The position numbers and the translations under genes were made by a program. The notes beneath the pieces were generated by a model. It saw only the letters and a list, made by a program, of their open reading frames with translations. It was not told the DNA's origin and did not search any database. A stretch of 57,027 nucleotides of DNA from Gammaproteobacteria bacterium (GTDB lineage Bacteria; Pseudomonadota; Gammaproteobacteria; Pseudomonadales; Azotimanducaceae): contig JAPPAV010000006.1 of assembly GCA_026705345.1 (NCBI GenBank), positions 1 to 57,027 on the forward strand, written 5' to 3'. The stretch's first letter is position 1; the number at the start of each line of letters is the position of its first letter. Of the stretch, positions 1-57,027 are shown piece after piece.

Positions 1-247
1 CAGACCGGACAGATCATGTGCTAACAAAAGCGGACAGATCTATTTGCTACCGACACGCACCGGGGCCCACGTTGGCGGCCCTGCCGTCGAGGCGTATCCT
101 CTGCGCCCAGGACTTGGAGAAGCCGCCCGCCGAGCGGGCTTCACGAGTGTCCGCCGCGCCCGTCGCCGTATCGGCCGGGAACGTTGACGATTGCACGGGT
201 AAGGTGGCGGTGCATAGAATGGAAAGAGCCACCTGCAAAGTCCCTAC
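1..247. other. Non-coding left edge with a possible insertion-element terminus
   Basis: No convincing gene lies here; the reading frames present look like GC-rich shadows. The first 50 bases hold a direct repeat: CGGACAGATC at 6-15 and again at 31-40, each followed shortly by TGCTA, a period of about 25 bases. Closely spaced terminal direct repeats of this kind occur at the ends of some insertion sequences, so this may be the inner edge of an element lying outside the window. The rest of the stretch is upstream sequence of the chaperone-like gene, with a weak purine-rich site GGAAAGAG at 221-228, rather far from the GTG start at 248. Confidence 0.35.
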
Positions 248-754
248 GTGATCAGAACAACCACTCGCCACCCCGTGGATTTGGCGGAGTCCGTCCTCAA
301 GTACGCCGGAATCGACCCGGAAGGTTTCGAGGAGACCAACAAGGCACTGGTGTCCCTCGACCGGGAAACCACCATCCTGATCGCTGTGGAGAATCGGCTC
401 ATTCACCTGATCGGGTTTCTAGGCGCCGTCGTCGAAACCGACGAGTTTCCCATGGCGCTGTTGCGCGAGAACTTCAAGAGCGTTGCCCAGGCTCGATATC
501 GCTACTCCATCGAGCCCGAGTCCGGGGAGTTGCTCATGTCCTATACCCTGCAATGCGACGGGCTCGACGAGACGAAGCTGATCGACTCCTTCACGCACAT
601 GGCGGACTATGTGAAGAAGTGGTCCCGATCCCTGGCCGCGGGGAGCGCGACCGTCCCCGAGCCCGACGACCCCGCGGACCGTGAACGCGCGCCGGGAGAG
701 TCCCCCGACGAGGATCTCGCTTCCAGGCCCGCGAGCGGCTTCATCCGGGCGTAG
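248..754 (+). CDS. CesT/Tir-type secretion chaperone-like protein
   Basis: A small 168-residue acidic protein. The order of segments resembles type III secretion chaperones of the CesT family: an N-terminal helix, a strand that reads as a hydrophobic surface (TTILIAVENRLIHLIGFLG, about 41-59), then 'LLRENF', a strand pair containing 'EPESGELLMSYTL', and a C-terminal amphipathic helix ('FTHMADYVKKWSRSL'). Family members bind the N-terminal region of an effector in the cytoplasm and deliver it to the secretion ATPase. The last 40 residues are Pro/Asp/Glu-rich and probably disordered. Start is GTG. It lies 32 bases ahead of a large gene with no recognised domain, the usual layout of a chaperone and its substrate. 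No secretion apparatus is in the window, so the assignment rests on pattern and context; a stand-alone YbjN-like fold is an alternative. Confidence 0.55.
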   Translation: MIRTTTRHPVDLAESVLKYAGIDPEGFEETNKALVSLDRETTILIAVENRLIHLIGFLGAVVETDEFPMALLRENFKSVAQARYRYSIEPESGELLMSYTLQCDGLDETKLIDSFTHMADYVKKWSRSLAAGSATVPEPDDPADRERAPGESPDEDLASRPASGFIRA

Positions 755-786
755 CGGCCAATCCGAACCTCAAGGGAGTTTCCTTC

Positions 787-2295
787 ATGCCTTCGTTCGA
801 CTCATCGACGGTCCGTGGCCGTATCGACACCCTGACCGCAAACCTGAGAAGGGTGCGCGCGGGCAAGGCCTATGGGATCGACGAGGACGGGGCGCTGATC
901 GGCGAAGCGCTAAAGAGCAGCTTCAAGGGGAAAGTCGTCGATCTTCTGGTCGCACGGGGCATCGCCAAGCAGGGCAACCTCGGCGGCCGCATTGCCATCG
1001 CCCTGGTGGGTCGGCAGAACTTCGATCTGATCCGCGACGCCCATGCCGACCCCGGGCACCGTGGCAGCATCGCTAACGCCTTGGCCCTCATCGAGAAGTA
1101 CGAGTTGGCCGGCGTCGACGACGCCGGCCTCGACCGGGACATCGCTTCCCGGGTCACCTCCAGGGTCGCCTCGGACATCACGCTGTCGACGCCGTTGCGG
1201 GCGCTGGCGGGCGGACGAGTCGCCGACGTGCACGATGCGATCTGGAATGACGTGGTGCCCAGGCGGCTGGCCTGGCGGGCCGAACTGGCCAACGACGTCA
1301 ACAACGGAAACCTTACGAAGAGCATCGCCGACGCGGGTCAGGTCGCCCTGGATGAAGCGGCGCGGGCCATTCTTGACGGGCGCACCGCGCCCGGCCAGCT
1401 CACCACGACCCGGCAAGCCAGTGGCGGTCAGGGCAACTTCAAGAACCAAGCCGAACACATCGTCGCGGACTACAACCAGGCGGTCTACGCCGTCCGCACC
1501 TCGGCGGCCGAAGGAGAGGATGCGGATGCGCGCGTGGCGGCATTCACGGACCGATTCCTCGGCGTGCTCAAGGACCAGTACGAGAGTCTCGACGTTGCCG
1601 ACGGCATCGGACCCCGGATCGACGGCACGGTGTCCCGTCCCATCAAGTCCGACCATGCCGCGGAAGAGTTCGAGGGTGGCAAAACGCCGTTTCGATCCCA
1701 AGCCCGGCTGGCCGCCGAAGGAGCAGGCGTTGCCGTCCCCGACAAACGGGCCGTGACCTTCGCCGGGGGCAAACCGGATGAATCCCCCGGTGACGTGGCT
1801 TCGGAGAGGACGGCGCGGCAGCGTCTGCTAGACGGGGTCCGCGCGGTCCTAGACGATCCCGACGTGCCGAGTGCCCACGAACTGCGCGAGGCCGCGGGCG
1901 ATCTTGGCAACGTGCTCGGAGACCGTAGCGCCGACATCGAGGACAAGCGAACCGCAGTGGAACTCCTGAGCAACCCGGTATTCCACGGCAACTTTGAGAA
2001 CGTGGTCCTTGCGATCGACAAAGTGGATCGCGCTGCGATCAGACATCCTGAAATCGCTCAGGCCTTCGCTGGGCGCGTCCATCTCCAGCACCTGCGCGGC
2101 GTCGTGGAGAAGGAGCGCGCTTTCGTGGACGATCTTGACGCCCACCCGGAGAACCACGAGGACCTCCTAGCGGAATATCGTGAAGTCCACGGCGCGGACA
2201 GGGCCGAATCGGAGATCGGGAACTTGATCAGCTCGACCAGAAGGAGCGCGGCCAGGGCAATGACGTCGCTCGATGCGTTCGCTCGGGTCTCCTAG
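787..2295 (+). CDS. Hypothetical protein, candidate secreted effector paired with the upstream chaperone
   Basis: 502 residues with no domain I recognise. It starts at ATG with a strong AAGGGAG site at 772-778. There is no signal peptide and no membrane segment. The N-terminal ~60 residues are basic and followed by an all-helical, Ala/Asp/Arg-rich body; a low-complexity polar linker near residues 190-210 (TTTRQASGGQGNF) separates it from a second helical half. Type III effectors are typically soluble, lack Sec signals, and are encoded directly downstream of their chaperone; that context is the only reason to suspect secretion. It could equally be a cytoplasmic helical protein. The GC content and codon choice look like its neighbours, so there is no sign of recent transfer. 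Confidence 0.55.
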   Translation: MPSFDSSTVRGRIDTLTANLRRVRAGKAYGIDEDGALIGEALKSSFKGKVVDLLVARGIAKQGNLGGRIAIALVGRQNFDLIRDAHADPGHRGSIANALALIEKYELAGVDDAGLDRDIASRVTSRVASDITLSTPLRALAGGRVADVHDAIWNDVVPRRLAWRAELANDVNNGNLTKSIADAGQVALDEAARAILDGRTAPGQLTTTRQASGGQGNFKNQAEHIVADYNQAVYAVRTSAAEGEDADARVAAFTDRFLGVLKDQYESLDVADGIGPRIDGTVSRPIKSDHAAEEFEGGKTPFRSQARLAAEGAGVAVPDKRAVTFAGGKPDESPGDVASERTARQRLLDGVRAVLDDPDVPSAHELREAAGDLGNVLGDRSADIEDKRTAVELLSNPVFHGNFENVVLAIDKVDRAAIRHPEIAQAFAGRVHLQHLRGVVEKERAFVDDLDAHPENHEDLLAEYREVHGADRAESEIGNLISSTRRSAARAMTSLDAFARVS

Positions 2296-2306
2296 CCTAG
2301 CGGCGC

Positions 2307-2321
2307 GACGGGCATCCCGTC
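2307..2321. terminator. Short hairpin between convergent genes
   Basis: GACGGG-CAT-CCCGTC forms a 6-base-pair stem with a 3-base loop in the 24-base gap between two convergent genes; it overlaps the stop codon of the minus-strand amidotransferase. No T-tract follows on either side, so termination is only a suggestion. Confidence 0.3.
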
Positions 2322-3018
2322 ATTCCCCGATCATCCCGGACCTCCAATTCGTCAGCAGCTCCGCCCCTTCGGCGGTGGCCTTAGCAGCATACTTGCGGGC
2401 GTCTGCCCTGAGCCGTTCCACAGGGATGCCGACGTGGTCCAGTTCGTGGATGTGGCCGACCAGCCAGCGCTCCAGATGGTCCTCCGCCACCTCGATGTGG
2501 AACTGCAATGCCAGGGTGTGAGCACCCACGGCGAACGCCTGATTCGGGCATTTCGACGTCGACGCCAGGGACGGGCAGCCCTTGGGAAGCTCGAACGCTT
2601 CGCCATGCCAGTGCAGCACCGGGCTCGTCAGGTGCCGCAATGGGCTCGCGGCACCGGCGGCGTTCAACGTCAGCGGTGCCCAGCCGATTTCGGGGCCGGG
2701 CATCGGGGCGACTGTCGCGTCCAGGGCACGCGCGATCAACTGCGCGCCGAGGCAGATCCCCAACGTCGGCCGGCCCCGCTCGATGCGCTCGCGGATCAGC
2801 CTCACCTCGTCGCCCAGGTAGCCGAAGCGGTCCACGTCGTTGACGCTGATCGGTCCCCCCATGACGACAAGGAGCTTGGCGCCCCTCGCGAGCGCCAAGT
2901 CGTCACTGGGTGGGTCCAAGTACTCGAAAGGCAACGCCCAGGACCCGAACAACTGCTCCATCGTTCCGAGGTCTTCGAAGCTGACATGGCGAACAACCTG
3001 GATTGGCGCCGCGGTCAT
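2320..3018 (-). CDS. Class I glutamine amidotransferase
   Basis: A 232-residue stand-alone GATase1 protein of the GMP-synthase-amidotransferase-like type. The family hydrolyses glutamine and passes ammonia to an acceptor, or acts on gamma-glutamyl compounds. The nucleophile elbow is 'GICLGAQ' with Cys about residue 89, and the His-Glu of the triad is in 'LQFHIEV' (about 174 and 176). The oxyanion-side motif 'VVMGGP' and the typical 'HWHGEAFELP' are present. I start at the ATG at 3018 because an AGGAGA site lies 10 bases upstream; the open frame continues 28 codons further without a good site. No synthetase domain or partner is adjacent, so the substrate is unknown; detoxifying gamma-glutamyl hydrolases have this size. 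Confidence 0.85.
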   Translation of the reverse strand: MTAAPIQVVRHVSFEDLGTMEQLFGSWALPFEYLDPPSDDLALARGAKLLVVMGGPISVNDVDRFGYLGDEVRLIRERIERGRPTLGICLGAQLIARALDATVAPMPGPEIGWAPLTLNAAGAASPLRHLTSPVLHWHGEAFELPKGCPSLASTSKCPNQAFAVGAHTLALQFHIEVAEDHLERWLVGHIHELDHVGIPVERLRADARKYAAKATAEGAELLTNWRSGMIGE

Positions 3019-3211
3019 CGGATCGGCATCTCCTGTCGACGCCCCATCGGCGCTGCATGGCTGGTCGAATGTCGCCTCATCTCGACACCAGTCAGGTCGC
3101 AACCGCCAAACTGCGGCAGCATACCCGGTCGGCCCCGGCGTTCAACGCTCCTCCAACCAGTCGGTTCAAAATGAGACGCCAAGGGCCATCCGGTAATCGC
3201 GCTAGCTGGGC

Positions 3212-3217
3212 TATAAT
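3212..3217 (+). promoter_or_regulatory. Promoter -10 element of the TonB-dependent receptor gene
   Basis: A perfect TATAAT lies 38 bases before the TTG start of the receptor gene. A clear -35 hexamer at the right spacing is not visible. Transcription would begin near 3224, giving a leader of about 30 bases that contains the GGAGGA ribosome site at 3245-3250. Confidence 0.5.
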
Positions 3218-3255
3218 GGGATTTGGTTAGTTTCGCACCCTTCTGGAGGACTCCC

Positions 3256-5817
3256 TTGAAATCGTTTGCAATTGCAGTACCCATCGCACTTGCATCGCTT
3301 GCGGTCATCCATGAACCCGCAATCGCCCAAGAGGCCGCCGAGGAAGCGTCGACGGGCCCGATCGAAGAGGTCGTGGTCGTAGGTTCCCGACGTCGCGACC
3401 GCTCGGCAGCCGACTCGCCCGTTCCCGTCGACGTGATCGGCGGAGACGACTTTCTCGCCCACGGCAGTACCGATATGGACGAACTCGTCGCGGCGCTAGT
3501 GCCGTCGTACAACGTCGCCCAAGAGCCCATCAGCGATGCCGCGACGTTCATTCGTCCGGCAACGCTGCGGTCACTGCCCCCGGACGCCACGCTCGTTCTC
3601 GTCAACGGTAAACGCCGTCACCGGGCAGCGGTCATCGCGTTGCTGGGCGCGGGGATCTCGGGCGGTTCCCAAGGACCCGACCTGTCGGCCATACCGGCGA
3701 TCGCGCTGGATCGACTCGAGGTGCTCCGCGACGGGGCATCGGCCCAGTACGGGTCTGACGCCATCGCCGGAATCATGAACTTCGTGCTCAGGGAAGACGC
3801 CCAGGGAGCGACGGTTGACGCCAAGTGGGGCCAACACGTCGAAGGCGACGGCGGAGCGATGACCCTCGCCGCCAACGTCGGCCTCCCCCTCACCAACGTC
3901 GGCTTCGCGAACCTGAGCTTCGAGTGGAAGGAATCGGACCCGACCAGCCGCAGCGCTCAACGTGGCGACGCCCAAGGATTGATCGACGCCGGCAACTCCC
4001 ACGTACGCCGCCCCGCTGCGCAGATTTGGGGCGCCCCGGAAATCTCGGGCGACTTCAAGTTGTTCGGCAACTTCGGACTCGATCTCGGCAATGGAAGCGA
4101 GGCCTACGCATTCGGCAACTGGGCGGAGCGGCAGGTGGAAGGCGGCTTCTACTTTCGGAATCCCCACACCCGAGGCGGCGTGTTCCGCGGTCCGGTCGTG
4201 GACGGATCACCGACGGTCAAGGTCGCGGACCTAACCCCAGACGGCACCGGGAACTGCCCGGTCGTGCGGATCACGAACAACGTTCCGGACAGCGCCGCGC
4301 TCGCAGCGATCGCCGCGGATCCGAACTGCTACTCGTTGATCGAGAAGTTTCCGGGTGGTTTCACCCCGCAATTCGGCGGCTACGTCCACGATCTCAGCAT
4401 CGCGGGCGGGCTTCGGGGCACCTTGGACTCCGGGTGGTTCTACGACCTGAGCGCGACTGCGGGACGCAGTAATGCGCAGTTCTACATCTACAACACGATC
4501 AATCCGCAGTTGCTGTGGCAGCGCAACGAGATCGACACCTACTACGAGGCCGGCGCCTACACCGAGACGGACCGGATTCTCAACTTCGACCTGTCGAAAC
4601 CCATCGACAGCGCATCGTTCGGCGCAGTCAACGTGGCCGTCGGACTCGAATACCGGGACGAGACCTTCCGGATCGACAACGGCGAGCCCAACTCGTTCTA
4701 CATCGATCCCAATCTCGAGCACGGTCTCGCGTCGCAGGGCTTCGGGGTCGGTTCCAACGGCTTCCCCGGGTTCCAGCCCGGCGATGCCGGCGAAAACACC
4801 GTCCGGTCGTTCGCCGCCTACCTCGACCTCGAGTCCAATGTCTCCGAGAATCTGCTACTCGGCGGCGCGTTGCGCTACGAGAACTACGCCGAGTACGGCA
4901 ACACCCTCGACGGCAAGATCGCCGCGCGCCTGCAAGTCGGCTACAACCTAGCCATCCGGGGCGCGGTCAGTACCGGTTTCCGCGTACCCACCGCCGGTCA
5001 GGCGAACCTGCGCAACGTCACGACCGAGTTCAACATGGGCTTCCTGTCCGACATCGCGACGCTGCCGCCGACCAACCCCATCGCGCAGCAGAAAGGCGCG
5101 CAAGCGTTGACCCCGGAGGAATCCGTGAACACGACCCTCGGCGTCGTCTTCGATGTCGGCGGCGTCGACGTGACGGTGGACTACTATCGAATCGAGATCG
5201 AGGATCGTATTTCGTTCACGAGCCGTTTCAATCTCACGCCCGCAGACATCACCGCCCTCCTGGCGGCCGGCGTCAGCGACGCGCAGAGCTTCACGTCGGT
5301 GCGGTTCTTCTCGAACCTGCAGACCGTGGAGGCGTCCGGCATCGACGTGGTCGCCACCTGGCCCTTCTCACTCGGCGGCGGGCTTTCCAACCTGACATTC
5401 GCCGGAAACTGGCAGAGCGTGGAGTTGACTAAGTTCAATCCCGATTTCACGAGCGACAACCGGCGGTTGCAGATCGAAGAGGGCCGTCCCGACTCGAGGT
5501 TCACCCTGACGTGGAACTACACCCAGGGCCGGTGGCGCACGATGCTGCGGGCACGGCACTACGGCGAGTACTACGATGCGCCGACCAACGACGGCTCTGT
5601 GGCGTTCCGCCCGGACCCGAGCCTGCTGTTCGACGCCGAGATCGCACTTGACCTGAACGACTCGGTGTCGTTGCTGTTCGGCCTGCAGAACGTCTTCGAC
5701 GAGTATCCGTCCACGAACCCGCACGGCGAGGTCGCCGGTCTCGTCTACCCGGAGCAGTCGCCGTTCGGGTTCAACGGAGGCTTCTACTACGTCCGGGCGC
5801 AGTGGCGTACCGAGTAG
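3256..5817 (+). CDS. TonB-dependent outer-membrane receptor
   Basis: An 853-residue receptor that would import a scarce ligand across the outer membrane using TonB energy. I choose the TTG at 3256: GGAGGA sits 5 bases upstream and the product then begins with a clean signal peptide ending near 'PAIAQ'. A TonB-box-like 'IEEVVVVGSRR' follows, then a plug domain with 'LVLVNGKRRHR' and the typical 'LDRLEVLRDGASAQYGSDAIAGIMNFVLR'. The remainder is the 22-strand barrel, with 'SLLFGLQNVFDEYPSTNPHG' near the end. The frame runs a further 11 codons upstream without a ribosome site. It is not closely related to the receptors at 17106-31862. The neighbours do not reveal the ligand. The terminal residue is Glu, not the usual aromatic. 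Confidence 0.93.
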   Translation: MKSFAIAVPIALASLAVIHEPAIAQEAAEEASTGPIEEVVVVGSRRRDRSAADSPVPVDVIGGDDFLAHGSTDMDELVAALVPSYNVAQEPISDAATFIRPATLRSLPPDATLVLVNGKRRHRAAVIALLGAGISGGSQGPDLSAIPAIALDRLEVLRDGASAQYGSDAIAGIMNFVLREDAQGATVDAKWGQHVEGDGGAMTLAANVGLPLTNVGFANLSFEWKESDPTSRSAQRGDAQGLIDAGNSHVRRPAAQIWGAPEISGDFKLFGNFGLDLGNGSEAYAFGNWAERQVEGGFYFRNPHTRGGVFRGPVVDGSPTVKVADLTPDGTGNCPVVRITNNVPDSAALAAIAADPNCYSLIEKFPGGFTPQFGGYVHDLSIAGGLRGTLDSGWFYDLSATAGRSNAQFYIYNTINPQLLWQRNEIDTYYEAGAYTETDRILNFDLSKPIDSASFGAVNVAVGLEYRDETFRIDNGEPNSFYIDPNLEHGLASQGFGVGSNGFPGFQPGDAGENTVRSFAAYLDLESNVSENLLLGGALRYENYAEYGNTLDGKIAARLQVGYNLAIRGAVSTGFRVPTAGQANLRNVTTEFNMGFLSDIATLPPTNPIAQQKGAQALTPEESVNTTLGVVFDVGGVDVTVDYYRIEIEDRISFTSRFNLTPADITALLAAGVSDAQSFTSVRFFSNLQTVEASGIDVVATWPFSLGGGLSNLTFAGNWQSVELTKFNPDFTSDNRRLQIEEGRPDSRFTLTWNYTQGRWRTMLRARHYGEYYDAPTNDGSVAFRPDPSLLFDAEIALDLNDSVSLLFGLQNVFDEYPSTNPHGEVAGLVYPEQSPFGFNGGFYYVRAQWRTE

Positions 5818-5866
5818 GAACGGCTTGTCCCGCCCCGTCTACCGATCCAAGCGGGGCAGGCGACCG

Positions 5867-5890
5867 CGCGCCCTAACGGGCGCGTTAGGG
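5867..5890. terminator. Overlapping hairpins after the receptor gene
   Basis: Two mutually exclusive 7-base-pair stems share this stretch: CGCGCCC with GGGCGCG (5867-5873 / 5878-5884), and CCCTAAC with GTTAGGG (5871-5877 / 5884-5890). They follow the receptor stop by about 50 bases. There is no real T-tract, so this could be a factor-independent terminator of modest strength or an alternative-fold element. Confidence 0.4.
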
Positions 5891-5920
5891 TCGCCCGTAC
5901 GGATTTCCCGCGAAACTACA

Positions 5921-5951
5921 CGACGCCCGGTGACCTTGGTCCCGGGCGTCG
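5921..5951. promoter_or_regulatory. 10-bp stem inverted repeat ahead of the CmcJ-like gene
   Basis: CGACGCCCGG (5921-5930) and CCGGGCGTCG (5942-5951) form a perfect 10-base-pair stem with an 11-base loop. It ends just before a -10-like TACTAT (5953-5958) and 37 bases before the start at 5988. Position fits either a terminator of the upstream transcript or an operator overlapping the promoter; the sequence alone does not decide. Confidence 0.4.
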
Positions 5952-5987
5952 TTACTATTGAGGGCGGTACGCCGCGAAGAGGAAGCC

Positions 5988-6788
5988 ATGGCCGTCTTGG
6001 CTGATGTGCGCTACCTGAACGCCGAATGGCGCGACCGTGACGAGATACCCGTCGTCGGCGACCGCGAGAGCCGGCGCGCCAATACGGCCAAACATGCCGT
6101 TGAGATCCACGATGCACGCCCCGGACTCGCCGAGGGCGAACTAACCCTCGACGTCAATGGCTTCGCCCTGCTCCACCACGAATCCAGCGTTCGCAACTTC
6201 CGCGATGACGAGGAGGTGCGCAGGGTCTACTACCCGGAGGTCGTCGCCCTTGCCAAGCGCAAGACCGGCGCCCGCGAGGTCATCATTACCCAACACGTCG
6301 TTCGGACGGAAGACACCTCGGATTTCAACAAGGCCTACGCGCGTTTCGTGCATTGCGACTACACCCTCGCCGACCCTCGGGACTTGGCCCAGCGCGCCCT
6401 GGCCCGGCGAGAGTTGACGAGCCGCGACTATGTGAACAGCGACTTTGCCTGGTTCAACAGTTGGCAACCCTTCGACCACGCCGTCGCGCGGAACCCGCTG
6501 GCCGTCGTGGACGCCAGCACGGTGAAACCGGAGTACGTCCTCGACTACTACTACACGGGCTATGGTCAGAAGGGCAAATCCGGCATGCCGGTTCAGGATC
6601 CCCGCCACCGGTTCTACTACGTCTCGAACATGACGACCGACGAGCTACTACTCATCAAACAGCTCGACACGCGGGACGGCATGTCGAAGGTCTGTCCGCA
6701 TACCTCGTTCGACGACCCCACGTCCCCACCCGAGGCTCCGCCAAGACGCAGCATCGAGGTGCGCATGATCGCGGTGTTCGGCCACTGA
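5988..6788 (+). CDS. CmcJ/NvfI-family oxidoreductase
   Basis: 266 residues. It resembles the CmcJ/NvfI (GA4-desaturase-like) family of non-haem iron, 2-oxoglutarate-linked or related oxidoreductases found in secondary metabolism. Supporting features are a central 'ITQHVVR' and the C-terminal block 'HRFYYVSNMTTDELLLIKQLD' (read in two pieces) followed by 'PHTSFDDP' and 'RRSIEVRMIAVFG', the family hallmark. I use the ATG at 5988, preceded by GAGGAAG; the frame opens 10 codons earlier. It heads a rightward series with a PhyH dioxygenase, an unrecognised protein and a sulfatase. Such enzymes oxidise small hydrophobic molecules; the substrate here is unknown. Confidence 0.75.
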   Translation: MAVLADVRYLNAEWRDRDEIPVVGDRESRRANTAKHAVEIHDARPGLAEGELTLDVNGFALLHHESSVRNFRDDEEVRRVYYPEVVALAKRKTGAREVIITQHVVRTEDTSDFNKAYARFVHCDYTLADPRDLAQRALARRELTSRDYVNSDFAWFNSWQPFDHAVARNPLAVVDASTVKPEYVLDYYYTGYGQKGKSGMPVQDPRHRFYYVSNMTTDELLLIKQLDTRDGMSKVCPHTSFDDPTSPPEAPPRRSIEVRMIAVFGH

Positions 6789-6909
6789 GGCGAAGCACCG
6801 AGCCCTAGCGCAATCCTCGGTATTGGGTGATCTTCCCGACGCCCAGACACTTCGCGCGGTGTTGTCTCGAGCGTTCGGCATGCTAAGTTGACGGTCTCCC
6901 GTTCACCAC

Positions 6910-6936
6910 GGGACGGGACGAGCCCCGTCCCCTACG
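6910..6936. repeat. REP-like element with GTAG head, copy 1
   Basis: GGGACGGG (6910-6917) pairs with CCCGTCCC (6924-6931); read on the minus strand the palindrome is preceded by GTAG (6932-6935), the tetranucleotide-plus-palindrome layout of repetitive extragenic palindromes. Two related elements lie at 23463-23516. It sits in the leader region of the PhyH gene and might also act as a terminator. Confidence 0.5.
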
Positions 6937-6951
6937 GTCCTCGACAGCGAT

Positions 6952-7707
6952 ATGACCCACGACCAGGTTGCGGCCATCAAGCGTGACTTCGACCGCGACG
7001 GCTTCGTCATCCTCCCCGGCTATGTCACGGGGCACGCGCTCGAGGCACTGAGCGAGCGGGCCACGAGAGTCACCGCTGATCTCGAGGAGCGTCGCCGCAA
7101 CGGCGAACACCTTGATCCCAATAGAACGAGGCGGTCACCCCGCGGGAAGCAACGCGGCGACTTCGGAGACGTGTTCAAGGGTCTGCAGCGTCACGACTCG
7201 TGGTTCGACCACGAGCTCACGGCGGGAAGGCACGTGCCGTTGATTAGGGCACTCATCGAGGACGAGCCCGTGCCGGGCACCGCCGGCTGGTTCACCAAGC
7301 ATCCCGGTTCGATGGCCGAGATCAAACCGCATCAAGACGCGATCGGCCTACCGCAGGGCCTTAGGTCCGGCGCGACCATCTGGATCGCGCTCGATTCGGC
7401 GGATCCCGATAACGGTTGCCTGCACTACGGCCGCAGCTCCCACCGAGTCGAGTACGTCCCCGGCATTCCCGTACCCGGCTTCGACGTCAATGACGGAACT
7501 GCGGTCGCGGCCAGCGTTCAACCGGGCGATGCGGTCATCCACGATTCCATGACGGTGCATTGGTCGGGGGCGAACCCGACCGACCGTCCACGCCGCGCGG
7601 TCTCGTTCTTTTATTGGGGCGCCTCGAACCAGACGCCGCAGCAAGTCGAGGAGATTCTCAGGCGGCACGAGACGAGAAGGTACCCATCGCGCACGGAGAT
7701 GCGCTGA
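6952..7707 (+). CDS. Phytanoyl-CoA dioxygenase (PhyH) family protein
   Basis: A 251-residue Fe(II)/2-oxoglutarate dioxygenase of the PhyH superfamily; members hydroxylate lipids, quorum molecules or natural products in the cytoplasm. The iron triad can be placed: His127 and Asp129 in 'PHQDAIG' and His203 in 'MTVHWSGAN'. The 2-oxoglutarate-binding Arg is in 'DRPRRAVSFFY' (about 213-215). The N-terminal 'KRDFDRDGFVILPGYV' is the usual opening of the family. Start is ATG. It shares orientation with the CmcJ-like gene upstream and the unknown gene and sulfatase downstream, suggesting a small oxidative/desulfating pathway, but a REP-like element lies in the upstream gap so co-transcription is uncertain. 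Confidence 0.88.
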   Translation: MTHDQVAAIKRDFDRDGFVILPGYVTGHALEALSERATRVTADLEERRRNGEHLDPNRTRRSPRGKQRGDFGDVFKGLQRHDSWFDHELTAGRHVPLIRALIEDEPVPGTAGWFTKHPGSMAEIKPHQDAIGLPQGLRSGATIWIALDSADPDNGCLHYGRSSHRVEYVPGIPVPGFDVNDGTAVAASVQPGDAVIHDSMTVHWSGANPTDRPRRAVSFFYWGASNQTPQQVEEILRRHETRRYPSRTEMR

Positions 7708-7806
7708 CTCCGACCGCGCCATGGATCGTCAAGTCGACATCTATAACGGTCTGCTGCCGCTGGGTAGCGTGACATCGCCAACAACGAGCCCAAGTGAGGG
7801 GGAACT

Positions 7807-8442
7807 ATGCCCGGAGTAAACGTCGCCGAACTCGAACCCGTCGGAGAATTCGGTTCCAAGGCCTGGTGCGAGGCGTGCGCCAAGTACGGCACACAGCTGC
7901 TCGAAGAAGGAAACCTGCCCGCCGACACCGCGTGGGGTTTCAGCGAGATCTACACCCACCCGCCCACGCGGCTGCTCGAAGGCGGGCGAGCCATGTCCGC
8001 CTACTACATGATGGTGAAGGATGGCCAGGTTTCCGGCGGTGACGGCGCACCGGAGGAGTGCCGTGCCCTGCCCGGCTTTCACGTCGCGATCAACTGGGCC
8101 GCCATCTGCAACCAGTCCGCTTCCTTGTACGGTCGCGAAGGCCAGCGTCAACGCTCGGCGGAAGAGAAGGTCATGTACCAGGAGATCGAGGACTACGTGG
8201 GGCGGCCCAACCCATTGAACATGGCGCCCCGTGGAAAGGCCGTTTGGCCGCCTGCGGTTGGCGCGGCGTTGGGCGCCGGGGCGGAAGAAGGCGGCGGTTT
8301 GCACAACATCGCGGCCACGCTGCAGTCGCCGTCCCCGGAGTTCGCGGACCTGCCGACGACCGAGTTGGGCGTACCGGTATTCTCCGCGATGACCGACGAG
8401 CAGAAGCGGTTTTTCCTCACGCTCTGTGGCGCGGAGATCTAG
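7807..8442 (+). CDS. Hypothetical protein
   Basis: 211 residues, unrecognised. The start is an ATG with a strong GAGGGGGA site about 6 bases upstream. There is no signal peptide or membrane segment. Conserved-looking features are 'GFSEIYTHPP', a patch with two tyrosines ('AMSAYYMMVKDG'), 'NWAAICNQSASLYG', and a Gly/Ala-rich stretch near residues 155-165. Cysteines are present (residues ~21, 24 in 'WCEACAKYG', ~81, ~99, ~208); the CxxC pair could bind metal or be redox active, which is speculation. It lies between a PhyH dioxygenase and a sulfatase, all on the same strand, and may be an enzyme or accessory protein of the same pathway. Confidence 0.7.
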   Translation: MPGVNVAELEPVGEFGSKAWCEACAKYGTQLLEEGNLPADTAWGFSEIYTHPPTRLLEGGRAMSAYYMMVKDGQVSGGDGAPEECRALPGFHVAINWAAICNQSASLYGREGQRQRSAEEKVMYQEIEDYVGRPNPLNMAPRGKAVWPPAVGAALGAGAEEGGGLHNIAATLQSPSPEFADLPTTELGVPVFSAMTDEQKRFFLTLCGAEI

Positions 8443-8479
8443 TCTCCGCGCAAACAAGCCCGTGACCTGAGCGGTAGCC

Positions 8480-9919
8480 GTGCCGCGGAACCTCCTCTTC
8501 ATCACCGCGGATCAGTGGCGTGGCGAGTGCCTGTCGTGTCTCGGCCACATGGTCGAAACCCCCAACCTCGATGCACTGGCCGCCGAAGGCGTGCTGTTCA
8601 CGAACCACTTCGCCAACGCCGCGCCGTGCGGGCCCTCCCGGGCAAGCATCCACACCAGCCTCTACCAGCACGAGCACGGCGTCACCTTCAACCACGTGCC
8701 GCTCTCGGCCCGCTACACCAATTGGGCGCTTGAAGCACGCCGCGCCGGTCATGACCCGTTTCTTTTCGGCTACACCGACACCACGCTGGCCGAGACGCAG
8801 ATCGGTCGCTTTCCGGACGGAGTCCTGCCAGGGCTCGCCCCGGTCGTGCAACTCGGCAAGGATGTCTGGAATCCCGTCGAGTGGGTCGACTGGCTGGCCG
8901 CAAAGGGGTATCCCGTCCCGGACTCGCCAGCGGACCTGTACCGCAAGACGAAGCCGCAATCAGCGGCGGACGAACGCAACAACATCGCCCCGGCGCTCGA
9001 GGTTCCCGCCGAACTCCACGACACCTACTTCATGGTCGAGGAGGTTCTCGACTACATCCGCGACCGATCCGGATGGTGCGTTCACCTGTCGCTGTTGCGG
9101 CCGCATCCGCCGTGGACGGCACCGGAACCCTACAACCGCCTGTATCCGCCGGGCGACCTGCCCTCCCCGAACCGCGCGGTCGATCCCGAGGTCGAAGCGG
9201 GTCAGCACCCGTTCCTGGCATACCTCCTGAATCGCAAATACGCGCGCCAGTCCCGGGACGAGGCGAGTCGGCGTCGATGGCAATCCGGCTACTACGGCTT
9301 GATGACCGAGGTGGACCACAATCTCGGCCGGTTGTTCGCCGGGCTCAAACGAACCGGCGCGTGGAACGACACCCTCGTCGTCTTCACGTCCGATCACGGC
9401 GAGGAGATCGGGGACCATTGGCTGATCGGCAAGCTCGGCTACTTCGACGAGTCGTTCCACGTCCCCATGATCGTGTTCAATCCTGCGCCCGAGGCCGAGT
9501 CGCACCGCGGGCGACGCATCGACGCCTTCACCGAAGGGGTCGACATCACGCCTACCCTGCTCGACTGGCTAGGCGTGGATATCCCGGAACAATGCCGCGG
9601 TGCGTCGCTGCTCCCCGCCACGACGAACGGCGGTGTCAGCGATGGCTGGCGCACCGAAGCGCACTGGGAATTCGACTTCAGCGCGAACCATTTCCAAGCC
9701 GGGGACACCTTCGGCCTGCCTCCCGGGGAATGCAGGCTTGCGGTAATCCGGGACGAAAGCAGCAAGTACGTGCACTTCCCGGGATTGCCGGACATCTTTT
9801 TCGACCTTGCTGACGATCCCGGGGAGTCGATCAATCTTGCCGCTGACCCCCGCTACGGTAGCCGAATCGAGGATGCCTCCAGCAAGCTTCGGTCGTGGTT
9901 TAGACCCCGAGATTCGTAG
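8480..9919 (+). CDS. Sulfatase (alkaline-phosphatase superfamily)
   Basis: A 479-residue arylsulfatase-type enzyme that would hydrolyse a sulfate ester. The formylglycine motif is canonical: Cys50-Gly-Pro-Ser-Arg54 ('PCGPSRAS'). Metal ligands are visible at Asp11 in 'FITADQWRGE' and in 'FTSDHGEEIGDHW' (about residue 307). There is no signal peptide, so it should act in the cytoplasm unless matured otherwise; conversion of Cys50 needs a formylglycine-generating enzyme, which is not in the window. Start is GTG 37 bases after the unknown gene, with only a weak ribosome site. A second sulfatase at 54067-55497 has a different, non-canonical active-site motif. Confidence 0.92.
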   Translation: MPRNLLFITADQWRGECLSCLGHMVETPNLDALAAEGVLFTNHFANAAPCGPSRASIHTSLYQHEHGVTFNHVPLSARYTNWALEARRAGHDPFLFGYTDTTLAETQIGRFPDGVLPGLAPVVQLGKDVWNPVEWVDWLAAKGYPVPDSPADLYRKTKPQSAADERNNIAPALEVPAELHDTYFMVEEVLDYIRDRSGWCVHLSLLRPHPPWTAPEPYNRLYPPGDLPSPNRAVDPEVEAGQHPFLAYLLNRKYARQSRDEASRRRWQSGYYGLMTEVDHNLGRLFAGLKRTGAWNDTLVVFTSDHGEEIGDHWLIGKLGYFDESFHVPMIVFNPAPEAESHRGRRIDAFTEGVDITPTLLDWLGVDIPEQCRGASLLPATTNGGVSDGWRTEAHWEFDFSANHFQAGDTFGLPPGECRLAVIRDESSKYVHFPGLPDIFFDLADDPGESINLAADPRYGSRIEDASSKLRSWFRPRDS

Positions 9920-9992
9920 GCCACCCTAGCAACGGCCTACCTAGTTGCCGGCTCAAGCGCGAGATCGGATTGGCGCACCTCGATCCACCCCC

Positions 9993-10102
9993 CGCATGGA
10001 ACAAACGCCAAAGGGAGCCTGCGACCGCGGCGTTTGGTCCATGCGAGGTCGGTGTGGCTGGGCCGGAGGCGAACCCGGCACATAGCGAAGCGAAGTGCCG
10101 GG
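9993..10102. terminator. Two inverted repeats between convergent genes
   Basis: The gap between the sulfatase (+) and the ABC exporter (-) holds a 17-base inverted repeat with one mismatch (9993-10009 and 10029-10045, loop 19 bases) and a second perfect 8-base one, CCCGGCAC/GTGCCGGG (10074-10081 and 10095-10102). Position between convergent genes suggests bidirectional termination; the length and near-perfection of the first would also fit a small mobile palindrome. Confidence 0.45.
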
Positions 10103-10116
10103 CCGGCTATGGGGCG

Positions 10117-12156
10117 CTACGGGCCTGTCTGCAGTTCTACGTAGCGCCGGTAGGGACCATCTGGTTTGGTCATGAGGGTGTCGTGGTCGCCGACGTCCCG
10201 GATCTCGCCGTCTTCGATGAAGACGATGCGGCCGGCCTGGCGGATGGTCGACAGGCGGTGGGCGATGACGATGACCAGCCGGTCTTCGGAGGCCGTGTGC
10301 AGCGCCCTCACGAGAGCGTTCTCGGTGCGCGGGTCCAGCGCGGCGGTGGGCTCGTCCAGGATGAGGATCTTCGAGTCGCGCACCAGTCCGCGGGCGATGG
10401 ACAGGCGTTGCTGCTGGCCGACCGAGAGGGTGTCTCCGGAACGGCCGAGGACGGTGTCGACGCCGTCCGGCAGGCTCTCCACGAACTCGGTACAACCCGC
10501 CGCACCGAGCGCCGCGAGAACCTCGTCGTCGGTCGCATCGGGCTTCGCGAAGCGGATGTTGTCGCGTACGGACTCCGCGAGAAGTTGATGCTCCTGGAAG
10601 ACGTAGGTGACTTCCCGGCGCAGCGAGTCGAGGGCGTAGTCGCCTACCTCGACACCGTCGATCAACACCCGGCCGCGGGTGGCCCGCAGGAACGCCGGGA
10701 TCATGTACGCGAGGCTGGTCTTGCCGGCGCCGGTCGGGCCGACGAACGCCACGAGCTCACCCGCGGCGAGTTCGAGGTTGATGTTCTTGAGTGCCTTGCG
10801 ACCGTCGGGGTAGGCGAAGTCCACGTCCTCGAAGCTGACGCCCCGACCGATGCCAGCCAGCTCCCGGTCTCCGTCGGTGTCGTCCTCGGTCTTGTAGTCG
10901 ATGAAGAAGAAGACCCGCCGCAGCGAGGCGACCGCACCTTGGAGTTTCACCCAGAGTCCGCCGAAATCGCCCGCCGCACTCCGCACCGACTCGTAGAGCC
11001 CCATCAGCGCGAAGAAGTCGCCGGCAGTCAACTGGCCGGTGATCGCGAAACCCGAGGTGATGTAGCCGGTGATCAGGCCGATGGCCTCGCCGAAGATGCT
11101 GATGAAGAAGATGAGGACGACGCCGATGACCATGGCCAGGCGTTCGCGCCAGAACTGATGCGCACTGCGCTCGGCGAACTTGCGCGTCTCCTGGCGCATG
11201 CCGCCGAGACTCTGGACCGCGCCGATGTTATTCATCGTCTCTTCCATGGCGTTGGTGGTCGCCGCACCGGCGGCGCGGTTGTTGTGGTTGGCGCGGCGGA
11301 TGACGCGGGTCATCGGCAGGGTGGAGAGCAGCACCACCGGGAACATCACCCAGGCGAGCCAGATCAATTCCGGGGCAACGTTGGCGTAGGTCTCCAATTG
11401 GTACATCGTGATCAGGTAGCCGAGGAACACGAAGAACGGCTCGAAGGTCGACTGGTAGACGATCTCCGGCACCTCGGAGGAGTCGTAGATGACCCGGTAG
11501 ATCTGATCGCCGACCCGTTGATCGTCCACGGAAGTCATCGGTACCCGGGTCAGGCGGTTGAACAGGCGTGTCCTCAAGGCGTTGGCGACACGTTGGTTCA
11601 TCCGGACGTTGACCCACCATTCGACGAGACCCCAGATGGAACCGGCGCGGCTGCCGCCGCTGGAGATCGCGTTCTCGGCGTGGGAAGCCGCGTCCCTTCC
11701 GCCGTGCACGCCGGCACCGGTGCCGCCGGCGCGGGTGCCGATCACGAGCAGGCCGATGAAGGACATCGCGCTGACCATCAGCATGATCTCCATGGGCTCC
11801 CGTCCCTCGAGAAACCGCAGGATCGGCTTCATGTGCGGCGGAAATAGCGCCTCGTCGGCATCGAGTTCCCGCGCGAGGATCACGTGGTCCATGATGATTT
11901 TGCCGAACCAGACGAGGAACAGCCCCGGTATCCAGATCGCGGTCGACATGAGGAACTTGGTGGCGAACAGACCCTTCGCATGGCCGAGGAGCTTGACGGC
12001 CCGCCAGACGATCTTCACCGCGTCGACGTTGCTGATCTCGGGACCCGTGTCGATGTGGTCGTCGAACCGCTCGCCTCGCTTGTAGCCCGATAGCAGTCGG
12101 CGGCGCTGGGTCGTGACGACGGAGTGATCGGGCCCGGGACGGGCCGGCTCGCTCAT
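10117..12156 (-). CDS. ABC exporter half-transporter, subunit B of pair 1
   Basis: 679 residues: a type IV (exporter-fold) membrane domain followed by an ATPase. Walker A 'GPTGAGKT' is at about 473-480, the signature 'LSVGQ' at 577-581 (Val for the usual Gly), Walker B 'ILILDE' at 597-602 and the switch His at about 633 ('IAHRLST'). Its start overlaps the stop of the upstream half-transporter by four bases (ATGA), so the two are translated together and very likely form a heterodimer. It is paralogous to the protein at 37420-39564: both share 'DQR(V/I)GD..YRV' after the first helices and the LSVGQ signature. Substrate unknown; the neighbouring PII/DUF1538 genes may belong to the same transcript. 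Confidence 0.92.
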   Translation of the reverse strand: MSEPARPGPDHSVVTTQRRRLLSGYKRGERFDDHIDTGPEISNVDAVKIVWRAVKLLGHAKGLFATKFLMSTAIWIPGLFLVWFGKIIMDHVILARELDADEALFPPHMKPILRFLEGREPMEIMLMVSAMSFIGLLVIGTRAGGTGAGVHGGRDAASHAENAISSGGSRAGSIWGLVEWWVNVRMNQRVANALRTRLFNRLTRVPMTSVDDQRVGDQIYRVIYDSSEVPEIVYQSTFEPFFVFLGYLITMYQLETYANVAPELIWLAWVMFPVVLLSTLPMTRVIRRANHNNRAAGAATTNAMEETMNNIGAVQSLGGMRQETRKFAERSAHQFWRERLAMVIGVVLIFFISIFGEAIGLITGYITSGFAITGQLTAGDFFALMGLYESVRSAAGDFGGLWVKLQGAVASLRRVFFFIDYKTEDDTDGDRELAGIGRGVSFEDVDFAYPDGRKALKNINLELAAGELVAFVGPTGAGKTSLAYMIPAFLRATRGRVLIDGVEVGDYALDSLRREVTYVFQEHQLLAESVRDNIRFAKPDATDDEVLAALGAAGCTEFVESLPDGVDTVLGRSGDTLSVGQQQRLSIARGLVRDSKILILDEPTAALDPRTENALVRALHTASEDRLVIVIAHRLSTIRQAGRIVFIEDGEIRDVGDHDTLMTKPDGPYRRYVELQTGP

Positions 12157-14744
12157 GCCCCCTCCTCCGCACCGAGGGTCTCTGCAAGCACGAAGTCGCG
12201 GTAGCGCCCCCCGGCAACTCGCATCAGCTCGTCGTGGGTGCCCGTCTCAACAATTCGACCTTCCTCAAGGAAGGCGATCTGGTCCGCGTTCCTGATCGTT
12301 GACAGACGATGGGTTATCAGGAAGACGACCTTGTCACTCCCCCATTCGGCCAGGTTCGCCATGACGCGCTGTTCGTTGACGGCGTCGAGAGAGGCGGTGG
12401 GTTCGTCGAGGATGAGAATGGGCCGGTTGCGGATGACCGCCCGCGCGATCGTCAGTCGCTGCCTCTGTCCCGCCGACAGCTTGCCGCCTCGGTCGCCGAG
12501 TTCGCTGTCGTAGCCTTCGGCCATCGCCTGGATGAATTCGTCTGCGCAGGCGACCCTTGCGGCTGCCTCGATGTCGGCGCGTGAGGCTCCGGGTACGGCG
12601 TAGCCGATGTTGTCGGCGATCTTGCCCGTGAACAGGATGTTCTTCTGCAGGGCGATGGCGCTGTTGGCGCGGATGTCGTCGACGCGCAGATCCTTGAGGT
12701 CCACGCCGTTGATGACCACGCGTCCCGCCTGCGGGTCGTATAGCCGCAGCAGCATCGACATGAGCGTCGACTTGCCCGAGCCGGTCTCGCCCACGATGGC
12801 GGTGACCGTGCCGGCACGCGCCGAGAGGTTCGCTCCCCGGATCACCGGCTTGTCCGACTGGTAGGCGAAATGCACGTCCTGCCAGGCGACCTCGAGGACC
12901 GGCTTCGGGTAGTCCTCCGGATGCGCCTTCTCGACGACATCGGGTTTCAGGTCGATGAAGTAGAACGCCCGCTCGAGGCCGATGAACAGGTCCTGGAGCA
13001 TGCTCCACCAGCGGACGATGCCGTAGCTCCTGCCGACGACCTCTCCTACCCGCCGGTTGGCCGCGTTGTAGGCACCGAGGTTCCAGATCCTGAAGCCGAG
13101 CCAGGCCACGAACGCCCAACCCAGGTAGGTGGGTCTCTCCGGTTCGCCCACCGTCCAGCTCACCATCAGGTACTCGAGCCCGATCACCGCGGCACCGCCC
13201 ATCAGCATGACCAGCATGCTCAACAGCACCATCTCGAGCCGGTAATAGATGGCCGCATCCAGCGCCCGGTGAGAGTCCCGTTCGAAGCGATTAAGGACGA
13301 TGTGCTCGGCTCGGTTCGCCTTGACGATCTTCATCGCCCCGAAGGTCTCCTGGAGCCGCGACGTGAGATTGCTGTTGGCAACGCGGTTGGCTACCGACCG
13401 TCGTCTCAAGCGCGGCGTGAAGGCGATCGTGAGGAGCACCATCGGCACGGTGACGAGCACGATCGCGCCGGCCAGCAGCGGGTCGAAGGCGACCACGAAC
13501 GCTGCGGCGATGGACAGCGCGTAGAGCGTTGTCAGAGGCTCGACGAGAGCCTCGTTCACAGCCGAGTTGATCTGGTTGCTGTCCTGGTTGATGCGGTAGA
13601 TGGCATCGCCCACCCGCGAGTCGCTGTGGAACTGCAGAGACACCTGCTCGATCTTCTCGATCATGCTGACGCGCAGGTAGTGGATGACGTTCTGCCACGT
13701 CCACGACGAGTAGTAGGGAATGACGCCGATGTAGACAACGATGCCGAACAGGGCACCGAAGGCGAACCAGCCCAGCGAACGATTGCGCACGGCACGCCGC
13801 TGGTCCTGGTTGAGTTCATAGACCCTCGGGGTGATGTCGCCGTTGTCTTCGGCCAGCGCCGAGGCGATCGCGGTCAGCGTATCCCGATTCATGGCGCCCG
13901 AGACCGTCAGCGCCGCCTCGCCGAACAGTTCCGACTCGGCCGATGTGGGTACCGGCTCGGCGCCTTGCCGCCAGGCATCCACCGAGATCGCCTGTTCGGT
14001 CACGGTGGCACCGGCACCCGCCACGCCCGAGGCCGTGATCGCTTGGTCAGCCAACGCCGCCAGCGCGGCAACATCGAGCACATCGATGGTCTGCACCGTT
14101 GCCGTGGCGTAGGCGATGCGGTCGCGGTCGACCCAGAACCAACGCGGTGGATCCTCCTGGGTCTCCCAGTCGATCTCGGGCTCGACCAGGTAGGGCGCCA
14201 AAGCTTCCTCGATACGGTCCATCAACGCATCGCGCCCGGTTGCGTCCACGGCCTGGTGCCCGTGCAGGCGAATCGCCACGGTGCGTTCGTAGAAACCCTC
14301 GAGGGCGGCGCCGTATTCGTCGAGAAGCTCCCCGCGCTCCACGGCGTCAAGGTCTGCCGAGCCGACCAGATCAAGGGCGAAGTTCTGCTCCGATGGCGCC
14401 GGCTCGAGCCTCTCGTCCGCCCTAGCGACGTCGACATCGTGCTTCATGTAGGAGTCGTCGAGGAACAGCACGACGGACTGCAACGGCTGCAGCCGCTCGC
14501 CGTTTAGGATCTTGTTGAACCAAAGGTCGCCTGTGATGGCACCGGTGAACGTGCCGATGGCCATCATGACGAACGGCCAGACGAGCACCAGGAAGACGAC
14601 GTGCACCAGCATCGGCCGCATGAACGGCCACGTCCGCAGGAACAGCCAAACAAAGCGGCGGAGCGAGATCTCCGGCGGCCGGGTCTCGTCCGCGAGTTCC
14701 CGAGCCGCCCATGCAGCGGTCTCGGCCCTTCGGCGTTCGCTCAA
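12153..14744 (-). CDS. ABC exporter half-transporter with large insertion between first helices, subunit A of pair 1
   Basis: 863 residues from a TTG at 14744, chosen because GAAGAGGA lies just upstream and because any longer reading overlaps the PII gene. The first helix (about 46-68) is followed by some 240 mostly hydrophilic residues (about 80-320) before the next helix 'GWFAFGALFGIVVYIGVI'; this would be an extracytoplasmic domain, unusual for the family. The rest is a standard exporter core, with 'RVGDAIYRINQDS', Walker A 'GETGSGKS' (652-659), signature 'LSAGQ' (756-760), Walker B 'ILILDE' (776-781) and His812. It pairs with the downstream half-transporter. A 26-codon reading frame precedes it and ends in a TTGA overlap with its start, which may couple translation. 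Confidence 0.88.
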   Translation of the reverse strand: MSERRRAETAAWAARELADETRPPEISLRRFVWLFLRTWPFMRPMLVHVVFLVLVWPFVMMAIGTFTGAITGDLWFNKILNGERLQPLQSVVLFLDDSYMKHDVDVARADERLEPAPSEQNFALDLVGSADLDAVERGELLDEYGAALEGFYERTVAIRLHGHQAVDATGRDALMDRIEEALAPYLVEPEIDWETQEDPPRWFWVDRDRIAYATATVQTIDVLDVAALAALADQAITASGVAGAGATVTEQAISVDAWRQGAEPVPTSAESELFGEAALTVSGAMNRDTLTAIASALAEDNGDITPRVYELNQDQRRAVRNRSLGWFAFGALFGIVVYIGVIPYYSSWTWQNVIHYLRVSMIEKIEQVSLQFHSDSRVGDAIYRINQDSNQINSAVNEALVEPLTTLYALSIAAAFVVAFDPLLAGAIVLVTVPMVLLTIAFTPRLRRRSVANRVANSNLTSRLQETFGAMKIVKANRAEHIVLNRFERDSHRALDAAIYYRLEMVLLSMLVMLMGGAAVIGLEYLMVSWTVGEPERPTYLGWAFVAWLGFRIWNLGAYNAANRRVGEVVGRSYGIVRWWSMLQDLFIGLERAFYFIDLKPDVVEKAHPEDYPKPVLEVAWQDVHFAYQSDKPVIRGANLSARAGTVTAIVGETGSGKSTLMSMLLRLYDPQAGRVVINGVDLKDLRVDDIRANSAIALQKNILFTGKIADNIGYAVPGASRADIEAAARVACADEFIQAMAEGYDSELGDRGGKLSAGQRQRLTIARAVIRNRPILILDEPTASLDAVNEQRVMANLAEWGSDKVVFLITHRLSTIRNADQIAFLEEGRIVETGTHDELMRVAGGRYRDFVLAETLGAEEGA

Positions 14745-14821
14745 GAGGTCCTCTTCACGAGGTTGTCCCCCGGACCGGTGATCGCGAACGTGACCTCGGG
14801 AATCTGGATGTTCGCGAACAC
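14741..14821 (-). CDS. Possible 26-residue leader peptide coupled to the ABC exporter gene
   Basis: A GTG-initiated 26-codon frame fills most of the 112-base gap between the PII gene and the exporter. Its TGA (14743-14741) overlaps the exporter TTG (14744-14742) as TTGA, the geometry of translational coupling. The peptide contains 'IQIPEVTFAITGPGDN'. There is no ribosome site I can call, and a stop codon lies directly in front of the GTG, so it could be chance or the remnant of a larger gene. Confidence 0.25.
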   Translation of the reverse strand: MFANIQIPEVTFAITGPGDNLVKRTS

Positions 14822-14856
14822 CTAGTCGCCGGCGTAGCAGACCGCGCAGGTCAGGA

Positions 14857-15201
14857 TCACGCCTCCTTCGTCCCCATGATGCTGGGCAACTGCGTACGCA
14901 ACCCGATCGCGTGCTCGATGTCCACCTGGAAGGCAACACCGGTGCCGGGCTCGGTGTCGAACCGGCCTTCGCGGCCGATGCTCGCGAGGATGTCCTCGGC
15001 GCGGGCCGCCGAGACGAGGAAGAGAATGACGTTGCGGGACTCCCAGAGATCGAGCCCGAGGAACGTCTTCTGGGGGATCAGCCCCTCGCCGCGTACGCCC
15101 GTGATGATCGTGGCGCCGGTCGCCCCGGCCGCCCGGGCCGCGTCGATGACGGCGTCGGTCCGCGCGTCGTCGACCAACGCGACGATCAGTTTGAGCGCCA
15201 T
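14857..15201 (-). CDS. PII-like signalling protein
   Basis: 114 residues, close to the 112-residue length of PII proteins. The opening 'KLIVALVDDARTDAVIDAARAAG' (two pieces: KLIVALVDD, RTDAVIDAARAAG) and the following 'GATIITGVRGEG' match the first strand, helix and start of the T-loop in GlnB/GlnK-like proteins. The T-loop tyrosine used for uridylylation in GlnB is absent, and the loop reads 'IPQKTFLGLDLWESRN'. PII homologues next to DUF1538 membrane proteins are a known arrangement, suggesting that it senses a nucleotide and controls those membrane proteins. GGAGAGG precedes the ATG. It could also influence the ABC exporter downstream in the same direction. Confidence 0.8.
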   Translation of the reverse strand: MALKLIVALVDDARTDAVIDAARAAGATGATIITGVRGEGLIPQKTFLGLDLWESRNVILFLVSAARAEDILASIGREGRFDTEPGTGVAFQVDIEHAIGLRTQLPSIMGTKEA

Positions 15202-15357
15202 GTCGCCTCTCCCCTAGTGTTTAGATTCCGAGTTAACGTGACAATGCTGACAATCGCCTCGAAGGCCACCGCCGCACGGCAAATGGAGGCCTGCCGCCTT
15301 GGAAAACAGGAACATCGGCATGGTTCAAATCAACGTGTCCTATGGACCGGAGCCGCG

Positions 15358-16161
15358 CTATTTCGGAAGCGGCACACTGGAACGTCTGGCCTGCCGCGAG
15401 CGGTTCAGCCAGGACGTCGCCATGCTGTAGCCAAGTACGGACATGATAGGGAACACGCTCGCGAACGCAATGAGCCCGAACCCGTCGATGAGCGGATTGC
15501 GGCCGGGCACATTGGCGGCCAGCCCGAGACCAAGGGCTGCCACGACCGGCACCGTGACCGTCGACGTCGTCACACCGCCGCTGTCGTAGGCGAGCGGGAT
15601 GATCGAGCGGCTCGAACGGAACGTCAGCACGATGACCACCACGTACGCCGCAATGATGTACCACGCCAGGGGCGTGCCCGTGACGATGCGGAACGCGCCG
15701 AGCGACACGCCCACGGCAACCCCCACGGCCACCGCGATGCGCAGCCCCCACGATCCGATCGCCCCGCCTGACGCCTCCTCCGCCTTCAGCGCCACCGCGA
15801 TCAGCGGCGGCTCCGCGATGGTGGTGGCGAATCCGATCGCGGCGGCGAACGCGTAGACGAGCAGGTAGTCGCGCCAGTCGACCTGTGTCTCGCCCGACGG
15901 CGTAGCCGCCGCGCCCGCGGCCTCGGGCGCCGCGAGCTGGCGCGCCATGGTCTCGCCGATGGGGAAGAGCGCTTGCTCCAAGCCGATCAGAAACAGGGTC
16001 AGGCCGAGCAGCACCGCGACGAACCCGGAGAGGATGCGTCCGAGGTTGGGGATCCGGCGCCTAAGGACCGCCACCTGGAACACGACGAGGATCACGGCTA
16101 TGGGCAGGACGTCGACCGCCGTCCCGAACGCCGTGCCGACGAAGTCGAGGAGGAAATCCAT
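15358..16161 (-). CDS. DUF1538 membrane protein 1
   Basis: 267 residues with about seven hydrophobic segments. The DUF1538 hallmarks are 'FATTIAEPPLIAVA' (about 114-127) and 'AYDSGGVTTSTVTVP' (about 194-208), both also present in the adjacent paralogue. DUF1538 proteins are putative permeases; in many genomes two such units are fused in one chain, but here they are separate genes. The ATG lies 4 bases downstream of the stop of the other unit, so the two are surely co-translated and probably form one complex. The C-terminal tail 'SWLNRSRQARRSSVPLPK' is strongly basic and cytoplasmic. The gap to the PII gene is 156 bases and holds no gene. Confidence 0.85.
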   Translation of the reverse strand: MDFLLDFVGTAFGTAVDVLPIAVILVVFQVAVLRRRIPNLGRILSGFVAVLLGLTLFLIGLEQALFPIGETMARQLAAPEAAGAAATPSGETQVDWRDYLLVYAFAAAIGFATTIAEPPLIAVALKAEEASGGAIGSWGLRIAVAVGVAVGVSLGAFRIVTGTPLAWYIIAAYVVVIVLTFRSSRSIIPLAYDSGGVTTSTVTVPVVAALGLGLAANVPGRNPLIDGFGLIAFASVFPIMSVLGYSMATSWLNRSRQARRSSVPLPK

Positions 16162-16165
16162 GGAT

Positions 16166-16900
16166 CTAGATCACCATTCCGTAGCCGAGCACGAAGATCA
16201 TCGGCGAAAGGCATGCGAAGGCGATCAGTCCGAACCCGTCCGCCATCGCGTTGCGGCCGTTGATGGAGGCCGCGAGTCCCACCCCGAGCGCGGTGACGAG
16301 CGGCACGGTGATGGTGCTGGTTGCGACCCCGCCGGAGTCGTAGGCCACGCCGACGATCTCGTCCGGCGCGAACGCCGTCATGACCGTGACGAGGACGTAG
16401 CCCGCGATGATCAGGACGTGGATGGGCCAGCCCTTGAGGATCCGCAGCACGCCGAGGGTGATCGCCGTCCCCACGGCCAGGGCAACGACGATGCGCAGGT
16501 TGAAGGCATAGGCTGTCCGAGATGCATCGCTATCCACGATGGCGCCGGCCTGCGAGGCCACGTCCGCGGCTTCCGCGGCGATCGCGATCAGTGCCGGCTC
16601 GGCGATCGTGGTGCCGAACCCGAGGCAGAACCCGAACGCGAGGAGGGCCGTGACGCTACCTTTGCGCGCGAAGGCGTGCGCGATGGCCTCGCCGAGCGGG
16701 AAGAGCCCGGTCTCGAGGCCCTGGATGAAGAGCGTCAACCCGAGGACCACGCACACGAGCCCGACGACCACGCTGCCGAGGTTCGGAAACGGCTGCTGCA
16801 GGACGACGATCTGGAAGAACGCGATCACGACGATGATCGGGGCGAGGTCCCGCACCGCACCGAACAGACGCCTAGAAAGCGCTAGGACAGGTCCCTTCAT
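16166..16900 (-). CDS. DUF1538 membrane protein 2
   Basis: 244 residues, paralogue of the next gene. Signature segments are '[14 protein letters not shown]' and '[15 protein letters not shown]', separated by several membrane helices. I start at the ATG at 16900 because GGGAGGGA lies directly upstream; the frame stays open 23 codons further without a site. It is first in the leftward series DUF1538-DUF1538-PII-ABC-ABC. The repeated inverted AEP and YDSGG motifs suggest a two-fold symmetric transporter made from two subunits. The transported species is unknown. Confidence 0.85.
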
Positions 16901-17045
16901 TCCCTCCCGCTCCAGAGGAGCCGACCACCCGTGCCGACGGCACCACGCAGCATCCGCAGACGCGTGCACCGGGCACCGACCGGCAACGGTGGACCATGCC
17001 GTAGGTCACACCAGACTAACGATAGAGGAAATGCGTGGTCTGCCG

Positions 17046-17075
17046 AAAAAAAAGCGCACCTCGTTTGAGGTGCGC
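17046..17075 (-). terminator. Rho-independent terminator of the TonB receptor 1 gene
   Basis: Read on the minus strand, GCGCACCTC-AAAC-GAGGTGCGC makes a perfect 9-base-pair stem followed by eight T residues (17053-17046). It lies about 30 bases after the stop of the receptor at 17106. This is the clearest intrinsic terminator in the window and separates the receptor cluster from the DUF1538 operon. Confidence 0.9.
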
Positions 17076-17105
17076 TCTTGGAAGTGCTTTACCCCGCAAA
17101 GGAAG

Positions 17106-20060
17106 TCAGTCGGCACCCAGCTGGTAGTTGACCGTGATACCCATCCGTCGCGCATCGGTTACCGTGCCGGCGATGGGCGCATTCACGCCATTGCCTTCCC
17201 GAGGCGCATAGGCCTGCACCGCGACCTGGTCGAGCATGTTGGTGACCCAGCCGGTGACCGTGAGCTTCTCCGACGGCGAGACCCAATTGGCGCGGACGTC
17301 CCAACGGGTGTACTCCGGGACGCTGTAGATGTCGAAGTTGGATTCGTCGACGTACATGATGTCTCGCCAGTTGTAGATGGTCACAAGATCGAGCGAACCC
17401 CGGTCCGCAGGCATCGGCACGGCGTACGTCAGCGCTGCAGACAGCTTGTGAGCCGGCTGGTTCCTGAGCGAGTTGCCGCCGAAGTCGAGTACGAAGAGAT
17501 TCCCGGAGAAGTTCGAGAGGTTGACGGTGACCGTGTTGCCGTCGGCGTCCACGACCTCTTGAGTGGACGGTGGCGGGCGATTCCCTTCAGGCGTGCAGCA
17601 GTAGAGCGTTGTGTAGTCGCCGAAGCTCGAACCCGAGAATTCGTAGAAGCCCCCGAGCCGCATCCTGTCGTTGATGGTCCACTGGTACTGCACCTCGACC
17701 CCGTAGATGTTGGTGCCGTTGACGACGACGGTCTCCCCGGTGATGAGGGACTCTCCCTCTCGTACTTCCGCTGGCGTCCTCAAGCGACCGGACTGGACCC
17801 AGTACTTGCTGTAGTCCTGGAAGTAGACGCTCGCCTCCAATTGCAGGCGGTTGTCGAAGAACAAGCCCTTGTAGCCGGTCTCGTAGTTGATCATCTCTTC
17901 CGCGTCCATGGCTTCCCCGAGCCTCTGGGCGAAACCGGCGAAGCCGCCGGGGCGATAGCCCTTGGAAATGCGTCCGTAGATCATCGAGGCGTCGTCCGGC
18001 GCGTACTCGGCACCGACGTTCCACGTGGTTACGTTCCAATCCGCAACCTTCGAATCCCGGAGCGTCCGGTCGTCCGGAATGGGCCGGCCGTTGGCATCCA
18101 GTTCAAGTCCGACATAGCCGCAACATTGCGTGTCGTACTGCTTGGACCGGTGAATGCCGAAGATGAAGTTCATCCCCGCGATCTGGGTGGCACCCGTGAA
18201 GTCGTTCTGCTCATGCTCCTTGTGGTCGTCGTTGAAGCGGATGCCGCCGAACACCTTCCACTGGTCGTTCAGGACGTATTCGGCGTTGCCGTAGAACGCT
18301 TGCGAGGTATAGCTCACGTTGCCGTAGAAATGCTGGAATGCGGAGCCGCCGGCCACCTGGGCCAAGCCGTTGGTGACGTCCGACCAGTTGGCCGCGTAGT
18401 CGGCGCCGTGGCAGCCCCAGACGAGACCGGCAGCCTTCTGGTTGTCTGGATGATCCGGATCGCGAATGTTCCGAATCAGCCCGGATGACCCGAAGAAGCC
18501 CTCGACCGCAGCCTCGCAAGCTTCGGACGTGTCCTGGTAGAACAACGGGTTGTTCATGTTGTGGTCACCGGTCTCCAATCCGTTGAACCGTTCTGCATAG
18601 ACGTAGGGCTCCTCGCCGTCGATGAAGGTGTATCCGACCGTGAAGTTGAACGGTCCCTCCAGATTGGATATGAGCGTCAACTCGTGGCTATCCTGGTCCG
18701 ACGTGAACAGATAGTCGTTCATACGGTCCGAATACGAACCGTTGCCGCCGCCGTCCAGCGCACAACGGGAATGCGTTTGCCCTGCCGTCAGCTCCCCGGA
18801 GATGACGCGCGGGTGGATTGCCGAACAGACGCCGCCGCCTTGTCGACTCGTCCCGTCGAGGTCGTTGCGACTTCGTTGCCGCGTGTCGCGTTTCCCGTAT
18901 TTGTACACCAGCTCATGCGAGTCGGTTAGTAGGTAATGCGCTTCGAGCGTATAGGCTTCCTGCGAGTTATCCTGGAGGATGGGGCCGTTTAGGTCGACCT
19001 TCAGCTCGATGTTCTCACCGTCGCAAACGACCGGCGTGCCCGGCGTTCGCGTCCCGTCGTCATTGAAACCCGGACAGTTCGCCACGGCCGGATTCTGGCC
19101 GATGCCGAAGAAGGGATTCCTCTGGTAGATGATGTTGCCGTTGTCGTCCGTGATCGGATTCCCCAGTGGATCCTGGGTCGCGATCCGGTTGCCGTTCGCG
19201 TCCATTCTGAACTCGTCCACCGTATTGCGGGGACCCAGTATCAGGGAGACACGCGGCGTTCCCTTGTCCTGGAGCATCGAGTAGCGGGCCGTGATGTCCA
19301 AGCGGTCGTTCTTGAACCGCAATTGCGGTGAGTAGATCAATTGATCGGGCTCGGCAGCGTCCGGGCCGGAGCCGACGTTCTCGATCAGTCCGTCGCCCGT
19401 CAAACGGCTCACGCTAAGGCGATAGGCGAAGCCGCTGTCCGTAATCGGACCGCCGAAGGCGACCAAACCCTGTTGGGTTGCCTGGTCGGTAAGCTCCGCC
19501 GACACTTTCATGTCCCAGTCGTAGGTCGGCTTCTTGGTGACGAAATTGACGGCGCCGGCGATCGCGGCCTTGCCGCCCGTCGTACCTTGCGGGCCGCGGG
19601 CTATCTCGACACGCTCGACATCGAACATGGCACCCTGATCGAGCCCGTAGGACTGATCCGAATACACGCCGTCGATGTACACGGCCGTGCCGACATCCTG
19701 GAAGAAGTTGACGCAGCGGTCGCAGGCCACCCCGCGCATGACGATGTGTCCGTCCTCGTTCTTGCCGCCGCCTTGGCTGCGTGGCCCGATCTGCAACCCT
19801 GGCGTCAACACCTCGAGATCGTTGGTGTTCTGAATGCCGAGTTGCTGGATCATGCCGGCGTTGAAGCCGGTGACCGTCATCGCCCGGTCGATCGACCTCA
19901 ACTCGCCGCGCTCGCCTGTGACGATGATCTCTTCGATGTAGCCGGCGCCGTCCTGGTCCGCCTCGTTCTCCGAGTCTTGAGCCTCGTCGGACTGGGCACC
20001 GGCAGCCACCGCGAAAAGCGCCAGCAGGGCGCCATGGAGTACTCGTGATGGTGATCTCAC
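17106..20060 (-). CDS. TonB-dependent receptor 1
   Basis: 984 residues from a GTG at 20060 with GGAGAGGAAG just upstream; the identical stretch after the start in receptor 2 supports this choice. The signal peptide ends at 'FAVAAGAQ', followed by an acidic linker and the TonB-box region 'YIEEIIVTGERGE'. The plug has 'MRGVACDRCVNFFQD' and 'VERVEIARGPQGTTGGKAAIAGAVNFVTKKP'-type sequence (seen as VERVEIARGPQGTTGG then AGAVNFVTKKP). The barrel ends 'GITVNYQLGAD'. Two vicinal cysteine pairs, in 'TQCCGYVGLEL' and 'LYCCTPEGN', recur in receptor 2. It is the last gene of the receptor/FG-GAP cluster and has its own promoter and terminator. The ligand is unknown. Confidence 0.93.
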   Translation of the reverse strand: MRSPSRVLHGALLALFAVAAGAQSDEAQDSENEADQDGAGYIEEIIVTGERGELRSIDRAMTVTGFNAGMIQQLGIQNTNDLEVLTPGLQIGPRSQGGGKNEDGHIVMRGVACDRCVNFFQDVGTAVYIDGVYSDQSYGLDQGAMFDVERVEIARGPQGTTGGKAAIAGAVNFVTKKPTYDWDMKVSAELTDQATQQGLVAFGGPITDSGFAYRLSVSRLTGDGLIENVGSGPDAAEPDQLIYSPQLRFKNDRLDITARYSMLQDKGTPRVSLILGPRNTVDEFRMDANGNRIATQDPLGNPITDDNGNIIYQRNPFFGIGQNPAVANCPGFNDDGTRTPGTPVVCDGENIELKVDLNGPILQDNSQEAYTLEAHYLLTDSHELVYKYGKRDTRQRSRNDLDGTSRQGGGVCSAIHPRVISGELTAGQTHSRCALDGGGNGSYSDRMNDYLFTSDQDSHELTLISNLEGPFNFTVGYTFIDGEEPYVYAERFNGLETGDHNMNNPLFYQDTSEACEAAVEGFFGSSGLIRNIRDPDHPDNQKAAGLVWGCHGADYAANWSDVTNGLAQVAGGSAFQHFYGNVSYTSQAFYGNAEYVLNDQWKVFGGIRFNDDHKEHEQNDFTGATQIAGMNFIFGIHRSKQYDTQCCGYVGLELDANGRPIPDDRTLRDSKVADWNVTTWNVGAEYAPDDASMIYGRISKGYRPGGFAGFAQRLGEAMDAEEMINYETGYKGLFFDNRLQLEASVYFQDYSKYWVQSGRLRTPAEVREGESLITGETVVVNGTNIYGVEVQYQWTINDRMRLGGFYEFSGSSFGDYTTLYCCTPEGNRPPPSTQEVVDADGNTVTVNLSNFSGNLFVLDFGGNSLRNQPAHKLSAALTYAVPMPADRGSLDLVTIYNWRDIMYVDESNFDIYSVPEYTRWDVRANWVSPSEKLTVTGWVTNMLDQVAVQAYAPREGNGVNAPIAGTVTDARRMGITVNYQLGAD

Positions 20061-20094
20061 CTTCCTCTCCAGAGTGTTAGTCGTTGTCCGGCTA

Positions 20095-20123
20095 CTACTA
20101 TGCCCGTCGAGACGTGGTGTCAA
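20095..20123 (-). promoter_or_regulatory. Promoter of TonB receptor 1
   Basis: On the minus strand a perfect -35 TTGACA (20123-20118) is followed by 17 bases and TAGTAG (20100-20095). The same arrangement, with TTGACA in the same CGTTGACA context and the same 17-base spacing, lies before receptor 2, which strengthens both calls although the -10 hexamers are weak. Confidence 0.6.
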
Positions 20124-20197
20124 CGAGATACCGTTGCACCCGGACGCCCAGACCCGGAAGTTCACCCAATATCGACAACCCGGCACAACGGCCAAAT

Positions 20198-21880
20198 CTA
20201 CCCGTCCCTAGACCGCTGGGTTGCCCGTCCTTCCCCCTGCCTCAGCTCGTGGGTCTTGCCCACCGGATAGTCACCGAACGCTTCGTCGGCCCCCCCTGGC
20301 CATCGTACGACGACGTTGTGCAAGAGAGACTCGCCTCCAACACCGAAATGTACCCGCGGGTCATTCGACGCGAGGTAGCTTGCGGACGGCTGCACGTCCC
20401 GGCTGAGTCGTCGCTCACCGACGGTGGCGGACACCGTGGCCCCGTGGGCATCGCGGTCCGATGCCGTTCGGACTCGAAACCGTGCCCAATTGCCGCGCTT
20501 GGCACGGTTCATCAGCACGTACGCGGGAGCGTCTCGATTGATCACCACGAGGTCGACTCCCCCGTCGTCGTCGATGTCGCCCCAAGCCGCGGCCCGGCTG
20601 GTATGGACCAACTCGGGCGATACGCCCCCGGTCGGAACGAGTTTATCGAAATGGATGGCATCGCCGTCGATTGATCCCCGGTAGAGGGTGTTGGGCTCGG
20701 CGTAGCCGTCGCCTTCGGCGGGCCCCGACAAGGCGATCTTGCCGTTGGCCTCGTAGAGGTCGAGCCGTCCGTCGTTGTCGAAATCGGCGAGCGCCACGCC
20801 GAATCGGGTGTGACGCAGGCTGCTCGTCCCGAGACCGACCAGACGGGTAGCATCGAAGAAGTAGGATCCCTCGTTGCGGAAGAAGGAATCCGTCTGCCTT
20901 TCGAGGTTGACCACGAGGAGGTCGCTGTCGCCGTCGTCGTCCACATCGGCCGAAGCCACGCCCATGCCGGCCTTCTCGATGCCGTCCGAGTCCATGGCGC
21001 AACTCCACAACACGCACTCCTCCTCGAAACGCAGGTCGCCGGCATTCATCCAGAGTTGATTCGTGGTCCCGTCGTTGGCCACGAACAGATCGGCCAAGCC
21101 GTCGGCGTTGAAGTCCGCGGCCACGTTGCCAAGTCCGTTTCCGAAGGCAACATCGATTCCTGCCGCCTTCGTGACGTCAGTGAAGGTGCCGTCGCCGTTG
21201 TTTCGGTATAGCCGGTCCATCGCGGGAACGCCGTAGGCCGTCGGCCCGCAGTAGGTGACATAGAACGTCTTCACAAAGCACTCGCGTTCGATTTCAGGCG
21301 CCCAGTTGATGTAGTTAACGACGAAGAGATCCAGATCGTCGTCGAGATCGAGGTCGATGAAGTTCGCGGCCGTACTCCACCTCGGGTCGCCAACTCCGCT
21401 CTCGGCAGTGACGTCCGTGAACGAGCCGGTGCCGTCGTTTTGCAGCAGGACGTTCGAACCGAGGTTGGTGACGTACAGGTCGATGTCGCCGTCGTTGTCG
21501 TAGTCCCCCGCCGCCACGCCCATCCCGTAGCCATGATCCCCCGCTCCGGCAGCGCCCTCCACTTCGTCGAAATAGCCGTCGCCGCGGTTCATGTAGAGTC
21601 GATTCGCCGAGAATTCCGCCGCCAGGATCCTGTCCGCCCGGCCGCTCTGGACTAGGTACGCGTCGAGGTCGCCATCGCCGTCCAGGTCAGCGAGCGCCAC
21701 GCCACCACCCATCATCTCGGGCATCATCGGACGCCCGTCGAAACCGGAGTGGTGTTCGAAGTCGATTCCGCGTTCGTGGGCTTCCTCGCTGAACCATGCG
21801 GTCTCGGATGGCGTACATCCCCACACGAGCGCGACGATGCCGCACAGACCGAGGGATAGCCGACGGTTAATCCTCATCAT
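20198..21880 (-). CDS. FG-GAP/ASPIC-UnbV (CRTAC1-type) lipoprotein 1
   Basis: 560 residues. The N-terminus 'LGLCGIVALVWGC' is a lipoprotein signal with Cys about 22, so the protein should be anchored to a membrane. Repeated calcium-binding-like FG-GAP blades follow ('DLDGDGDLDAYLV', 'DYDNDGDIDLYVT', 'DLDLDDDLDLFVV', 'DFNADGLADLFVA', 'DVDDDGDSDLLVV', 'DFDNDGRLDLYEA', 'DIDDDGGVDLVVI'), predicting a seven-bladed beta-propeller. The C-terminus carries the ASPIC/UnbV module ending 'FGVGGESLLHNVVVRWPGG'. Its ATG overlaps the TGA of the TPR lipoprotein gene (ATGA), so both are co-translated downstream of receptor 2. A surface-exposed ligand-binding partner of the receptor is plausible but unproven. 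Confidence 0.9.
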   Translation of the reverse strand: MMRINRRLSLGLCGIVALVWGCTPSETAWFSEEAHERGIDFEHHSGFDGRPMMPEMMGGGVALADLDGDGDLDAYLVQSGRADRILAAEFSANRLYMNRGDGYFDEVEGAAGAGDHGYGMGVAAGDYDNDGDIDLYVTNLGSNVLLQNDGTGSFTDVTAESGVGDPRWSTAANFIDLDLDDDLDLFVVNYINWAPEIERECFVKTFYVTYCGPTAYGVPAMDRLYRNNGDGTFTDVTKAAGIDVAFGNGLGNVAADFNADGLADLFVANDGTTNQLWMNAGDLRFEEECVLWSCAMDSDGIEKAGMGVASADVDDDGDSDLLVVNLERQTDSFFRNEGSYFFDATRLVGLGTSSLRHTRFGVALADFDNDGRLDLYEANGKIALSGPAEGDGYAEPNTLYRGSIDGDAIHFDKLVPTGGVSPELVHTSRAAAWGDIDDDGGVDLVVINRDAPAYVLMNRAKRGNWARFRVRTASDRDAHGATVSATVGERRLSRDVQPSASYLASNDPRVHFGVGGESLLHNVVVRWPGGADEAFGDYPVGKTHELRQGEGRATQRSRDG

Positions 21881-23310
21881 CCGGGTGGTTCCAAGGGCTC
21901 GTTCGCCTCGAGTTCACGCAGCTGAATCTCATTGCGGCGAAGCTCTGCCGGGTTCGCCCCGTATTCCCTTGCCCGATCCTGTGCACGCCGGGCTGCGTCG
22001 ATGCGACCGACCTCGGCAAGGCTACGGGCAAGGAATACATGGCCAAGCCCGAAATACGGTTCGATTTCGGTCACTCGGCGGAACGATTCGACCGCATCGT
22101 CGTAGCTGGACAGTTCAACTTGGGCCAAGCCTAAGTAAAACAGAGTCGTGCGTTTCCCGGGTTCGAACTGCAACGCCGATTCGAATGCGGCTTTGGCATC
22201 CTCGTGTCTGTTGAGTCCAAACAGCAGCCGGCCCCGTTGCTCATGGGCGTAGCCGCTGCTGGGATTCAACTCGATGGCCTGCTCGACATGGCCCAGCGCC
22301 GTCTCAAGGTCACGCCCGTCGCGCAGCAAGTTGGCGATCGTCAGGTGGAACGGAGCGAAACTCGGCCTGAGGTCCAAGCCGCGCTGAACCGTCGCAAGGG
22401 CCTGCCCCGGTCGACCCGCCCGGTCATGGGCGATGCTTACCGAATTCATCAGATTGCAGGCCAGGAAGAATTCCTCCTCTCGGCCGCAGTGTTCCTCCGG
22501 GTGATGCCCCTGGAGCCGCCGAAGGATCGCCAACGCCTCGTCGACGCGCCCCGAAGCCGAAAGCTCCTTGGCGAGCATGTAGCTGGCGTGGCCTCGCATG
22601 TGGACGTTCCGCTGGTCGCGGCGTTCGTCCGGCCAGGCAAGGGGTTGGGCCTCGCGTCCCCTCGCCATGGCGGCGCGGGCTTCATCCAAGCGACCGACCG
22701 CCCGCAGGGCCTCGCCATGGGTTCGATGTACATAGGGGTGGTCGAACTCCGTGGCCAAGGGTTCGAGAATCTCGAGGGCGGCGGGGATTTCACCGACTGC
22801 CATCAACGACTGTGCCCGACCAAACGCCGCGTAGGGTCTTGCCTGCAGCTCGTGCGCGCGCCGGTAGGCGACCATTGCCTCCAATGGGCGATTGGCCTTC
22901 AGCAGCCAGGATCCCCGGAACAGCCAAGCCGGCGCATACCCGGCATCGTCCTCGAGCGCCTGATCAAGGGCTTCAAGCGCCCGTTCGTATTCGCCGTCTT
23001 CCGCAACGAGATGAGCATGGAAGTAGGGCCACCGGAAGTCGTCGGGATCAAGCCGAGACGCCTGCTTGTATGTCGCGATGGCGGCTTCGCGAAAGCCGTT
23101 GATGTCGTAGGCCATTCCCAGACGGCCCCGTATCGACGCCGATGTCGGGACCGTGCGCACCGATTGAACGAGCGCTTCGAGGAGCTCCGCGACGTCGGTA
23201 TCGCTAATGTCAACGCCAGCCACAATGGGCTCTTTCGCCGCTTCCGGGTCCGACTTGGAACATCCCACGAGAAGCAGAACGGCGAAAACGATGACTGCAA
23301 CGAGTCGCAT
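21877..23310 (-). CDS. TPR-repeat lipoprotein
   Basis: 477 residues. A lipoprotein signal 'VFAVLLLVGC' (Cys about 17) precedes a body of about ten tetratricopeptide-like helix pairs, for example 'AAIATYKQASRLDPDDFRWPYF', read as AAIATYKQASRLDP, and 'DAKAAFESALQFEPGKRTT', 'DAVESFRRVTEIEPYFGLGH'. TPR solenoids bind proteins or peptides. The stop overlaps the start of the FG-GAP lipoprotein by four bases, so the two are a functional unit, and both follow receptor 2. One pictures a membrane-bound complex receiving cargo from, or assembling with, the receptor; this is inference from gene order only. Confidence 0.88.
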   Translation of the reverse strand: MRLVAVIVFAVLLLVGCSKSDPEAAKEPIVAGVDISDTDVAELLEALVQSVRTVPTSASIRGRLGMAYDINGFREAAIATYKQASRLDPDDFRWPYFHAHLVAEDGEYERALEALDQALEDDAGYAPAWLFRGSWLLKANRPLEAMVAYRRAHELQARPYAAFGRAQSLMAVGEIPAALEILEPLATEFDHPYVHRTHGEALRAVGRLDEARAAMARGREAQPLAWPDERRDQRNVHMRGHASYMLAKELSASGRVDEALAILRRLQGHHPEEHCGREEEFFLACNLMNSVSIAHDRAGRPGQALATVQRGLDLRPSFAPFHLTIANLLRDGRDLETALGHVEQAIELNPSSGYAHEQRGRLLFGLNRHEDAKAAFESALQFEPGKRTTLFYLGLAQVELSSYDDAVESFRRVTEIEPYFGLGHVFLARSLAEVGRIDAARRAQDRAREYGANPAELRRNEIQLRELEANEPLEPPG

Positions 23311-23370
23311 GGCAATCGCGAGTGTACCCCGGGGCCGGGCCGCGACCGTGCGGGGGCGACGGATCTAGGC

Positions 23371-23516
23371 GACGGGCTTGTCCCGTCCCGTTACCAAACA
23401 AGCCGGCGCGACCGTCATGGGCATCCAAGAGGGCCCAAGCGGGCGACCACACGGGCCGAAGCGGGCGACCACAAAGGTCGCCCCTACGGGTTTGGGACGC
23501 CCTAGGGCGTCCCTAC
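23371..23516. repeat. Cluster of REP-like palindromes (GTAG-headed, copies 2 and 3)
   Basis: The 222-base gap between receptor 2 and the TPR gene is filled with palindromes. GGGCGACC-ACAAA-GGTCGCCC (23463-23483) and GGGACGCCC-TA-GGGCGTCCC (23494-23513) are each preceded, on the minus strand, by GTAG (23484-23487 and 23513-23516). This matches the classic REP layout of a tetranucleotide head plus palindrome. A partial GGGCGACCACA copy lies at 23451-23461 and another hairpin, GACGGG/CCCGTC, at 23371-23387. They may also attenuate transcription between the two genes. Confidence 0.65.
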
Positions 23517-23531
23517 AGGGTTCTCGTACCC

Positions 23532-26510
23532 CTAACCCTCGCCCATCCGGTAGTTGAACGTGATGCCCATCCGTCGTGCGTCGGTAACACTGCCCTGAAC
23601 AGCTGCGGTCACGCCGTTGCCATCCCGCGGGGAATAGCTCTGCACCTGGACGAGATCCAACAGGTTGGTCACCCAGCCCGAAACGCTGTAGCGGCCGTTG
23701 GGTGCAACCCAGTTGGCACGAAGGTCCCATCTCGTGTAGGCGGGAATCGCGTAGATGTCGAGGTTGGACTCATCCGGGTACATCTGGTCGCGCCAACTCA
23801 TGAGGGCCGTCACGTCCAAGGTGCCGCGGTCACCCGGAATCGGCACGGCGTAGGTTGCCGCGGCGGACATCTTGTGCTTCGGCTGCATGCGCAGCGAGTT
23901 GCCACCGAAGTCACTCGGCGCGTTGCCCGTGAGTGTCACGGTCGTCCCATCGGGTCCCGGCACCTCGACGGAGATGCTCTCTACCAAGGTTCCTGTGGGG
24001 CTGCAGCAGTAGTTCGTCTCGAAACTGCCGAAGCTCGAATACATGTACTCGTAGAAACCACGTACGGTCAGCCGGTCACTGACGCGCCATGCCCCCTGCG
24101 CCTCTATCCCGGCAATCTCCGTACCATCGATGGCATTGGTCTCCCCGATATAGAGAGAGTTCCGTGCATTGTCGATGAGGAACTCCGCCGGTGTCCTAAG
24201 GCGCTGCGACTGGATCCAGAAGCCTTCGAAATCCTGGAAGTAGGCACTGACTTCGAGTTGAACGGCATTGTCGAAGAACAGTCCCTTGAGGCCCCCTTCG
24301 TAGTTGATGACGGCTTCGGGGTCGAAGGCCTCGCCGAGCCGGTTGCCGAACCCGGCGAAACCGCCGGCTCGATAGCCCCGGGAGATTCGTCCGTACCACA
24401 TCGTGTTGTCAGTCGGCGTGTACTCGGCACCGAAGGTCCAGGTCGTCTCCTTCCACGTCTTCCGTTTCGAGTCCATGAGCGTCCGGTCGTCGGGAATGAA
24501 GTTGCCGTCGGCATCCAGTTCCAGGCCGACATAGCCGCAACACTGCGCGTCGTAGTGCTTGCTTCGCAGGATGGCGTTTACGACGTTGACGACGGTGCCG
24601 TCGGGGAGCGTACGTTGAGCGGCGGTGCTGAAGTCGTTCTGGTCGTGCTCCTTGTGGTCGTCGTTGTAGCGGATGCCGCCGAAGACCTTCCACCGGTCAC
24701 TGAGCACGTATTCGACGTTGCCGTAGAAGGCTGCTTGTTCATAGGTCACGTTGCCGTAGAAGCCCGCTTTCACGCCGGACCCGTTGGCATGGACCTGTCC
24801 GTTGGTGACGTCGCTCCAGTTGGCGGAATAGTTGGCACCGTAGCAACCGAGGATGTAACCCGGCGCCAATGAGTTGCTCGGGTTGCTCGGGTTGCGAATG
24901 TCGTCATTCCACCGTCCGTTCTCCCATGGGAATGCCAGTTCCTCCAGGTTCGCTTCGCAGACCGCGGTCGTGTCCATGTAGAACTCGGGGTTGTTCACGG
25001 GGTCGCTGCCGGTCTCCACCCCATTGAAGATGCTCCGGTACACGTACGGCTCGTCGCCGGAGAGATAGGTATAGCCCACCGTGTAGTTGAGAGGCCCGTC
25101 GTTGTTGGAAACCAGCGCGATTTCGTGGCTCTGCTGATCCGAGGTGCGCAGGTAGTTCGAAATCGTGTCGCCGTACACGCCATTTCCCCGCTCATCGAGC
25201 GCGCACCGGGGATGCACCTGACCCTCCTCGAGTTCACCTGAGAGGACCCGGGGATGAATCGCCGAACAACGGCCGCCGGGTTGCCGGTTGGTTCCGTCCT
25301 GGTCGTTGCTGATATCCGTTCTCGTGTCCCGGTCGCCGTAGTGGTAGACGATCTCGTGGGTGTCGTTCAGCTTGAAGTGGGCTTCGATCGTGAACGCTTC
25401 CTGGGTGTTGTTCTCGCCGATGGGGGCATTGAGCTCCGTCTTCAGCTTCAGGTACTTGCCTTCGCAGACCACCGGGTGCCCGGGATCGCGTGAGCCATCG
25501 TTGTTGAACCCGGGACAATCCTCGACGGCCGGGTTCTGCCCTAGGCCGTAGAACGGATTGATGTAATAGACGATGTTGCCGTTTCGGTCACGGATGCATT
25601 CGCCGAAGGTGGGCGAGTCCGGGAAGCGGTCGATTTCGCATCGTGGCGTGCCGTCGTTGAGGAGGAAGTATTGCTCCTCGGTATTGCGGGCGCCGATGGC
25701 CAGCGACAGCTTCTGTACGCCTGTATCGCGCAGCTTCGTATACCGCGTGGTTATGTCCATACGGTCGTTGGTGAAGCGTAGCTGGGGCGCGTACTGTAGC
25801 TGGTCGGGCTTGCCCGCGTCGGGACCCACACCGACGTTCTCGATCAAGCCGTCGCCGGTCAAACGTCCTAGGGCCAGACGGTAGGAGAAGCCGCTGTCCG
25901 CGATCGGTCCACCGAAAGCCACGTTGTAGCGCTGCGAGGCCTGATCCGTGAACTCGGCCGATCCGACCATGTCCCACTCCGGCGTCGGCTTCTTGGTGAC
26001 GAAGCTGACGGACCCGGCAATGGCGGTCTTGCCGCCGGTCGTGCCTTGGGGTCCGCGCGCCACCTCGATCCGCTCGACATCGAACATGCCGGCGTCCAGA
26101 CCGTAGGAGACGGGCGTGTAGATACCGTCGATGTAGACCGCCACCGAGGAGTCCTGGAAGAAGTTCACGCGCCGGTCGTTGGCGACGCCGCGCATGACCA
26201 GGTGGCCGTCCTCGTTCTTGCCGGCGTGGCTGCGGACACCCACCTGTAGGCCAGGCACGAGCACCTCGAGGTCGTCGGTGTTCTGGATGCCGAATTCCTC
26301 GATCATCGTGGCGTTGAAGCCGGTGACCGTCATCGCGCGGTCAAGGGAGCGCTGTTCGCCCCGCTCGCCGGTGACAACGATCTCCTCGATGTAACCGCCG
26401 CCGTCCTGGTCCGCCTCGTCCTCGGAGTCCTGGGCATCATCGGACTGGGCGCCGGCAGCAACGGCAAAGAGCGCCAGCAAGGCGCCATGGAGTACGCGTG
26501 ATTTGGTCAC
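23532..26510 (-). CDS. TonB-dependent receptor 2
   Basis: 992 residues, GTG start at 26510 preceded by GAGAGGGAAA. The first 80 residues are nearly identical to receptor 1 (signal ending 'FAVAAGAQ', then 'YIEEIVVTGERGE'), and the whole plug is closely related: 'MRGVANDRRVNFFQD', 'VERIEVARGPQGTTGG'. Barrel loops differ more, as expected if the two receptors take different but related ligands. Vicinal cysteines are kept in 'AQCCGYVGLEL' and 'NYCCSPTGT'. The C-terminus is 'GITFNYRMGEG'. The gene has its own promoter and is followed, after a REP cluster, by the TPR and FG-GAP lipoproteins, making a receptor-lipoprotein module. Confidence 0.93.
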   Translation of the reverse strand: MTKSRVLHGALLALFAVAAGAQSDDAQDSEDEADQDGGGYIEEIVVTGERGEQRSLDRAMTVTGFNATMIEEFGIQNTDDLEVLVPGLQVGVRSHAGKNEDGHLVMRGVANDRRVNFFQDSSVAVYIDGIYTPVSYGLDAGMFDVERIEVARGPQGTTGGKTAIAGSVSFVTKKPTPEWDMVGSAEFTDQASQRYNVAFGGPIADSGFSYRLALGRLTGDGLIENVGVGPDAGKPDQLQYAPQLRFTNDRMDITTRYTKLRDTGVQKLSLAIGARNTEEQYFLLNDGTPRCEIDRFPDSPTFGECIRDRNGNIVYYINPFYGLGQNPAVEDCPGFNNDGSRDPGHPVVCEGKYLKLKTELNAPIGENNTQEAFTIEAHFKLNDTHEIVYHYGDRDTRTDISNDQDGTNRQPGGRCSAIHPRVLSGELEEGQVHPRCALDERGNGVYGDTISNYLRTSDQQSHEIALVSNNDGPLNYTVGYTYLSGDEPYVYRSIFNGVETGSDPVNNPEFYMDTTAVCEANLEELAFPWENGRWNDDIRNPSNPSNSLAPGYILGCYGANYSANWSDVTNGQVHANGSGVKAGFYGNVTYEQAAFYGNVEYVLSDRWKVFGGIRYNDDHKEHDQNDFSTAAQRTLPDGTVVNVVNAILRSKHYDAQCCGYVGLELDADGNFIPDDRTLMDSKRKTWKETTWTFGAEYTPTDNTMWYGRISRGYRAGGFAGFGNRLGEAFDPEAVINYEGGLKGLFFDNAVQLEVSAYFQDFEGFWIQSQRLRTPAEFLIDNARNSLYIGETNAIDGTEIAGIEAQGAWRVSDRLTVRGFYEYMYSSFGSFETNYCCSPTGTLVESISVEVPGPDGTTVTLTGNAPSDFGGNSLRMQPKHKMSAAATYAVPIPGDRGTLDVTALMSWRDQMYPDESNLDIYAIPAYTRWDLRANWVAPNGRYSVSGWVTNLLDLVQVQSYSPRDGNGVTAAVQGSVTDARRMGITFNYRMGEG

Positions 26511-26548
26511 TTTCCCTCTCCAAAATTGTGTCGATCCCGTACGGTCTT

Positions 26549-26577
26549 TTAGTACGCCCGCCTCGGCCCGCTGTCAA
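26549..26577 (-). promoter_or_regulatory. Promoter of TonB receptor 2
   Basis: On the minus strand TTGACA (26577-26572), a 17-base spacer and TACTAA (26554-26549). The flanking CTCGTTGACA matches the receptor 1 promoter, indicating that the promoter was duplicated with the gene or is kept for common regulation. Confidence 0.6.
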
Positions 26578-26625
26578 CGAGAGATGGCACCACGCAAGTA
26601 CCCAAGTATTGGAGTTCCCCCAAAA

Positions 26626-27966
26626 TCACCCCCCGTCCAACGGATGACGGATGCTCACCTTGCGGTCTATCGACAGCCCTTCAACACGCGTGGCGTGGCC
26701 ACCCGGGCCGGGCCAGACAACGTCGACCGCTGTGATGGTGTCGTCTTCTCCGAGCCCGAAGTGGAGTGTCGCGGGTCCGTGAGACAGGTAGCCGTTGCCT
26801 AGCTGGACCTCCTGGAACTGGGTGCCGGATGCAGAGGTAACCCGGACTTTGGCGCCGATCGCCTCGGGATTGCCGTCGAGGCCAGCCAGGCCGATGGCAA
26901 TGTAGTGGTTGCCGTTGTCGTGATCGTTGCGGAATACGGTGGGCGACTTCCCATTGTTGGCAATGAATATGTCCACCCAGCCGTGGTTGTCGTAGTCCGC
27001 ACAGACCACGCCCCGCCCCTGGTCCGTGTGCACAACACCCAGTTCGGTCGCCCTCTCGGTGAACGTGCCGTCGCCGTTCGACATGAACAATACCGAGGGG
27101 TCCGTCCTGAATTGCGGACGGCCCTGCTCCCGATGGCCATTGGTGTGGAAGATGTCCATGCACCCGTCGTTGTCGAAGTCGGCGAAACACGCACCCCAGC
27201 CCCAATGGCCTTCCCGCACGCCGGCCTCCTCTGTGACGTCCACGAACGCGCCGAACCCGTCGGCATTCTCGTAGAGCCGGTTGCCCGAGCCGTTTTTGTC
27301 CACGTCCGGATCCCAGATGCTGGTCACGAACCAGTCGAGGTCGCCGTCCCGATCGTAGTCGGTGACGGCATTCCCCATCCCGTTCTCGTCCGAGATCTCG
27401 TCGGAGGTCAAATCGAGAAAGAGATCCCCCCCGAAGGCGTTCATCAAGACCTGGCTCGACTCGAAGTCGTTGGCCATCAGGAGGTCCGGGTCGCCGTCGT
27501 CGTCGAAATCCGCGAAGATCGGCGTAAAGGAGTACTCCGACTCCAATCGGTTCCCCGAAACAGCCGATGCCACGGGTACCCGATAGCTCACATCGAGGTA
27601 CCGGCCCGCGCCCTTGTTCTCCCAAAGGTACTCCTGCTGGCCGCCGATGTAGCCGGTTCCCCAACGTGCGAAGAATAGGTCCAGGTCGCCATCGAGGTCG
27701 TAGTCCCCGGCCGCCATCGAGAAGGTCGCGCGCTCGTTGTCGATGTTCGTTGCATCGCCGAAAACGCCGCTGCTCGGCCGGCAATGGTCCAGCGACCCCG
27801 GCTCTTCTGTAACGGATCCGCCACCTCCCGAACCACCGGTTCCGCCGGTTCCGCCGGTTCCGCCTGTGGGGCTCGGCGGCGTGCCCCCGCCACCACCGCC
27901 CCCGCCTCCGCAGGACACGATCGCAAGCAGGGCGACACTCGACACGACCCGAGGAAGTGCGTTCAC
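26626..27966 (-). CDS. FG-GAP/ASPIC-UnbV (CRTAC1-type) lipoprotein 2
   Basis: 446 residues from a GTG at 27966 that overlaps the stop of the upstream, damaged paralogue (GTGA). The lipoprotein signal is 'VALLAIVSC', and the Cys is followed by nine glycines and a Gly/Thr/Ser tether before the folded part, which would hold the propeller away from the membrane. FG-GAP blades include 'DYDLDGDLDLFFA', 'DFDDDGDPDLLMA', 'DYDRDGDLDWFVT', 'DFDNDGCMDIFHT' and 'DYDNHGWVDIFIA'. The ASPIC/UnbV end has 'LGNGYLSHGPATLHFGLG' and 'VDVVWPGPGG'. It is closer to the damaged paralogue at 27963-29199 than to lipoprotein 1, so the pair arose by a local duplication. Confidence 0.9.
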   Translation of the reverse strand: MNALPRVVSSVALLAIVSCGGGGGGGGGTPPSPTGGTGGTGGTGGSGGGGSVTEEPGSLDHCRPSSGVFGDATNIDNERATFSMAAGDYDLDGDLDLFFARWGTGYIGGQQEYLWENKGAGRYLDVSYRVPVASAVSGNRLESEYSFTPIFADFDDDGDPDLLMANDFESSQVLMNAFGGDLFLDLTSDEISDENGMGNAVTDYDRDGDLDWFVTSIWDPDVDKNGSGNRLYENADGFGAFVDVTEEAGVREGHWGWGACFADFDNDGCMDIFHTNGHREQGRPQFRTDPSVLFMSNGDGTFTERATELGVVHTDQGRGVVCADYDNHGWVDIFIANNGKSPTVFRNDHDNGNHYIAIGLAGLDGNPEAIGAKVRVTSASGTQFQEVQLGNGYLSHGPATLHFGLGEDDTITAVDVVWPGPGGHATRVEGLSIDRKVSIRHPLDGG

Positions 27967-29199
27967 GGGTGCTCGATGGTGATGCGCTGGTCGACGCCCA
28001 CGTTCCGAAGCGTGCTGCGCGGCAAGCCGTCTCCCGGCCACCGAACCTCGACGCTGTCCACCTCGTCGTCCAAACCCAACCCGAAATGCAGTGTCGTGGG
28101 GCCTTGCGACAGGTACCAGTTACCTAGCTGGACTTCCTGGAGTTGAGTTCCCGATTCCGTCTCGACGGTGACCCGGGCACCGACGCCATCGCGGTTGGCG
28201 GCCAACCCAGTGAGATCGATTGCGAGGTAATGGTGATCGTTGTCCGTGACGTTCTCGTACACCGTCGGCGACTTGCCGCTGGTCGCGACAAGGATGTCGA
28301 CCCGGCCGTCGTCGTTGTAGTCCGCGCACACGGTCCCGCGCCCCTGGCCGTTGTGGGTGACCCCCGACGAGAACGCGCGCTCCGCGAAACTGCCGTCGCC
28401 GTTGGCCATGAAAAGGCGCGACGGGTCGTCGGCATAGCGTTCGTCGACGCCCGGGTAGCCATTGGTGTGGAACAGGTCCAGGTGGCCGTCGTTGTCGAAG
28501 TCCGCGAAGCAGCTTCCCCAGCCCCAGTCGCCGTTGCGCACGTTGGCCTCGTCGGTAGCGTCCTCGAAATTCCCGAGCCCATCCATGTTCCGATAGAGGC
28601 GATTGCCGGTGTCGGAGCCGACATCGTTGTCGTCGCGTTCCAGGGTATGGATGCTCGACACGAACCAGTCGAGATCGCCGTCGCGGTCGTAGTCGGCGAC
28701 GGTGCCGCCCATGCCGTTTTTGTCGTCGATGACGTCGGTCGTCGCGTCGACGAACCGGATCGCCGCCTCGTTGCGGAGCACCTGGCTGGTCTCGGCATCG
28801 CTCGCGAGCAGCATGTCCGGGTACCCGTCGTCATCGATGTCGGCGCCGGCCCATCGCGTTGCGCCCGTGGGCGACATAGAGTTCGAGTCCCCCGTCGTTG
28901 TCGATATCGACCAATGCCAGGCCACCGCCCTCCCGGACGCCGTCCTTGTCGGTCGAGTCGTGGTCGGTGGCGACATCCTCGATGAAGTAGTCGAGGCCAA
29001 GGTCTCGGGTTCGATCCCGAAACGTTGCCGTGCCGATGACCGGGGTTGGTGGCGGCGTTGGCGTAACGGGCTGCGCGGGCCCTGGCGGCGGTGCGCTTCC
29101 ACCGCCGCCGCCTCCCCCGCAAGCAAGGAGACTTGCTGACGCGGCCGCTAGCATCGCCCCCGACAGTGCTGCCCGGCGTACTCGCCTCTCACCGGCCAT
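27963..29199 (-). pseudogene. FG-GAP/ASPIC-UnbV lipoprotein 3, disrupted by deletion and frameshift
   Basis: The 5' part (ATG 29199) encodes a lipoprotein signal 'ASASLLAC' with a Gly tether and reads through 'VDIDNDGGLELYVAHGRNAMG' (split: VDIDNDGGLELYV, AHGRNAMG); it then runs out of frame near 28850. The homologous sequence resumes in another frame with 'GADIDDDGYPDMLLASD' and continues normally to the ASPIC end 'VEVRWPGDG' and the stop at 27963. Compared with the adjacent paralogue, about 45 codons between these blades are missing, so the lesion is a deletion with a frame change, not a simple base slip. Remaining blades are intact ('DYDRDGDLDWFVS', 'DFDNDGHLDLFHT', 'DYNDDGRVDILVA'). A sequencing or assembly error could explain a frameshift but not the missing segment. 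Confidence 0.8.
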
Positions 29200-29274
29200 A
29201 CCAGGTCGAAAACGCGCCGCGGGCAGATCCCGCAGAGCGTCTGGTCAGGCGATCAAACCCGATGGTCCCGTGCA

Positions 29275-31862
29275 CTATTGGTTGTTCCGCCAGGAAACGA
29301 CAATGCCGAACTCCCGAGGTTCGACGATGGTACCCCAGGGGCTGCCCACGCCTTCCCTCGGCGACCACATGTGCAATGCGGCCTGGTCGAGCAGGTTCTG
29401 AACGTAGCCCGTCACCTCCAGTTTGCCGTTCGGCGCAGTCCAGGACGCGCGGGCGTCCCAACGGGTGTAGGCGCCCACGGCATACGCGTCGAAGTTGGCC
29501 GGCTCGACGTGCTTCTTGCTGCGGTAGTTGGCGATCGTCAGCAGCTGGAGATCGCCGTACTGCTCCGGCAGGTCGAGGTCATAGGCCACGGTGAGCGACG
29601 TCTTGTGCTTCGGTTGGTTCGGCAACTGGTTGCCACCCAGCTGGGTGGGTTCGTCGGTGCCGAAAAGCCAGGCCACCCGGGTGTTGCCTTCGCTGTCCAC
29701 CCAGGGAATCTGTACCCAGGTCGCATCTTCCAGCGTGGGATCCGCGAACGGCAGCAGCGCGGGATAGTCGCCGACGGACGTATCCAGATAGTTGTAGAAG
29801 CCGCGAACGGTAAGTTGGTCGGTCAAACGCCACGCACGCTCGACCTCGATCCCCTGGATGACCGAACCTTGGACGCCCGTCGTCTCGGCGGTGAACGGGC
29901 CGCCATCCGGGTCGAGAAGCCGCTCGGCTTCCGTTCTGAGCCGTTGTGCGAACACCCAATGGGCGTCGAAATCCTGGTAGAAGTAGGTTGTGGACAGTTG
30001 CAGGCTGTCCTCGAGGTAGCGCCCCTTGACCCCGACCTCGTAGTTGATCAACTCCTCGCCGTCGTACTGATACGGGCCATCCGAACTGAAGCCGGAGGAG
30101 CCCCCGGCCCGAAAACCTGTCGCGACGCGACCGTAGACCATGATGCGTTCGGTCGGTCGGTATTCGGCCCCGATGTTCCACGTGGTCTTGCCCCATTTCA
30201 GCTTGCCGCGTTCCGGAAAGATGCTCGAATCGCGGACCGACAGGCTAACTAGGGCGAAGCCGTTCTCGCAGAGGTCCACGTCGCTGCCGGTCGCACCGTT
30301 GTCGCAGCGCACGCTCGGGTCAGCGATTTCACGAGCTTGGACACCGCTGTTCGTCGATTCGTCGCGGTCCTTCTTGTCGTCGCTGCGCCGGATGCCGCCG
30401 AAAAAGGTCCAGGTTTCGTTGTAGACGTACTCGAGGTTGAAATAGATGCCTCGCGCTTCCTGGAGGGCGCCGCCGTAGAAACCACCGGTCTGTCCTGCCA
30501 GGTTGGCGGCGTACATGTCGTTGATGTCGAGCCCCGTGTGGGCGAGAAGCTCGGGCGAGCCCCGGACAGGCCCAGACCGTGCCCTGGTCCTTGGCTCGCT
30601 GCATCGTGGCCGGATTCGAGTACAGGTCGCGGAGCAGCCAGCTGTCGCCTCCGCTCACGCTGCCACCGGCACCGTACAACGCTTCGATGTTGGCATTGCA
30701 GGACGCCGACGTATCCTGGAACAGCCAGTCACCGGTGCCGGACGAGAAGCTGCGGGGTCGCCATACATACGGTTCGTCGTTGGTTAGTGTGTTGCCGCCG
30801 ACGGTGAAATTCAGTGGCCCTTCGAAGTTGGACACCAGTGTGATCTCGTGGCTGGTCTGTTCCGAACTGAAGATGTAGTTGACCTGGCCGTCGCTGAACA
30901 GACCGACGCCGCCGCCATCGAGGGCAGATTCGGTCGGTGGCGCCTTCACTCACGACACCCGCCAACACACCCGGGTGGTTGAACGGACAGACGCCACCAC
31001 CGACCCGGTCGCGCTGATCGCCGTCGTTGGTATTGCTGTTGATGACGTCGTGCCAACCGAACTTGTAGTTCAGCGACAGGTTGTCGGATAGCGAAACACC
31101 ACGTCGAATGCGAAGTTCTCCGCCGTACTGTCCTTCGCGATTGGGGTATTGAACGCCACCTCCCAACGCAGTTCGTCCGGATCGCAGATAATATTCATCG
31201 GATCCCGGGCGCCGTCCTGGTTGATGTTCGAGCAACCGGCGACCGCCGGGGCCGGCTGCACGCCGAAGAACGGATTGCGCTGGCAGACCACCTCGCCGGA
31301 GATGGGGTGGACGGCGCACAACGGCTCGCCGTTCGGACCCAGGATGAACTCGTCCAGCGTGTTCTCCGGGCCAAGCGGTATGGACGCGTTCGGCGTCCCC
31401 CGTATCCTGCATGTGCTGGTACTTGACGTTGACGTCCCACCGGTCGTTCTTCCACCGCAACTGGGGAGCCACGATCATTTCGTCCGGCTTCATGCCGTCG
31501 GGCCCGCTTAGGTTCTTCAGCCGACCGTCGCCGGTGTAGGAACTCAAGCCCAGCCGGTAGGCGAAACCTGTACCACCGAGCGGCCCCCCGAAAGCCACCT
31601 GCGCGCGTTGCGTGGAGATGTCGGTGACCTCCAGGTTGGTACGAATGTCGAATTCCTCGGTCGGCTTGCGGGTATGGAAGTTGATCGCGCCCGCAATCGC
31701 CGACTTGCCGCCCGTCGTTCCCTGCGGCCCCCGCGCCACTTCGACCCGTTCGACGTCGAACAGCCCGCCGTCGATGCCGAAGGTCTGGTCGGTGAAGACG
31801 CCGTCGACGTAGACCGCCACCGACGTATCGCTGAAGAAGTTGACGGTTCGCGAACCCCATAG
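29275..31862 (-). pseudogene. TonB-dependent receptor 3, frameshifted and 5'-truncated
   Basis: Homologous to receptors 1 and 2 but broken. Reading from the 5' side, recognisable pieces are the plug 'VAVYVDGVFTDQTFGIDGG' and 'VEVARGPQGTTGGKSAIAG', a shift near 31400, 'CQRNPFFGVQPAPAVAGC', a shift near 31085, 'NLSLNYKFGWHDVINSN', a shift near 30945, 'SALDGGGVGLFSDG', a shift near 30565, then a long intact barrel from 'YAANLAGQTGGFYGG' to the end 'FGIVVSWRNNQ'. The signal peptide, TonB box and first plug segments are absent: homology stops about 70 bases before the IS4-like transposase gene at 31932. Another frame change appears at 31850. At least four lesions argue for real decay. Confidence 0.85.
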
Positions 31863-31931
31863 ATGCGAAGAGTTGCGGGGCGGTGGTCAACGCTCGACAA
31901 TGAAGAGCCTACACCTCGACAGCCGTGACGG

Positions 31932-33302
31932 ATGCCCGGCAACGCTCAGGACTTCGACATCAGGATGCTGCGCAACAAGGTCCATGCGATCGGCGCAACC
32001 TTGTCGGTTGGGCTTGGCAAGGTGGCGAGTCGATTCGTCGAGGACATGCTCCTCGGCATGCTGGTCTCGGGATCCGTACGTCTGACGGAGATCGCCCGCG
32101 CACTCGGTGAGTCGATCCCGATGCACGCTACCCACAAACGTCTCAGCCGCAATCTGGGAAATGTCCGGGTCGGCGACGTGGTTGCCGAGAACCTGCTCGC
32201 CGAGGGCGCCGAAGTCGTCCGCGACGACGCCCTGCTGGTGATCGATCTATTCGAGGTGGTGAAGCCCTATGCCGAGAAGATGGAGTTCCTAAACTCGCCG
32301 TCGCTACCGGACGGCGACGTGTCGGATGGGGCGGGCCGAAAGGACAATGCCTACCGCGGCTACCATGTCTGCGAGATATTCGGGTGGGACGTCCACGGTG
32401 GTCCGCTACAGCGCTACCAGGATCTCGCCCGTCAAATGGGCAGCGAACCCGACCCCAACCATGCGATAAGCGCTTGGGACAACCAAGTCGTGACACCGCT
32501 CGCCCAAGCCTTGTTTTCGCCGAATGCGCCCGCGTTCAAATCCGAATCCGACGAGATTCTCGACCTCGTCCAGCGGGTCGACAGCGCCTGCCAGCGCCGA
32601 TGCCTGTTCGCCATCGACACCGTCGGATTGCTCCAACCCAAACAGGCCCTCATGAGGCACTCCGTCGAGCTCTTGGCCAAGCAACGCGGACTGCCCGAGT
32701 TGCTCGCCGTTGCCACGAACTGCCGATTCGCGGTACGCGTGCCAGGGGACTACGCGCTGTTGCACGGACGCTTGGAAACCACGGCGCGCGAACTCGCCGA
32801 GTCCTGTGAGACGCCCTACGGAGAGACCCTCTACAAGCATCAATCCGATGTCGATATCGGACTGTTCGTGCATTTCGGCGCATTGCCGGTGAGGTTGCCT
32901 GCGAGCCCCGCCAAGCCATTGTGGCTGGTGGCGGTGAAGGGCATGGCAGGCGAACCGCGCCCGGCCGCCACCGACTTGGATCCGTTCGTGGTCCTGACCA
33001 CGGAGCCAATGCCCCGAAACCGAAGGGTCATCGGGGATCTCGTGTGGTCGTTCCTTTCCTATTGGGACGCGATCCAGACCAACCAGGCGATCAAGGGGCA
33101 GTTCGATTTCGACGATGTCCGGGTGCTCACCTACGACCGGTTGCGCAATCTCGGAATTTTGGTCCTCGCCGCCTCTTTCGTGGAGGCGCAGTGGCCGGGC
33201 ATTGCGTTGACCAAGTCCTTGTTCCGGGCCCCGCGCGGCAGATCCTTCCAGTTCTACCGCGCTGAAACGCCTGAGGAGGAAATCCCCTCCGAGGCCGGCT
33301 GA
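31932..33302 (+). CDS. IS4-like DDE transposase
   Basis: 456 residues. The layout follows IS4-type transposases: an N-terminal helical region ('GSVRLTEIARAL'), a first catalytic-Asp region ('LLVIDLFEVVKPYAEKMEFL', Asp in VIDL), 'GWDVHGGPLQRYQDL', a second Asp candidate in 'RRCLFAIDTVGLLQPK', and the C-terminal 'FDFDDVRVLTYDRLRNLGILVL' that resembles the region after the YREK signature. In that signature the expected Arg-x-x-Glu context reads 'YWDAIQTNQAIKGQ', so the usual catalytic Glu is not obvious; the enzyme may be inactive. Start codon is ATG with no clear ribosome site. It abuts the truncated receptor 3, which it probably disrupted. I could not define terminal inverted repeats. Confidence 0.75.
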   Translation: MPGNAQDFDIRMLRNKVHAIGATLSVGLGKVASRFVEDMLLGMLVSGSVRLTEIARALGESIPMHATHKRLSRNLGNVRVGDVVAENLLAEGAEVVRDDALLVIDLFEVVKPYAEKMEFLNSPSLPDGDVSDGAGRKDNAYRGYHVCEIFGWDVHGGPLQRYQDLARQMGSEPDPNHAISAWDNQVVTPLAQALFSPNAPAFKSESDEILDLVQRVDSACQRRCLFAIDTVGLLQPKQALMRHSVELLAKQRGLPELLAVATNCRFAVRVPGDYALLHGRLETTARELAESCETPYGETLYKHQSDVDIGLFVHFGALPVRLPASPAKPLWLVAVKGMAGEPRPAATDLDPFVVLTTEPMPRNRRVIGDLVWSFLSYWDAIQTNQAIKGQFDFDDVRVLTYDRLRNLGILVLAASFVEAQWPGIALTKSLFRAPRGRSFQFYRAETPEEEIPSEAG

Positions 33303-33310
33303 GGATCAGT
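31932..33310 (+). mobile_element. Putative IS4-like insertion element (boundaries undefined)
   Basis: Single transposase gene inserted at the 5' end of a decayed receptor gene. Left flank homology to the receptor stops near 31862; the right flank (33303-33432) holds no gene and no recognisable receptor remnant, so the insertion was accompanied by loss of the receptor's upstream part. No convincing terminal inverted repeats or target duplication are visible, so limits are approximate. Confidence 0.5.
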
Positions 33311-33432
33311 AGTGCCAACGAAAGTGGGTGAACTCTCCCAGCCCGGAGCCCCAGGCCAGCGGCGATTACGCGACAATCCAAAGCTGTTCGCGTACACGCC
33401 TAAGTCTTCGGTCACCAACCCCAAGGAAACGC

Positions 33433-34209
33433 ATGTCCGACTATGAACTTGAGAACAAGATCGCCATTGTCACCGGCGGTGCCGGCGGCATAGGCACGCA
33501 TATCTCGCTCGAGTACGCACGCGCCGGCGCGGCCGTGGTGGTGGCAAGCCGCAATCAGGAGCGCATCGACGGGGTGGTGGCAAGGATCGCCGATGCCGGA
33601 GGTCGCGCACTGGCGGTGGCGACCGACATCACCGTCCCGGAGCAGGTCGACGAGTTGATCGCGCGGACCGTCCGTGAGTTCGGGCGGCTCGACATCATGG
33701 TCAACAACGCCGGCGGAGGTGCGCGGATGCGCCAACCGGAGGAGACACCCTACGACGACTGGGTTCGCCTCATCGACTTCAACCTGACCGGCACGTTCCT
33801 CTGCTGCATCGCTGCCGGCAAGCAGATGATCGAGCAGAAGAGCGGCAACATCATCAATATCTCCTCCACCGCCGGGACCAAGGGCAACCCATTCATGCTG
33901 CACTACTCGGCCGCGAAGGCCGGCATGATCAGCCTGACCAACAATCTCGCCTTCATGTGGGCGCGACACAACATCAACGTGAACTGCATCGCGCCCGGTC
34001 TCATCGCCACCGATGCCATGAAGCGCCACGGCGCGATTCCGTCCGACACCCAGGACGACGGTAGCCCGGTGCCGCACCTGGAACTGCCGCCCGGACCCGA
34101 AGACGTCGCCAAGATGGCCCGTTTCTTGGCGTCCGACGCCGCACGGGCGATCACCGGCGAACTGGTGCCGGTGCGCGCCTGGTTCAGGTCCGACCGGTTC
34201 TGGCAGTAA
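33433..34209 (+). CDS. Short-chain dehydrogenase/reductase, classical type
   Basis: 258 residues. The nucleotide-binding motif 'VTGGAGGIG' is at about 11-19, 'NNAGGG' near 91, the catalytic Ser in 'NIISSTAGTKG'-like sequence (read as NIINISSTAG) and the Tyr-x-x-x-Lys in 'HYSAAKAGM' (about Tyr156/Lys160). All catalytic residues are present, so it should be an active NAD(P)-dependent oxidoreductase. I start at the ATG at 33433, preceded by AAGGAAA. The C-terminus 'GELVPVRAWFRSDRFWQ' departs from the usual Val-Asp-Gly-Gly ending, possibly a late frame change. The PhyH gene starts 2 bases after its stop, so the two are co-expressed. Confidence 0.88.
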   Translation: MSDYELENKIAIVTGGAGGIGTHISLEYARAGAAVVVASRNQERIDGVVARIADAGGRALAVATDITVPEQVDELIARTVREFGRLDIMVNNAGGGARMRQPEETPYDDWVRLIDFNLTGTFLCCIAAGKQMIEQKSGNIINISSTAGTKGNPFMLHYSAAKAGMISLTNNLAFMWARHNINVNCIAPGLIATDAMKRHGAIPSDTQDDGSPVPHLELPPGPEDVAKMARFLASDAARAITGELVPVRAWFRSDRFWQ

Positions 34210-34211
34210 CG

Positions 34212-34958
34212 ATGAATGGCGTAACCCCTAGCATCGAGGCAGCCGTCGAGCGGATCGGAACCGAGGGGTTCGCGGTCATTCCCAACTTGGTCGACGAAGA
34301 CCGACTCGCGCGCCTCTCTGACGACAGCGACGCGTTGCTCCATCCCGTCCCGAACCAGCCCGGCTTGAACGGCACCCGGGCCACGGGGCGCATGTTCAAG
34401 GGGCTCTTCCGCTCCAGCCGGGCATTCGACGACATCATCGTGCACCCGACCCTCCTGGCGGTGGTCCGCGGCGTTCTCGTCGGGCCGCAGCAAACCAACG
34501 CCGGCTATTACGGCAATGCGTTCCGGGATATCCAGCTGTCGACCACGATGATCAAGGACGTGCAGCCGGGTGAAAACATTCGAGCCCTGCACCAGGACGA
34601 CGGCTTCTTCCCGATCCCCCGTCCACGTCAACCGCTCGCGGTCAACACGCTGCTGGCCATCGATCCGTTCACCGTGGCCAACGGCGCCACCCGGGTGGTT
34701 CCCCGAAGCCACCACTGGAGCAAGAAACTCGAACCCGACCACGACTTCGTGACGGTCGAGATGGATGCCGGTTCGATCCTGATCTTCAACGGTGCCGTCT
34801 GGCACGGCCGCGGACCCAACACAACGGCCGACCGGTGCCGGCGGGCGTTGAACATCTACTACAGCTGCTCCTGGCTTCGGCAGCTTGAAGGCCACTACTG
34901 CGGGTTGCCCGAAGTCGAAGTGGAACGGCTACCGGAGACCCTCAAGGCGTTGTTGTAG
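34212..34958 (+). CDS. Phytanoyl-CoA dioxygenase (PhyH) family protein 2
   Basis: 248 residues. Iron ligands are His127 and Asp129 in 'ALHQDDGFFPIP' and His198 in 'GAVWHGRGPN'; the 2-oxoglutarate Arg is in 'DRCRRALNIYYS' (about 210-211). The opening 'IGTEGFAVIPNLVDEDRLARL' (two parts: IGTEGFAVIPNL, VDEDRLARL) is typical. The ATG is 2 bases after the SDR stop. With the SDR upstream and an ABC exporter starting 17 bases downstream, the four genes look like one transcription unit that oxidises a small molecule and exports the product or an attached compound. It is only distantly related to the PhyH protein at 6952-7707. Confidence 0.9.
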   Translation: MNGVTPSIEAAVERIGTEGFAVIPNLVDEDRLARLSDDSDALLHPVPNQPGLNGTRATGRMFKGLFRSSRAFDDIIVHPTLLAVVRGVLVGPQQTNAGYYGNAFRDIQLSTTMIKDVQPGENIRALHQDDGFFPIPRPRQPLAVNTLLAIDPFTVANGATRVVPRSHHWSKKLEPDHDFVTVEMDAGSILIFNGAVWHGRGPNTTADRCRRALNIYYSCSWLRQLEGHYCGLPEVEVERLPETLKALL

Positions 34959-34975
34959 GCCAAGGGCACACGCTC

Positions 34976-37414
34976 GTGGCGAAGTCGGACCGCGACGCCG
35001 AACGCGTCCGCGCCCTGCCCCTTTGGGGCGAAGCGCCATTGCCGCCGGACCGGCACCGCCCCGACGACGCCGACGGACGCGGGTTCACCGACGTGGTGCG
35101 CATCCTGCTGCGCACATGGCCATGGCTCAAACCCATGGTGGTCGGGACCTGGCGGGAACGCGCGCTCCCCATCTCAACGAACGGTACCGAAGACTCGGAC
35201 TGGCGTTTCGGCTACGCACCGGTCCTAGTGACTGTCCTCGCATTTCTCGCGTGGTTTGCCGGTTGGCTTCCTATCGGCGTCAACTGGCAGTACGACCTGC
35301 TCGTGGGTGCGGTCGCGGTGATGGCGATCTCAAGCTGGATCGCCACCGGGGCGTGGTCGGGGCCGGATCAGACCCGCTTGCTCATCGCCGCCGTCGCGGT
35401 GCTGGTCTCGGTCGCCTTGCTCGCAAACCTGTTCGCCATTCTCGTGGTGGACGGAGTCTGGGACAACGTCGCGGTGGCGCTCGTGACGGGTGGGGCACTA
35501 GGCCTATGGCTCGTGCATTTCCGTCGCGCCGGCGGGGTAATCCAGGTGCGGGTACGCCTAGGGTGCCACCTCGTCTACTACTACGCCCTCTACTGGCTCA
35601 GCACCCTGACAGGGCTTGTCACCGGGCTCTTCACGATCGACCTGTTGAATCAGTCCATCCTGCAGGCGGAGCCGCTGACGCCGTTCCTCGCAGACTTTAT
35701 CGGAAGGGAAGACCTGGGCAGCGGCGCCACCGAGGCGTTGACCCTCGCCGAGCGCCGGGAACTGCAGCGAATCTACATCGTATTCACCGTTGCCATCGGG
35801 ACACTCACCTTCCCGCTCAGATTCGGTCTGCCGTACTACAACGTCTGGATACTGCAGCGCATCAACCAGGACTTGCGGCTCGCCTTGGTGGAGCGCTGGC
35901 ACCAGTTGTCGCTGCGCTACCACGGCGACCATCGGGTCGGCGACTCGGTCTACCGGATCTACCAGGACAGTGCCCAGGTGACGGCCATCGTCGGCATGTT
36001 GGTGTCCGTCGCGACGCAGGCAACGACCTACGCCACGACGATCACCTTTATCGCGGCGCTCGATCCCCTGCTCGGGTTGATGGGGGTGACGATCGCCGCC
36101 ATCGCGGTTCTCTGGGGGCGGTGGTTCTCGCACCGCGTCCGGTCCCGTTCGCTAACCGCTCGGGAAACAAACTCCGACCTGACCTCACGGGCCCAGGAGG
36201 TACTCGGCGCGATGCGGGTGATCAAGGCCTGCAGCGCCGAGGGTGCGGAGCTGCGACGCTTCGAAGCTGACTCGGTGGTGGCCTTCAACGCGGCGTACCG
36301 CGTTCGGTCGCTGATCGCCGGGGTCTCGATCATCATGTTCACATTTGCGGGAACCATCCTGCTTGCCGGCGAGTTCTCCATGGCGATATGGGCCGCCGAA
36401 AACCGGGAGGCCTTCGCCGCCGTGCTGATTGGCCTTGTGGGCCTGAGTTTCGTGCGCTGGAACCTCGGCGCGTTCCAATGGGCCCGTGACGAACTGATAA
36501 GCGGTAGCAACGTCGTCGGCGGGGTGCTGCGGCAGTGGACCAACGCCCAGGACATGGCCATGGGACTCGACCGGGTGTTCGAGATCCTCGACATCGAACC
36601 CGATGTCGTGAACGCGCCGGGTGCGGTACCCCTGCCGAGCGTCACCAACGACATACGCTTCGATGCGGTCAGTTTCGCCTACCAGTCGGATCGGCCGGTA
36701 CTGCACGATGCGAGCTTTACCGCCCGTGTCGGCGAAATCACGGCAATCGTCGGGCCAACCGGATCGGGCAAGAGCACGTTGATGGCCCTACTGACCCGGC
36801 TTTTCGATCCCGACGCCGGCAGCATCGCCATCGACGGCATCGATCTGCGCCGCATCGACGTCGACAGCCTGCGCCTCAACGTCTCGATCGCCCTGCAGGA
36901 GAACGTGCTGTTCGCCTTGAGCGTCCGCGACAACCTCCGCTACGCCGCCCCGGATGCCACCGACGAGCAGATTCAACAGGCGGTCTACGTGTCCTGTGTC
37001 GACGACTACGTGGCGAGCCTGCCGGACGGTCTCGATACCGTGCTCGGAGACCGGGGCGGCAAGCTGTCGACCGGCCAGCGCCAGCGGTTGTCCATCGCCA
37101 GGGCAATCGCGAAGGACGCCCAGATCCTGATCCTCGACGAACCCACCGCCGCGCTGGACGCGGCGACCGAACACCGGGTCTTGGAGCGTCTCGACAACTG
37201 GGCACGGGGAACCGACGGCCAACGGCGCCGCGCGATCTTCCTCATCACGCATCGAATCTCGACCATCCGCCAGGCGCATCGGATTCTCTACCTGGACGAC
37301 GGCCGGATCGCCGAAGAGGGCAATCACGACGAACTCATGGCGATCCGCGACGGCCGGTATCGACGGTTCGTCGAGACGGAGGCGGCGCTCTCCGAGAAGG
37401 TGGTGGCGGGCTAG
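34976..37414 (+). CDS. ABC exporter half-transporter, subunit A of pair 2
   Basis: 812 residues, GTG start with AAGGG upstream. It corresponds to the 863-residue subunit of pair 1 but, in place of the long hydrophilic insertion, has extra predicted membrane helices near the N-terminus ('VLVTVLAFLAWFAGWL', 'LLVGAVAVMAISSWIA', 'LLIAAVAVLVSVALLANLF'). The exporter core then follows ('RVGDSVYRIYQDS'). ATPase motifs are Walker A 'GPTGSGKS' (593-600), signature 'LSTGQ' (697-701), Walker B 'ILILDE' (717-722) and switch His759. Six bases separate its stop from the ATG of the second subunit. Substrate unknown; the co-directional SDR and PhyH genes hint at a modified lipid or small molecule. Confidence 0.92.
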   Translation: MAKSDRDAERVRALPLWGEAPLPPDRHRPDDADGRGFTDVVRILLRTWPWLKPMVVGTWRERALPISTNGTEDSDWRFGYAPVLVTVLAFLAWFAGWLPIGVNWQYDLLVGAVAVMAISSWIATGAWSGPDQTRLLIAAVAVLVSVALLANLFAILVVDGVWDNVAVALVTGGALGLWLVHFRRAGGVIQVRVRLGCHLVYYYALYWLSTLTGLVTGLFTIDLLNQSILQAEPLTPFLADFIGREDLGSGATEALTLAERRELQRIYIVFTVAIGTLTFPLRFGLPYYNVWILQRINQDLRLALVERWHQLSLRYHGDHRVGDSVYRIYQDSAQVTAIVGMLVSVATQATTYATTITFIAALDPLLGLMGVTIAAIAVLWGRWFSHRVRSRSLTARETNSDLTSRAQEVLGAMRVIKACSAEGAELRRFEADSVVAFNAAYRVRSLIAGVSIIMFTFAGTILLAGEFSMAIWAAENREAFAAVLIGLVGLSFVRWNLGAFQWARDELISGSNVVGGVLRQWTNAQDMAMGLDRVFEILDIEPDVVNAPGAVPLPSVTNDIRFDAVSFAYQSDRPVLHDASFTARVGEITAIVGPTGSGKSTLMALLTRLFDPDAGSIAIDGIDLRRIDVDSLRLNVSIALQENVLFALSVRDNLRYAAPDATDEQIQQAVYVSCVDDYVASLPDGLDTVLGDRGGKLSTGQRQRLSIARAIAKDAQILILDEPTAALDAATEHRVLERLDNWARGTDGQRRRAIFLITHRISTIRQAHRILYLDDGRIAEEGNHDELMAIRDGRYRRFVETEAALSEKVVAG

Positions 37415-37419
37415 CGGCA

Positions 37420-39564
37420 ATGCTCGAAGGGACACCCACCCCCGAAGGGACACCCACTCGAGATGGGACACCCACCCCCGAAGGGACACCCACTCGAGAT
37501 GGGACACCCACTCCGGGATCCTCCACACCCGGTTCCCAGGAAATGCTAAAGGGGACACCCACTCCGGGATCCCCCGCACCCGGTTCTCGACGCGACCAGG
37601 AGCGGCGGCTCGACACGGCCGCCAGTCCGCTCGACGTCCACACGGACACCAACTTCCGGGAGACGCTTCGGCTCGTGTTGCGTGCGGTCTCCTACACCCG
37701 CTATTTCAAGGCGCGTTTCGCAGCGAAGTTCCTATTGATGTGGCTGTCCCTGCTGTCGCCGCTGGTCCTGCCCTGGCCACTGAAGATCGTCATCGACAAC
37801 GTGGTGTTGGGGACACCCACCGACCCCGAGGCGTTCCCGGCCTATTTCGCCCCCTTCGTGCGGTTCCTCGAGGGCATGGGCCCGGTCGAGATGATGCTCT
37901 GGGTCGTCGGCCTCGGTGCCGTGCTGGTGGTCGCGTTCGGTGCCTTCGGAACCGCCACGGATTTCACCGAAGCCCAACTCGAGGAAGGTCATGACACGGC
38001 GACCCAAACCGAGAACGAGGCGAACGCTGCGTTTAGCAAGTTCGCCGGCATCGCGGGGTTCGTGGAGTTCCGATTGCAGTTGCGGCTCACCCAGGCACTG
38101 AACCACCTACTTCGGTCGCAACTGTTCGAACGCATACAGGCCTTGCCGATGCGGGTGCTCAACGACCAGCGAATCGGCGATAGCTTGTACCGGGTGATGT
38201 ACGACACGCCGGCACTGACGAACGTCTTCTACCAGGTCATCATGTCGCCGGTTCTGGCGATCATCACCGCGTTCCTGATCCTCCTGGTAATGTCGTTCAA
38301 CTACGGCGATGCCCCGGAAGTCGTCTATCTCGCGCTTTGCATCCTGCCCCTGCAATGGCTCGCGATCATCCCGTTCCCGAGGCTGATGCGGCGCAAGAGC
38401 CAGGCGAGCCGCGCAGCCGGTGCCGTCACCACGGGCAACGTCGAAGAGGGCATGAGCAACGTCCTGGCGGTACAGAGCCTCGGAGGCAACCGCCAGGAAC
38501 GCGGCCGTTTCGATCGCCACAGCAACGAGTCGTTTAGGCGTTTCCGTGGCCAGGTGCTCGTCAGCATCATGATTCGCGCATCGATGGCTGTTGCGTACGG
38601 ACTGCTCGGCATCGTCGCGTTCTACCTGATCAGCACCCGCGTGATCGAAGGCGTTCTGACTCCTGGGGACTATGGCGTGTTGATCTACTACTACGGGTGG
38701 TTTGCAGGTGCACTGACTGCGATTCCCTACGTGTGGATCCGTATTCAGCACAACATTCCGGGCGTGCGCCGGGTGTTCTTCCTGATGGACCTGCCGAGCG
38801 AATCCTATGCAGATGGCAAGTCCATCGAGCGAATCTCGGAAGGGTTCGAAATGCACGGTGTCGGTTTCGTCTATCCCGATGGCCGGCGGGCCCTCGGTGA
38901 CATCGATCTTTCCGGTGCGGTTGGCGAAATAATCGCTTTGGTCGGCCCCACCGGTGCGGGCAAAACGACGCTCGCCCACCTTCTGCCCGCATTCCAAACG
39001 CCCACCGAAGGCACGCTGACGATCGATGGCGCCGCCGTTTCCAGCATCTCGGTCGCGAGCCTCCGCCGCCAGGTCGCCTACGTGTTCCAGGAGACGCAGC
39101 TATTCTCCGACTCCATCCTCGACAACATCCGCTACGCCAAGCCCGACGCCACGCTCGCCGAAGTCGAACACGTCGCCCGAGTTGCGGGCGCCCACAAGTT
39201 CATTTCCGAACTACCCCACGGCTACTACACTCGACTTGGCACGGTGACCAGCAAACTATCCGTCGGCCAGAAGCAACGTATTGCCATCGCCCGCGGGCTC
39301 CTTCAGGACGCCAGCATCCTCATCTTGGATGAACCCACTTCCGCTCTCGACCCCGAGACCGAGTCCTACCTTGTCGATGCACTCCAAGAAGCCGCAAGGG
39401 ACAAACTGGTCGTGGTCATCGCGCATCGACTGTCGACCGTGGCGCGCGCCCACAGGGTCGTGTTCCTCGAGCACGGACGGATTGTCGAACAAGGCCCCCC
39501 GCAGGATCTGCTCGGCGATCCCAATGGCCGTTACCGAGCATTCGTCGAACTGCAATCCGCCTAG
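37420..39564 (+). CDS. ABC exporter half-transporter with repeat-encoded N-terminal tail, subunit B of pair 2
   Basis: 714 residues from the ATG at 37420. The first ~50 residues are low-complexity, with six Gly-Thr-Pro-Thr units encoded by in-frame copies of the core GGGACACCCAC at 37429, 37447, 37465, 37483, 37501 and 37552 (spacings 18, 18, 18, 18 and 51, all multiples of three). Homology with the paralogue at 10117-12156 begins only after this tail. A later ATG at 37543 could skip most of it but lacks a spaced ribosome site. Exporter core: 'LNDQRIGDSLYRVMYD'. ATPase: Walker A 'GPTGAGKT' (509-516), 'LSVGQ' (613-617), 'ILILDE' (633-638), His669. It probably forms a heterodimer with the preceding protein. 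Confidence 0.9.
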   Translation: MLEGTPTPEGTPTRDGTPTPEGTPTRDGTPTPGSSTPGSQEMLKGTPTPGSPAPGSRRDQERRLDTAASPLDVHTDTNFRETLRLVLRAVSYTRYFKARFAAKFLLMWLSLLSPLVLPWPLKIVIDNVVLGTPTDPEAFPAYFAPFVRFLEGMGPVEMMLWVVGLGAVLVVAFGAFGTATDFTEAQLEEGHDTATQTENEANAAFSKFAGIAGFVEFRLQLRLTQALNHLLRSQLFERIQALPMRVLNDQRIGDSLYRVMYDTPALTNVFYQVIMSPVLAIITAFLILLVMSFNYGDAPEVVYLALCILPLQWLAIIPFPRLMRRKSQASRAAGAVTTGNVEEGMSNVLAVQSLGGNRQERGRFDRHSNESFRRFRGQVLVSIMIRASMAVAYGLLGIVAFYLISTRVIEGVLTPGDYGVLIYYYGWFAGALTAIPYVWIRIQHNIPGVRRVFFLMDLPSESYADGKSIERISEGFEMHGVGFVYPDGRRALGDIDLSGAVGEIIALVGPTGAGKTTLAHLLPAFQTPTEGTLTIDGAAVSSISVASLRRQVAYVFQETQLFSDSILDNIRYAKPDATLAEVEHVARVAGAHKFISELPHGYYTRLGTVTSKLSVGQKQRIAIARGLLQDASILILDEPTSALDPETESYLVDALQEAARDKLVVVIAHRLSTVARAHRVVFLEHGRIVEQGPPQDLLGDPNGRYRAFVELQSA
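37429..37562 (+). repeat. Core-repeat array GGGACACCCAC, locus 1 (inside an ABC transporter gene)
   Basis: Six exact copies of the 11-base core. The first five are spaced exactly 18 bases apart with two alternating spacers (CCCGAA-type and TCGAGAT-type); the sixth lies 51 bases on, with the spacer TCCGGGATCC shared between copies five and six. A seventh isolated copy is at 37810-37820, still in the same reading frame. The core is itself an imperfect palindrome, GGG-ACA-CCC. Confidence 0.9.
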
Positions 39565-40017
39565 CACGGTGAGCGGCGGCTTCGTCATCCAACTCGGGAG
39601 CCGCTTCCGCCGAGACACACCAACCACCCTCGACCGGTGGGACCAGGGCAACTGGCGGCAGATGGGGTCGCGGCAGATGGGAACGCCCACCGCCGGATGC
39701 GGATGATGCGGCTGGCGTACGAGTTCGTGGGGACACCCACCTTTCGCAGGCCCTTTCGATGGCCCCCGATCGACGGGCCACCGCCCATCGATGGGACACC
39801 CACCGCCATCCGATCGCCCGCCAACCAGTCCGTTACGCGCCGCTGCTTGCGGCCCTCGCATCGGCAGTGCGTGTCGAACGCAGGTTCCAACCGTCATGCA
39901 CGGTCGGTGGCTGACATCCTCATTGGCTGTTAGCTGACTGGAATTCCAGCGCTTTCTCACACCAGCAGCGGCGATCGGCCGTCACGCGGCAGGTCCCCGC
40001 TCGGTCACAATCACTCC
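39565..40017. repeat. Gap upstream of the RAYT gene with core repeats, locus 2
   Basis: No gene is supported in these 453 bases. Core copies GGGACACCCAC lie at 39730-39740 and 39793-39803, with a variant GGGAACGCCCAC at 39679-39690. Spacer sequence includes a locally repeated ATCGATGGGAC/CGATCGACGG type. The orientation is the same as in locus 1 and opposite to the copies on the other side of the RAYT gene. Confidence 0.75.
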
Positions 40018-40929
40018 ATGACTCGACCGCGATCCGAAATCGTCGACCGGGAGAACGGAGGCATCTACCACCTCGGCTCTCGCTGCGTCCGTCGCGCCCT
40101 GCTCTGCGGCAAAGACCCTCACACCCGCCGCGACTTCTCGCATCGCCGTGCTTGGATCGAAGACCGCCTGCTCGAACTCGCGGAGCTGTTCACCGTTCAC
40201 GTCTGTACCTACGCAGTCATGTCCAACCACTACCACATCACAGCCAACTACACGCCCCAGGACCGCTTCGAACTCGACGACGAGGAAGTCGCTCGCCGCT
40301 GGCTCCGCATCTACCCTCCCAAACGGTCCGACGATCTCGAACCCAGCGTCGCAAAACTGCTCGACGACCCCGACCGCCTCGCTGTGCTTCGCGACCGCCT
40401 AGGCGACCTGTCGTGGTACATGCGCTGCCTCAACGAGCCCATTGCCCGCCGCGCGAACCTTGAAGACGACTGCACCGGCCGTTTCTGGCAGGGTCGCTTC
40501 CGCTCCAAAGGCGTGCCCGACGACCGCTCCATGTGGGCCTGCATGGCCTATGACGACCTCAACCCAATCCGAGCCGGCATGGCCGAAGAGGTCGACGACG
40601 ACGAACACACATCCCTACAACGTCGCCTCGAGGAAGCGGAGGACGAACCCGAGCGCCTTGACGAACCCATGGCGCCCCTCGTTCTCCGGGACCGTAAGGT
40701 AGCCAGCGCGCCGTCCCCGACACTGCAACTAGACATGACCCTGCGCGAGTACCGCGCCTACGTCGAGTGGACTGCCGGCATCCTCCACGACGCGCCCGCC
40801 CCGCTCCCAAGGGAGCGAGCTCCACCCGCTGGCCTTGGCGACCCTAAATCCTGGCTCGACCTAGTGATGTCCTGTCGCCAGCGAGTCCCCGCCCGCACCC
40901 TGCCACGCTGGGCCCGCGCGGTCGCCTGA
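40018..40929 (+). CDS. REP-associated tyrosine transposase (RAYT, Y1/HUH family)
   Basis: 303 residues. The N-terminus 'MTRPRSEIVD...YHLGSRCVRRALLCG' and 'AWIEDRLLELAELF' are typical of the IS200-like RAYT group common in marine gammaproteobacteria. The HUH metal motif is His71-Tyr-His73 in 'VMSNHYHI', and the candidate catalytic tyrosine is Tyr178 in 'MAYDDLNPIRAG'. 'MRCLNEPIARRAN' and 'GRFWQGRF' are further family blocks. RAYTs cleave single strands at REP hairpins and are usually single-copy genes kept in place rather than classical transposons. It is flanked by core repeats in opposite orientations: GGGACACCCA on the left and TGGGTGTCCC on the right. The last 100 residues are less conserved. 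It appears intact. Confidence 0.88.
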   Translation: MTRPRSEIVDRENGGIYHLGSRCVRRALLCGKDPHTRRDFSHRRAWIEDRLLELAELFTVHVCTYAVMSNHYHITANYTPQDRFELDDEEVARRWLRIYPPKRSDDLEPSVAKLLDDPDRLAVLRDRLGDLSWYMRCLNEPIARRANLEDDCTGRFWQGRFRSKGVPDDRSMWACMAYDDLNPIRAGMAEEVDDDEHTSLQRRLEEAEDEPERLDEPMAPLVLRDRKVASAPSPTLQLDMTLREYRAYVEWTAGILHDAPAPLPRERAPPAGLGDPKSWLDLVMSCRQRVPARTLPRWARAVA

Positions 40930-41395
40930 GCTCGACGCTCGGCCGCGCGGTCTCTCGCGCCTTCTAAGCACACACGCCCGTCGCGAACCGTCCAGCACTG
41001 CGCGCCTGCCCGCGGCAGCGCCGACGAACAACCCGGTCGATCCGTCGATCACTCTGACCGCGAGGCAATTTTTTGGCCGCCATGCGTCGCGACTAAGCGC
41101 CTTGCCGGCCCAGAGCCTTAGTGAGTGTCCCAACTTCGAATTCCCGTTTCGAGGTGCCAGTTCCGAGGCGAGGTGGTTCCATTGTGGCGGTGGGTGTCCC
41201 AGTTTCGAGGTGCCAGTTTCGAGGTGCCGGTTCCGAGGCGAGGTGGTTCCATTGTGACGGTGGGTGTCCCAGTCTCGAGGTGGTGGGTGTCCCAGTCTCG
41301 AGGTGCCAGTTTCGAGGTGGCGGTGGGTGTCCCAGTCTCGAGGTGCCAGTCTCGAGGTGCCGCACCGAGTTGCCAGTTTCGCGTTGCGATTCGAC
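40930..41395. repeat. Gap downstream of the RAYT gene with core repeats, locus 2 (right side)
   Basis: No gene is supported. From 40930 to 41120 I see nothing beyond GC-rich sequence and a short T-run (41069-41074). From 41121 to 41395 there are four exact reverse-orientation cores TGGGTGTCCC at 41191, 41261, 41284 and 41324, plus a variant GAGTGTCCC at 41123. They are separated by a local unit built from TTCGAGGTGCCAG and GAGGCGAGGTGGTTCCATTGTG-type pieces (the latter twice, 70 bases apart). The spacer unit is unlike that of any other locus. Confidence 0.85.
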
Positions 41396-41818
41396 CTAGC
41401 TCGAGTCGAATGCCGAACGTGAACGTAGTAGCGCGATGGTCGGGATGAGGAATACGGCACCGGCTACGGTCCCTGCAGCCCAGCCCGCGCCTCGTGGGTC
41501 GATGACGTTCCAAAGCAACATTGCGACGGCGACTTGGGCCACGTAGACGGCAGCCCAAGGCCACATCCACCGTTTCATCTTCCAGAACCCGTAGGCGCCG
41601 GCGGCGTAGATCAGCCAATGCAGGGGTTCCGTCGCCTTGGCCCACCAACCATGCAACGTAAAACCCAACCAGACCTCCTCGTCGTCGGCAACGGGTTTCA
41701 GGAACAGATCGAAGGGCATGTACACGAAGGTCATGTAGAGACAGAAAACGAAAAGGAGGTTCATCCACCAGCGGCGCTTCACCCACTCCGCGGTGATGGA
41801 TGCAAAGACTCGTCTCAT
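41396..41818 (-). CDS. Small membrane protein, hypothetical
   Basis: 140 residues with about four hydrophobic segments: 'WWMNLLFVFCLYMTFVYMPF', 'PLHWLIYAAGAYGFW', 'WPWAAVYVAQVAVAMLLWNV' and 'AAGTVAGAVFLIPTIALL'. The N-terminus is basic ('SITAEWVKRRWWMN') and would be cytoplasmic. Tryptophan content is high. No catalytic motif is visible. It is divergent from the next gene (66 bases between starts), so the two may share a regulatory region. The 3' end abuts the core-repeat array. I do not recognise a family. Confidence 0.7.
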   Translation of the reverse strand: MRRVFASITAEWVKRRWWMNLLFVFCLYMTFVYMPFDLFLKPVADDEEVWLGFTLHGWWAKATEPLHWLIYAAGAYGFWKMKRWMWPWAAVYVAQVAVAMLLWNVIDPRGAGWAAGTVAGAVFLIPTIALLRSRSAFDSS

Positions 41819-41883
41819 TGATTCGACCCAGGGTACTCGATCCGACTATCTTAGAGCGCCGCAGGTCAGGAACGGGAGTCAAG

Positions 41884-42324
41884 ATGAAACGCATTCTCAT
41901 TGTTGCCGGGGTCATTGCCCTCGTCCTCTACCTCGTCGCGATAGTCTTGCCCGTCGATCCTGTGGAGCGACGTCCGGGGACGAGTCTCAGTGGCGATCTC
42001 GCGGTCGACCAAGATACCGATTGGGGTTTCGTGGAAGGGCGGACGCGCGCGTGGGTCGAGACGCACACCCGCTACCTTGTGCCGCATTCGATTACCGTTT
42101 CCGCGTGGGCGGACGACGGGAAGCTGTACGTCGGCTGCCGGGAATGCGACACCAAGACCTGGCCACGAAACGTGGCGCGAGACGACCGCGTACGCATAAA
42201 GATCGGCGACTCGATCTACGAACGACGTGCCATACGCATCACGAACGCCGACGAGATGGCGGCCGTGCTGGGCCCCGCGGCTGGCAGGCCAGGATTTGCT
42301 GTGTTCCGGATGGATCCCCGGTGA
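41884..42324 (+). CDS. Membrane-anchored protein, possible flavin split-barrel fold
   Basis: 146 residues from the ATG at 41884, which has GGGAG 5 bases upstream. An N-terminal anchor 'ILIVAGVIALVLYLVAIVLPV' is split here as ILIVAGVIALV and LYLVAIVLPV. The soluble part contains 'GKLYVGCRECDTKTWPRNV' and 'RVRIKIGDSIYERRAIRIT', the order of segments seen in PNPOx-like (DUF2255/nitroreductase-type) flavin-binding barrels; the similarity is only at pattern level. It would face the periplasm. It is followed by the tRNA-Gly gene. Function not assignable. Confidence 0.65.
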   Translation: MKRILIVAGVIALVLYLVAIVLPVDPVERRPGTSLSGDLAVDQDTDWGFVEGRTRAWVETHTRYLVPHSITVSAWADDGKLYVGCRECDTKTWPRNVARDDRVRIKIGDSIYERRAIRITNADEMAAVLGPAAGRPGFAVFRMDPR

Positions 42325-42327
42325 GCT

Positions 42328-42356
42328 TTGTCATCGACGTGCTTATCGGGCAGAAT
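42328..42356 (+). promoter_or_regulatory. Promoter of tRNA-Gly
   Basis: TTGTCA (42328-42333), a 17-base spacer and CAGAAT (42351-42356). Predicted transcription start is near 42363, six bases before the tRNA. The -35 overlaps the very end of the preceding coding region. Confidence 0.6.
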
Positions 42357-42368
42357 GCGTCACCTCAA

Positions 42369-42443
42369 GCGGGAATAGCTCAGTGGTAGAGCACAACCTT
42401 GCCAAGGTTGGGGTCGCGGGTTCAAACCCCGTTTCCCGCTCCA
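42369..42443 (+). tRNA. tRNA-Gly (GCC)
   Basis: A complete cloverleaf. The acceptor stem GCGGGAA (42369-42375) pairs with TTCCCGC (42433-42439), followed by discriminator T and an encoded CCA (42441-42443). The D arm contains GCTCAGTGGTAGAGC. The anticodon stem-loop is CAACC-TTGCCAA-GGTTG with anticodon GCC at 42401-42403, reading GGC/GGU glycine codons. The T loop is GGTTCAAACCC. Length is 75 bases including CCA. Sequence after it (42444-42615) holds no gene. Confidence 0.98.
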
Positions 42444-42615
42444 TTCGTCGAGCGATCCGATCGACTCTGGCTCGCGACGAGCGTGTGGGAGTCCCCCGAT
42501 CGCGTTCGGTCTTGGATCCTTGCTCCCGCGAGCCACCGACTCCCGTCTCATAGGTTCGATGGTCCGCAGTGCGAGGTCGCGTAGCGTCACCATCCCAGTC
42601 GGCTCTGACGTATCA

Positions 42616-43146
42616 CTAGGGCGAATGGTTAGCCAATAGCAGCTCCTGTCGGTTCCCCTGCAACAGCGTCGCGGCCGCATTGGTGAACGGCCAAAGCGTA
42701 GCCTCGAGATCCTTCCAGGTGCGAACGTGAGGAACCTGGCCGGGATCCCGCTCGACCACCAGCTTGTCGACGGATTCGATGCCGAACGTCAGCCCTTTGT
42801 AGGGGACCGACTGAGAAAACGCAAAAAAGGCATGACCGCGGCAATCGTCGTTCAAACGATCCGTCACCGCCCTAGCAACGCGTTCAAGGTTTTCGCCGTT
42901 CAGGTAGTTGAGGACATCCCAGAACAGGCAGACGTCAAACCTGATGTCATTCGGCAGATCCAAACCGGTACCGTCGTCTTCGTCGCCGTCCGCGTCGAGA
43001 AGGCCGGCGAAGTAGACCTGGCAGCTGAATTGGTTGAAGAACCGAACGCTCTGGGGTGTGGGCGACCCCAGATCAAGAACCGTGAACTTGCGCTCCCGAC
43101 CAACCAGCTCGAACGCACGAGGCAGGAGCGCGGACGACATTCGCAT
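42616..43146 (-). CDS. SAM-dependent methyltransferase-like protein
   Basis: 176 residues. The N-terminal 'KFTVLDLGSPTPQSV' resembles motif I of class I methyltransferases (acidic-x-Gly-x), and 'IRFDVCLFWDVLNYL' corresponds to the motif II/III strand with an acidic end. The second half, 'KGLTFGIESVDKLVV' and 'WPFTNAAATLLQGNRQELLLA', is shorter than in full methyltransferases. It starts 29 bases after the bactofilin stop with no clear ribosome site, so translation may depend on the upstream gene. Substrate unknown; it could be non-catalytic. Coupling with a bactofilin suggests a role in envelope or polar structures, which is inference. Confidence 0.6.
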   Translation of the reverse strand: MRMSSALLPRAFELVGRERKFTVLDLGSPTPQSVRFFNQFSCQVYFAGLLDADGDEDDGTGLDLPNDIRFDVCLFWDVLNYLNGENLERVARAVTDRLNDDCRGHAFFAFSQSVPYKGLTFGIESVDKLVVERDPGQVPHVRTWKDLEATLWPFTNAAATLLQGNRQELLLANHSP

Positions 43147-43175
43147 GGCGGTGTCGCACCGCGCTCAGGAAAGCA

Positions 43176-43733
43176 TCACGCGCGGGCGCGGCTTTCGGCG
43201 GGTTTGGTGCTAGTCGCCTGCGCATCACTTGAAACTGGGTTCTTCGCGCCGGTAGCGGGCGCATCTGTGGATTTGGCCGGGCCCTTTGGGTTCGACGTGC
43301 GTTTGGCGGCCTTGTCGATACCCTCTGGCTCCATGTCGATACGACCTTTGAACTTGGCACCGTCATGGAGAATCACCCGTGGGCTCAGGATGTCCCCACG
43401 CATCGAGCCCGAAGCCGAGATCTCAACCTGGTCCGAGGCTTTAATGTCCCCGTTGGCCTTGCCATGGATGGTGACGTTCTTGGCCTTGATATCCGCGCGA
43501 ATGTCACCGGTCTGGCCAACGACCAAGGCGTTCTCCATCAACAGGACCTCGCCGTTGAAGCGGCCTTCCAAAAGAATGTCCTCCTGGGCGGTCAACGTGC
43601 CCTCGATGGTAACGGTCCGCCCGATCGTCGATGGGGTCGGTTTCGCAGGCGCGGCGGGTTGCCGAGACTGCTCGGGCGGTGGATTGCGATCAATACTCGG
43701 CGTTGCACCGCTGTCCTTTCGCTTGTCGAACAT
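43176..43733 (-). CDS. Bactofilin (polymer-forming cytoskeletal protein)
   Basis: 185 residues. The central bactofilin domain (about 36-130) is a right-handed beta-helix, recognisable by regular hydrophobic/Gly repeats: 'IGRTVTIEGTLTAQEDILLEG', split as IGRTVTIEGTLTA and EDILLEGRFNGEV, then 'DIRADIKAKNVTIHGKANG' and 'SASGSMRGDILSPRVILHDGA' (SMRGDILSPRVILHDG). The flanking tails are Pro/Ala/Lys-rich and disordered, the usual architecture. Bactofilins self-assemble without nucleotide into membrane-associated filaments that position cell-wall enzymes. The gene has its own promoter (43764-43792) downstream of the DUF2339 gene and is followed by a methyltransferase-like gene. Confidence 0.93.
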   Translation of the reverse strand: MFDKRKDSGATPSIDRNPPPEQSRQPAAPAKPTPSTIGRTVTIEGTLTAQEDILLEGRFNGEVLLMENALVVGQTGDIRADIKAKNVTIHGKANGDIKASDQVEISASGSMRGDILSPRVILHDGAKFKGRIDMEPEGIDKAAKRTSNPKGPAKSTDAPATGAKNPVSSDAQATSTKPAESRARA

Positions 43734-43763
43734 GGCTGCCCCCTTCTTTTTTGTAACCGCCCA

Positions 43764-43792
43764 ATCATAACTGTTCCGATGCGAACCGCCAA
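43764..43792 (-). promoter_or_regulatory. Promoter of the bactofilin gene
   Basis: On the minus strand TTGGCG (43792-43787), a 17-base spacer and TATGAT (43769-43764). The predicted start of transcription lies near 43757, about 24 bases before the ATG at 43733, with AGGGGG as ribosome site. Confidence 0.65.
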
Positions 43793-43836
43793 AGCCTCGG
43801 CCTCACGAGGACAACGAAACGCCCGAACGCATCCCC

Positions 43837-46566
43837 TCAGGGTTCGGTGAGGGCGGAGGTGGCCTGTGATTCTGAGGACCCCTCCTCGCTGCGGGCCCTG
43901 GGCACGGGTGCAAGATAGCCCACGATGAGCAGCAGCAGCCCCACCCCGAGGAACGAGACCACGCGGCTTAGCGTACCCACATTGCCGAGTTCCACGACGA
44001 ACAGCTTGACGATCACTATACCCATCAGGACCGCACCGCCCATCCAGACCTCCCGGCGTTCCTGAACAGCACCGATGACCATGCCAGCGAGCCCTGCGGT
44101 GCCCCAAACCAGGGACAATCCGGCTTGGAATATCGCAGACCTGGCAAGCGCGCCGGTGGTGAAAGGAACGTCCGCGAAGTGGTGGACGCCCCGGGCCACT
44201 TCCACGGAAAGCAGGACGAGTGCAACTAGGCAGAACATCGGCGCAAGGACGCGCACATCGCGCCGCCGCACCTCGGGGTCGAGCGAGAACCAAACCGACA
44301 AGCCCGCAACCACCGCGCCAATCGTCAGGGGGTTGAGCAGCGGTAGATAAGGCATGGGCGCCGCGCTCCCGTCGGATGTCAAGCTTGCCACGACGACAAA
44401 AAGGGCTGCCGCTGCGGACACCACGGGTATGCCCCCGCCGGAATATGCGCCCCAATGTTGCTCGAGCGGCCAAGCGAGTTTGCCGCGGGCTGCGCCCGTC
44501 GCCCATACCAAGGCGGCAGCCGATACAACCGCGGCGACGAGGGGCCATTCGCCGGCGGCGACCGTCCCGACGAGCCACCGGGCTTCGCTCGCCACCAGGA
44601 ACGCCAGGACCCAGTACGTGCCAACGTGCATGAACGGTGCGAACAGCGGATAGCCCTCCTCCCGATACCGGAGAAACGCAAACTGGGTGGCAAACGCGCA
44701 GGGCCAGGCGAGCCAACCGAAATCCCCCAGCGGGTGGTGTTCAGCAACGATGTCTAGGCCGAATGGCAGATGCATCACCATGACGGGTAGCAGCACCAAG
44801 CCAACGGCGTCGAGCCGCTGCCACCTCACCGCCGAGGAGACGAGCATGGCCCCGATGGCCGAAACCGCGACAAAGCCGAGACACACGCTACGGGTCGATT
44901 CGTCGGCGAACTCGAAGATTCCAAGGCCACCGGCCCAGTACCACCACACCATCCCCCAACACAGTGCGATGTACGTCCACACCGCCTGCCCTTTGGCCGA
45001 CAACCTGCTGTGATCGAAGCTCCAAGCGACTGTCCAGGCAGTAAGCGCCAATAGGATCCCAGCAAGAAAATCGGCGCTGAACACGCGCGCGGGCTCCCCT
45101 TCGAACCATACCGCCCGGACATGGGCCGCGACCGCGCCAATGTGCAACGCCGCGCCTGCGAACATCAGCAACCGGGAGCCGTTACGTACACCGAACCACG
45201 CTAACGTGGCGGCCTGGACTGCCCAGGCGGCCGAGGTCCATCGGTTCTCCAAGGCAAGCGGGAACGCGACCGCCAGGAACAGGAGTGCCAACCCGCAGAA
45301 CGACATCGCCAGCAGACGGAGATCTTTGAGGCGCCACAAAGCCCCGGAAAGCACGGCGTAGAGCGCAGCTAGGCCCCCAGCCGTCCATGCAAGCCCCCCG
45401 TCGCTCTCCACGATGCGGGTCTGTAGCGTGAACCCGACCAACGGCGTCCCGAACACCAGCGCGCTGTCGACGAAACCGCGCAGGTTAGGGGGGCGACGCA
45501 GGGCAAAGAGGACCGCGATCCCGACATACATCAACACGAAGAGGATGAGGAACGGCTCCGTGGTGGCGAAGTGCTCCGGACGGTACCCCTCGTAACCCCA
45601 CAGGCTTGCGATTACGAAGGTGAAGGTGAATCCAAGTAGGTTGAGGGGCCGCCATGCCTTGAACCAGGCGATGCTCAGGATCGCTGCGTTCAACACGGCG
45701 TAGTAGCTGAAGAGCAGCACGTGACTTCCCGTCTCGGTGGCGGCCAGGAGCGGTGCGAGGAAGCCTCCGGCAACGCCCAGCACGACCAGCACGCGAGAGT
45801 CTTGGACCAGAGCCAAAACGCCGGTCGCCACGGTGACAGCCACCATCGCCGCGAAGGCGACCGTCGCATGCAGAAGGGCGTAGAACCCGAACGCGGCATA
45901 CGTCGTCAGGTAGAGAATGCCCAAGCCCCCGCCCTGGAGGCTCAGCGCGTAGATCTCCCGTGCTTTCCGCAAGCGCCAACCGACGGCCAGCATCGCAGCA
46001 CCGAATAGCGCGACGCCGGACAGGCGGGCCCATACCGGAAACGAGAATAGCTGCCGGTCGATGGCGTAGTTGATGAAGAATGCGACGCCAAAGAGAACCA
46101 CCACGACTCCGACCTTGACCGGTACGTTGCCGGTCGTGAACCACGCCTTCGCAACGGCAACTCCTCGACTCACGAGGGAGGGGCTGGGTTCTCGTTCTGC
46201 CCTCGACGGCGGAGAACCCGGTGCCCAGACCGGGTCGGACTTCGGCTCCGGCGCCGATACCGCGGGCTCGGGTGTGTCTAGACGACCCAGCGGTTGCGGC
46301 TCCGACTCGGGCAAGATCGCGGCAGGTACAGAGGACTCCTGAACGATCGTCTTTGCCACCTCGCCCGTCCGCCAGGTGTCGTCAGTGTCCGACTCCCTCG
46401 TAGATTCCAGGCGCCTGACGCGGCCAGTGAGGTCGACGAGCCAACCAGCAAGGCAACCGATCAGTCCCCCGTAGAGAACCGCTTGTCCGAAGCCACCACT
46501 GAGCACGCCAACAACCGCTCCGATGAAAAGCCCCAACAGAACGGCGATCAGAGAATGCACGGACAT
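43837..46566 (-). CDS. DUF2339 polytopic membrane protein
   Basis: 909 residues. The N-terminal segment 'LIAVLLGLFIGAVVGVLSGG' is followed by a ~110-residue Pro/Ser/Glu-rich cytoplasmic linker and then about twenty-five hydrophobic segments, the signature of DUF2339 proteins. Family blocks seen are 'NVPVKVGVVVVLFGVAFF', 'YALSLQGGGLGILYLTTYAAF' (GGGLGILYLTTYAAF) and 'LAWTAGGLAALYAVLSG'. The C-terminus is a short charged tail. The role of the family is not established; size and topology suggest a channel or scaffold. Start is ATG at 46566. The upstream region holds core-repeat locus 3, so its promoter may be embedded among repeats. Confidence 0.9.
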   Translation of the reverse strand: MSVHSLIAVLLGLFIGAVVGVLSGGFGQAVLYGGLIGCLAGWLVDLTGRVRRLESTRESDTDDTWRTGEVAKTIVQESSVPAAILPESEPQPLGRLDTPEPAVSAPEPKSDPVWAPGSPPSRAEREPSPSLVSRGVAVAKAWFTTGNVPVKVGVVVVLFGVAFFINYAIDRQLFSFPVWARLSGVALFGAAMLAVGWRLRKAREIYALSLQGGGLGILYLTTYAAFGFYALLHATVAFAAMVAVTVATGVLALVQDSRVLVVLGVAGGFLAPLLAATETGSHVLLFSYYAVLNAAILSIAWFKAWRPLNLLGFTFTFVIASLWGYEGYRPEHFATTEPFLILFVLMYVGIAVLFALRRPPNLRGFVDSALVFGTPLVGFTLQTRIVESDGGLAWTAGGLAALYAVLSGALWRLKDLRLLAMSFCGLALLFLAVAFPLALENRWTSAAWAVQAATLAWFGVRNGSRLLMFAGAALHIGAVAAHVRAVWFEGEPARVFSADFLAGILLALTAWTVAWSFDHSRLSAKGQAVWTYIALCWGMVWWYWAGGLGIFEFADESTRSVCLGFVAVSAIGAMLVSSAVRWQRLDAVGLVLLPVMVMHLPFGLDIVAEHHPLGDFGWLAWPCAFATQFAFLRYREEGYPLFAPFMHVGTYWVLAFLVASEARWLVGTVAAGEWPLVAAVVSAAALVWATGAARGKLAWPLEQHWGAYSGGGIPVVSAAAALFVVVASLTSDGSAAPMPYLPLLNPLTIGAVVAGLSVWFSLDPEVRRRDVRVLAPMFCLVALVLLSVEVARGVHHFADVPFTTGALARSAIFQAGLSLVWGTAGLAGMVIGAVQERREVWMGGAVLMGIVIVKLFVVELGNVGTLSRVVSFLGVGLLLLIVGYLAPVPRARSEEGSSESQATSALTEP

Positions 46567-47195
46567 TTGGTTACCTCCACCACCCGGGGACGATACTAGC
46601 CAAGGACGCGGTTTCGCTCGCGCATCTTGTCCCGGGTACCAGCCGGTAGAACTTGGCCGGCCCCCCTCATTGAACCGATAGGGACACCCATGTCAAGTGA
46701 ACCGATTGGTGAACCGATTGGGAACCGATTGGGACACCCACTCCGTCTAGGTGGGAACCGATTGGACTGAACCGATTGGGACACCCACTCCGTCTAGAGT
46801 GAACCGATTGGGACACCCACTCCGTCTAGGACCATTGAACCGTTAGTGAACCGTTAGGGACACCCACCTCCAGGCGGACCGCTAGGCACCGACCTCCCGG
46901 TGGACCGCTAGGGGCGCCCACCTCCGTTTAGGACCATGGGACACCCACCCTTGAGGGGGACCCTGAGACGTCGGCGAGTAGCGTCGGCAAAGGCGTCGGC
47001 AAAGGGGACGCCCACCGATCCCAGTTCTGCGCGGGCCCGTCGGCAACGGGGACACCCACCGATCCCAGTTCTGTGCGCACCTAGAGCCGCGTTGGCGCAA
47101 TCGAACGCTGTGCCACAATGTCAGCGTTGCGCCGGCGGACGGCGGTTCGGCTTGAACGTGGCCGGCGCGACTCCTACTCAGCAAGGACCAACGAC
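46567..47195 (+). repeat. Core-repeat array GGGACACCCA, locus 3
   Basis: A 629-base gap without a supported gene, full of core repeats in the forward orientation. Exact GGGACACCCA copies start at 46681, 46731, 46778, 46810, 46857, 46938 and 47049; variants GGGGCGCCCA (46911) and GGGGACGCCCA (near 47004) show drift. Copies are joined by a local unit, GAACCGATTG or degenerate forms (GAACCGTTAG, GGACCGCTAG), repeated at least ten times, and by CTCCGTCTAG, repeated four times including a CTCCGTTTAG variant. Toward 47000 the spacer changes to GCGTCGGCAAAGG and CGATCCCAGTTCTG units. So the core is constant while the filler changes gradually. Confidence 0.9.
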
Positions 47196-47951
47196 ATGAA
47201 ACCTGTTTGCCTCGTCATTGGGGCCGGAGCCGGCATCGGCGGCAACGTGGCCCAGCGCTTCGCCCGGGAGGGCTACCACGCGGTGCTGTGCCGACGCAGC
47301 GACCAAGAAGGCCTGAAACGGCTCGTCTCGACGATCGAGGCGGACGGAGGGACTGCTTCGGGCTTCCTAATGAACGCCATCGAAGACGGGAGCATCGAAA
47401 GTCGCGTTGATGCAGTCGAGGCCGAGATCGGCCCCATCGAGGTCGCCGTGTACAACCTCGGTGCGCAGATCGGCAACCGGTCTCTGGAGGATACCTCCCA
47501 CAAGGCTTTTGAAATGGGCTGGCGACTCGCCACCTTCGGCCTGTTTCGCCTCGCACAGGCCGTCTGTCCCCTGATGGCGGAACGAGGGGAGGGCAAGGTG
47601 CTCGTCACTTCGGCCACCGCCGCAATGCGTGGAAACCCCGGACAGCACTCCCATGCCGCCGCCATGGGCGGACGGCGGCTGCTTTGCCAGACCCTGAACG
47701 CCGAGTATGGCCCGAAGGGCATCCACGTCGCCCACTTGGTCGTCGACGGTAGCGTCGACGCGCCCGATACGTTGGGCAGGATGCTCGGACCCGAGCGCTA
47801 CCAGAAGATGCGTGAAACCCGCGGCGACGGTCTCATGCGGCCCGACAAGATCGCAGAGACGTACTGGCACATCGCCCAGCAACACCGCTCTGTGTGGACC
47901 CACGAACTCGACCTGCGCCCGTTCTCGGACAGCCCTTGGTGGAACGAGTAG
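47196..47951 (+). CDS. SDR-family protein lacking the canonical Tyr/Lys
   Basis: 251 residues from an ATG with AAGGA 8 bases upstream. The Rossmann motif 'VIGAGAGIGGNVAQRFA' is at about 6-22 and a Ser is retained in 'VTSATAAMRGN'. Where classical members have Tyr-x-x-x-Lys, this one reads 'HSHAAAMGGRR', so neither residue is present. The following 'YGPKGIHVAHLVVDGSVD' is typical of a divergent SDR group in which the Tyr is often Phe. It may therefore be non-classical or a binding protein. The flavin-dependent oxidoreductase gene begins 79 bases downstream on the same strand, a likely operon. Confidence 0.82.
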   Translation: MKPVCLVIGAGAGIGGNVAQRFAREGYHAVLCRRSDQEGLKRLVSTIEADGGTASGFLMNAIEDGSIESRVDAVEAEIGPIEVAVYNLGAQIGNRSLEDTSHKAFEMGWRLATFGLFRLAQAVCPLMAERGEGKVLVTSATAAMRGNPGQHSHAAAMGGRRLLCQTLNAEYGPKGIHVAHLVVDGSVDAPDTLGRMLGPERYQKMRETRGDGLMRPDKIAETYWHIAQQHRSVWTHELDLRPFSDSPWWNE

Positions 47952-48030
47952 TGCCCCGGAAACGAAGCGTCGACCCGAGCCGACGAGTTCCAAGGGTGCC
48001 TCTCGGGCACCAGGGGTAGGCTTGCGTCAA

Positions 48031-49089
48031 GTGGGGAAAACCACCTTCGAGTTCGGACTGAACCGCTTCGATTGGACATCCACGAACGCCTTCGTTGCTG
48101 ATGTCAGGCGAGCGGAGGAGCTTGGGTTCGGCTACGCGCTCATTCCCTGGAACCCGCTGTCGCGGCCGGACCCCTACATGCAACTGGCCGTCGCGGCCGG
48201 ACAGACGTCGCGAATTCGACTCGGACTCCTGCTGGACAACCCCGTTTTGCATCACCCGGCAACGTCCGCCAGTTCCATCGCAACACTCGACGAGATTTCG
48301 GGAGGCCGGGCATTCCTGACCTACGGTATTGGCGACACGGCCGTGCGCTGGCTGGGGCTACGCCCAGCCCGGATGGCCGAACTGGAGGAAGCCGCCGTCC
48401 TAGCGAAACGACTGCTCGCGGGGGAGGATGTCGAAGTCGGCGCCGTCCGTCCCGCGCGCCTCCGGCATGCCAGACCCGTCCCGGTGTGGATTGCCGCGGG
48501 GGGACCGAAGACCATCGAGATGGCGGCACGAACGGCCGACGGCGTGTTCCTTCGAGTCGGACGGCATCCGGACAACCTGCGAACGGCGATGGCGCACGTC
48601 CGCCGTGGCGCAACGGCAGCGGGACGAAACCCCAATGACATCGGAATCGGGCTGATCTTCCACACCGTGACGAACGACGACCCGAGAGAGATTCGCGCGA
48701 TCTCGCGTTCGATGGCGGCGGGTTACTACGAGTATTCGCCCGCCCTTTTCGAGATTCCGGGCCTGCCGTGGAACGGCCCGCCCGTCGATGAGTTGAAGCG
48801 CCGGGTCTATCCCGACTTCCATCATGCCCCGGACCTCGTGGCGTCGGGCAACCTCGTCGATTTTCTCGACGACCAAACCGCAGACTCCTTCTCCTTGTTC
48901 GGCACGGCGCAGGAAATCGCCGGCCAGCTGCGTTGGGCCATCGAGATCACTGGGAGGGCTGACATCATCGTCCCCCACCCGGTTCCGATGCCCAAACCGG
49001 GCCAACCGATCGCTCGCGTTCTTCGCTCGGCACCTGCAGGCGCCGACTATAAGACCTGGTTCGCGACGGAGGTGATACCGCTGCTGTAG
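48031..49089 (+). CDS. LLM-class flavin-dependent oxidoreductase 1
   Basis: 352 residues, luciferase-like monooxygenase fold. I take the GTG at 48031, 10 bases after GGGGTAGG; the open frame extends much further but overlaps the SDR gene. Features: 'EFGLNRFDW', 'AEELGFGYALIPWNPLSRPDP', seen as AEELGFGYALIPW, then 'SRIRLGLLLDNPVLHHPA', 'LDEISGGRAFLTYGIGDTAVRWLG' (LDEISGGRAFLTYGIGD) and 'VPVWIAAGGPKTIEMAARTADG' (VPVWIAAGGPKTIEM). This matches F420- or FMN-dependent members such as methylene-H4MPT reductase-like enzymes. Cofactor cannot be decided from sequence by eye. It ends before a strong bidirectional hairpin. Confidence 0.85.
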   Translation: MGKTTFEFGLNRFDWTSTNAFVADVRRAEELGFGYALIPWNPLSRPDPYMQLAVAAGQTSRIRLGLLLDNPVLHHPATSASSIATLDEISGGRAFLTYGIGDTAVRWLGLRPARMAELEEAAVLAKRLLAGEDVEVGAVRPARLRHARPVPVWIAAGGPKTIEMAARTADGVFLRVGRHPDNLRTAMAHVRRGATAAGRNPNDIGIGLIFHTVTNDDPREIRAISRSMAAGYYEYSPALFEIPGLPWNGPPVDELKRRVYPDFHHAPDLVASGNLVDFLDDQTADSFSLFGTAQEIAGQLRWAIEITGRADIIVPHPVPMPKPGQPIARVLRSAPAGADYKTWFATEVIPLL

Positions 49090-49140
49090 GCACAACCCCG
49101 GGGCACCACGTGAGATGCCGCGGAACTGAGCCCGGGTGAA

Positions 49141-49168
49141 CCGGATCCCGCCGAGACGCGGGATCCGG
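49141..49168. terminator. Bidirectional hairpin between convergent genes
   Basis: CCGGATCCCG (49141-49150), an 8-base loop, CGGGATCCGG (49159-49168): a perfect 10-base-pair stem between the convergent oxidoreductase (stop 49089) and receptor fragment (stop 49178). No T-tract. Confidence 0.55.
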
Positions 49169-49177
49169 CACCGGTCG

Positions 49178-50605
49178 CTAGAGGTCGACGCCGACGCTCA
49201 GCGAAAGCGTGCGCGGCCGTAAGACGGCGTAGTAGCCGACGAACTGATCGCGCCAGTCGCTAGCCCCGCCCGGCCACCCCGGATAGCCCGGTGTCTGCCA
49301 GACGATCTCACGGTCGTCGAACACGTTGTCGAGGAACACCGACAGTTCGAGGGAACCGCGTCGCAGGCTCACGGACGCATCCATCATCGTGTACGGCTCG
49401 TTGGGGTTATCCTTCGTGAAGTGGCCCCACCGTTCGGGTACGGAACGGAACGTGGCGTTCGCCCTGAGTTCGCCGAGCGCCGTGTCCTGGGCCCAGTCGG
49501 CGAGCACGGAGAACTGGACCCCGCTGGTCGAACCGGGCAGCGGCAGCCCCACGAAGTTCTGGCGTTGGTCGTCAAGGATTTCGGAGTCCTTCCAGCCAAG
49601 GTGGAGGGTCAGTTCGAGGTTGTCGTTGACGGCGTAGATGCCCATCGCCTCGATGCCGATGACCTCCGACTCGCCGATGTTGACCAGCGAACGCCCCGAC
49701 TGTTGGAAACGGCCCTGGGTCGCCGCATAGTCTCGGAACGTGGGCGACTGCATGTCCGCCCAGTCGATCCGGTAGATGCTGCCGTTCAACACCAGGCGGC
49801 CGTCGTCCCACGCGCTGCGGACGCCCGCCTCATAGTTCCACACAGCGTCCGACTCGTACGGGGTGAACACTTCGACGCGGGAATCCCAGTCACCGTCGAC
49901 GGTGTTGTATTCGATCAAGTTGACGCCGCCCGGACGGTATCCATTGGCCGCAAACGCGAACAGCATGATGTCGTCGCTGACGTGGTAGTCGACGTTGAAC
50001 CGGTAGGTATCCACATCCTGCCAAGGCGACGCGCGACCGCCGGGGCCGTCCCCGTACCAACACGGTCCCAAATCGCCGGATCTCGTGAAGTTGGTGCTCA
50101 ACTGGGACCGACGGTAGCCGACGGTGAACTTCAACTGCTCGGTGAAGTTGAAACCTACTTCGCCGTACGCCGTTTTCTCGTCCTGGTTGTTGATCGTGTA
50201 GTTCTTGTGGAAGATCACGCCACCCGCGACATCCACCTCGGGGCAACCACCGGTCCATTGTTCTGCGGCTTGCAGTTCCTCGATCAGCTGGGGATCGTCG
50301 GTATCCCACCAGAAAAAGCTGCCACGCCTGTGGTTGGCGTTCTCGTACCAGACGCCGGCCACCCAGTCGATGAACTCGTTCCCGTCGGCCGATGACACCG
50401 CGCGCACTTCCATGGTTTCGATGTCGCGTTCCGACGGCCCTTCCGTAATGCGGAAATCCGCTTTCAGGCCGCGGGGCGTCAGGCCGCCCACGGGGACGCC
50501 GGGACACCAGCCGTCCGGCAGGCACTCCCACAGGACGTTGCGTTCAAAGAAGCTATGGTTGGCCATGTTGGCGCCGATCACCGATGGCCGACATGGAACA
50601 CCCAC
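49178..50605 (-). pseudogene. TonB-dependent receptor 4, C-terminal barrel fragment
   Basis: 475 codons of barrel only. Homology to receptors begins within the barrel ('DWVAGVWYENANHRRGSFF' appears early) and includes 'FAANGYRPGGVNLIEYNT', 'VWNYEAGVRSAWDDGRLV', 'LNGSIYRIDWADMQSP' and the end 'LRPRTLSLSVGVDL'. There is no signal peptide, TonB box or plug. The open frame ends in a core-repeat variant (GGAACACCCACC at 50595-50606) at the edge of repeat locus 4, so the 5' half of the gene has been lost exactly where the array begins. No frameshift is visible in what remains, so the truncation may be recent. It cannot be a working receptor. Confidence 0.82.
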
Positions 50606-50830
50606 CGCGGAGCCCGATCATGGCACCCTCTGCGACTTAGCTGAGTGGGTGTCCCAAGGGTGGGTGTCCCGTAATCAACGCTCAAGGGTGGGTGTCCCGT
50701 AATCAACGCTCTACCCCGGGTGGGTGTCCCTAAATCAACGCGGGTGGGTGTCCCTAAATCAACGCTCTAAGCCAACGCTCCTAAGCCAACGCTCTTTAGT
50801 CGACACCCTATTAATCAACACCTTAATCAA
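50595..50830 (-). repeat. Core-repeat array TGGGTGTCCC, locus 4
   Basis: Exact reverse-orientation cores start at 50646, 50661, 50689, 50721 and 50745, plus a forward-reading variant at 50595. The local filler is (G/A)TAATCAACGCTC or CTAAATCAACG, present at least five times, then decaying into TAAGCCAACGCTC (twice), TAGTCGACACC and TAATCAACACC toward 50830. The array sits between the truncated receptor and the second luciferase-like gene and must contain that gene's promoter region. Confidence 0.9.
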
Positions 50831-50849
50831 TAGACTTGGAACAAGACAC

Positions 50850-51791
50850 ATGAAATACGGGATCTATTTGCCGACCCGGGGCCCGCTGGCCGAGCCCGAC
50901 GCCATCACCGCCATCGCGGGCGGGGCCGAGTCGATGGGGTACACGACCATCGTGGTTGGCGACCACATCGTGTTTCCCGTTCATGTCGGGTCCAAATACC
51001 CGTATACGATCGACGGCGGATTCCCCGGTCAGGGCGATGCCTTGGAACAGCTCTCGCTGTTGGCCTTCGTAGCGGGTGTCACGGAACGTGCACGCCTCGT
51101 CACCAGCGTGATGATCCTCCCGCACCGCAATCCGCTGGTAACGGCGAAGGTGCTCGCAACCGTCGACGTCCTTTCCAAGGGACGCCTAACGGTCGGTGTC
51201 GGCGTAGGCTGGATGCGCGAAGAGTTCCAGGCCCTCGATGCGGCCGACTTCGACAAGCGCGGCAGGGTGAGCGACGAGTACCTCGAGCTACTGAAGAAGT
51301 GCTGGACCCGGGATCCGGTGGCGCACCACGGCGAGTTCTATGACTTCGATGCGTTGCACTGCATGCCTCATCCGATCCAGAAACCGCATCCGCCGATCTG
51401 GATCGGAGGCCATAGCGTACGCTCCCTGCGGCGAGTGGTACGGCACGGCGACGGTTGGCACCCCGTCGGGGCGACATCCGCTTCGCCGCTTCCGCCAGCC
51501 GAGCTGCAAACGCTGTTGGACCGGTTGAAGCGCTTCGCTGACGCGGACGGGCGGGACTTGGACTCCATTACGATCGCTTTCAAGGCACCATCCTATGATC
51601 CGGGACGGGTACCGCCCGGACACGACCGTTTGCGCTTCACCGGCGAACCCGCTCAGATCGCCGAAGACCTGCTGGCCTACGAAGCGTTGGGGGTCGACGA
51701 GGTGTCTTTCGACTTCCGCAGTCCGCCGATCCCGAGAACCCTCGACCGCATGCAGCATTTCATGGAGGAGATCGCGCCGCTGCTTCGATGA
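50850..51791 (+). CDS. LLM-class flavin-dependent oxidoreductase 2
   Basis: 313 residues. I start at the ATG at 50850; upstream codons in the same frame come from the repeat array. Features: 'YGIYLPTRGPLAEPD', 'MGYTTIVVGDHIVFP', 'TSVMILPHRNPLVTAKVLAT' (ILPHRNPLVTAKVLAT), 'SKGRLTVGVGVGWMREEF' and 'KPHPPIWIGGHSVRSLRRVV'. The GVGVGWMREEF and PPIWIGG blocks are standard for the TIGR03619-like group of F420-dependent LLM oxidoreductases. It ends 7 bases before the convergent MaoC gene. The ribosome site is weak. Substrate unknown; neighbours suggest degradation or modification of a cyclic or steroid-like compound. Confidence 0.88.
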   Translation: MKYGIYLPTRGPLAEPDAITAIAGGAESMGYTTIVVGDHIVFPVHVGSKYPYTIDGGFPGQGDALEQLSLLAFVAGVTERARLVTSVMILPHRNPLVTAKVLATVDVLSKGRLTVGVGVGWMREEFQALDAADFDKRGRVSDEYLELLKKCWTRDPVAHHGEFYDFDALHCMPHPIQKPHPPIWIGGHSVRSLRRVVRHGDGWHPVGATSASPLPPAELQTLLDRLKRFADADGRDLDSITIAFKAPSYDPGRVPPGHDRLRFTGEPAQIAEDLLAYEALGVDEVSFDFRSPPIPRTLDRMQHFMEEIAPLLR

Positions 51792-51798
51792 AGACCGC

Positions 51799-52875
51799 TC
51801 ATTCCCTTGACGGCAGCGCCACGGTCGCGCGGGCGAAGGCACTGGCGGTGCCCGACTGGTTCTCGTTGCGGACGTCCAGATCGACAAGGTGTTCGCCGTC
51901 CTGGACGTACTTCCTGGCGACGTTCCCGTAGACCGTATTGGTGTCGCCGACGATGTTGGGATGCCGGACCTGCGTGACGATCTTCTTGAGCGTGCCATCG
52001 TCGCCCATCCAGTCCGTGGCCATCTGCACCAGCCAGCAGACTCGCTGGGGCCCGAAGTCGAACTGGCCGGGCATGCTCCTGCGCTTCTTGGCGTAGTCCG
52101 CATCGAAACGGCCGTGCGACTCGATGCGACCGCCTAAAGCGGCACGGGTGCTCCGCCGCGTGTCGAGGACGCCGAAGGTGAACAAATACAGTTCGTTGAC
52201 CGTGTACGTGCCTTTGTTCAGGGTCGGCATCTCCTCGCCCTCGGTGACGTCCTCCCAGTACCGGGTCTCGGCCCCGCGCCGTTCTCGCTCCCAGACCAGC
52301 GGGTCCGGCGACTCCTGCTGCACATCCGTTTTGTGGTCCCGGTCGTAGGCGATCGCTCCTTCACCCCCGTCGAGGATCCTGTAGCGCGCCATCAGCGTAC
52401 GCTTCGTAGCCACCAGTTCCCGTCGCTGATTGTGATACGACACCAGTCCCGTGCAGATGCAGAACGGCCCGATGCGGCGGCTTTCCTTGCGGATCACCGG
52501 ACCCACCTGCTCCTGGACGAAAATCTTGTCGCCGAGCCAGATCGGTCGGAGAATCTCGAGCTCGCCACCCGCATAGTTCATCGCGAATCCTTCGACGCGC
52601 GACGGCGTGATCGCTCCGTTGATCGCAGCGCCAACACCGAGGCTCGCGCTGTAGACGAACGAGGGCATCGCAGTAATCTGGCCGAAACGGCTCCCGGCGG
52701 CGTACTCCTCGTCCCGCCACAACGGGTTGTAGTCACCGATGCCGTCCGCGGCGCGGCGGATGTTGTCGAGGCTCGCCTCCTTCGGTCGAGCCGAGGACGG
52801 CAGAATCACCCCGGCACCGGCTCGATATTCCTTCTCGAACTGCTCGATTGTCGTGATCGGCGCCAGATCGCTCAT
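51799..52875 (-). CDS. MaoC-type (FAS1-like) dehydratase
   Basis: 358 residues, consistent with a double hot-dog enoyl-CoA hydratase/dehydratase of the MaoC superfamily. The first half carries 'ASLDNIRRAADGIGDYNPLW' (IRRAADGIGDYNPLWRDEEYA), typical of the FAS1-like dehydratase domain, with 'SRFGQITAMPSF' after it; the second half has 'TYTVNELYLFTFGVLDTRRS' and 'GRFDADYAKKRRSMPGQFDFG'. Members hydrate or dehydrate acyl-CoA or polyketide intermediates. It is last in the leftward set with epoxide hydrolase and sulfatase, 77 bases after the hydrolase. Start is ATG at 52875. Confidence 0.82.
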   Translation of the reverse strand: MSDLAPITTIEQFEKEYRAGAGVILPSSARPKEASLDNIRRAADGIGDYNPLWRDEEYAAGSRFGQITAMPSFVYSASLGVGAAINGAITPSRVEGFAMNYAGGELEILRPIWLGDKIFVQEQVGPVIRKESRRIGPFCICTGLVSYHNQRRELVATKRTLMARYRILDGGEGAIAYDRDHKTDVQQESPDPLVWERERRGAETRYWEDVTEGEEMPTLNKGTYTVNELYLFTFGVLDTRRSTRAALGGRIESHGRFDADYAKKRRSMPGQFDFGPQRVCWLVQMATDWMGDDGTLKKIVTQVRHPNIVGDTNTVYGNVARKYVQDGEHLVDLDVRNENQSGTASAFARATVALPSRE

Positions 52876-52952
52876 CTCCCTCCTCCACGGTGAGTGGAAC
52901 GCGCTGTCTTCATCAAGCCACGATGCCGAACGGATTGCCAGCGAGGTACCAA

Positions 52953-54065
52953 CTACCTCAGGGGTCTGAAGAACCTGCGCAGATCATCGAGTAGCAGCTG
53001 CGGCTCCTCGAACGCGGCGAAATGCCCGCCGCGCTCGAACTCCGTCAACTGCACGAGGTCGCAACCCTTGGCGAGTTCCTCGCGTGTCTGGGTCAGCCAC
53101 CGGCACGCGGCATACCCGCTGGGAACCTCGATCCGGCCATCAAGGCGGTTGGCGCGGTCGTGCGCGTTCTCGTAGTACAGCCGGCTACTGCTGTGGATGG
53201 TCTCCGTCAACCAATACAACGACACCGTGGTCAGCAACTCGTCCTTCGTGAAACGCGACTCGATGTCGTCACCGCAATCGCTCCAGGCGTGCCACTTCTC
53301 GACGATCCAGCCTGCCAGTCCCGCGGGCGAGTCGGTCAAGCCGTAGGCCAAGGTCTGCGGTCGCGTACTCTGTATGTGCCCGTACCCGCTCCCCTCGGCA
53401 AGCCGGATCTGGCGCTCCTCGTCACTCTCGCCGGCTTGCGGTTCCACCCTCGGGATACCACCGATCAACCGATGAATGCCCACCAGGCGCCGCGGGTACT
53501 TCCACCCGAGAAGCCCGGTCACGAGTACTCCCCAATCGCCGCCGTGCGCGCCGTAGCGGGCGTAGCCCAGATCACTCATCAGTCGGTCCCACAGTTCGGC
53601 GATGCGCCCCGGCCCGTAGCCGGGCTCCGCCGGCCGTTCGGAGAACGCATAGCCCGGCAAGGAAGGAATGACGACATCGAAGGCATCGGCCGGGTCACCC
53701 CCGTACGCGCCCGGGTCGGCCAGCGGCTCGATGACCTTGTCGAAGTCGTAGAACGTGCTCGGCCAGCCGTGCGTCAACACGAGCGGCAGCGGGTTGGGCC
53801 CCCGACCCTTGGCATGAACGTAGTGCAGACGAAAACCGTCCACGTCCCGGACGAAGTGGGCGTGCCGGTTGAGGGCTCTTTCCTGCGCCCTCCAGTCGAA
53901 TTCGTCGGCCCAGTAGGCGCAAAGCTCCTGCAGGTAGGCCTTGTTCGTGCCGTATGTCCACCCGCTTCCGGCGATTTCGCTCGGCCAACGGGTGCGGCGC
54001 AGGCGTTCGCGCAGGTCGTCGAGCGCCGACTGCGGGATCTCGATCTGGAACGGCCGTGCGGTCAC
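52953..54065 (-). CDS. Epoxide hydrolase (alpha/beta-hydrolase with EHN domain)
   Basis: 370 residues from a GTG at 54065, 1 base after the sulfatase stop, so translation is coupled. The N-terminal EHN domain opens 'FQIEIPQSALDDLRERLRRT', and 'TRWPSE' is typical. The oxyanion motif HGWP is at 99-102, the nucleophile elbow 'HGGDWG' with Asp177 at 174-179, and the catalytic His is in 'ERGGHFAAFEEP' near 347. Lid tyrosines occur in 'RLYYENAHDR'. These are the features of microsomal-type epoxide hydrolases, which open epoxides to diols. It sits with a sulfatase, sulfotransferase and MaoC dehydratase, suggesting a pathway for a sulfated hydrophobic compound. Confidence 0.9.
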   Translation of the reverse strand: MTARPFQIEIPQSALDDLRERLRRTRWPSEIAGSGWTYGTNKAYLQELCAYWADEFDWRAQERALNRHAHFVRDVDGFRLHYVHAKGRGPNPLPLVLTHGWPSTFYDFDKVIEPLADPGAYGGDPADAFDVVIPSLPGYAFSERPAEPGYGPGRIAELWDRLMSDLGYARYGAHGGDWGVLVTGLLGWKYPRRLVGIHRLIGGIPRVEPQAGESDEERQIRLAEGSGYGHIQSTRPQTLAYGLTDSPAGLAGWIVEKWHAWSDCGDDIESRFTKDELLTTVSLYWLTETIHSSSRLYYENAHDRANRLDGRIEVPSGYAACRWLTQTREELAKGCDLVQLTEFERGGHFAAFEEPQLLLDDLRRFFRPLR

Positions 54066-54066
54066 G

Positions 54067-55497
54067 CTACGGCAACTTCGCCCAGTTGACCTCGGCCAAC
54101 AGCGTGGGCAGATGCTCCTCGCCGATCGACTGGCGAACACCCGCAAGCGCCGGATCCTCGACACGGTTGTGCAGTTCGTTCGGATCCTCCGCCATGTCGT
54201 ACAAATCAAGTGGTTCGCGCGTGCGCGTGTTTACCGTCATCTTGTAGCGGTCCGTGAGCACCATCGAGTACGGATCCCGTCCGGCAAACTCGCTCAGTAC
54301 CGCCGCGTGGTGATGCTGTGCGTTGGCATCCCCCGAGCCGGCCTTCACCAGCGGAACGAGAGAACGCCCCGGACTGGCTTCGATCGCCTCGGCACCCGCG
54401 GCATCCATCAGCGTGGCGGCGATATCCAGATGATCGGTCAATCCGGCGCTCACCCAGCCCTCCACACCCCCCGGCGGGCGCACAACCAGGGGCACCTTGA
54501 CGGCACCCTCGTAGAACACTTTCTTGGCGATCAGGCCGTGGTCGGCGAGCATCTCGCCGTGATCTGCCGAATAGACGATCCAGGTGTTGTCCATGCACCC
54601 GTTTTCCTCGAGGGCATCAAGGACCATACCGATGCCGTCGTCGATCAGGGTCACCTTGGCGTAGTAGTAGGTCTTCATCACCCGGTTCTGGGCGACACTC
54701 ATCCCGTCGAGCTGGGCCGCGGCACCGGCGAGCATCAGCTCCACCAGCGGCGCGACGGGGCTTTTCTGTTTCTGCGTGATGGACAACGGCATGCTGTCGG
54801 CGTCGTAGCGCCGACGGTATTCGGCGGGCGAATCCCACGGGTTGTGCGGCCCGCCAAAGCACATCTGCAGGTAGAACGGCTCCGGGTGCCGGTAGCCGCG
54901 GATCCATTCGGCGGCCTTCCTGGCGATGTACATGTCCAGGTGGTCTTCGGTGGGCAACAGGCACGGCGGCGTTTCCCACGGCTGCATGACACGCTGGCGT
55001 TCACCCCGAACATAGGTCCGCAGGTACTCCCGATGAACGTCCAGGAGCCCCTTCTCCTCAAGGTGATCCGTGTATGCGGAACCCGTCGTCATCGATTCCA
55101 CCGGACCGGGCACTTCAATGGCGTCGACGTAGCCCCAGTCGTGCAGCTCGTCGGGGTGGTCGTGGGTGTGCCGTTGGCCGTGCCGCAGGTGCGTCTTGCC
55201 AACAACCGCCGTGTGGTAGCCGGCGTCTCGCACATTGCGTACGTGACTCGGCCCGTGCCGCAGATCCGGGTCAGCCATCGACCAAGCGCCGTGCTGGTGG
55301 ACCCGCTTGCCCGAGATCAGGCTCGCCCGCGTGGTCGTGCAAACCGGCGCACTTGCACAGCATCGTGGAAAGACAACACCTTCGGCGGCCAGGCGGTCGG
55401 CGTTCGGCGTGATCGCGACGGGATCTCCCGCGTACCCGAAGGTATCGGCGCGCTGCTGGTCGGTGAAGATCAGAACTATGTTGGGTCTGGGGGTCAT
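54067..55497 (-). CDS. Sulfatase-family hydrolase with non-canonical active-site motif
   Basis: 476 residues. Metal ligands are visible in 'VLIFTDQQRADT' (Asp13) and 'YSADHGEMLADHGL'; 'AVVGKTHLRHG' is the typical Lys-x-His strand. The position of the formylglycine motif reads Cys53-Thr-Thr-Thr-Arg57, with Thr where Pro or Ala is usual, so modification of the Cys may be inefficient or the protein may act as another alkaline-phosphatase-superfamily hydrolase. No signal peptide. The epoxide hydrolase starts 1 base after its stop. The gap upstream to the DUF1214-like gene is 82 bases. It is unlike the sulfatase at 8480-9919. Confidence 0.88.
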   Translation of the reverse strand: MTPRPNIVLIFTDQQRADTFGYAGDPVAITPNADRLAAEGVVFPRCCASAPVCTTTRASLISGKRVHQHGAWSMADPDLRHGPSHVRNVRDAGYHTAVVGKTHLRHGQRHTHDHPDELHDWGYVDAIEVPGPVESMTTGSAYTDHLEEKGLLDVHREYLRTYVRGERQRVMQPWETPPCLLPTEDHLDMYIARKAAEWIRGYRHPEPFYLQMCFGGPHNPWDSPAEYRRRYDADSMPLSITQKQKSPVAPLVELMLAGAAAQLDGMSVAQNRVMKTYYYAKVTLIDDGIGMVLDALEENGCMDNTWIVYSADHGEMLADHGLIAKKVFYEGAVKVPLVVRPPGGVEGWVSAGLTDHLDIAATLMDAAGAEAIEASPGRSLVPLVKAGSGDANAQHHHAAVLSEFAGRDPYSMVLTDRYKMTVNTRTREPLDLYDMAEDPNELHNRVEDPALAGVRQSIGEEHLPTLLAEVNWAKLP

Positions 55498-55579
55498 CGG
55501 CGTTCCCTAATGTAACTGGAACCAAAGTTCGAGCTGGCCGTCGGCCGTTGGTATCGAGGTTCTTCGCAAGCAAGGCGCC

Positions 55580-56629
55580 TCACCAGCTTCCAAGCTCCAC
55601 CTGGGGCGTCTCCGGGAGTGCCTCGGCGAGGAGCCAGCGCACGAACAGGATGCCTTCGCGGTAGCCGGCAGTGCTAATCCAGTTGCGAGGCGCCGGGCGG
55701 TCGCTCAAGTAGATCTCGTAGGAACCATCGGACTCGGCAACCGCCTGCGCGTTGTTGACGCAGACCGGAAAATCCTCGTAGTTGGTGGACTGCATGAGGT
55801 AGTTCCAGGTCTGCAATCCCCAGTAGCAGGCCCCCGGCGAGCGGAGAGCGATCTTCAGGTACTGATGCGGCTCAAGCCGGAACCGGCAGAAGCAGTAGAT
55901 GTTGTCCACCGTTCCCCATCCGCCCTGCTCCGCGTCGAACTCGAACGGCGGACAGAACTCGTTGATCGGGAACTCCACGGGCAGCGGCGCGATCCAGGTG
56001 GTGCACTGGAAGAACATCGCCATGTTGCGGATACGACGCGCCAGTTCCCCGTCGTCAAGCGGCAACGCGGCACCTTGGGGTGAGGCGTTGCGAATCCGCA
56101 ACGTACTCTCCCGGGACGCCGGACGATCGAAGAAATACTCGCGGGTGAAGAGGCTCACGGAATCGGGGTCGATCCGGAACTCGTTGGTCCCAATCGGGTT
56201 CGGCGTCAACCGGATCTCGAACGTGCCGTCGTCCGCAAAGGCGATGTCGCGATGATTGACGTTGAGCGTTACGCGGTCGGCCAGTTCGCCGTTCGGATCC
56301 CCGCCGTATAGGCAGAAGCTGAGATAGCAGCTGTCGAACCGCTGGCCGCTGATGACGTATTCCTGGTCCCCGCGCACTTGACTGAAATAGTAGACCGCGT
56401 CGACGTTGTCGCCGTAGAGCTTGCGGCACTCATCCGCGAGCGGCATGAGCTTCGGGCGCAGCGGGTTGTTGTGGAGATAGAAGTCGACGGCGACCTGCAG
56501 CAGGTGGAAGAGGTGCTGATAGCCGTCCACCCTGCCCTGCTCGTCGAGTTCCTTTTCTGGATCCAGGAAAGTCTGGTCCGCATCGCGGATCACATCGAGA
56601 AACTCATCCAGCGCTCGTCTGCTGTCCAT
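55580..56629 (-). CDS. DUF1214-like protein
   Basis: 349 residues without signal peptide or membrane helices. The C-terminal third, 'DGSYEIYLSDRPAPRNWIST' followed by 'GILFVRWLLAE', matches the pattern of DUF1214 proteins (a Gly-Ser start, Asn-Trp, and a strand ending in a charged residue). The centre has 'SCYLSFCLYGGDPNGE', and many aromatic residues. The biochemical role of DUF1214 is unknown, although several lie near oxidoreductases of steroid or aromatic degradation. It starts 21 bases after the sulfotransferase stop and precedes the sulfatase, so it is probably in the same operon. Confidence 0.65.
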   Translation of the reverse strand: MDSRRALDEFLDVIRDADQTFLDPEKELDEQGRVDGYQHLFHLLQVAVDFYLHNNPLRPKLMPLADECRKLYGDNVDAVYYFSQVRGDQEYVISGQRFDSCYLSFCLYGGDPNGELADRVTLNVNHRDIAFADDGTFEIRLTPNPIGTNEFRIDPDSVSLFTREYFFDRPASRESTLRIRNASPQGAALPLDDGELARRIRNMAMFFQCTTWIAPLPVEFPINEFCPPFEFDAEQGGWGTVDNIYCFCRFRLEPHQYLKIALRSPGACYWGLQTWNYLMQSTNYEDFPVCVNNAQAVAESDGSYEIYLSDRPAPRNWISTAGYREGILFVRWLLAEALPETPQVELGSW

Positions 56630-56650
56630 CGTGCCTCCGTCAATATGCGG

Positions 56651-57027
56651 TCATTCCCGACCTCGGCCGAGGGTCTCGAGGAAGGTCAGGTAGTTCGCGA
56701 ATCTGCGTTCGATCTCGGCCGGCGTGACGCCGATCTGTGCCAGCGAGTACTCGTGGACACCGTGCTTCCCCTGGGGCTCCTCTCGAAGAAAACCCTCCAT
56801 ACAGGCACGGTCTTCGGTTCGCAAATGCCAGCCGAACCGTTCGTAGATGGACTCCACGACGGCCATCTGGTCGCGGACGAAGTCGTCGAACTGCACATCC
56901 ACGACCCGTGCCTTGCCGTCGAGCCGCCCGCGGTCGCGCAGGAACCGGTCGAAGTAGTCGGCCCAGATCCGCAGCTGCTCGCGTCCCGTGCGGCCCGTGT
57001 CCTCGTGGTCGGAGTACAGCGAGCGCA
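56651..57027 (-). CDS. Sulfotransferase-family protein, C-terminal part (cut by window edge)
   Basis: The frame is open from the right edge to the stop at 56651, giving the last 125 residues. 'GREQLRIWADYFDRFL', 'VVDVQFDDFVRDQMAVVESIY' (split: VVDVQFDDFVRDQ, MAVVESIYERFGW) and the end 'KHGVHEYSLAQIGVTPAEIE' followed by 'RFANYLTFL' are typical of the C-terminal half of bacterial sulfotransferase-3-type proteins. The PAPS-binding N-terminus is outside. A sulfotransferase and a sulfatase in one operon suggests cyclic sulfation and desulfation of a substrate. The true start is not in the window. Confidence 0.75.
   Translation of the reverse strand, partial: RSLYSDHEDTGRTGREQLRIWADYFDRFLRDRGRLDGKARVVDVQFDDFVRDQMAVVESIYERFGWHLRTEDRACMEGFLREEPQGKHGVHEYSLAQIGVTPAEIERRFANYLTFLETLGRGRE

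What the first reader, a model, noticed from the sequence alone, without database searches (positions are those of the whole stretch)
39565..41395. RAYT transposase flanked by core repeats in opposite orientation
The HUH/Y1 transposase at 40018-40929 has GGGACACCCA copies to its left and TGGGTGTCCC copies to its right, and the same core occurs at three further loci in this window. RAYTs are known to be bounded by inverted REPs that they recognise. This core is far shorter (a 3-bp stem, GGG-ACA-CCC, plus AC) than textbook REPs and lacks an evident GTAG head, so the pair may be an undescribed RAYT-repeat system.
Basis: partly seen in the sequence, partly recalled or inferred. Interest (0 to 1): 0.75.

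Follow-up and report, generated by a model that had tools for sequence, protein, structure and literature searches.

The report
Transposase with short repeats seeding arrays
A bacterial single-strand-DNA transposase gene is bracketed by an eleven-letter DNA word, and related genomes that own the gene carry that word in tandem arrays whose in-between letters differ from species to species, which hints at an enzyme that keeps rewriting its host's DNA.

Summary
Confirmed and extended. GGGACACCCA occurs 25 times in the window (0.10 expected), forward left of the Y1/HUH transposase, reverse right of it. Of 206 genomes of the GTDB family (own included), 13 carry 12-171 copies of GGGACACCCAC and 193 carry 0-6; all 12 genomes with a full-length orthologue are among the 13. 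Around 76 non-redundant relatives GGACANNCA bounds the gene in the same inverted layout: 229 sites so oriented, 11 otherwise. G009, whose bounding copies read GGGACATCCAC, has 288 of those genome-wide; 16 other genomes have 1-12. The protein fits TnpAY1 subclass 2.3, reported without associated repeats (PMC6006769). The hairpin reading fails: 70 of 220 cores can form the stem. New: arrays at orthologous sites keep the core while spacers are nearly unrelated between sister species, and tag copies lacking a core mostly break off 1-3 nt inside it. I infer a nick near GG^GACA that drives local duplication; cleavage itself is untested. Nearest known kinds: TIRYT and RAYT-REP systems.

The parts
40018..40929 (+). 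Y1/HUH transposase gene, 303 aa (RAYT side, fits TnpAY1 subclass 2.3); H71-Y72-H73 and Y178
39730..39740 (+). left core GGGACACCCAC
39793..39803 (+). left core GGGACACCCAC, nearest to the gene
41121..41130 (-). near-core (GGGACACTCA), nearest to the gene on the right
41121..41361 (-). right array A3: cores at 41190-41200, 41260-41270, 41283-41293, 41323-41333; tag CACCTCGAAACT / CACCTCGAGACT, also repeated without core
37426..37562 (+). array A1: six cores, 18-bp units, at the ABC1/ABC2 gene junction, readable as GTPT repeats at the start of the ABC2 ORF
37810..37820 (+). single core inside the ABC2 coding sequence
46672..47077 (+). array A4: seven cores, tag GAACCGATT, later GTCGGCAA(A/C)G; between two genes
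50645..50767 (-). array A5: five cores, tag GCGTTGATTTA / GCGTTGATTAC

Best explanation
The gene encodes a Y1 HUH single-strand DNA nuclease/strand-transferase of the RAYT/TnpAREP side (it fits TnpAY1 subclass 2.3) whose cognate site is a short linear word, (G)GGACANNCA(C), here GGGACACCCAC. Inverted copies of the word bound the gene and are probably its ends. Shown by sequence: the inverted bounding and its conservation in most of 76 relatives, the co-occurrence of gene and word, the genome-wide match of a one-base variant in G009, the arrays with conserved core and locus-specific spacers, and the break of core-less tag copies mostly 1-3 nt inside the core. Inferred: the protein binds the word on single-stranded DNA (for instance the lagging-strand template), nicks near GG^GACA, holds the 5' phosphate on Tyr178 and leaves a 3'-OH on the tag side. 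That end is re-primed upstream, which duplicates the last 11-15 nt, or is transferred to another core, which duplicates or deletes core-to-core units. Pairs of inverted cores, with or without the gene between them, may also move as a unit (the gene element; a palindromic element of about 106 nt). Rounds of this keep only units that still hold a core, which would explain constant cores and fast-changing spacers.
For: 49 copies genome-wide, control 1. Of 206 family genomes (own included) 13 have 12-171 copies and 193 have 0-6; matches of at least 51% identity reaching residue 298 lie in 12 genomes, all among the 13; the 13th (G001) has a 61% C-terminal fragment at a contig end. The split holds inside three genera: 8 of 16, 1 of 9, 4 of 9. 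Inverted bounding in 76 relatives: 117 and 112 sites against 3 and 8; 209 permuted words reach at most 27; median 97 nt before the ATG and 198 nt after the stop. G009: 7 of 7 bounding GGACANNCA sites read GGACATCCA and GGGACATCCAC occurs 288 times there, 1-12 times in 16 other genomes. Fold: 4er8, the RAYT-REP complex, is the top hit, E 1.5e-5; HUH and Tyr invariant in 50 sequences. Orthologous arrays share core but few spacer words. Break points: 78 core-less tag copies diverge 0:2, 1:14, 2:27, 3:16, 4:8, 5:3, later 8; immediate divergence 2 of 78 against 96 of 403 at control anchors.
Against: No biochemistry. 14 of 76 relatives have no such core in the expected orientation within 700 nt; the G214 gene (L084/L154) has none although its genome has 17 copies. 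Both G003 copies look damaged (one internal stop, one truncated) although that genome has 53 cores. The two variable core letters cluster only weakly on the protein tree: 33 changes against a shuffled mean of 37.1, as low in 1 of 200 for all groups together, no single listed group significant; a 93% identical protein in G002 has GGACAGCCA five times beside it. Break points could be blurred by the G run and by decayed cores; one control anchor (+20) also diverged at once only in 1 of 32. Ordinary slippage could extend arrays once seeded. No clean empty site of a moved unit was found. Co-occurrence was not corrected for phylogeny beyond the three-genus split.
Confidence: 0.7

Rival explanations
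1. The core copies are scattered remains of the transposase element's ends and of small core-bounded elements; the arrays then grew by ordinary host replication slippage, with no part for the transposase in array growth.
For: Tandem arrays elsewhere grow by slippage (general knowledge). A core-bounded element exists: 39 mostly partial matches in G009 and one in the own genome. Some arrays in G009 have 25-bp spacing like the left end of that element. Array units are short and GC-rich.
Against: Spacers turn over while the core stays at orthologous sites; break points of core-less tags sit mostly 1-3 nt inside the core; single and two-unit sites with private tags exist (L013/L018), so core and tag are not one transposed unit.
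Confidence: 0.25
2. A hairpin-recognising RAYT with a miniature REP: GGG-ACA-CCC is a very short stem-loop read as structure.
For: Inverted layout around a RAYT-like gene; GGG and CCC can pair; the nearest solved fold is the RAYT bound to a REP hairpin.
Against: 70 of 220 bounding cores in relatives can form the stem; folding is -1.3 kcal/mol alone and -1.4 to -2.5 in four array contexts, in most cases within the range of shuffles; no conserved GT[AG]G head beside the core.
Confidence: 0.04
3. The word is a binding site of an unrelated host protein and its presence near the transposase is coincidence or hitch-hiking.
For: Copies also lie far from the gene (25 of 49 on other contigs).
Against: Perfect split of 206 genomes with the gene; inverted bounding in relatives of many genera; matching variant in G009.
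Confidence: 0.01

Closest known systems
TnpAY1 subclass 2.3 (Quentin et al. 2018, PMC6006769; abstract, sections 11 and 12 and part 1 of section 15 read)
   Same: NHYH, Y-x-x-LNP, about 300-330 aa, an insert after the HUH strand, a C-terminal tail, Gammaproteobacteria
   Different: The paper reports no REP-like sequence for this subclass; here a linear inverted word bounds the gene and fills arrays. Their profiles were not run.
TIRYT / TIRtron (Di Nocera et al. 2013, PMC3733652; passages read)
   Same: RAYT-like gene bounded by inverted repeats that are not GTAG REPs; motif GGGGWSAS can read GGGGACAC; dispersed copies in pairs and groups
   Different: By PMC6006769 the 26 TIRYTs fall in subclasses 2.1, 2.2 and 2.5; their TIRs are described as long; locus-specific spacers with fast turnover are not mentioned in the passages seen
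RAYT-REP / REPIN / BIME (PMC2817692 and PMC8266576, passages read)
   Same: Y1 HUH protein bounded by inverted copies of a genome-wide repeat; inverted pairs and tandem forms
   Different: REPs are hairpins with a GT[AG]G head; here a word of about 11 nt with no conserved hairpin or head
IS200/IS605
   Same: Y1 HUH fold and active site
   Different: One full-length gene copy in the own genome; ends are inverted words, no subterminal hairpin found by the core analysis; tnpB was not searched for

Membership tests
Y1 HUH transposase superfamily (TnpAY1) | HUH pair and one catalytic Tyr on the Y1 fold | tested here: met
   H71, H73, Y178 invariant in 50 sequences; top structure hit 4er8, E 1.5e-5; 43 of 50 relatives match Y1_Tnp at E up to 0.1, the window protein itself does not
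TnpAY1 subclass 2.3 | NHYH, WE, YVDLNP; median 325 aa; insert of about 55 aa between beta3 and alphaC; specific C-terminal tail | tested here: inconclusive
   Window: NHYH, WQ, YDDLNP, 303 aa; family consensus NHYH, WE, YVDLNP; extra helices between strand 71-78 and helix 131-149 in the model. The published profiles were not available
TnpAY1 subclass 2.3 | no associated repeat (as reported) | tested here: not met
   229 against 11 oriented cores around 76 relatives
RAYT-REP system (REPtron) | gene bounded by inverted copies of a genome-wide repeat | tested here: met
RAYT-REP system (REPtron) | repeat is a hairpin with a 5' GT[AG]G head | tested here: not met
   no conserved letters beside the core; stem possible in 70 of 220
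TIRYT / TIRtron | RAYT-like gene bounded by non-REP inverted repeats | tested here: met
TIRYT / TIRtron | TIR with motif GGGGWSAS | tested here: inconclusive
   4 of 25 window cores are preceded by G and fit; the core itself supplies GGGACAC
IS200/IS605 insertion sequence | multicopy near-identical element in the host | tested here: not met
   one full-length copy and two partial matches at 42-44% in the own genome
RAYT-type activity | cleavage and strand transfer at the cognate repeat | not testable with these tools
   needs purified protein

The most novel reading that the evidence does not exclude
The enzyme is an array writer: it nicks a linear word of about 11 nt at GG^GACA and copies whatever host sequence lies just 5' of the nick, so that each seeded site grows into a private tandem array whose word is kept and whose spacers are replaced within the life of a species. 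That would be a site-specific tandem-duplication and sequence-diversifying activity, distinct from transposition of a defined element.
Probability: 0.35. Interest if true: 0.88.

Novelty: new variant of a known kind. Interest (0 to 1): 0.73.

Why it matters
A group of Y1 proteins catalogued in 2018 as having no associated repeats appears to have one: a word too short and too weakly folded for hairpin-based searches. That gives a substrate to test for an orphan family spread over Gammaproteobacteria. The arrays are a natural record of what the enzyme may do to DNA, with a predicted nick position, and a case where a transposase may drive very fast local sequence change, including 18-bp in-frame repeats at the start of a transporter ORF in the window.

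Tried and rejected
Hairpin REP reading: rejected on the 220 bounding cores and the folds. Strict one-protein-one-core-variant reading: not supported by the tree or by G002 (GGACAGCCA five times beside a 93% identical protein), although G009 supports it. CRISPR-like reading: set aside by inspection only, because spacers are repeated within an array and the shared word is short. In-frame spacing at A1 as a general rule: multiples of 3 in the window, not at the orthologous G003 and G006 arrays. Empty site for the own-genome 106-nt element: only the right flank is homologous in G003 and G011, the left side differs, so no target site could be read. A first histogram of repeat ends was confounded by core-core matches and was replaced. 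In one search I used n = 207 and 9 of 16 for the window's genus; the family set is 206 with the own genome included and the genus count is 8 of 16, and one search gives the corrected figures. Literature: the listings showed no paper that ties this word to a transposase; listings were capped, the library lacks most subscription journals, and Bertels et al. 2017 was not seen (recalled only).

Full report
WHAT IS THERE. The ORF at 40018-40929 and the listed core copies are real. GGGACACCCA occurs 25 times in the window against 0.10 expected. Tandem Repeats Finder shows arrays, each with its own unit, at 37.4, 41.2, 46.7 and 50.7 kb. Laid out by core, each array repeats a private tag directly 5' of the core: CTCGAGAT/CCCCCGAA at 37.4 kb, CACCTCGAAACT at 41.2 kb, GAACCGATT at 46.7 kb, GCGTTGATTTA at 50.7 kb. 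Some tags are also repeated without a core. In 33 arrays (185 cores) from the window and selected loci of G002, G003, G004, G006, G009, G021 and G044 the information lies in GGGACACCCAC and falls to near background on both sides; mean identity of the 8 nt before the core is 4.63 of 8 within an array and 2.17 between arrays.

THE PROTEIN. The window protein has no Pfam match and a sub-cutoff match to the NCBI REP-associated transposase model (31.9 bits, cutoff 80). In an alignment of 50 sequences H71, H73, Y178, N182 and P183 are invariant; 43 of the 50 match Y1_Tnp at E up to 0.1, best 7.5e-5. Sequence searches of the PDB gave no credible relative. The AlphaFold2 model (pLDDT 87.5, pTM 0.87) finds 4er8, the RAYT bound to a REP hairpin, first (E 1.5e-5), then IS200/IS605 transposases at E above 0.01. 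Motifs, length and the insert after the HUH strand fit TnpAY1 subclass 2.3 as tabulated in PMC6006769. That paper states that neither automatic nor manual searches found REP-like sequences for subclasses 2.1 and 2.3.

THE WORD FOLLOWS THE GENE. GGGACACCCAC: 49 copies in the own genome, reversed-pattern control 1. In the 206 genomes of the family, own included, 13 have 12 or more: G000 49, G001 72, G002 31, G003 53, G004 33, G006 106, G009 171, G011 116, G021 26, G044 28, G211 16, G214 17, G216 12. The other 193 have 0-6. The protein search of the same set finds matches at E up to 0.001 in 84 genomes, but matches of at least 51% identity that reach residue 298 or beyond in 12: all of the 13 except G001, which has a 61% C-terminal fragment at a contig end. 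In G003 one copy has an internal stop and the other is truncated. The split holds inside three genera (8 of 16, 1 of 9, 4 of 9). Genomes with only more distant paralogues have 0-6 copies of this word; they may have words of their own. No phylogenetic correction was applied beyond that.

THE WORD BOUNDS THE GENE IN RELATIVES. From 80 GTDB loci (232 candidates encoded a relative, the best 80 were kept) plus genome-search loci, 94 unique proteins of at least 270 aa were kept out of 124 loci and thinned to 76. Within 700 nt, GGACANNCA occurs 117 times upstream forward and 112 times downstream reverse, against 3 and 8 in the other orientations; 209 permuted words reach at most 27. Both sides carry it in 40 of 76 loci, at least one in 62, none in 14. 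The nearest core sits at a median 97 nt before the ATG (n = 54) and 198 nt after the stop (n = 49); density falls to about background beyond 500-700 nt. The 80 GTDB loci alone, with a slightly looser word, give 131 and 111 against 3 and 10. In four named records of Shewanella, Pseudoalteromonas, Photobacterium and Catenovulum (4 of the 13 plasmid hits) related words are seen (AGACACCCA, AGACAGCCA, GGACAGACA, AGACAGGCA); Shewanella has one upstream and none downstream in the expected orientation.

THE VARIANT TEST. The seven bounding sites of G009's gene all read GGACATCCA (L080). GGGACATCCAC occurs 288 times in G009 and 1-12 times in the 16 other genomes asked. G009 also has 171 copies of GGGACACCCAC. 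On the tree of 94 proteins the two variable letters cluster only weakly, so a tight match of protein and variant is not general.

NOT A HAIRPIN REP. The letters next to the core are not conserved. Of 220 bounding cores 70 can form the 3-bp stem. The word alone folds at -1.3 kcal/mol, four array contexts at -1.4 to -2.5.

FAST TURNOVER. A 15-kb piece of the window was compared with the 16 genomes of the genus, own included, and 20 stretches were read. At A4 the window, G002, G003 and G006 have arrays at the same intergenic place with the same core and different tags; at A5 likewise, with G004 array-free; at A1 the window, G003 and G006 have arrays and G011, G004, G009, G001, G013 and G012 have none. 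Spacer 8-mers shared between orthologous arrays number 0-6 of 34-147 over 15 pairs, while the flank stretches that aligned are 74-94% identical; some flanks gave no alignment. At A1 the array-free G004 sequence reads GAGGCGACATTCACACC where the window has GAAGGGACACCCAC, so a core may arise in place from a near-match. G011 lacks the gene at the window's locus but keeps two cores there.

A BREAK POINT IN THE CORE. Copies of the 9 nt before a core that are not themselves followed by a core were collected: 78 from 29 locus files. They diverge from the core-bearing copy 0 nt into the core twice, then 1:14, 2:27, 3:16, 4:8, 5:3, 7:1, 8:2, 9:5. Control anchors diverge at once in 71 of 249, 10 of 64, 6 of 25, 1 of 32 and 8 of 33 (96 of 403 together), against 2 of 78. 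In 48 of the 78 the tag begins again within 13 nt, in 41 of these with a period of 11-15 nt. The copies are related within arrays and the G run blurs the exact position, so this is a lead, not a mapped cut. A nick with a free 3'-OH on the tag side, followed by backward re-priming, would leave it; TnpAREP leaves such a 3'-OH and a 5' phosphotyrosine (PMC8266576, passages).

MOVEMENT AS A UNIT. G009 has a palindromic unit of about 106 nt bounded by GGGACATCCACCC with an internal GGGACACCCAC: 39 matches, mostly partial, and one 79% copy in the own genome (G000:C33:9809-9907), none in the other 36 genomes asked. The query was a composite of two neighbouring copies. Homology of the own-genome locus to G003 and G011 starts at the right end of the unit; the left side differs.

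NEARNESS TO THE GENE. 24 of 49 copies lie on the window contig, all within about 10 kb of the gene. In G021, of another genus, 15 of 26 lie on the gene's contig. In G003 33 of 50 listed copies lie on the contig of one gene copy; in G006 43 of 100 listed copies lie on one gene contig and 9 on the other. Cases within the window's genus are not independent, because arrays sit at orthologous places.

READING. Shown: the association, the layout, the variant match in G009 and the turnover. Inferred: single-strand cleavage at the core and duplication from the nick. It is closest to TIRYTs and RAYT-REP systems and differs in the short linear word, the lack of a conserved hairpin and head, and the private spacers of each array.

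Noticed in passing
G000:C33:9809-9907 (L008) and G009 C29, C87, C108, C147: A palindromic element of about 106 nt with core-bearing ends; several copies in G009, one in the own genome at what looks like a rearrangement point.
   Followed up: partly
G009, e.g. C12:7360-7518, C28:16829-17025, C35:34588-34971: GGGACATCCAC copies in G009 are often spaced exactly 25 bp and occur in inverted sets, unlike the irregular spacing of the GGGACACCCAC arrays.
   Followed up: no
window 37426-37562: Array A1 adds GTPT-type repeats in frame at the start of the ABC2 ORF; all five spacings are multiples of 3 in the window, but not at the orthologous arrays of G003 and G006.
   Followed up: partly
window 49178-50605 (-): An ORF that reads like the C-terminal part of a TonB-dependent receptor (my reading of the translation, no search) ends next to array A5; the interval is much shorter in G002 and G003.
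   Followed up: no
L230 (G003:C51) and L045/L076 (G003:C231): In G003 one transposase copy is truncated and runs into its right flank, with the right cores gone, and the other has an internal stop.
   Followed up: partly
L013/L014 (G000:C73) and L018/L019 (G000:C94): Two-unit sites with private tags elsewhere in the own genome look like young arrays.
   Followed up: no
L061, L062, L064, L081, L117: Some divergent relatives are flanked by repeated words outside GGACANNCA, such as CCCGACACACAA, GACAGGCGAAC, GGGACACCTAC and AGACACCCA, so the family word is wider than the pattern counted.
   Followed up: no
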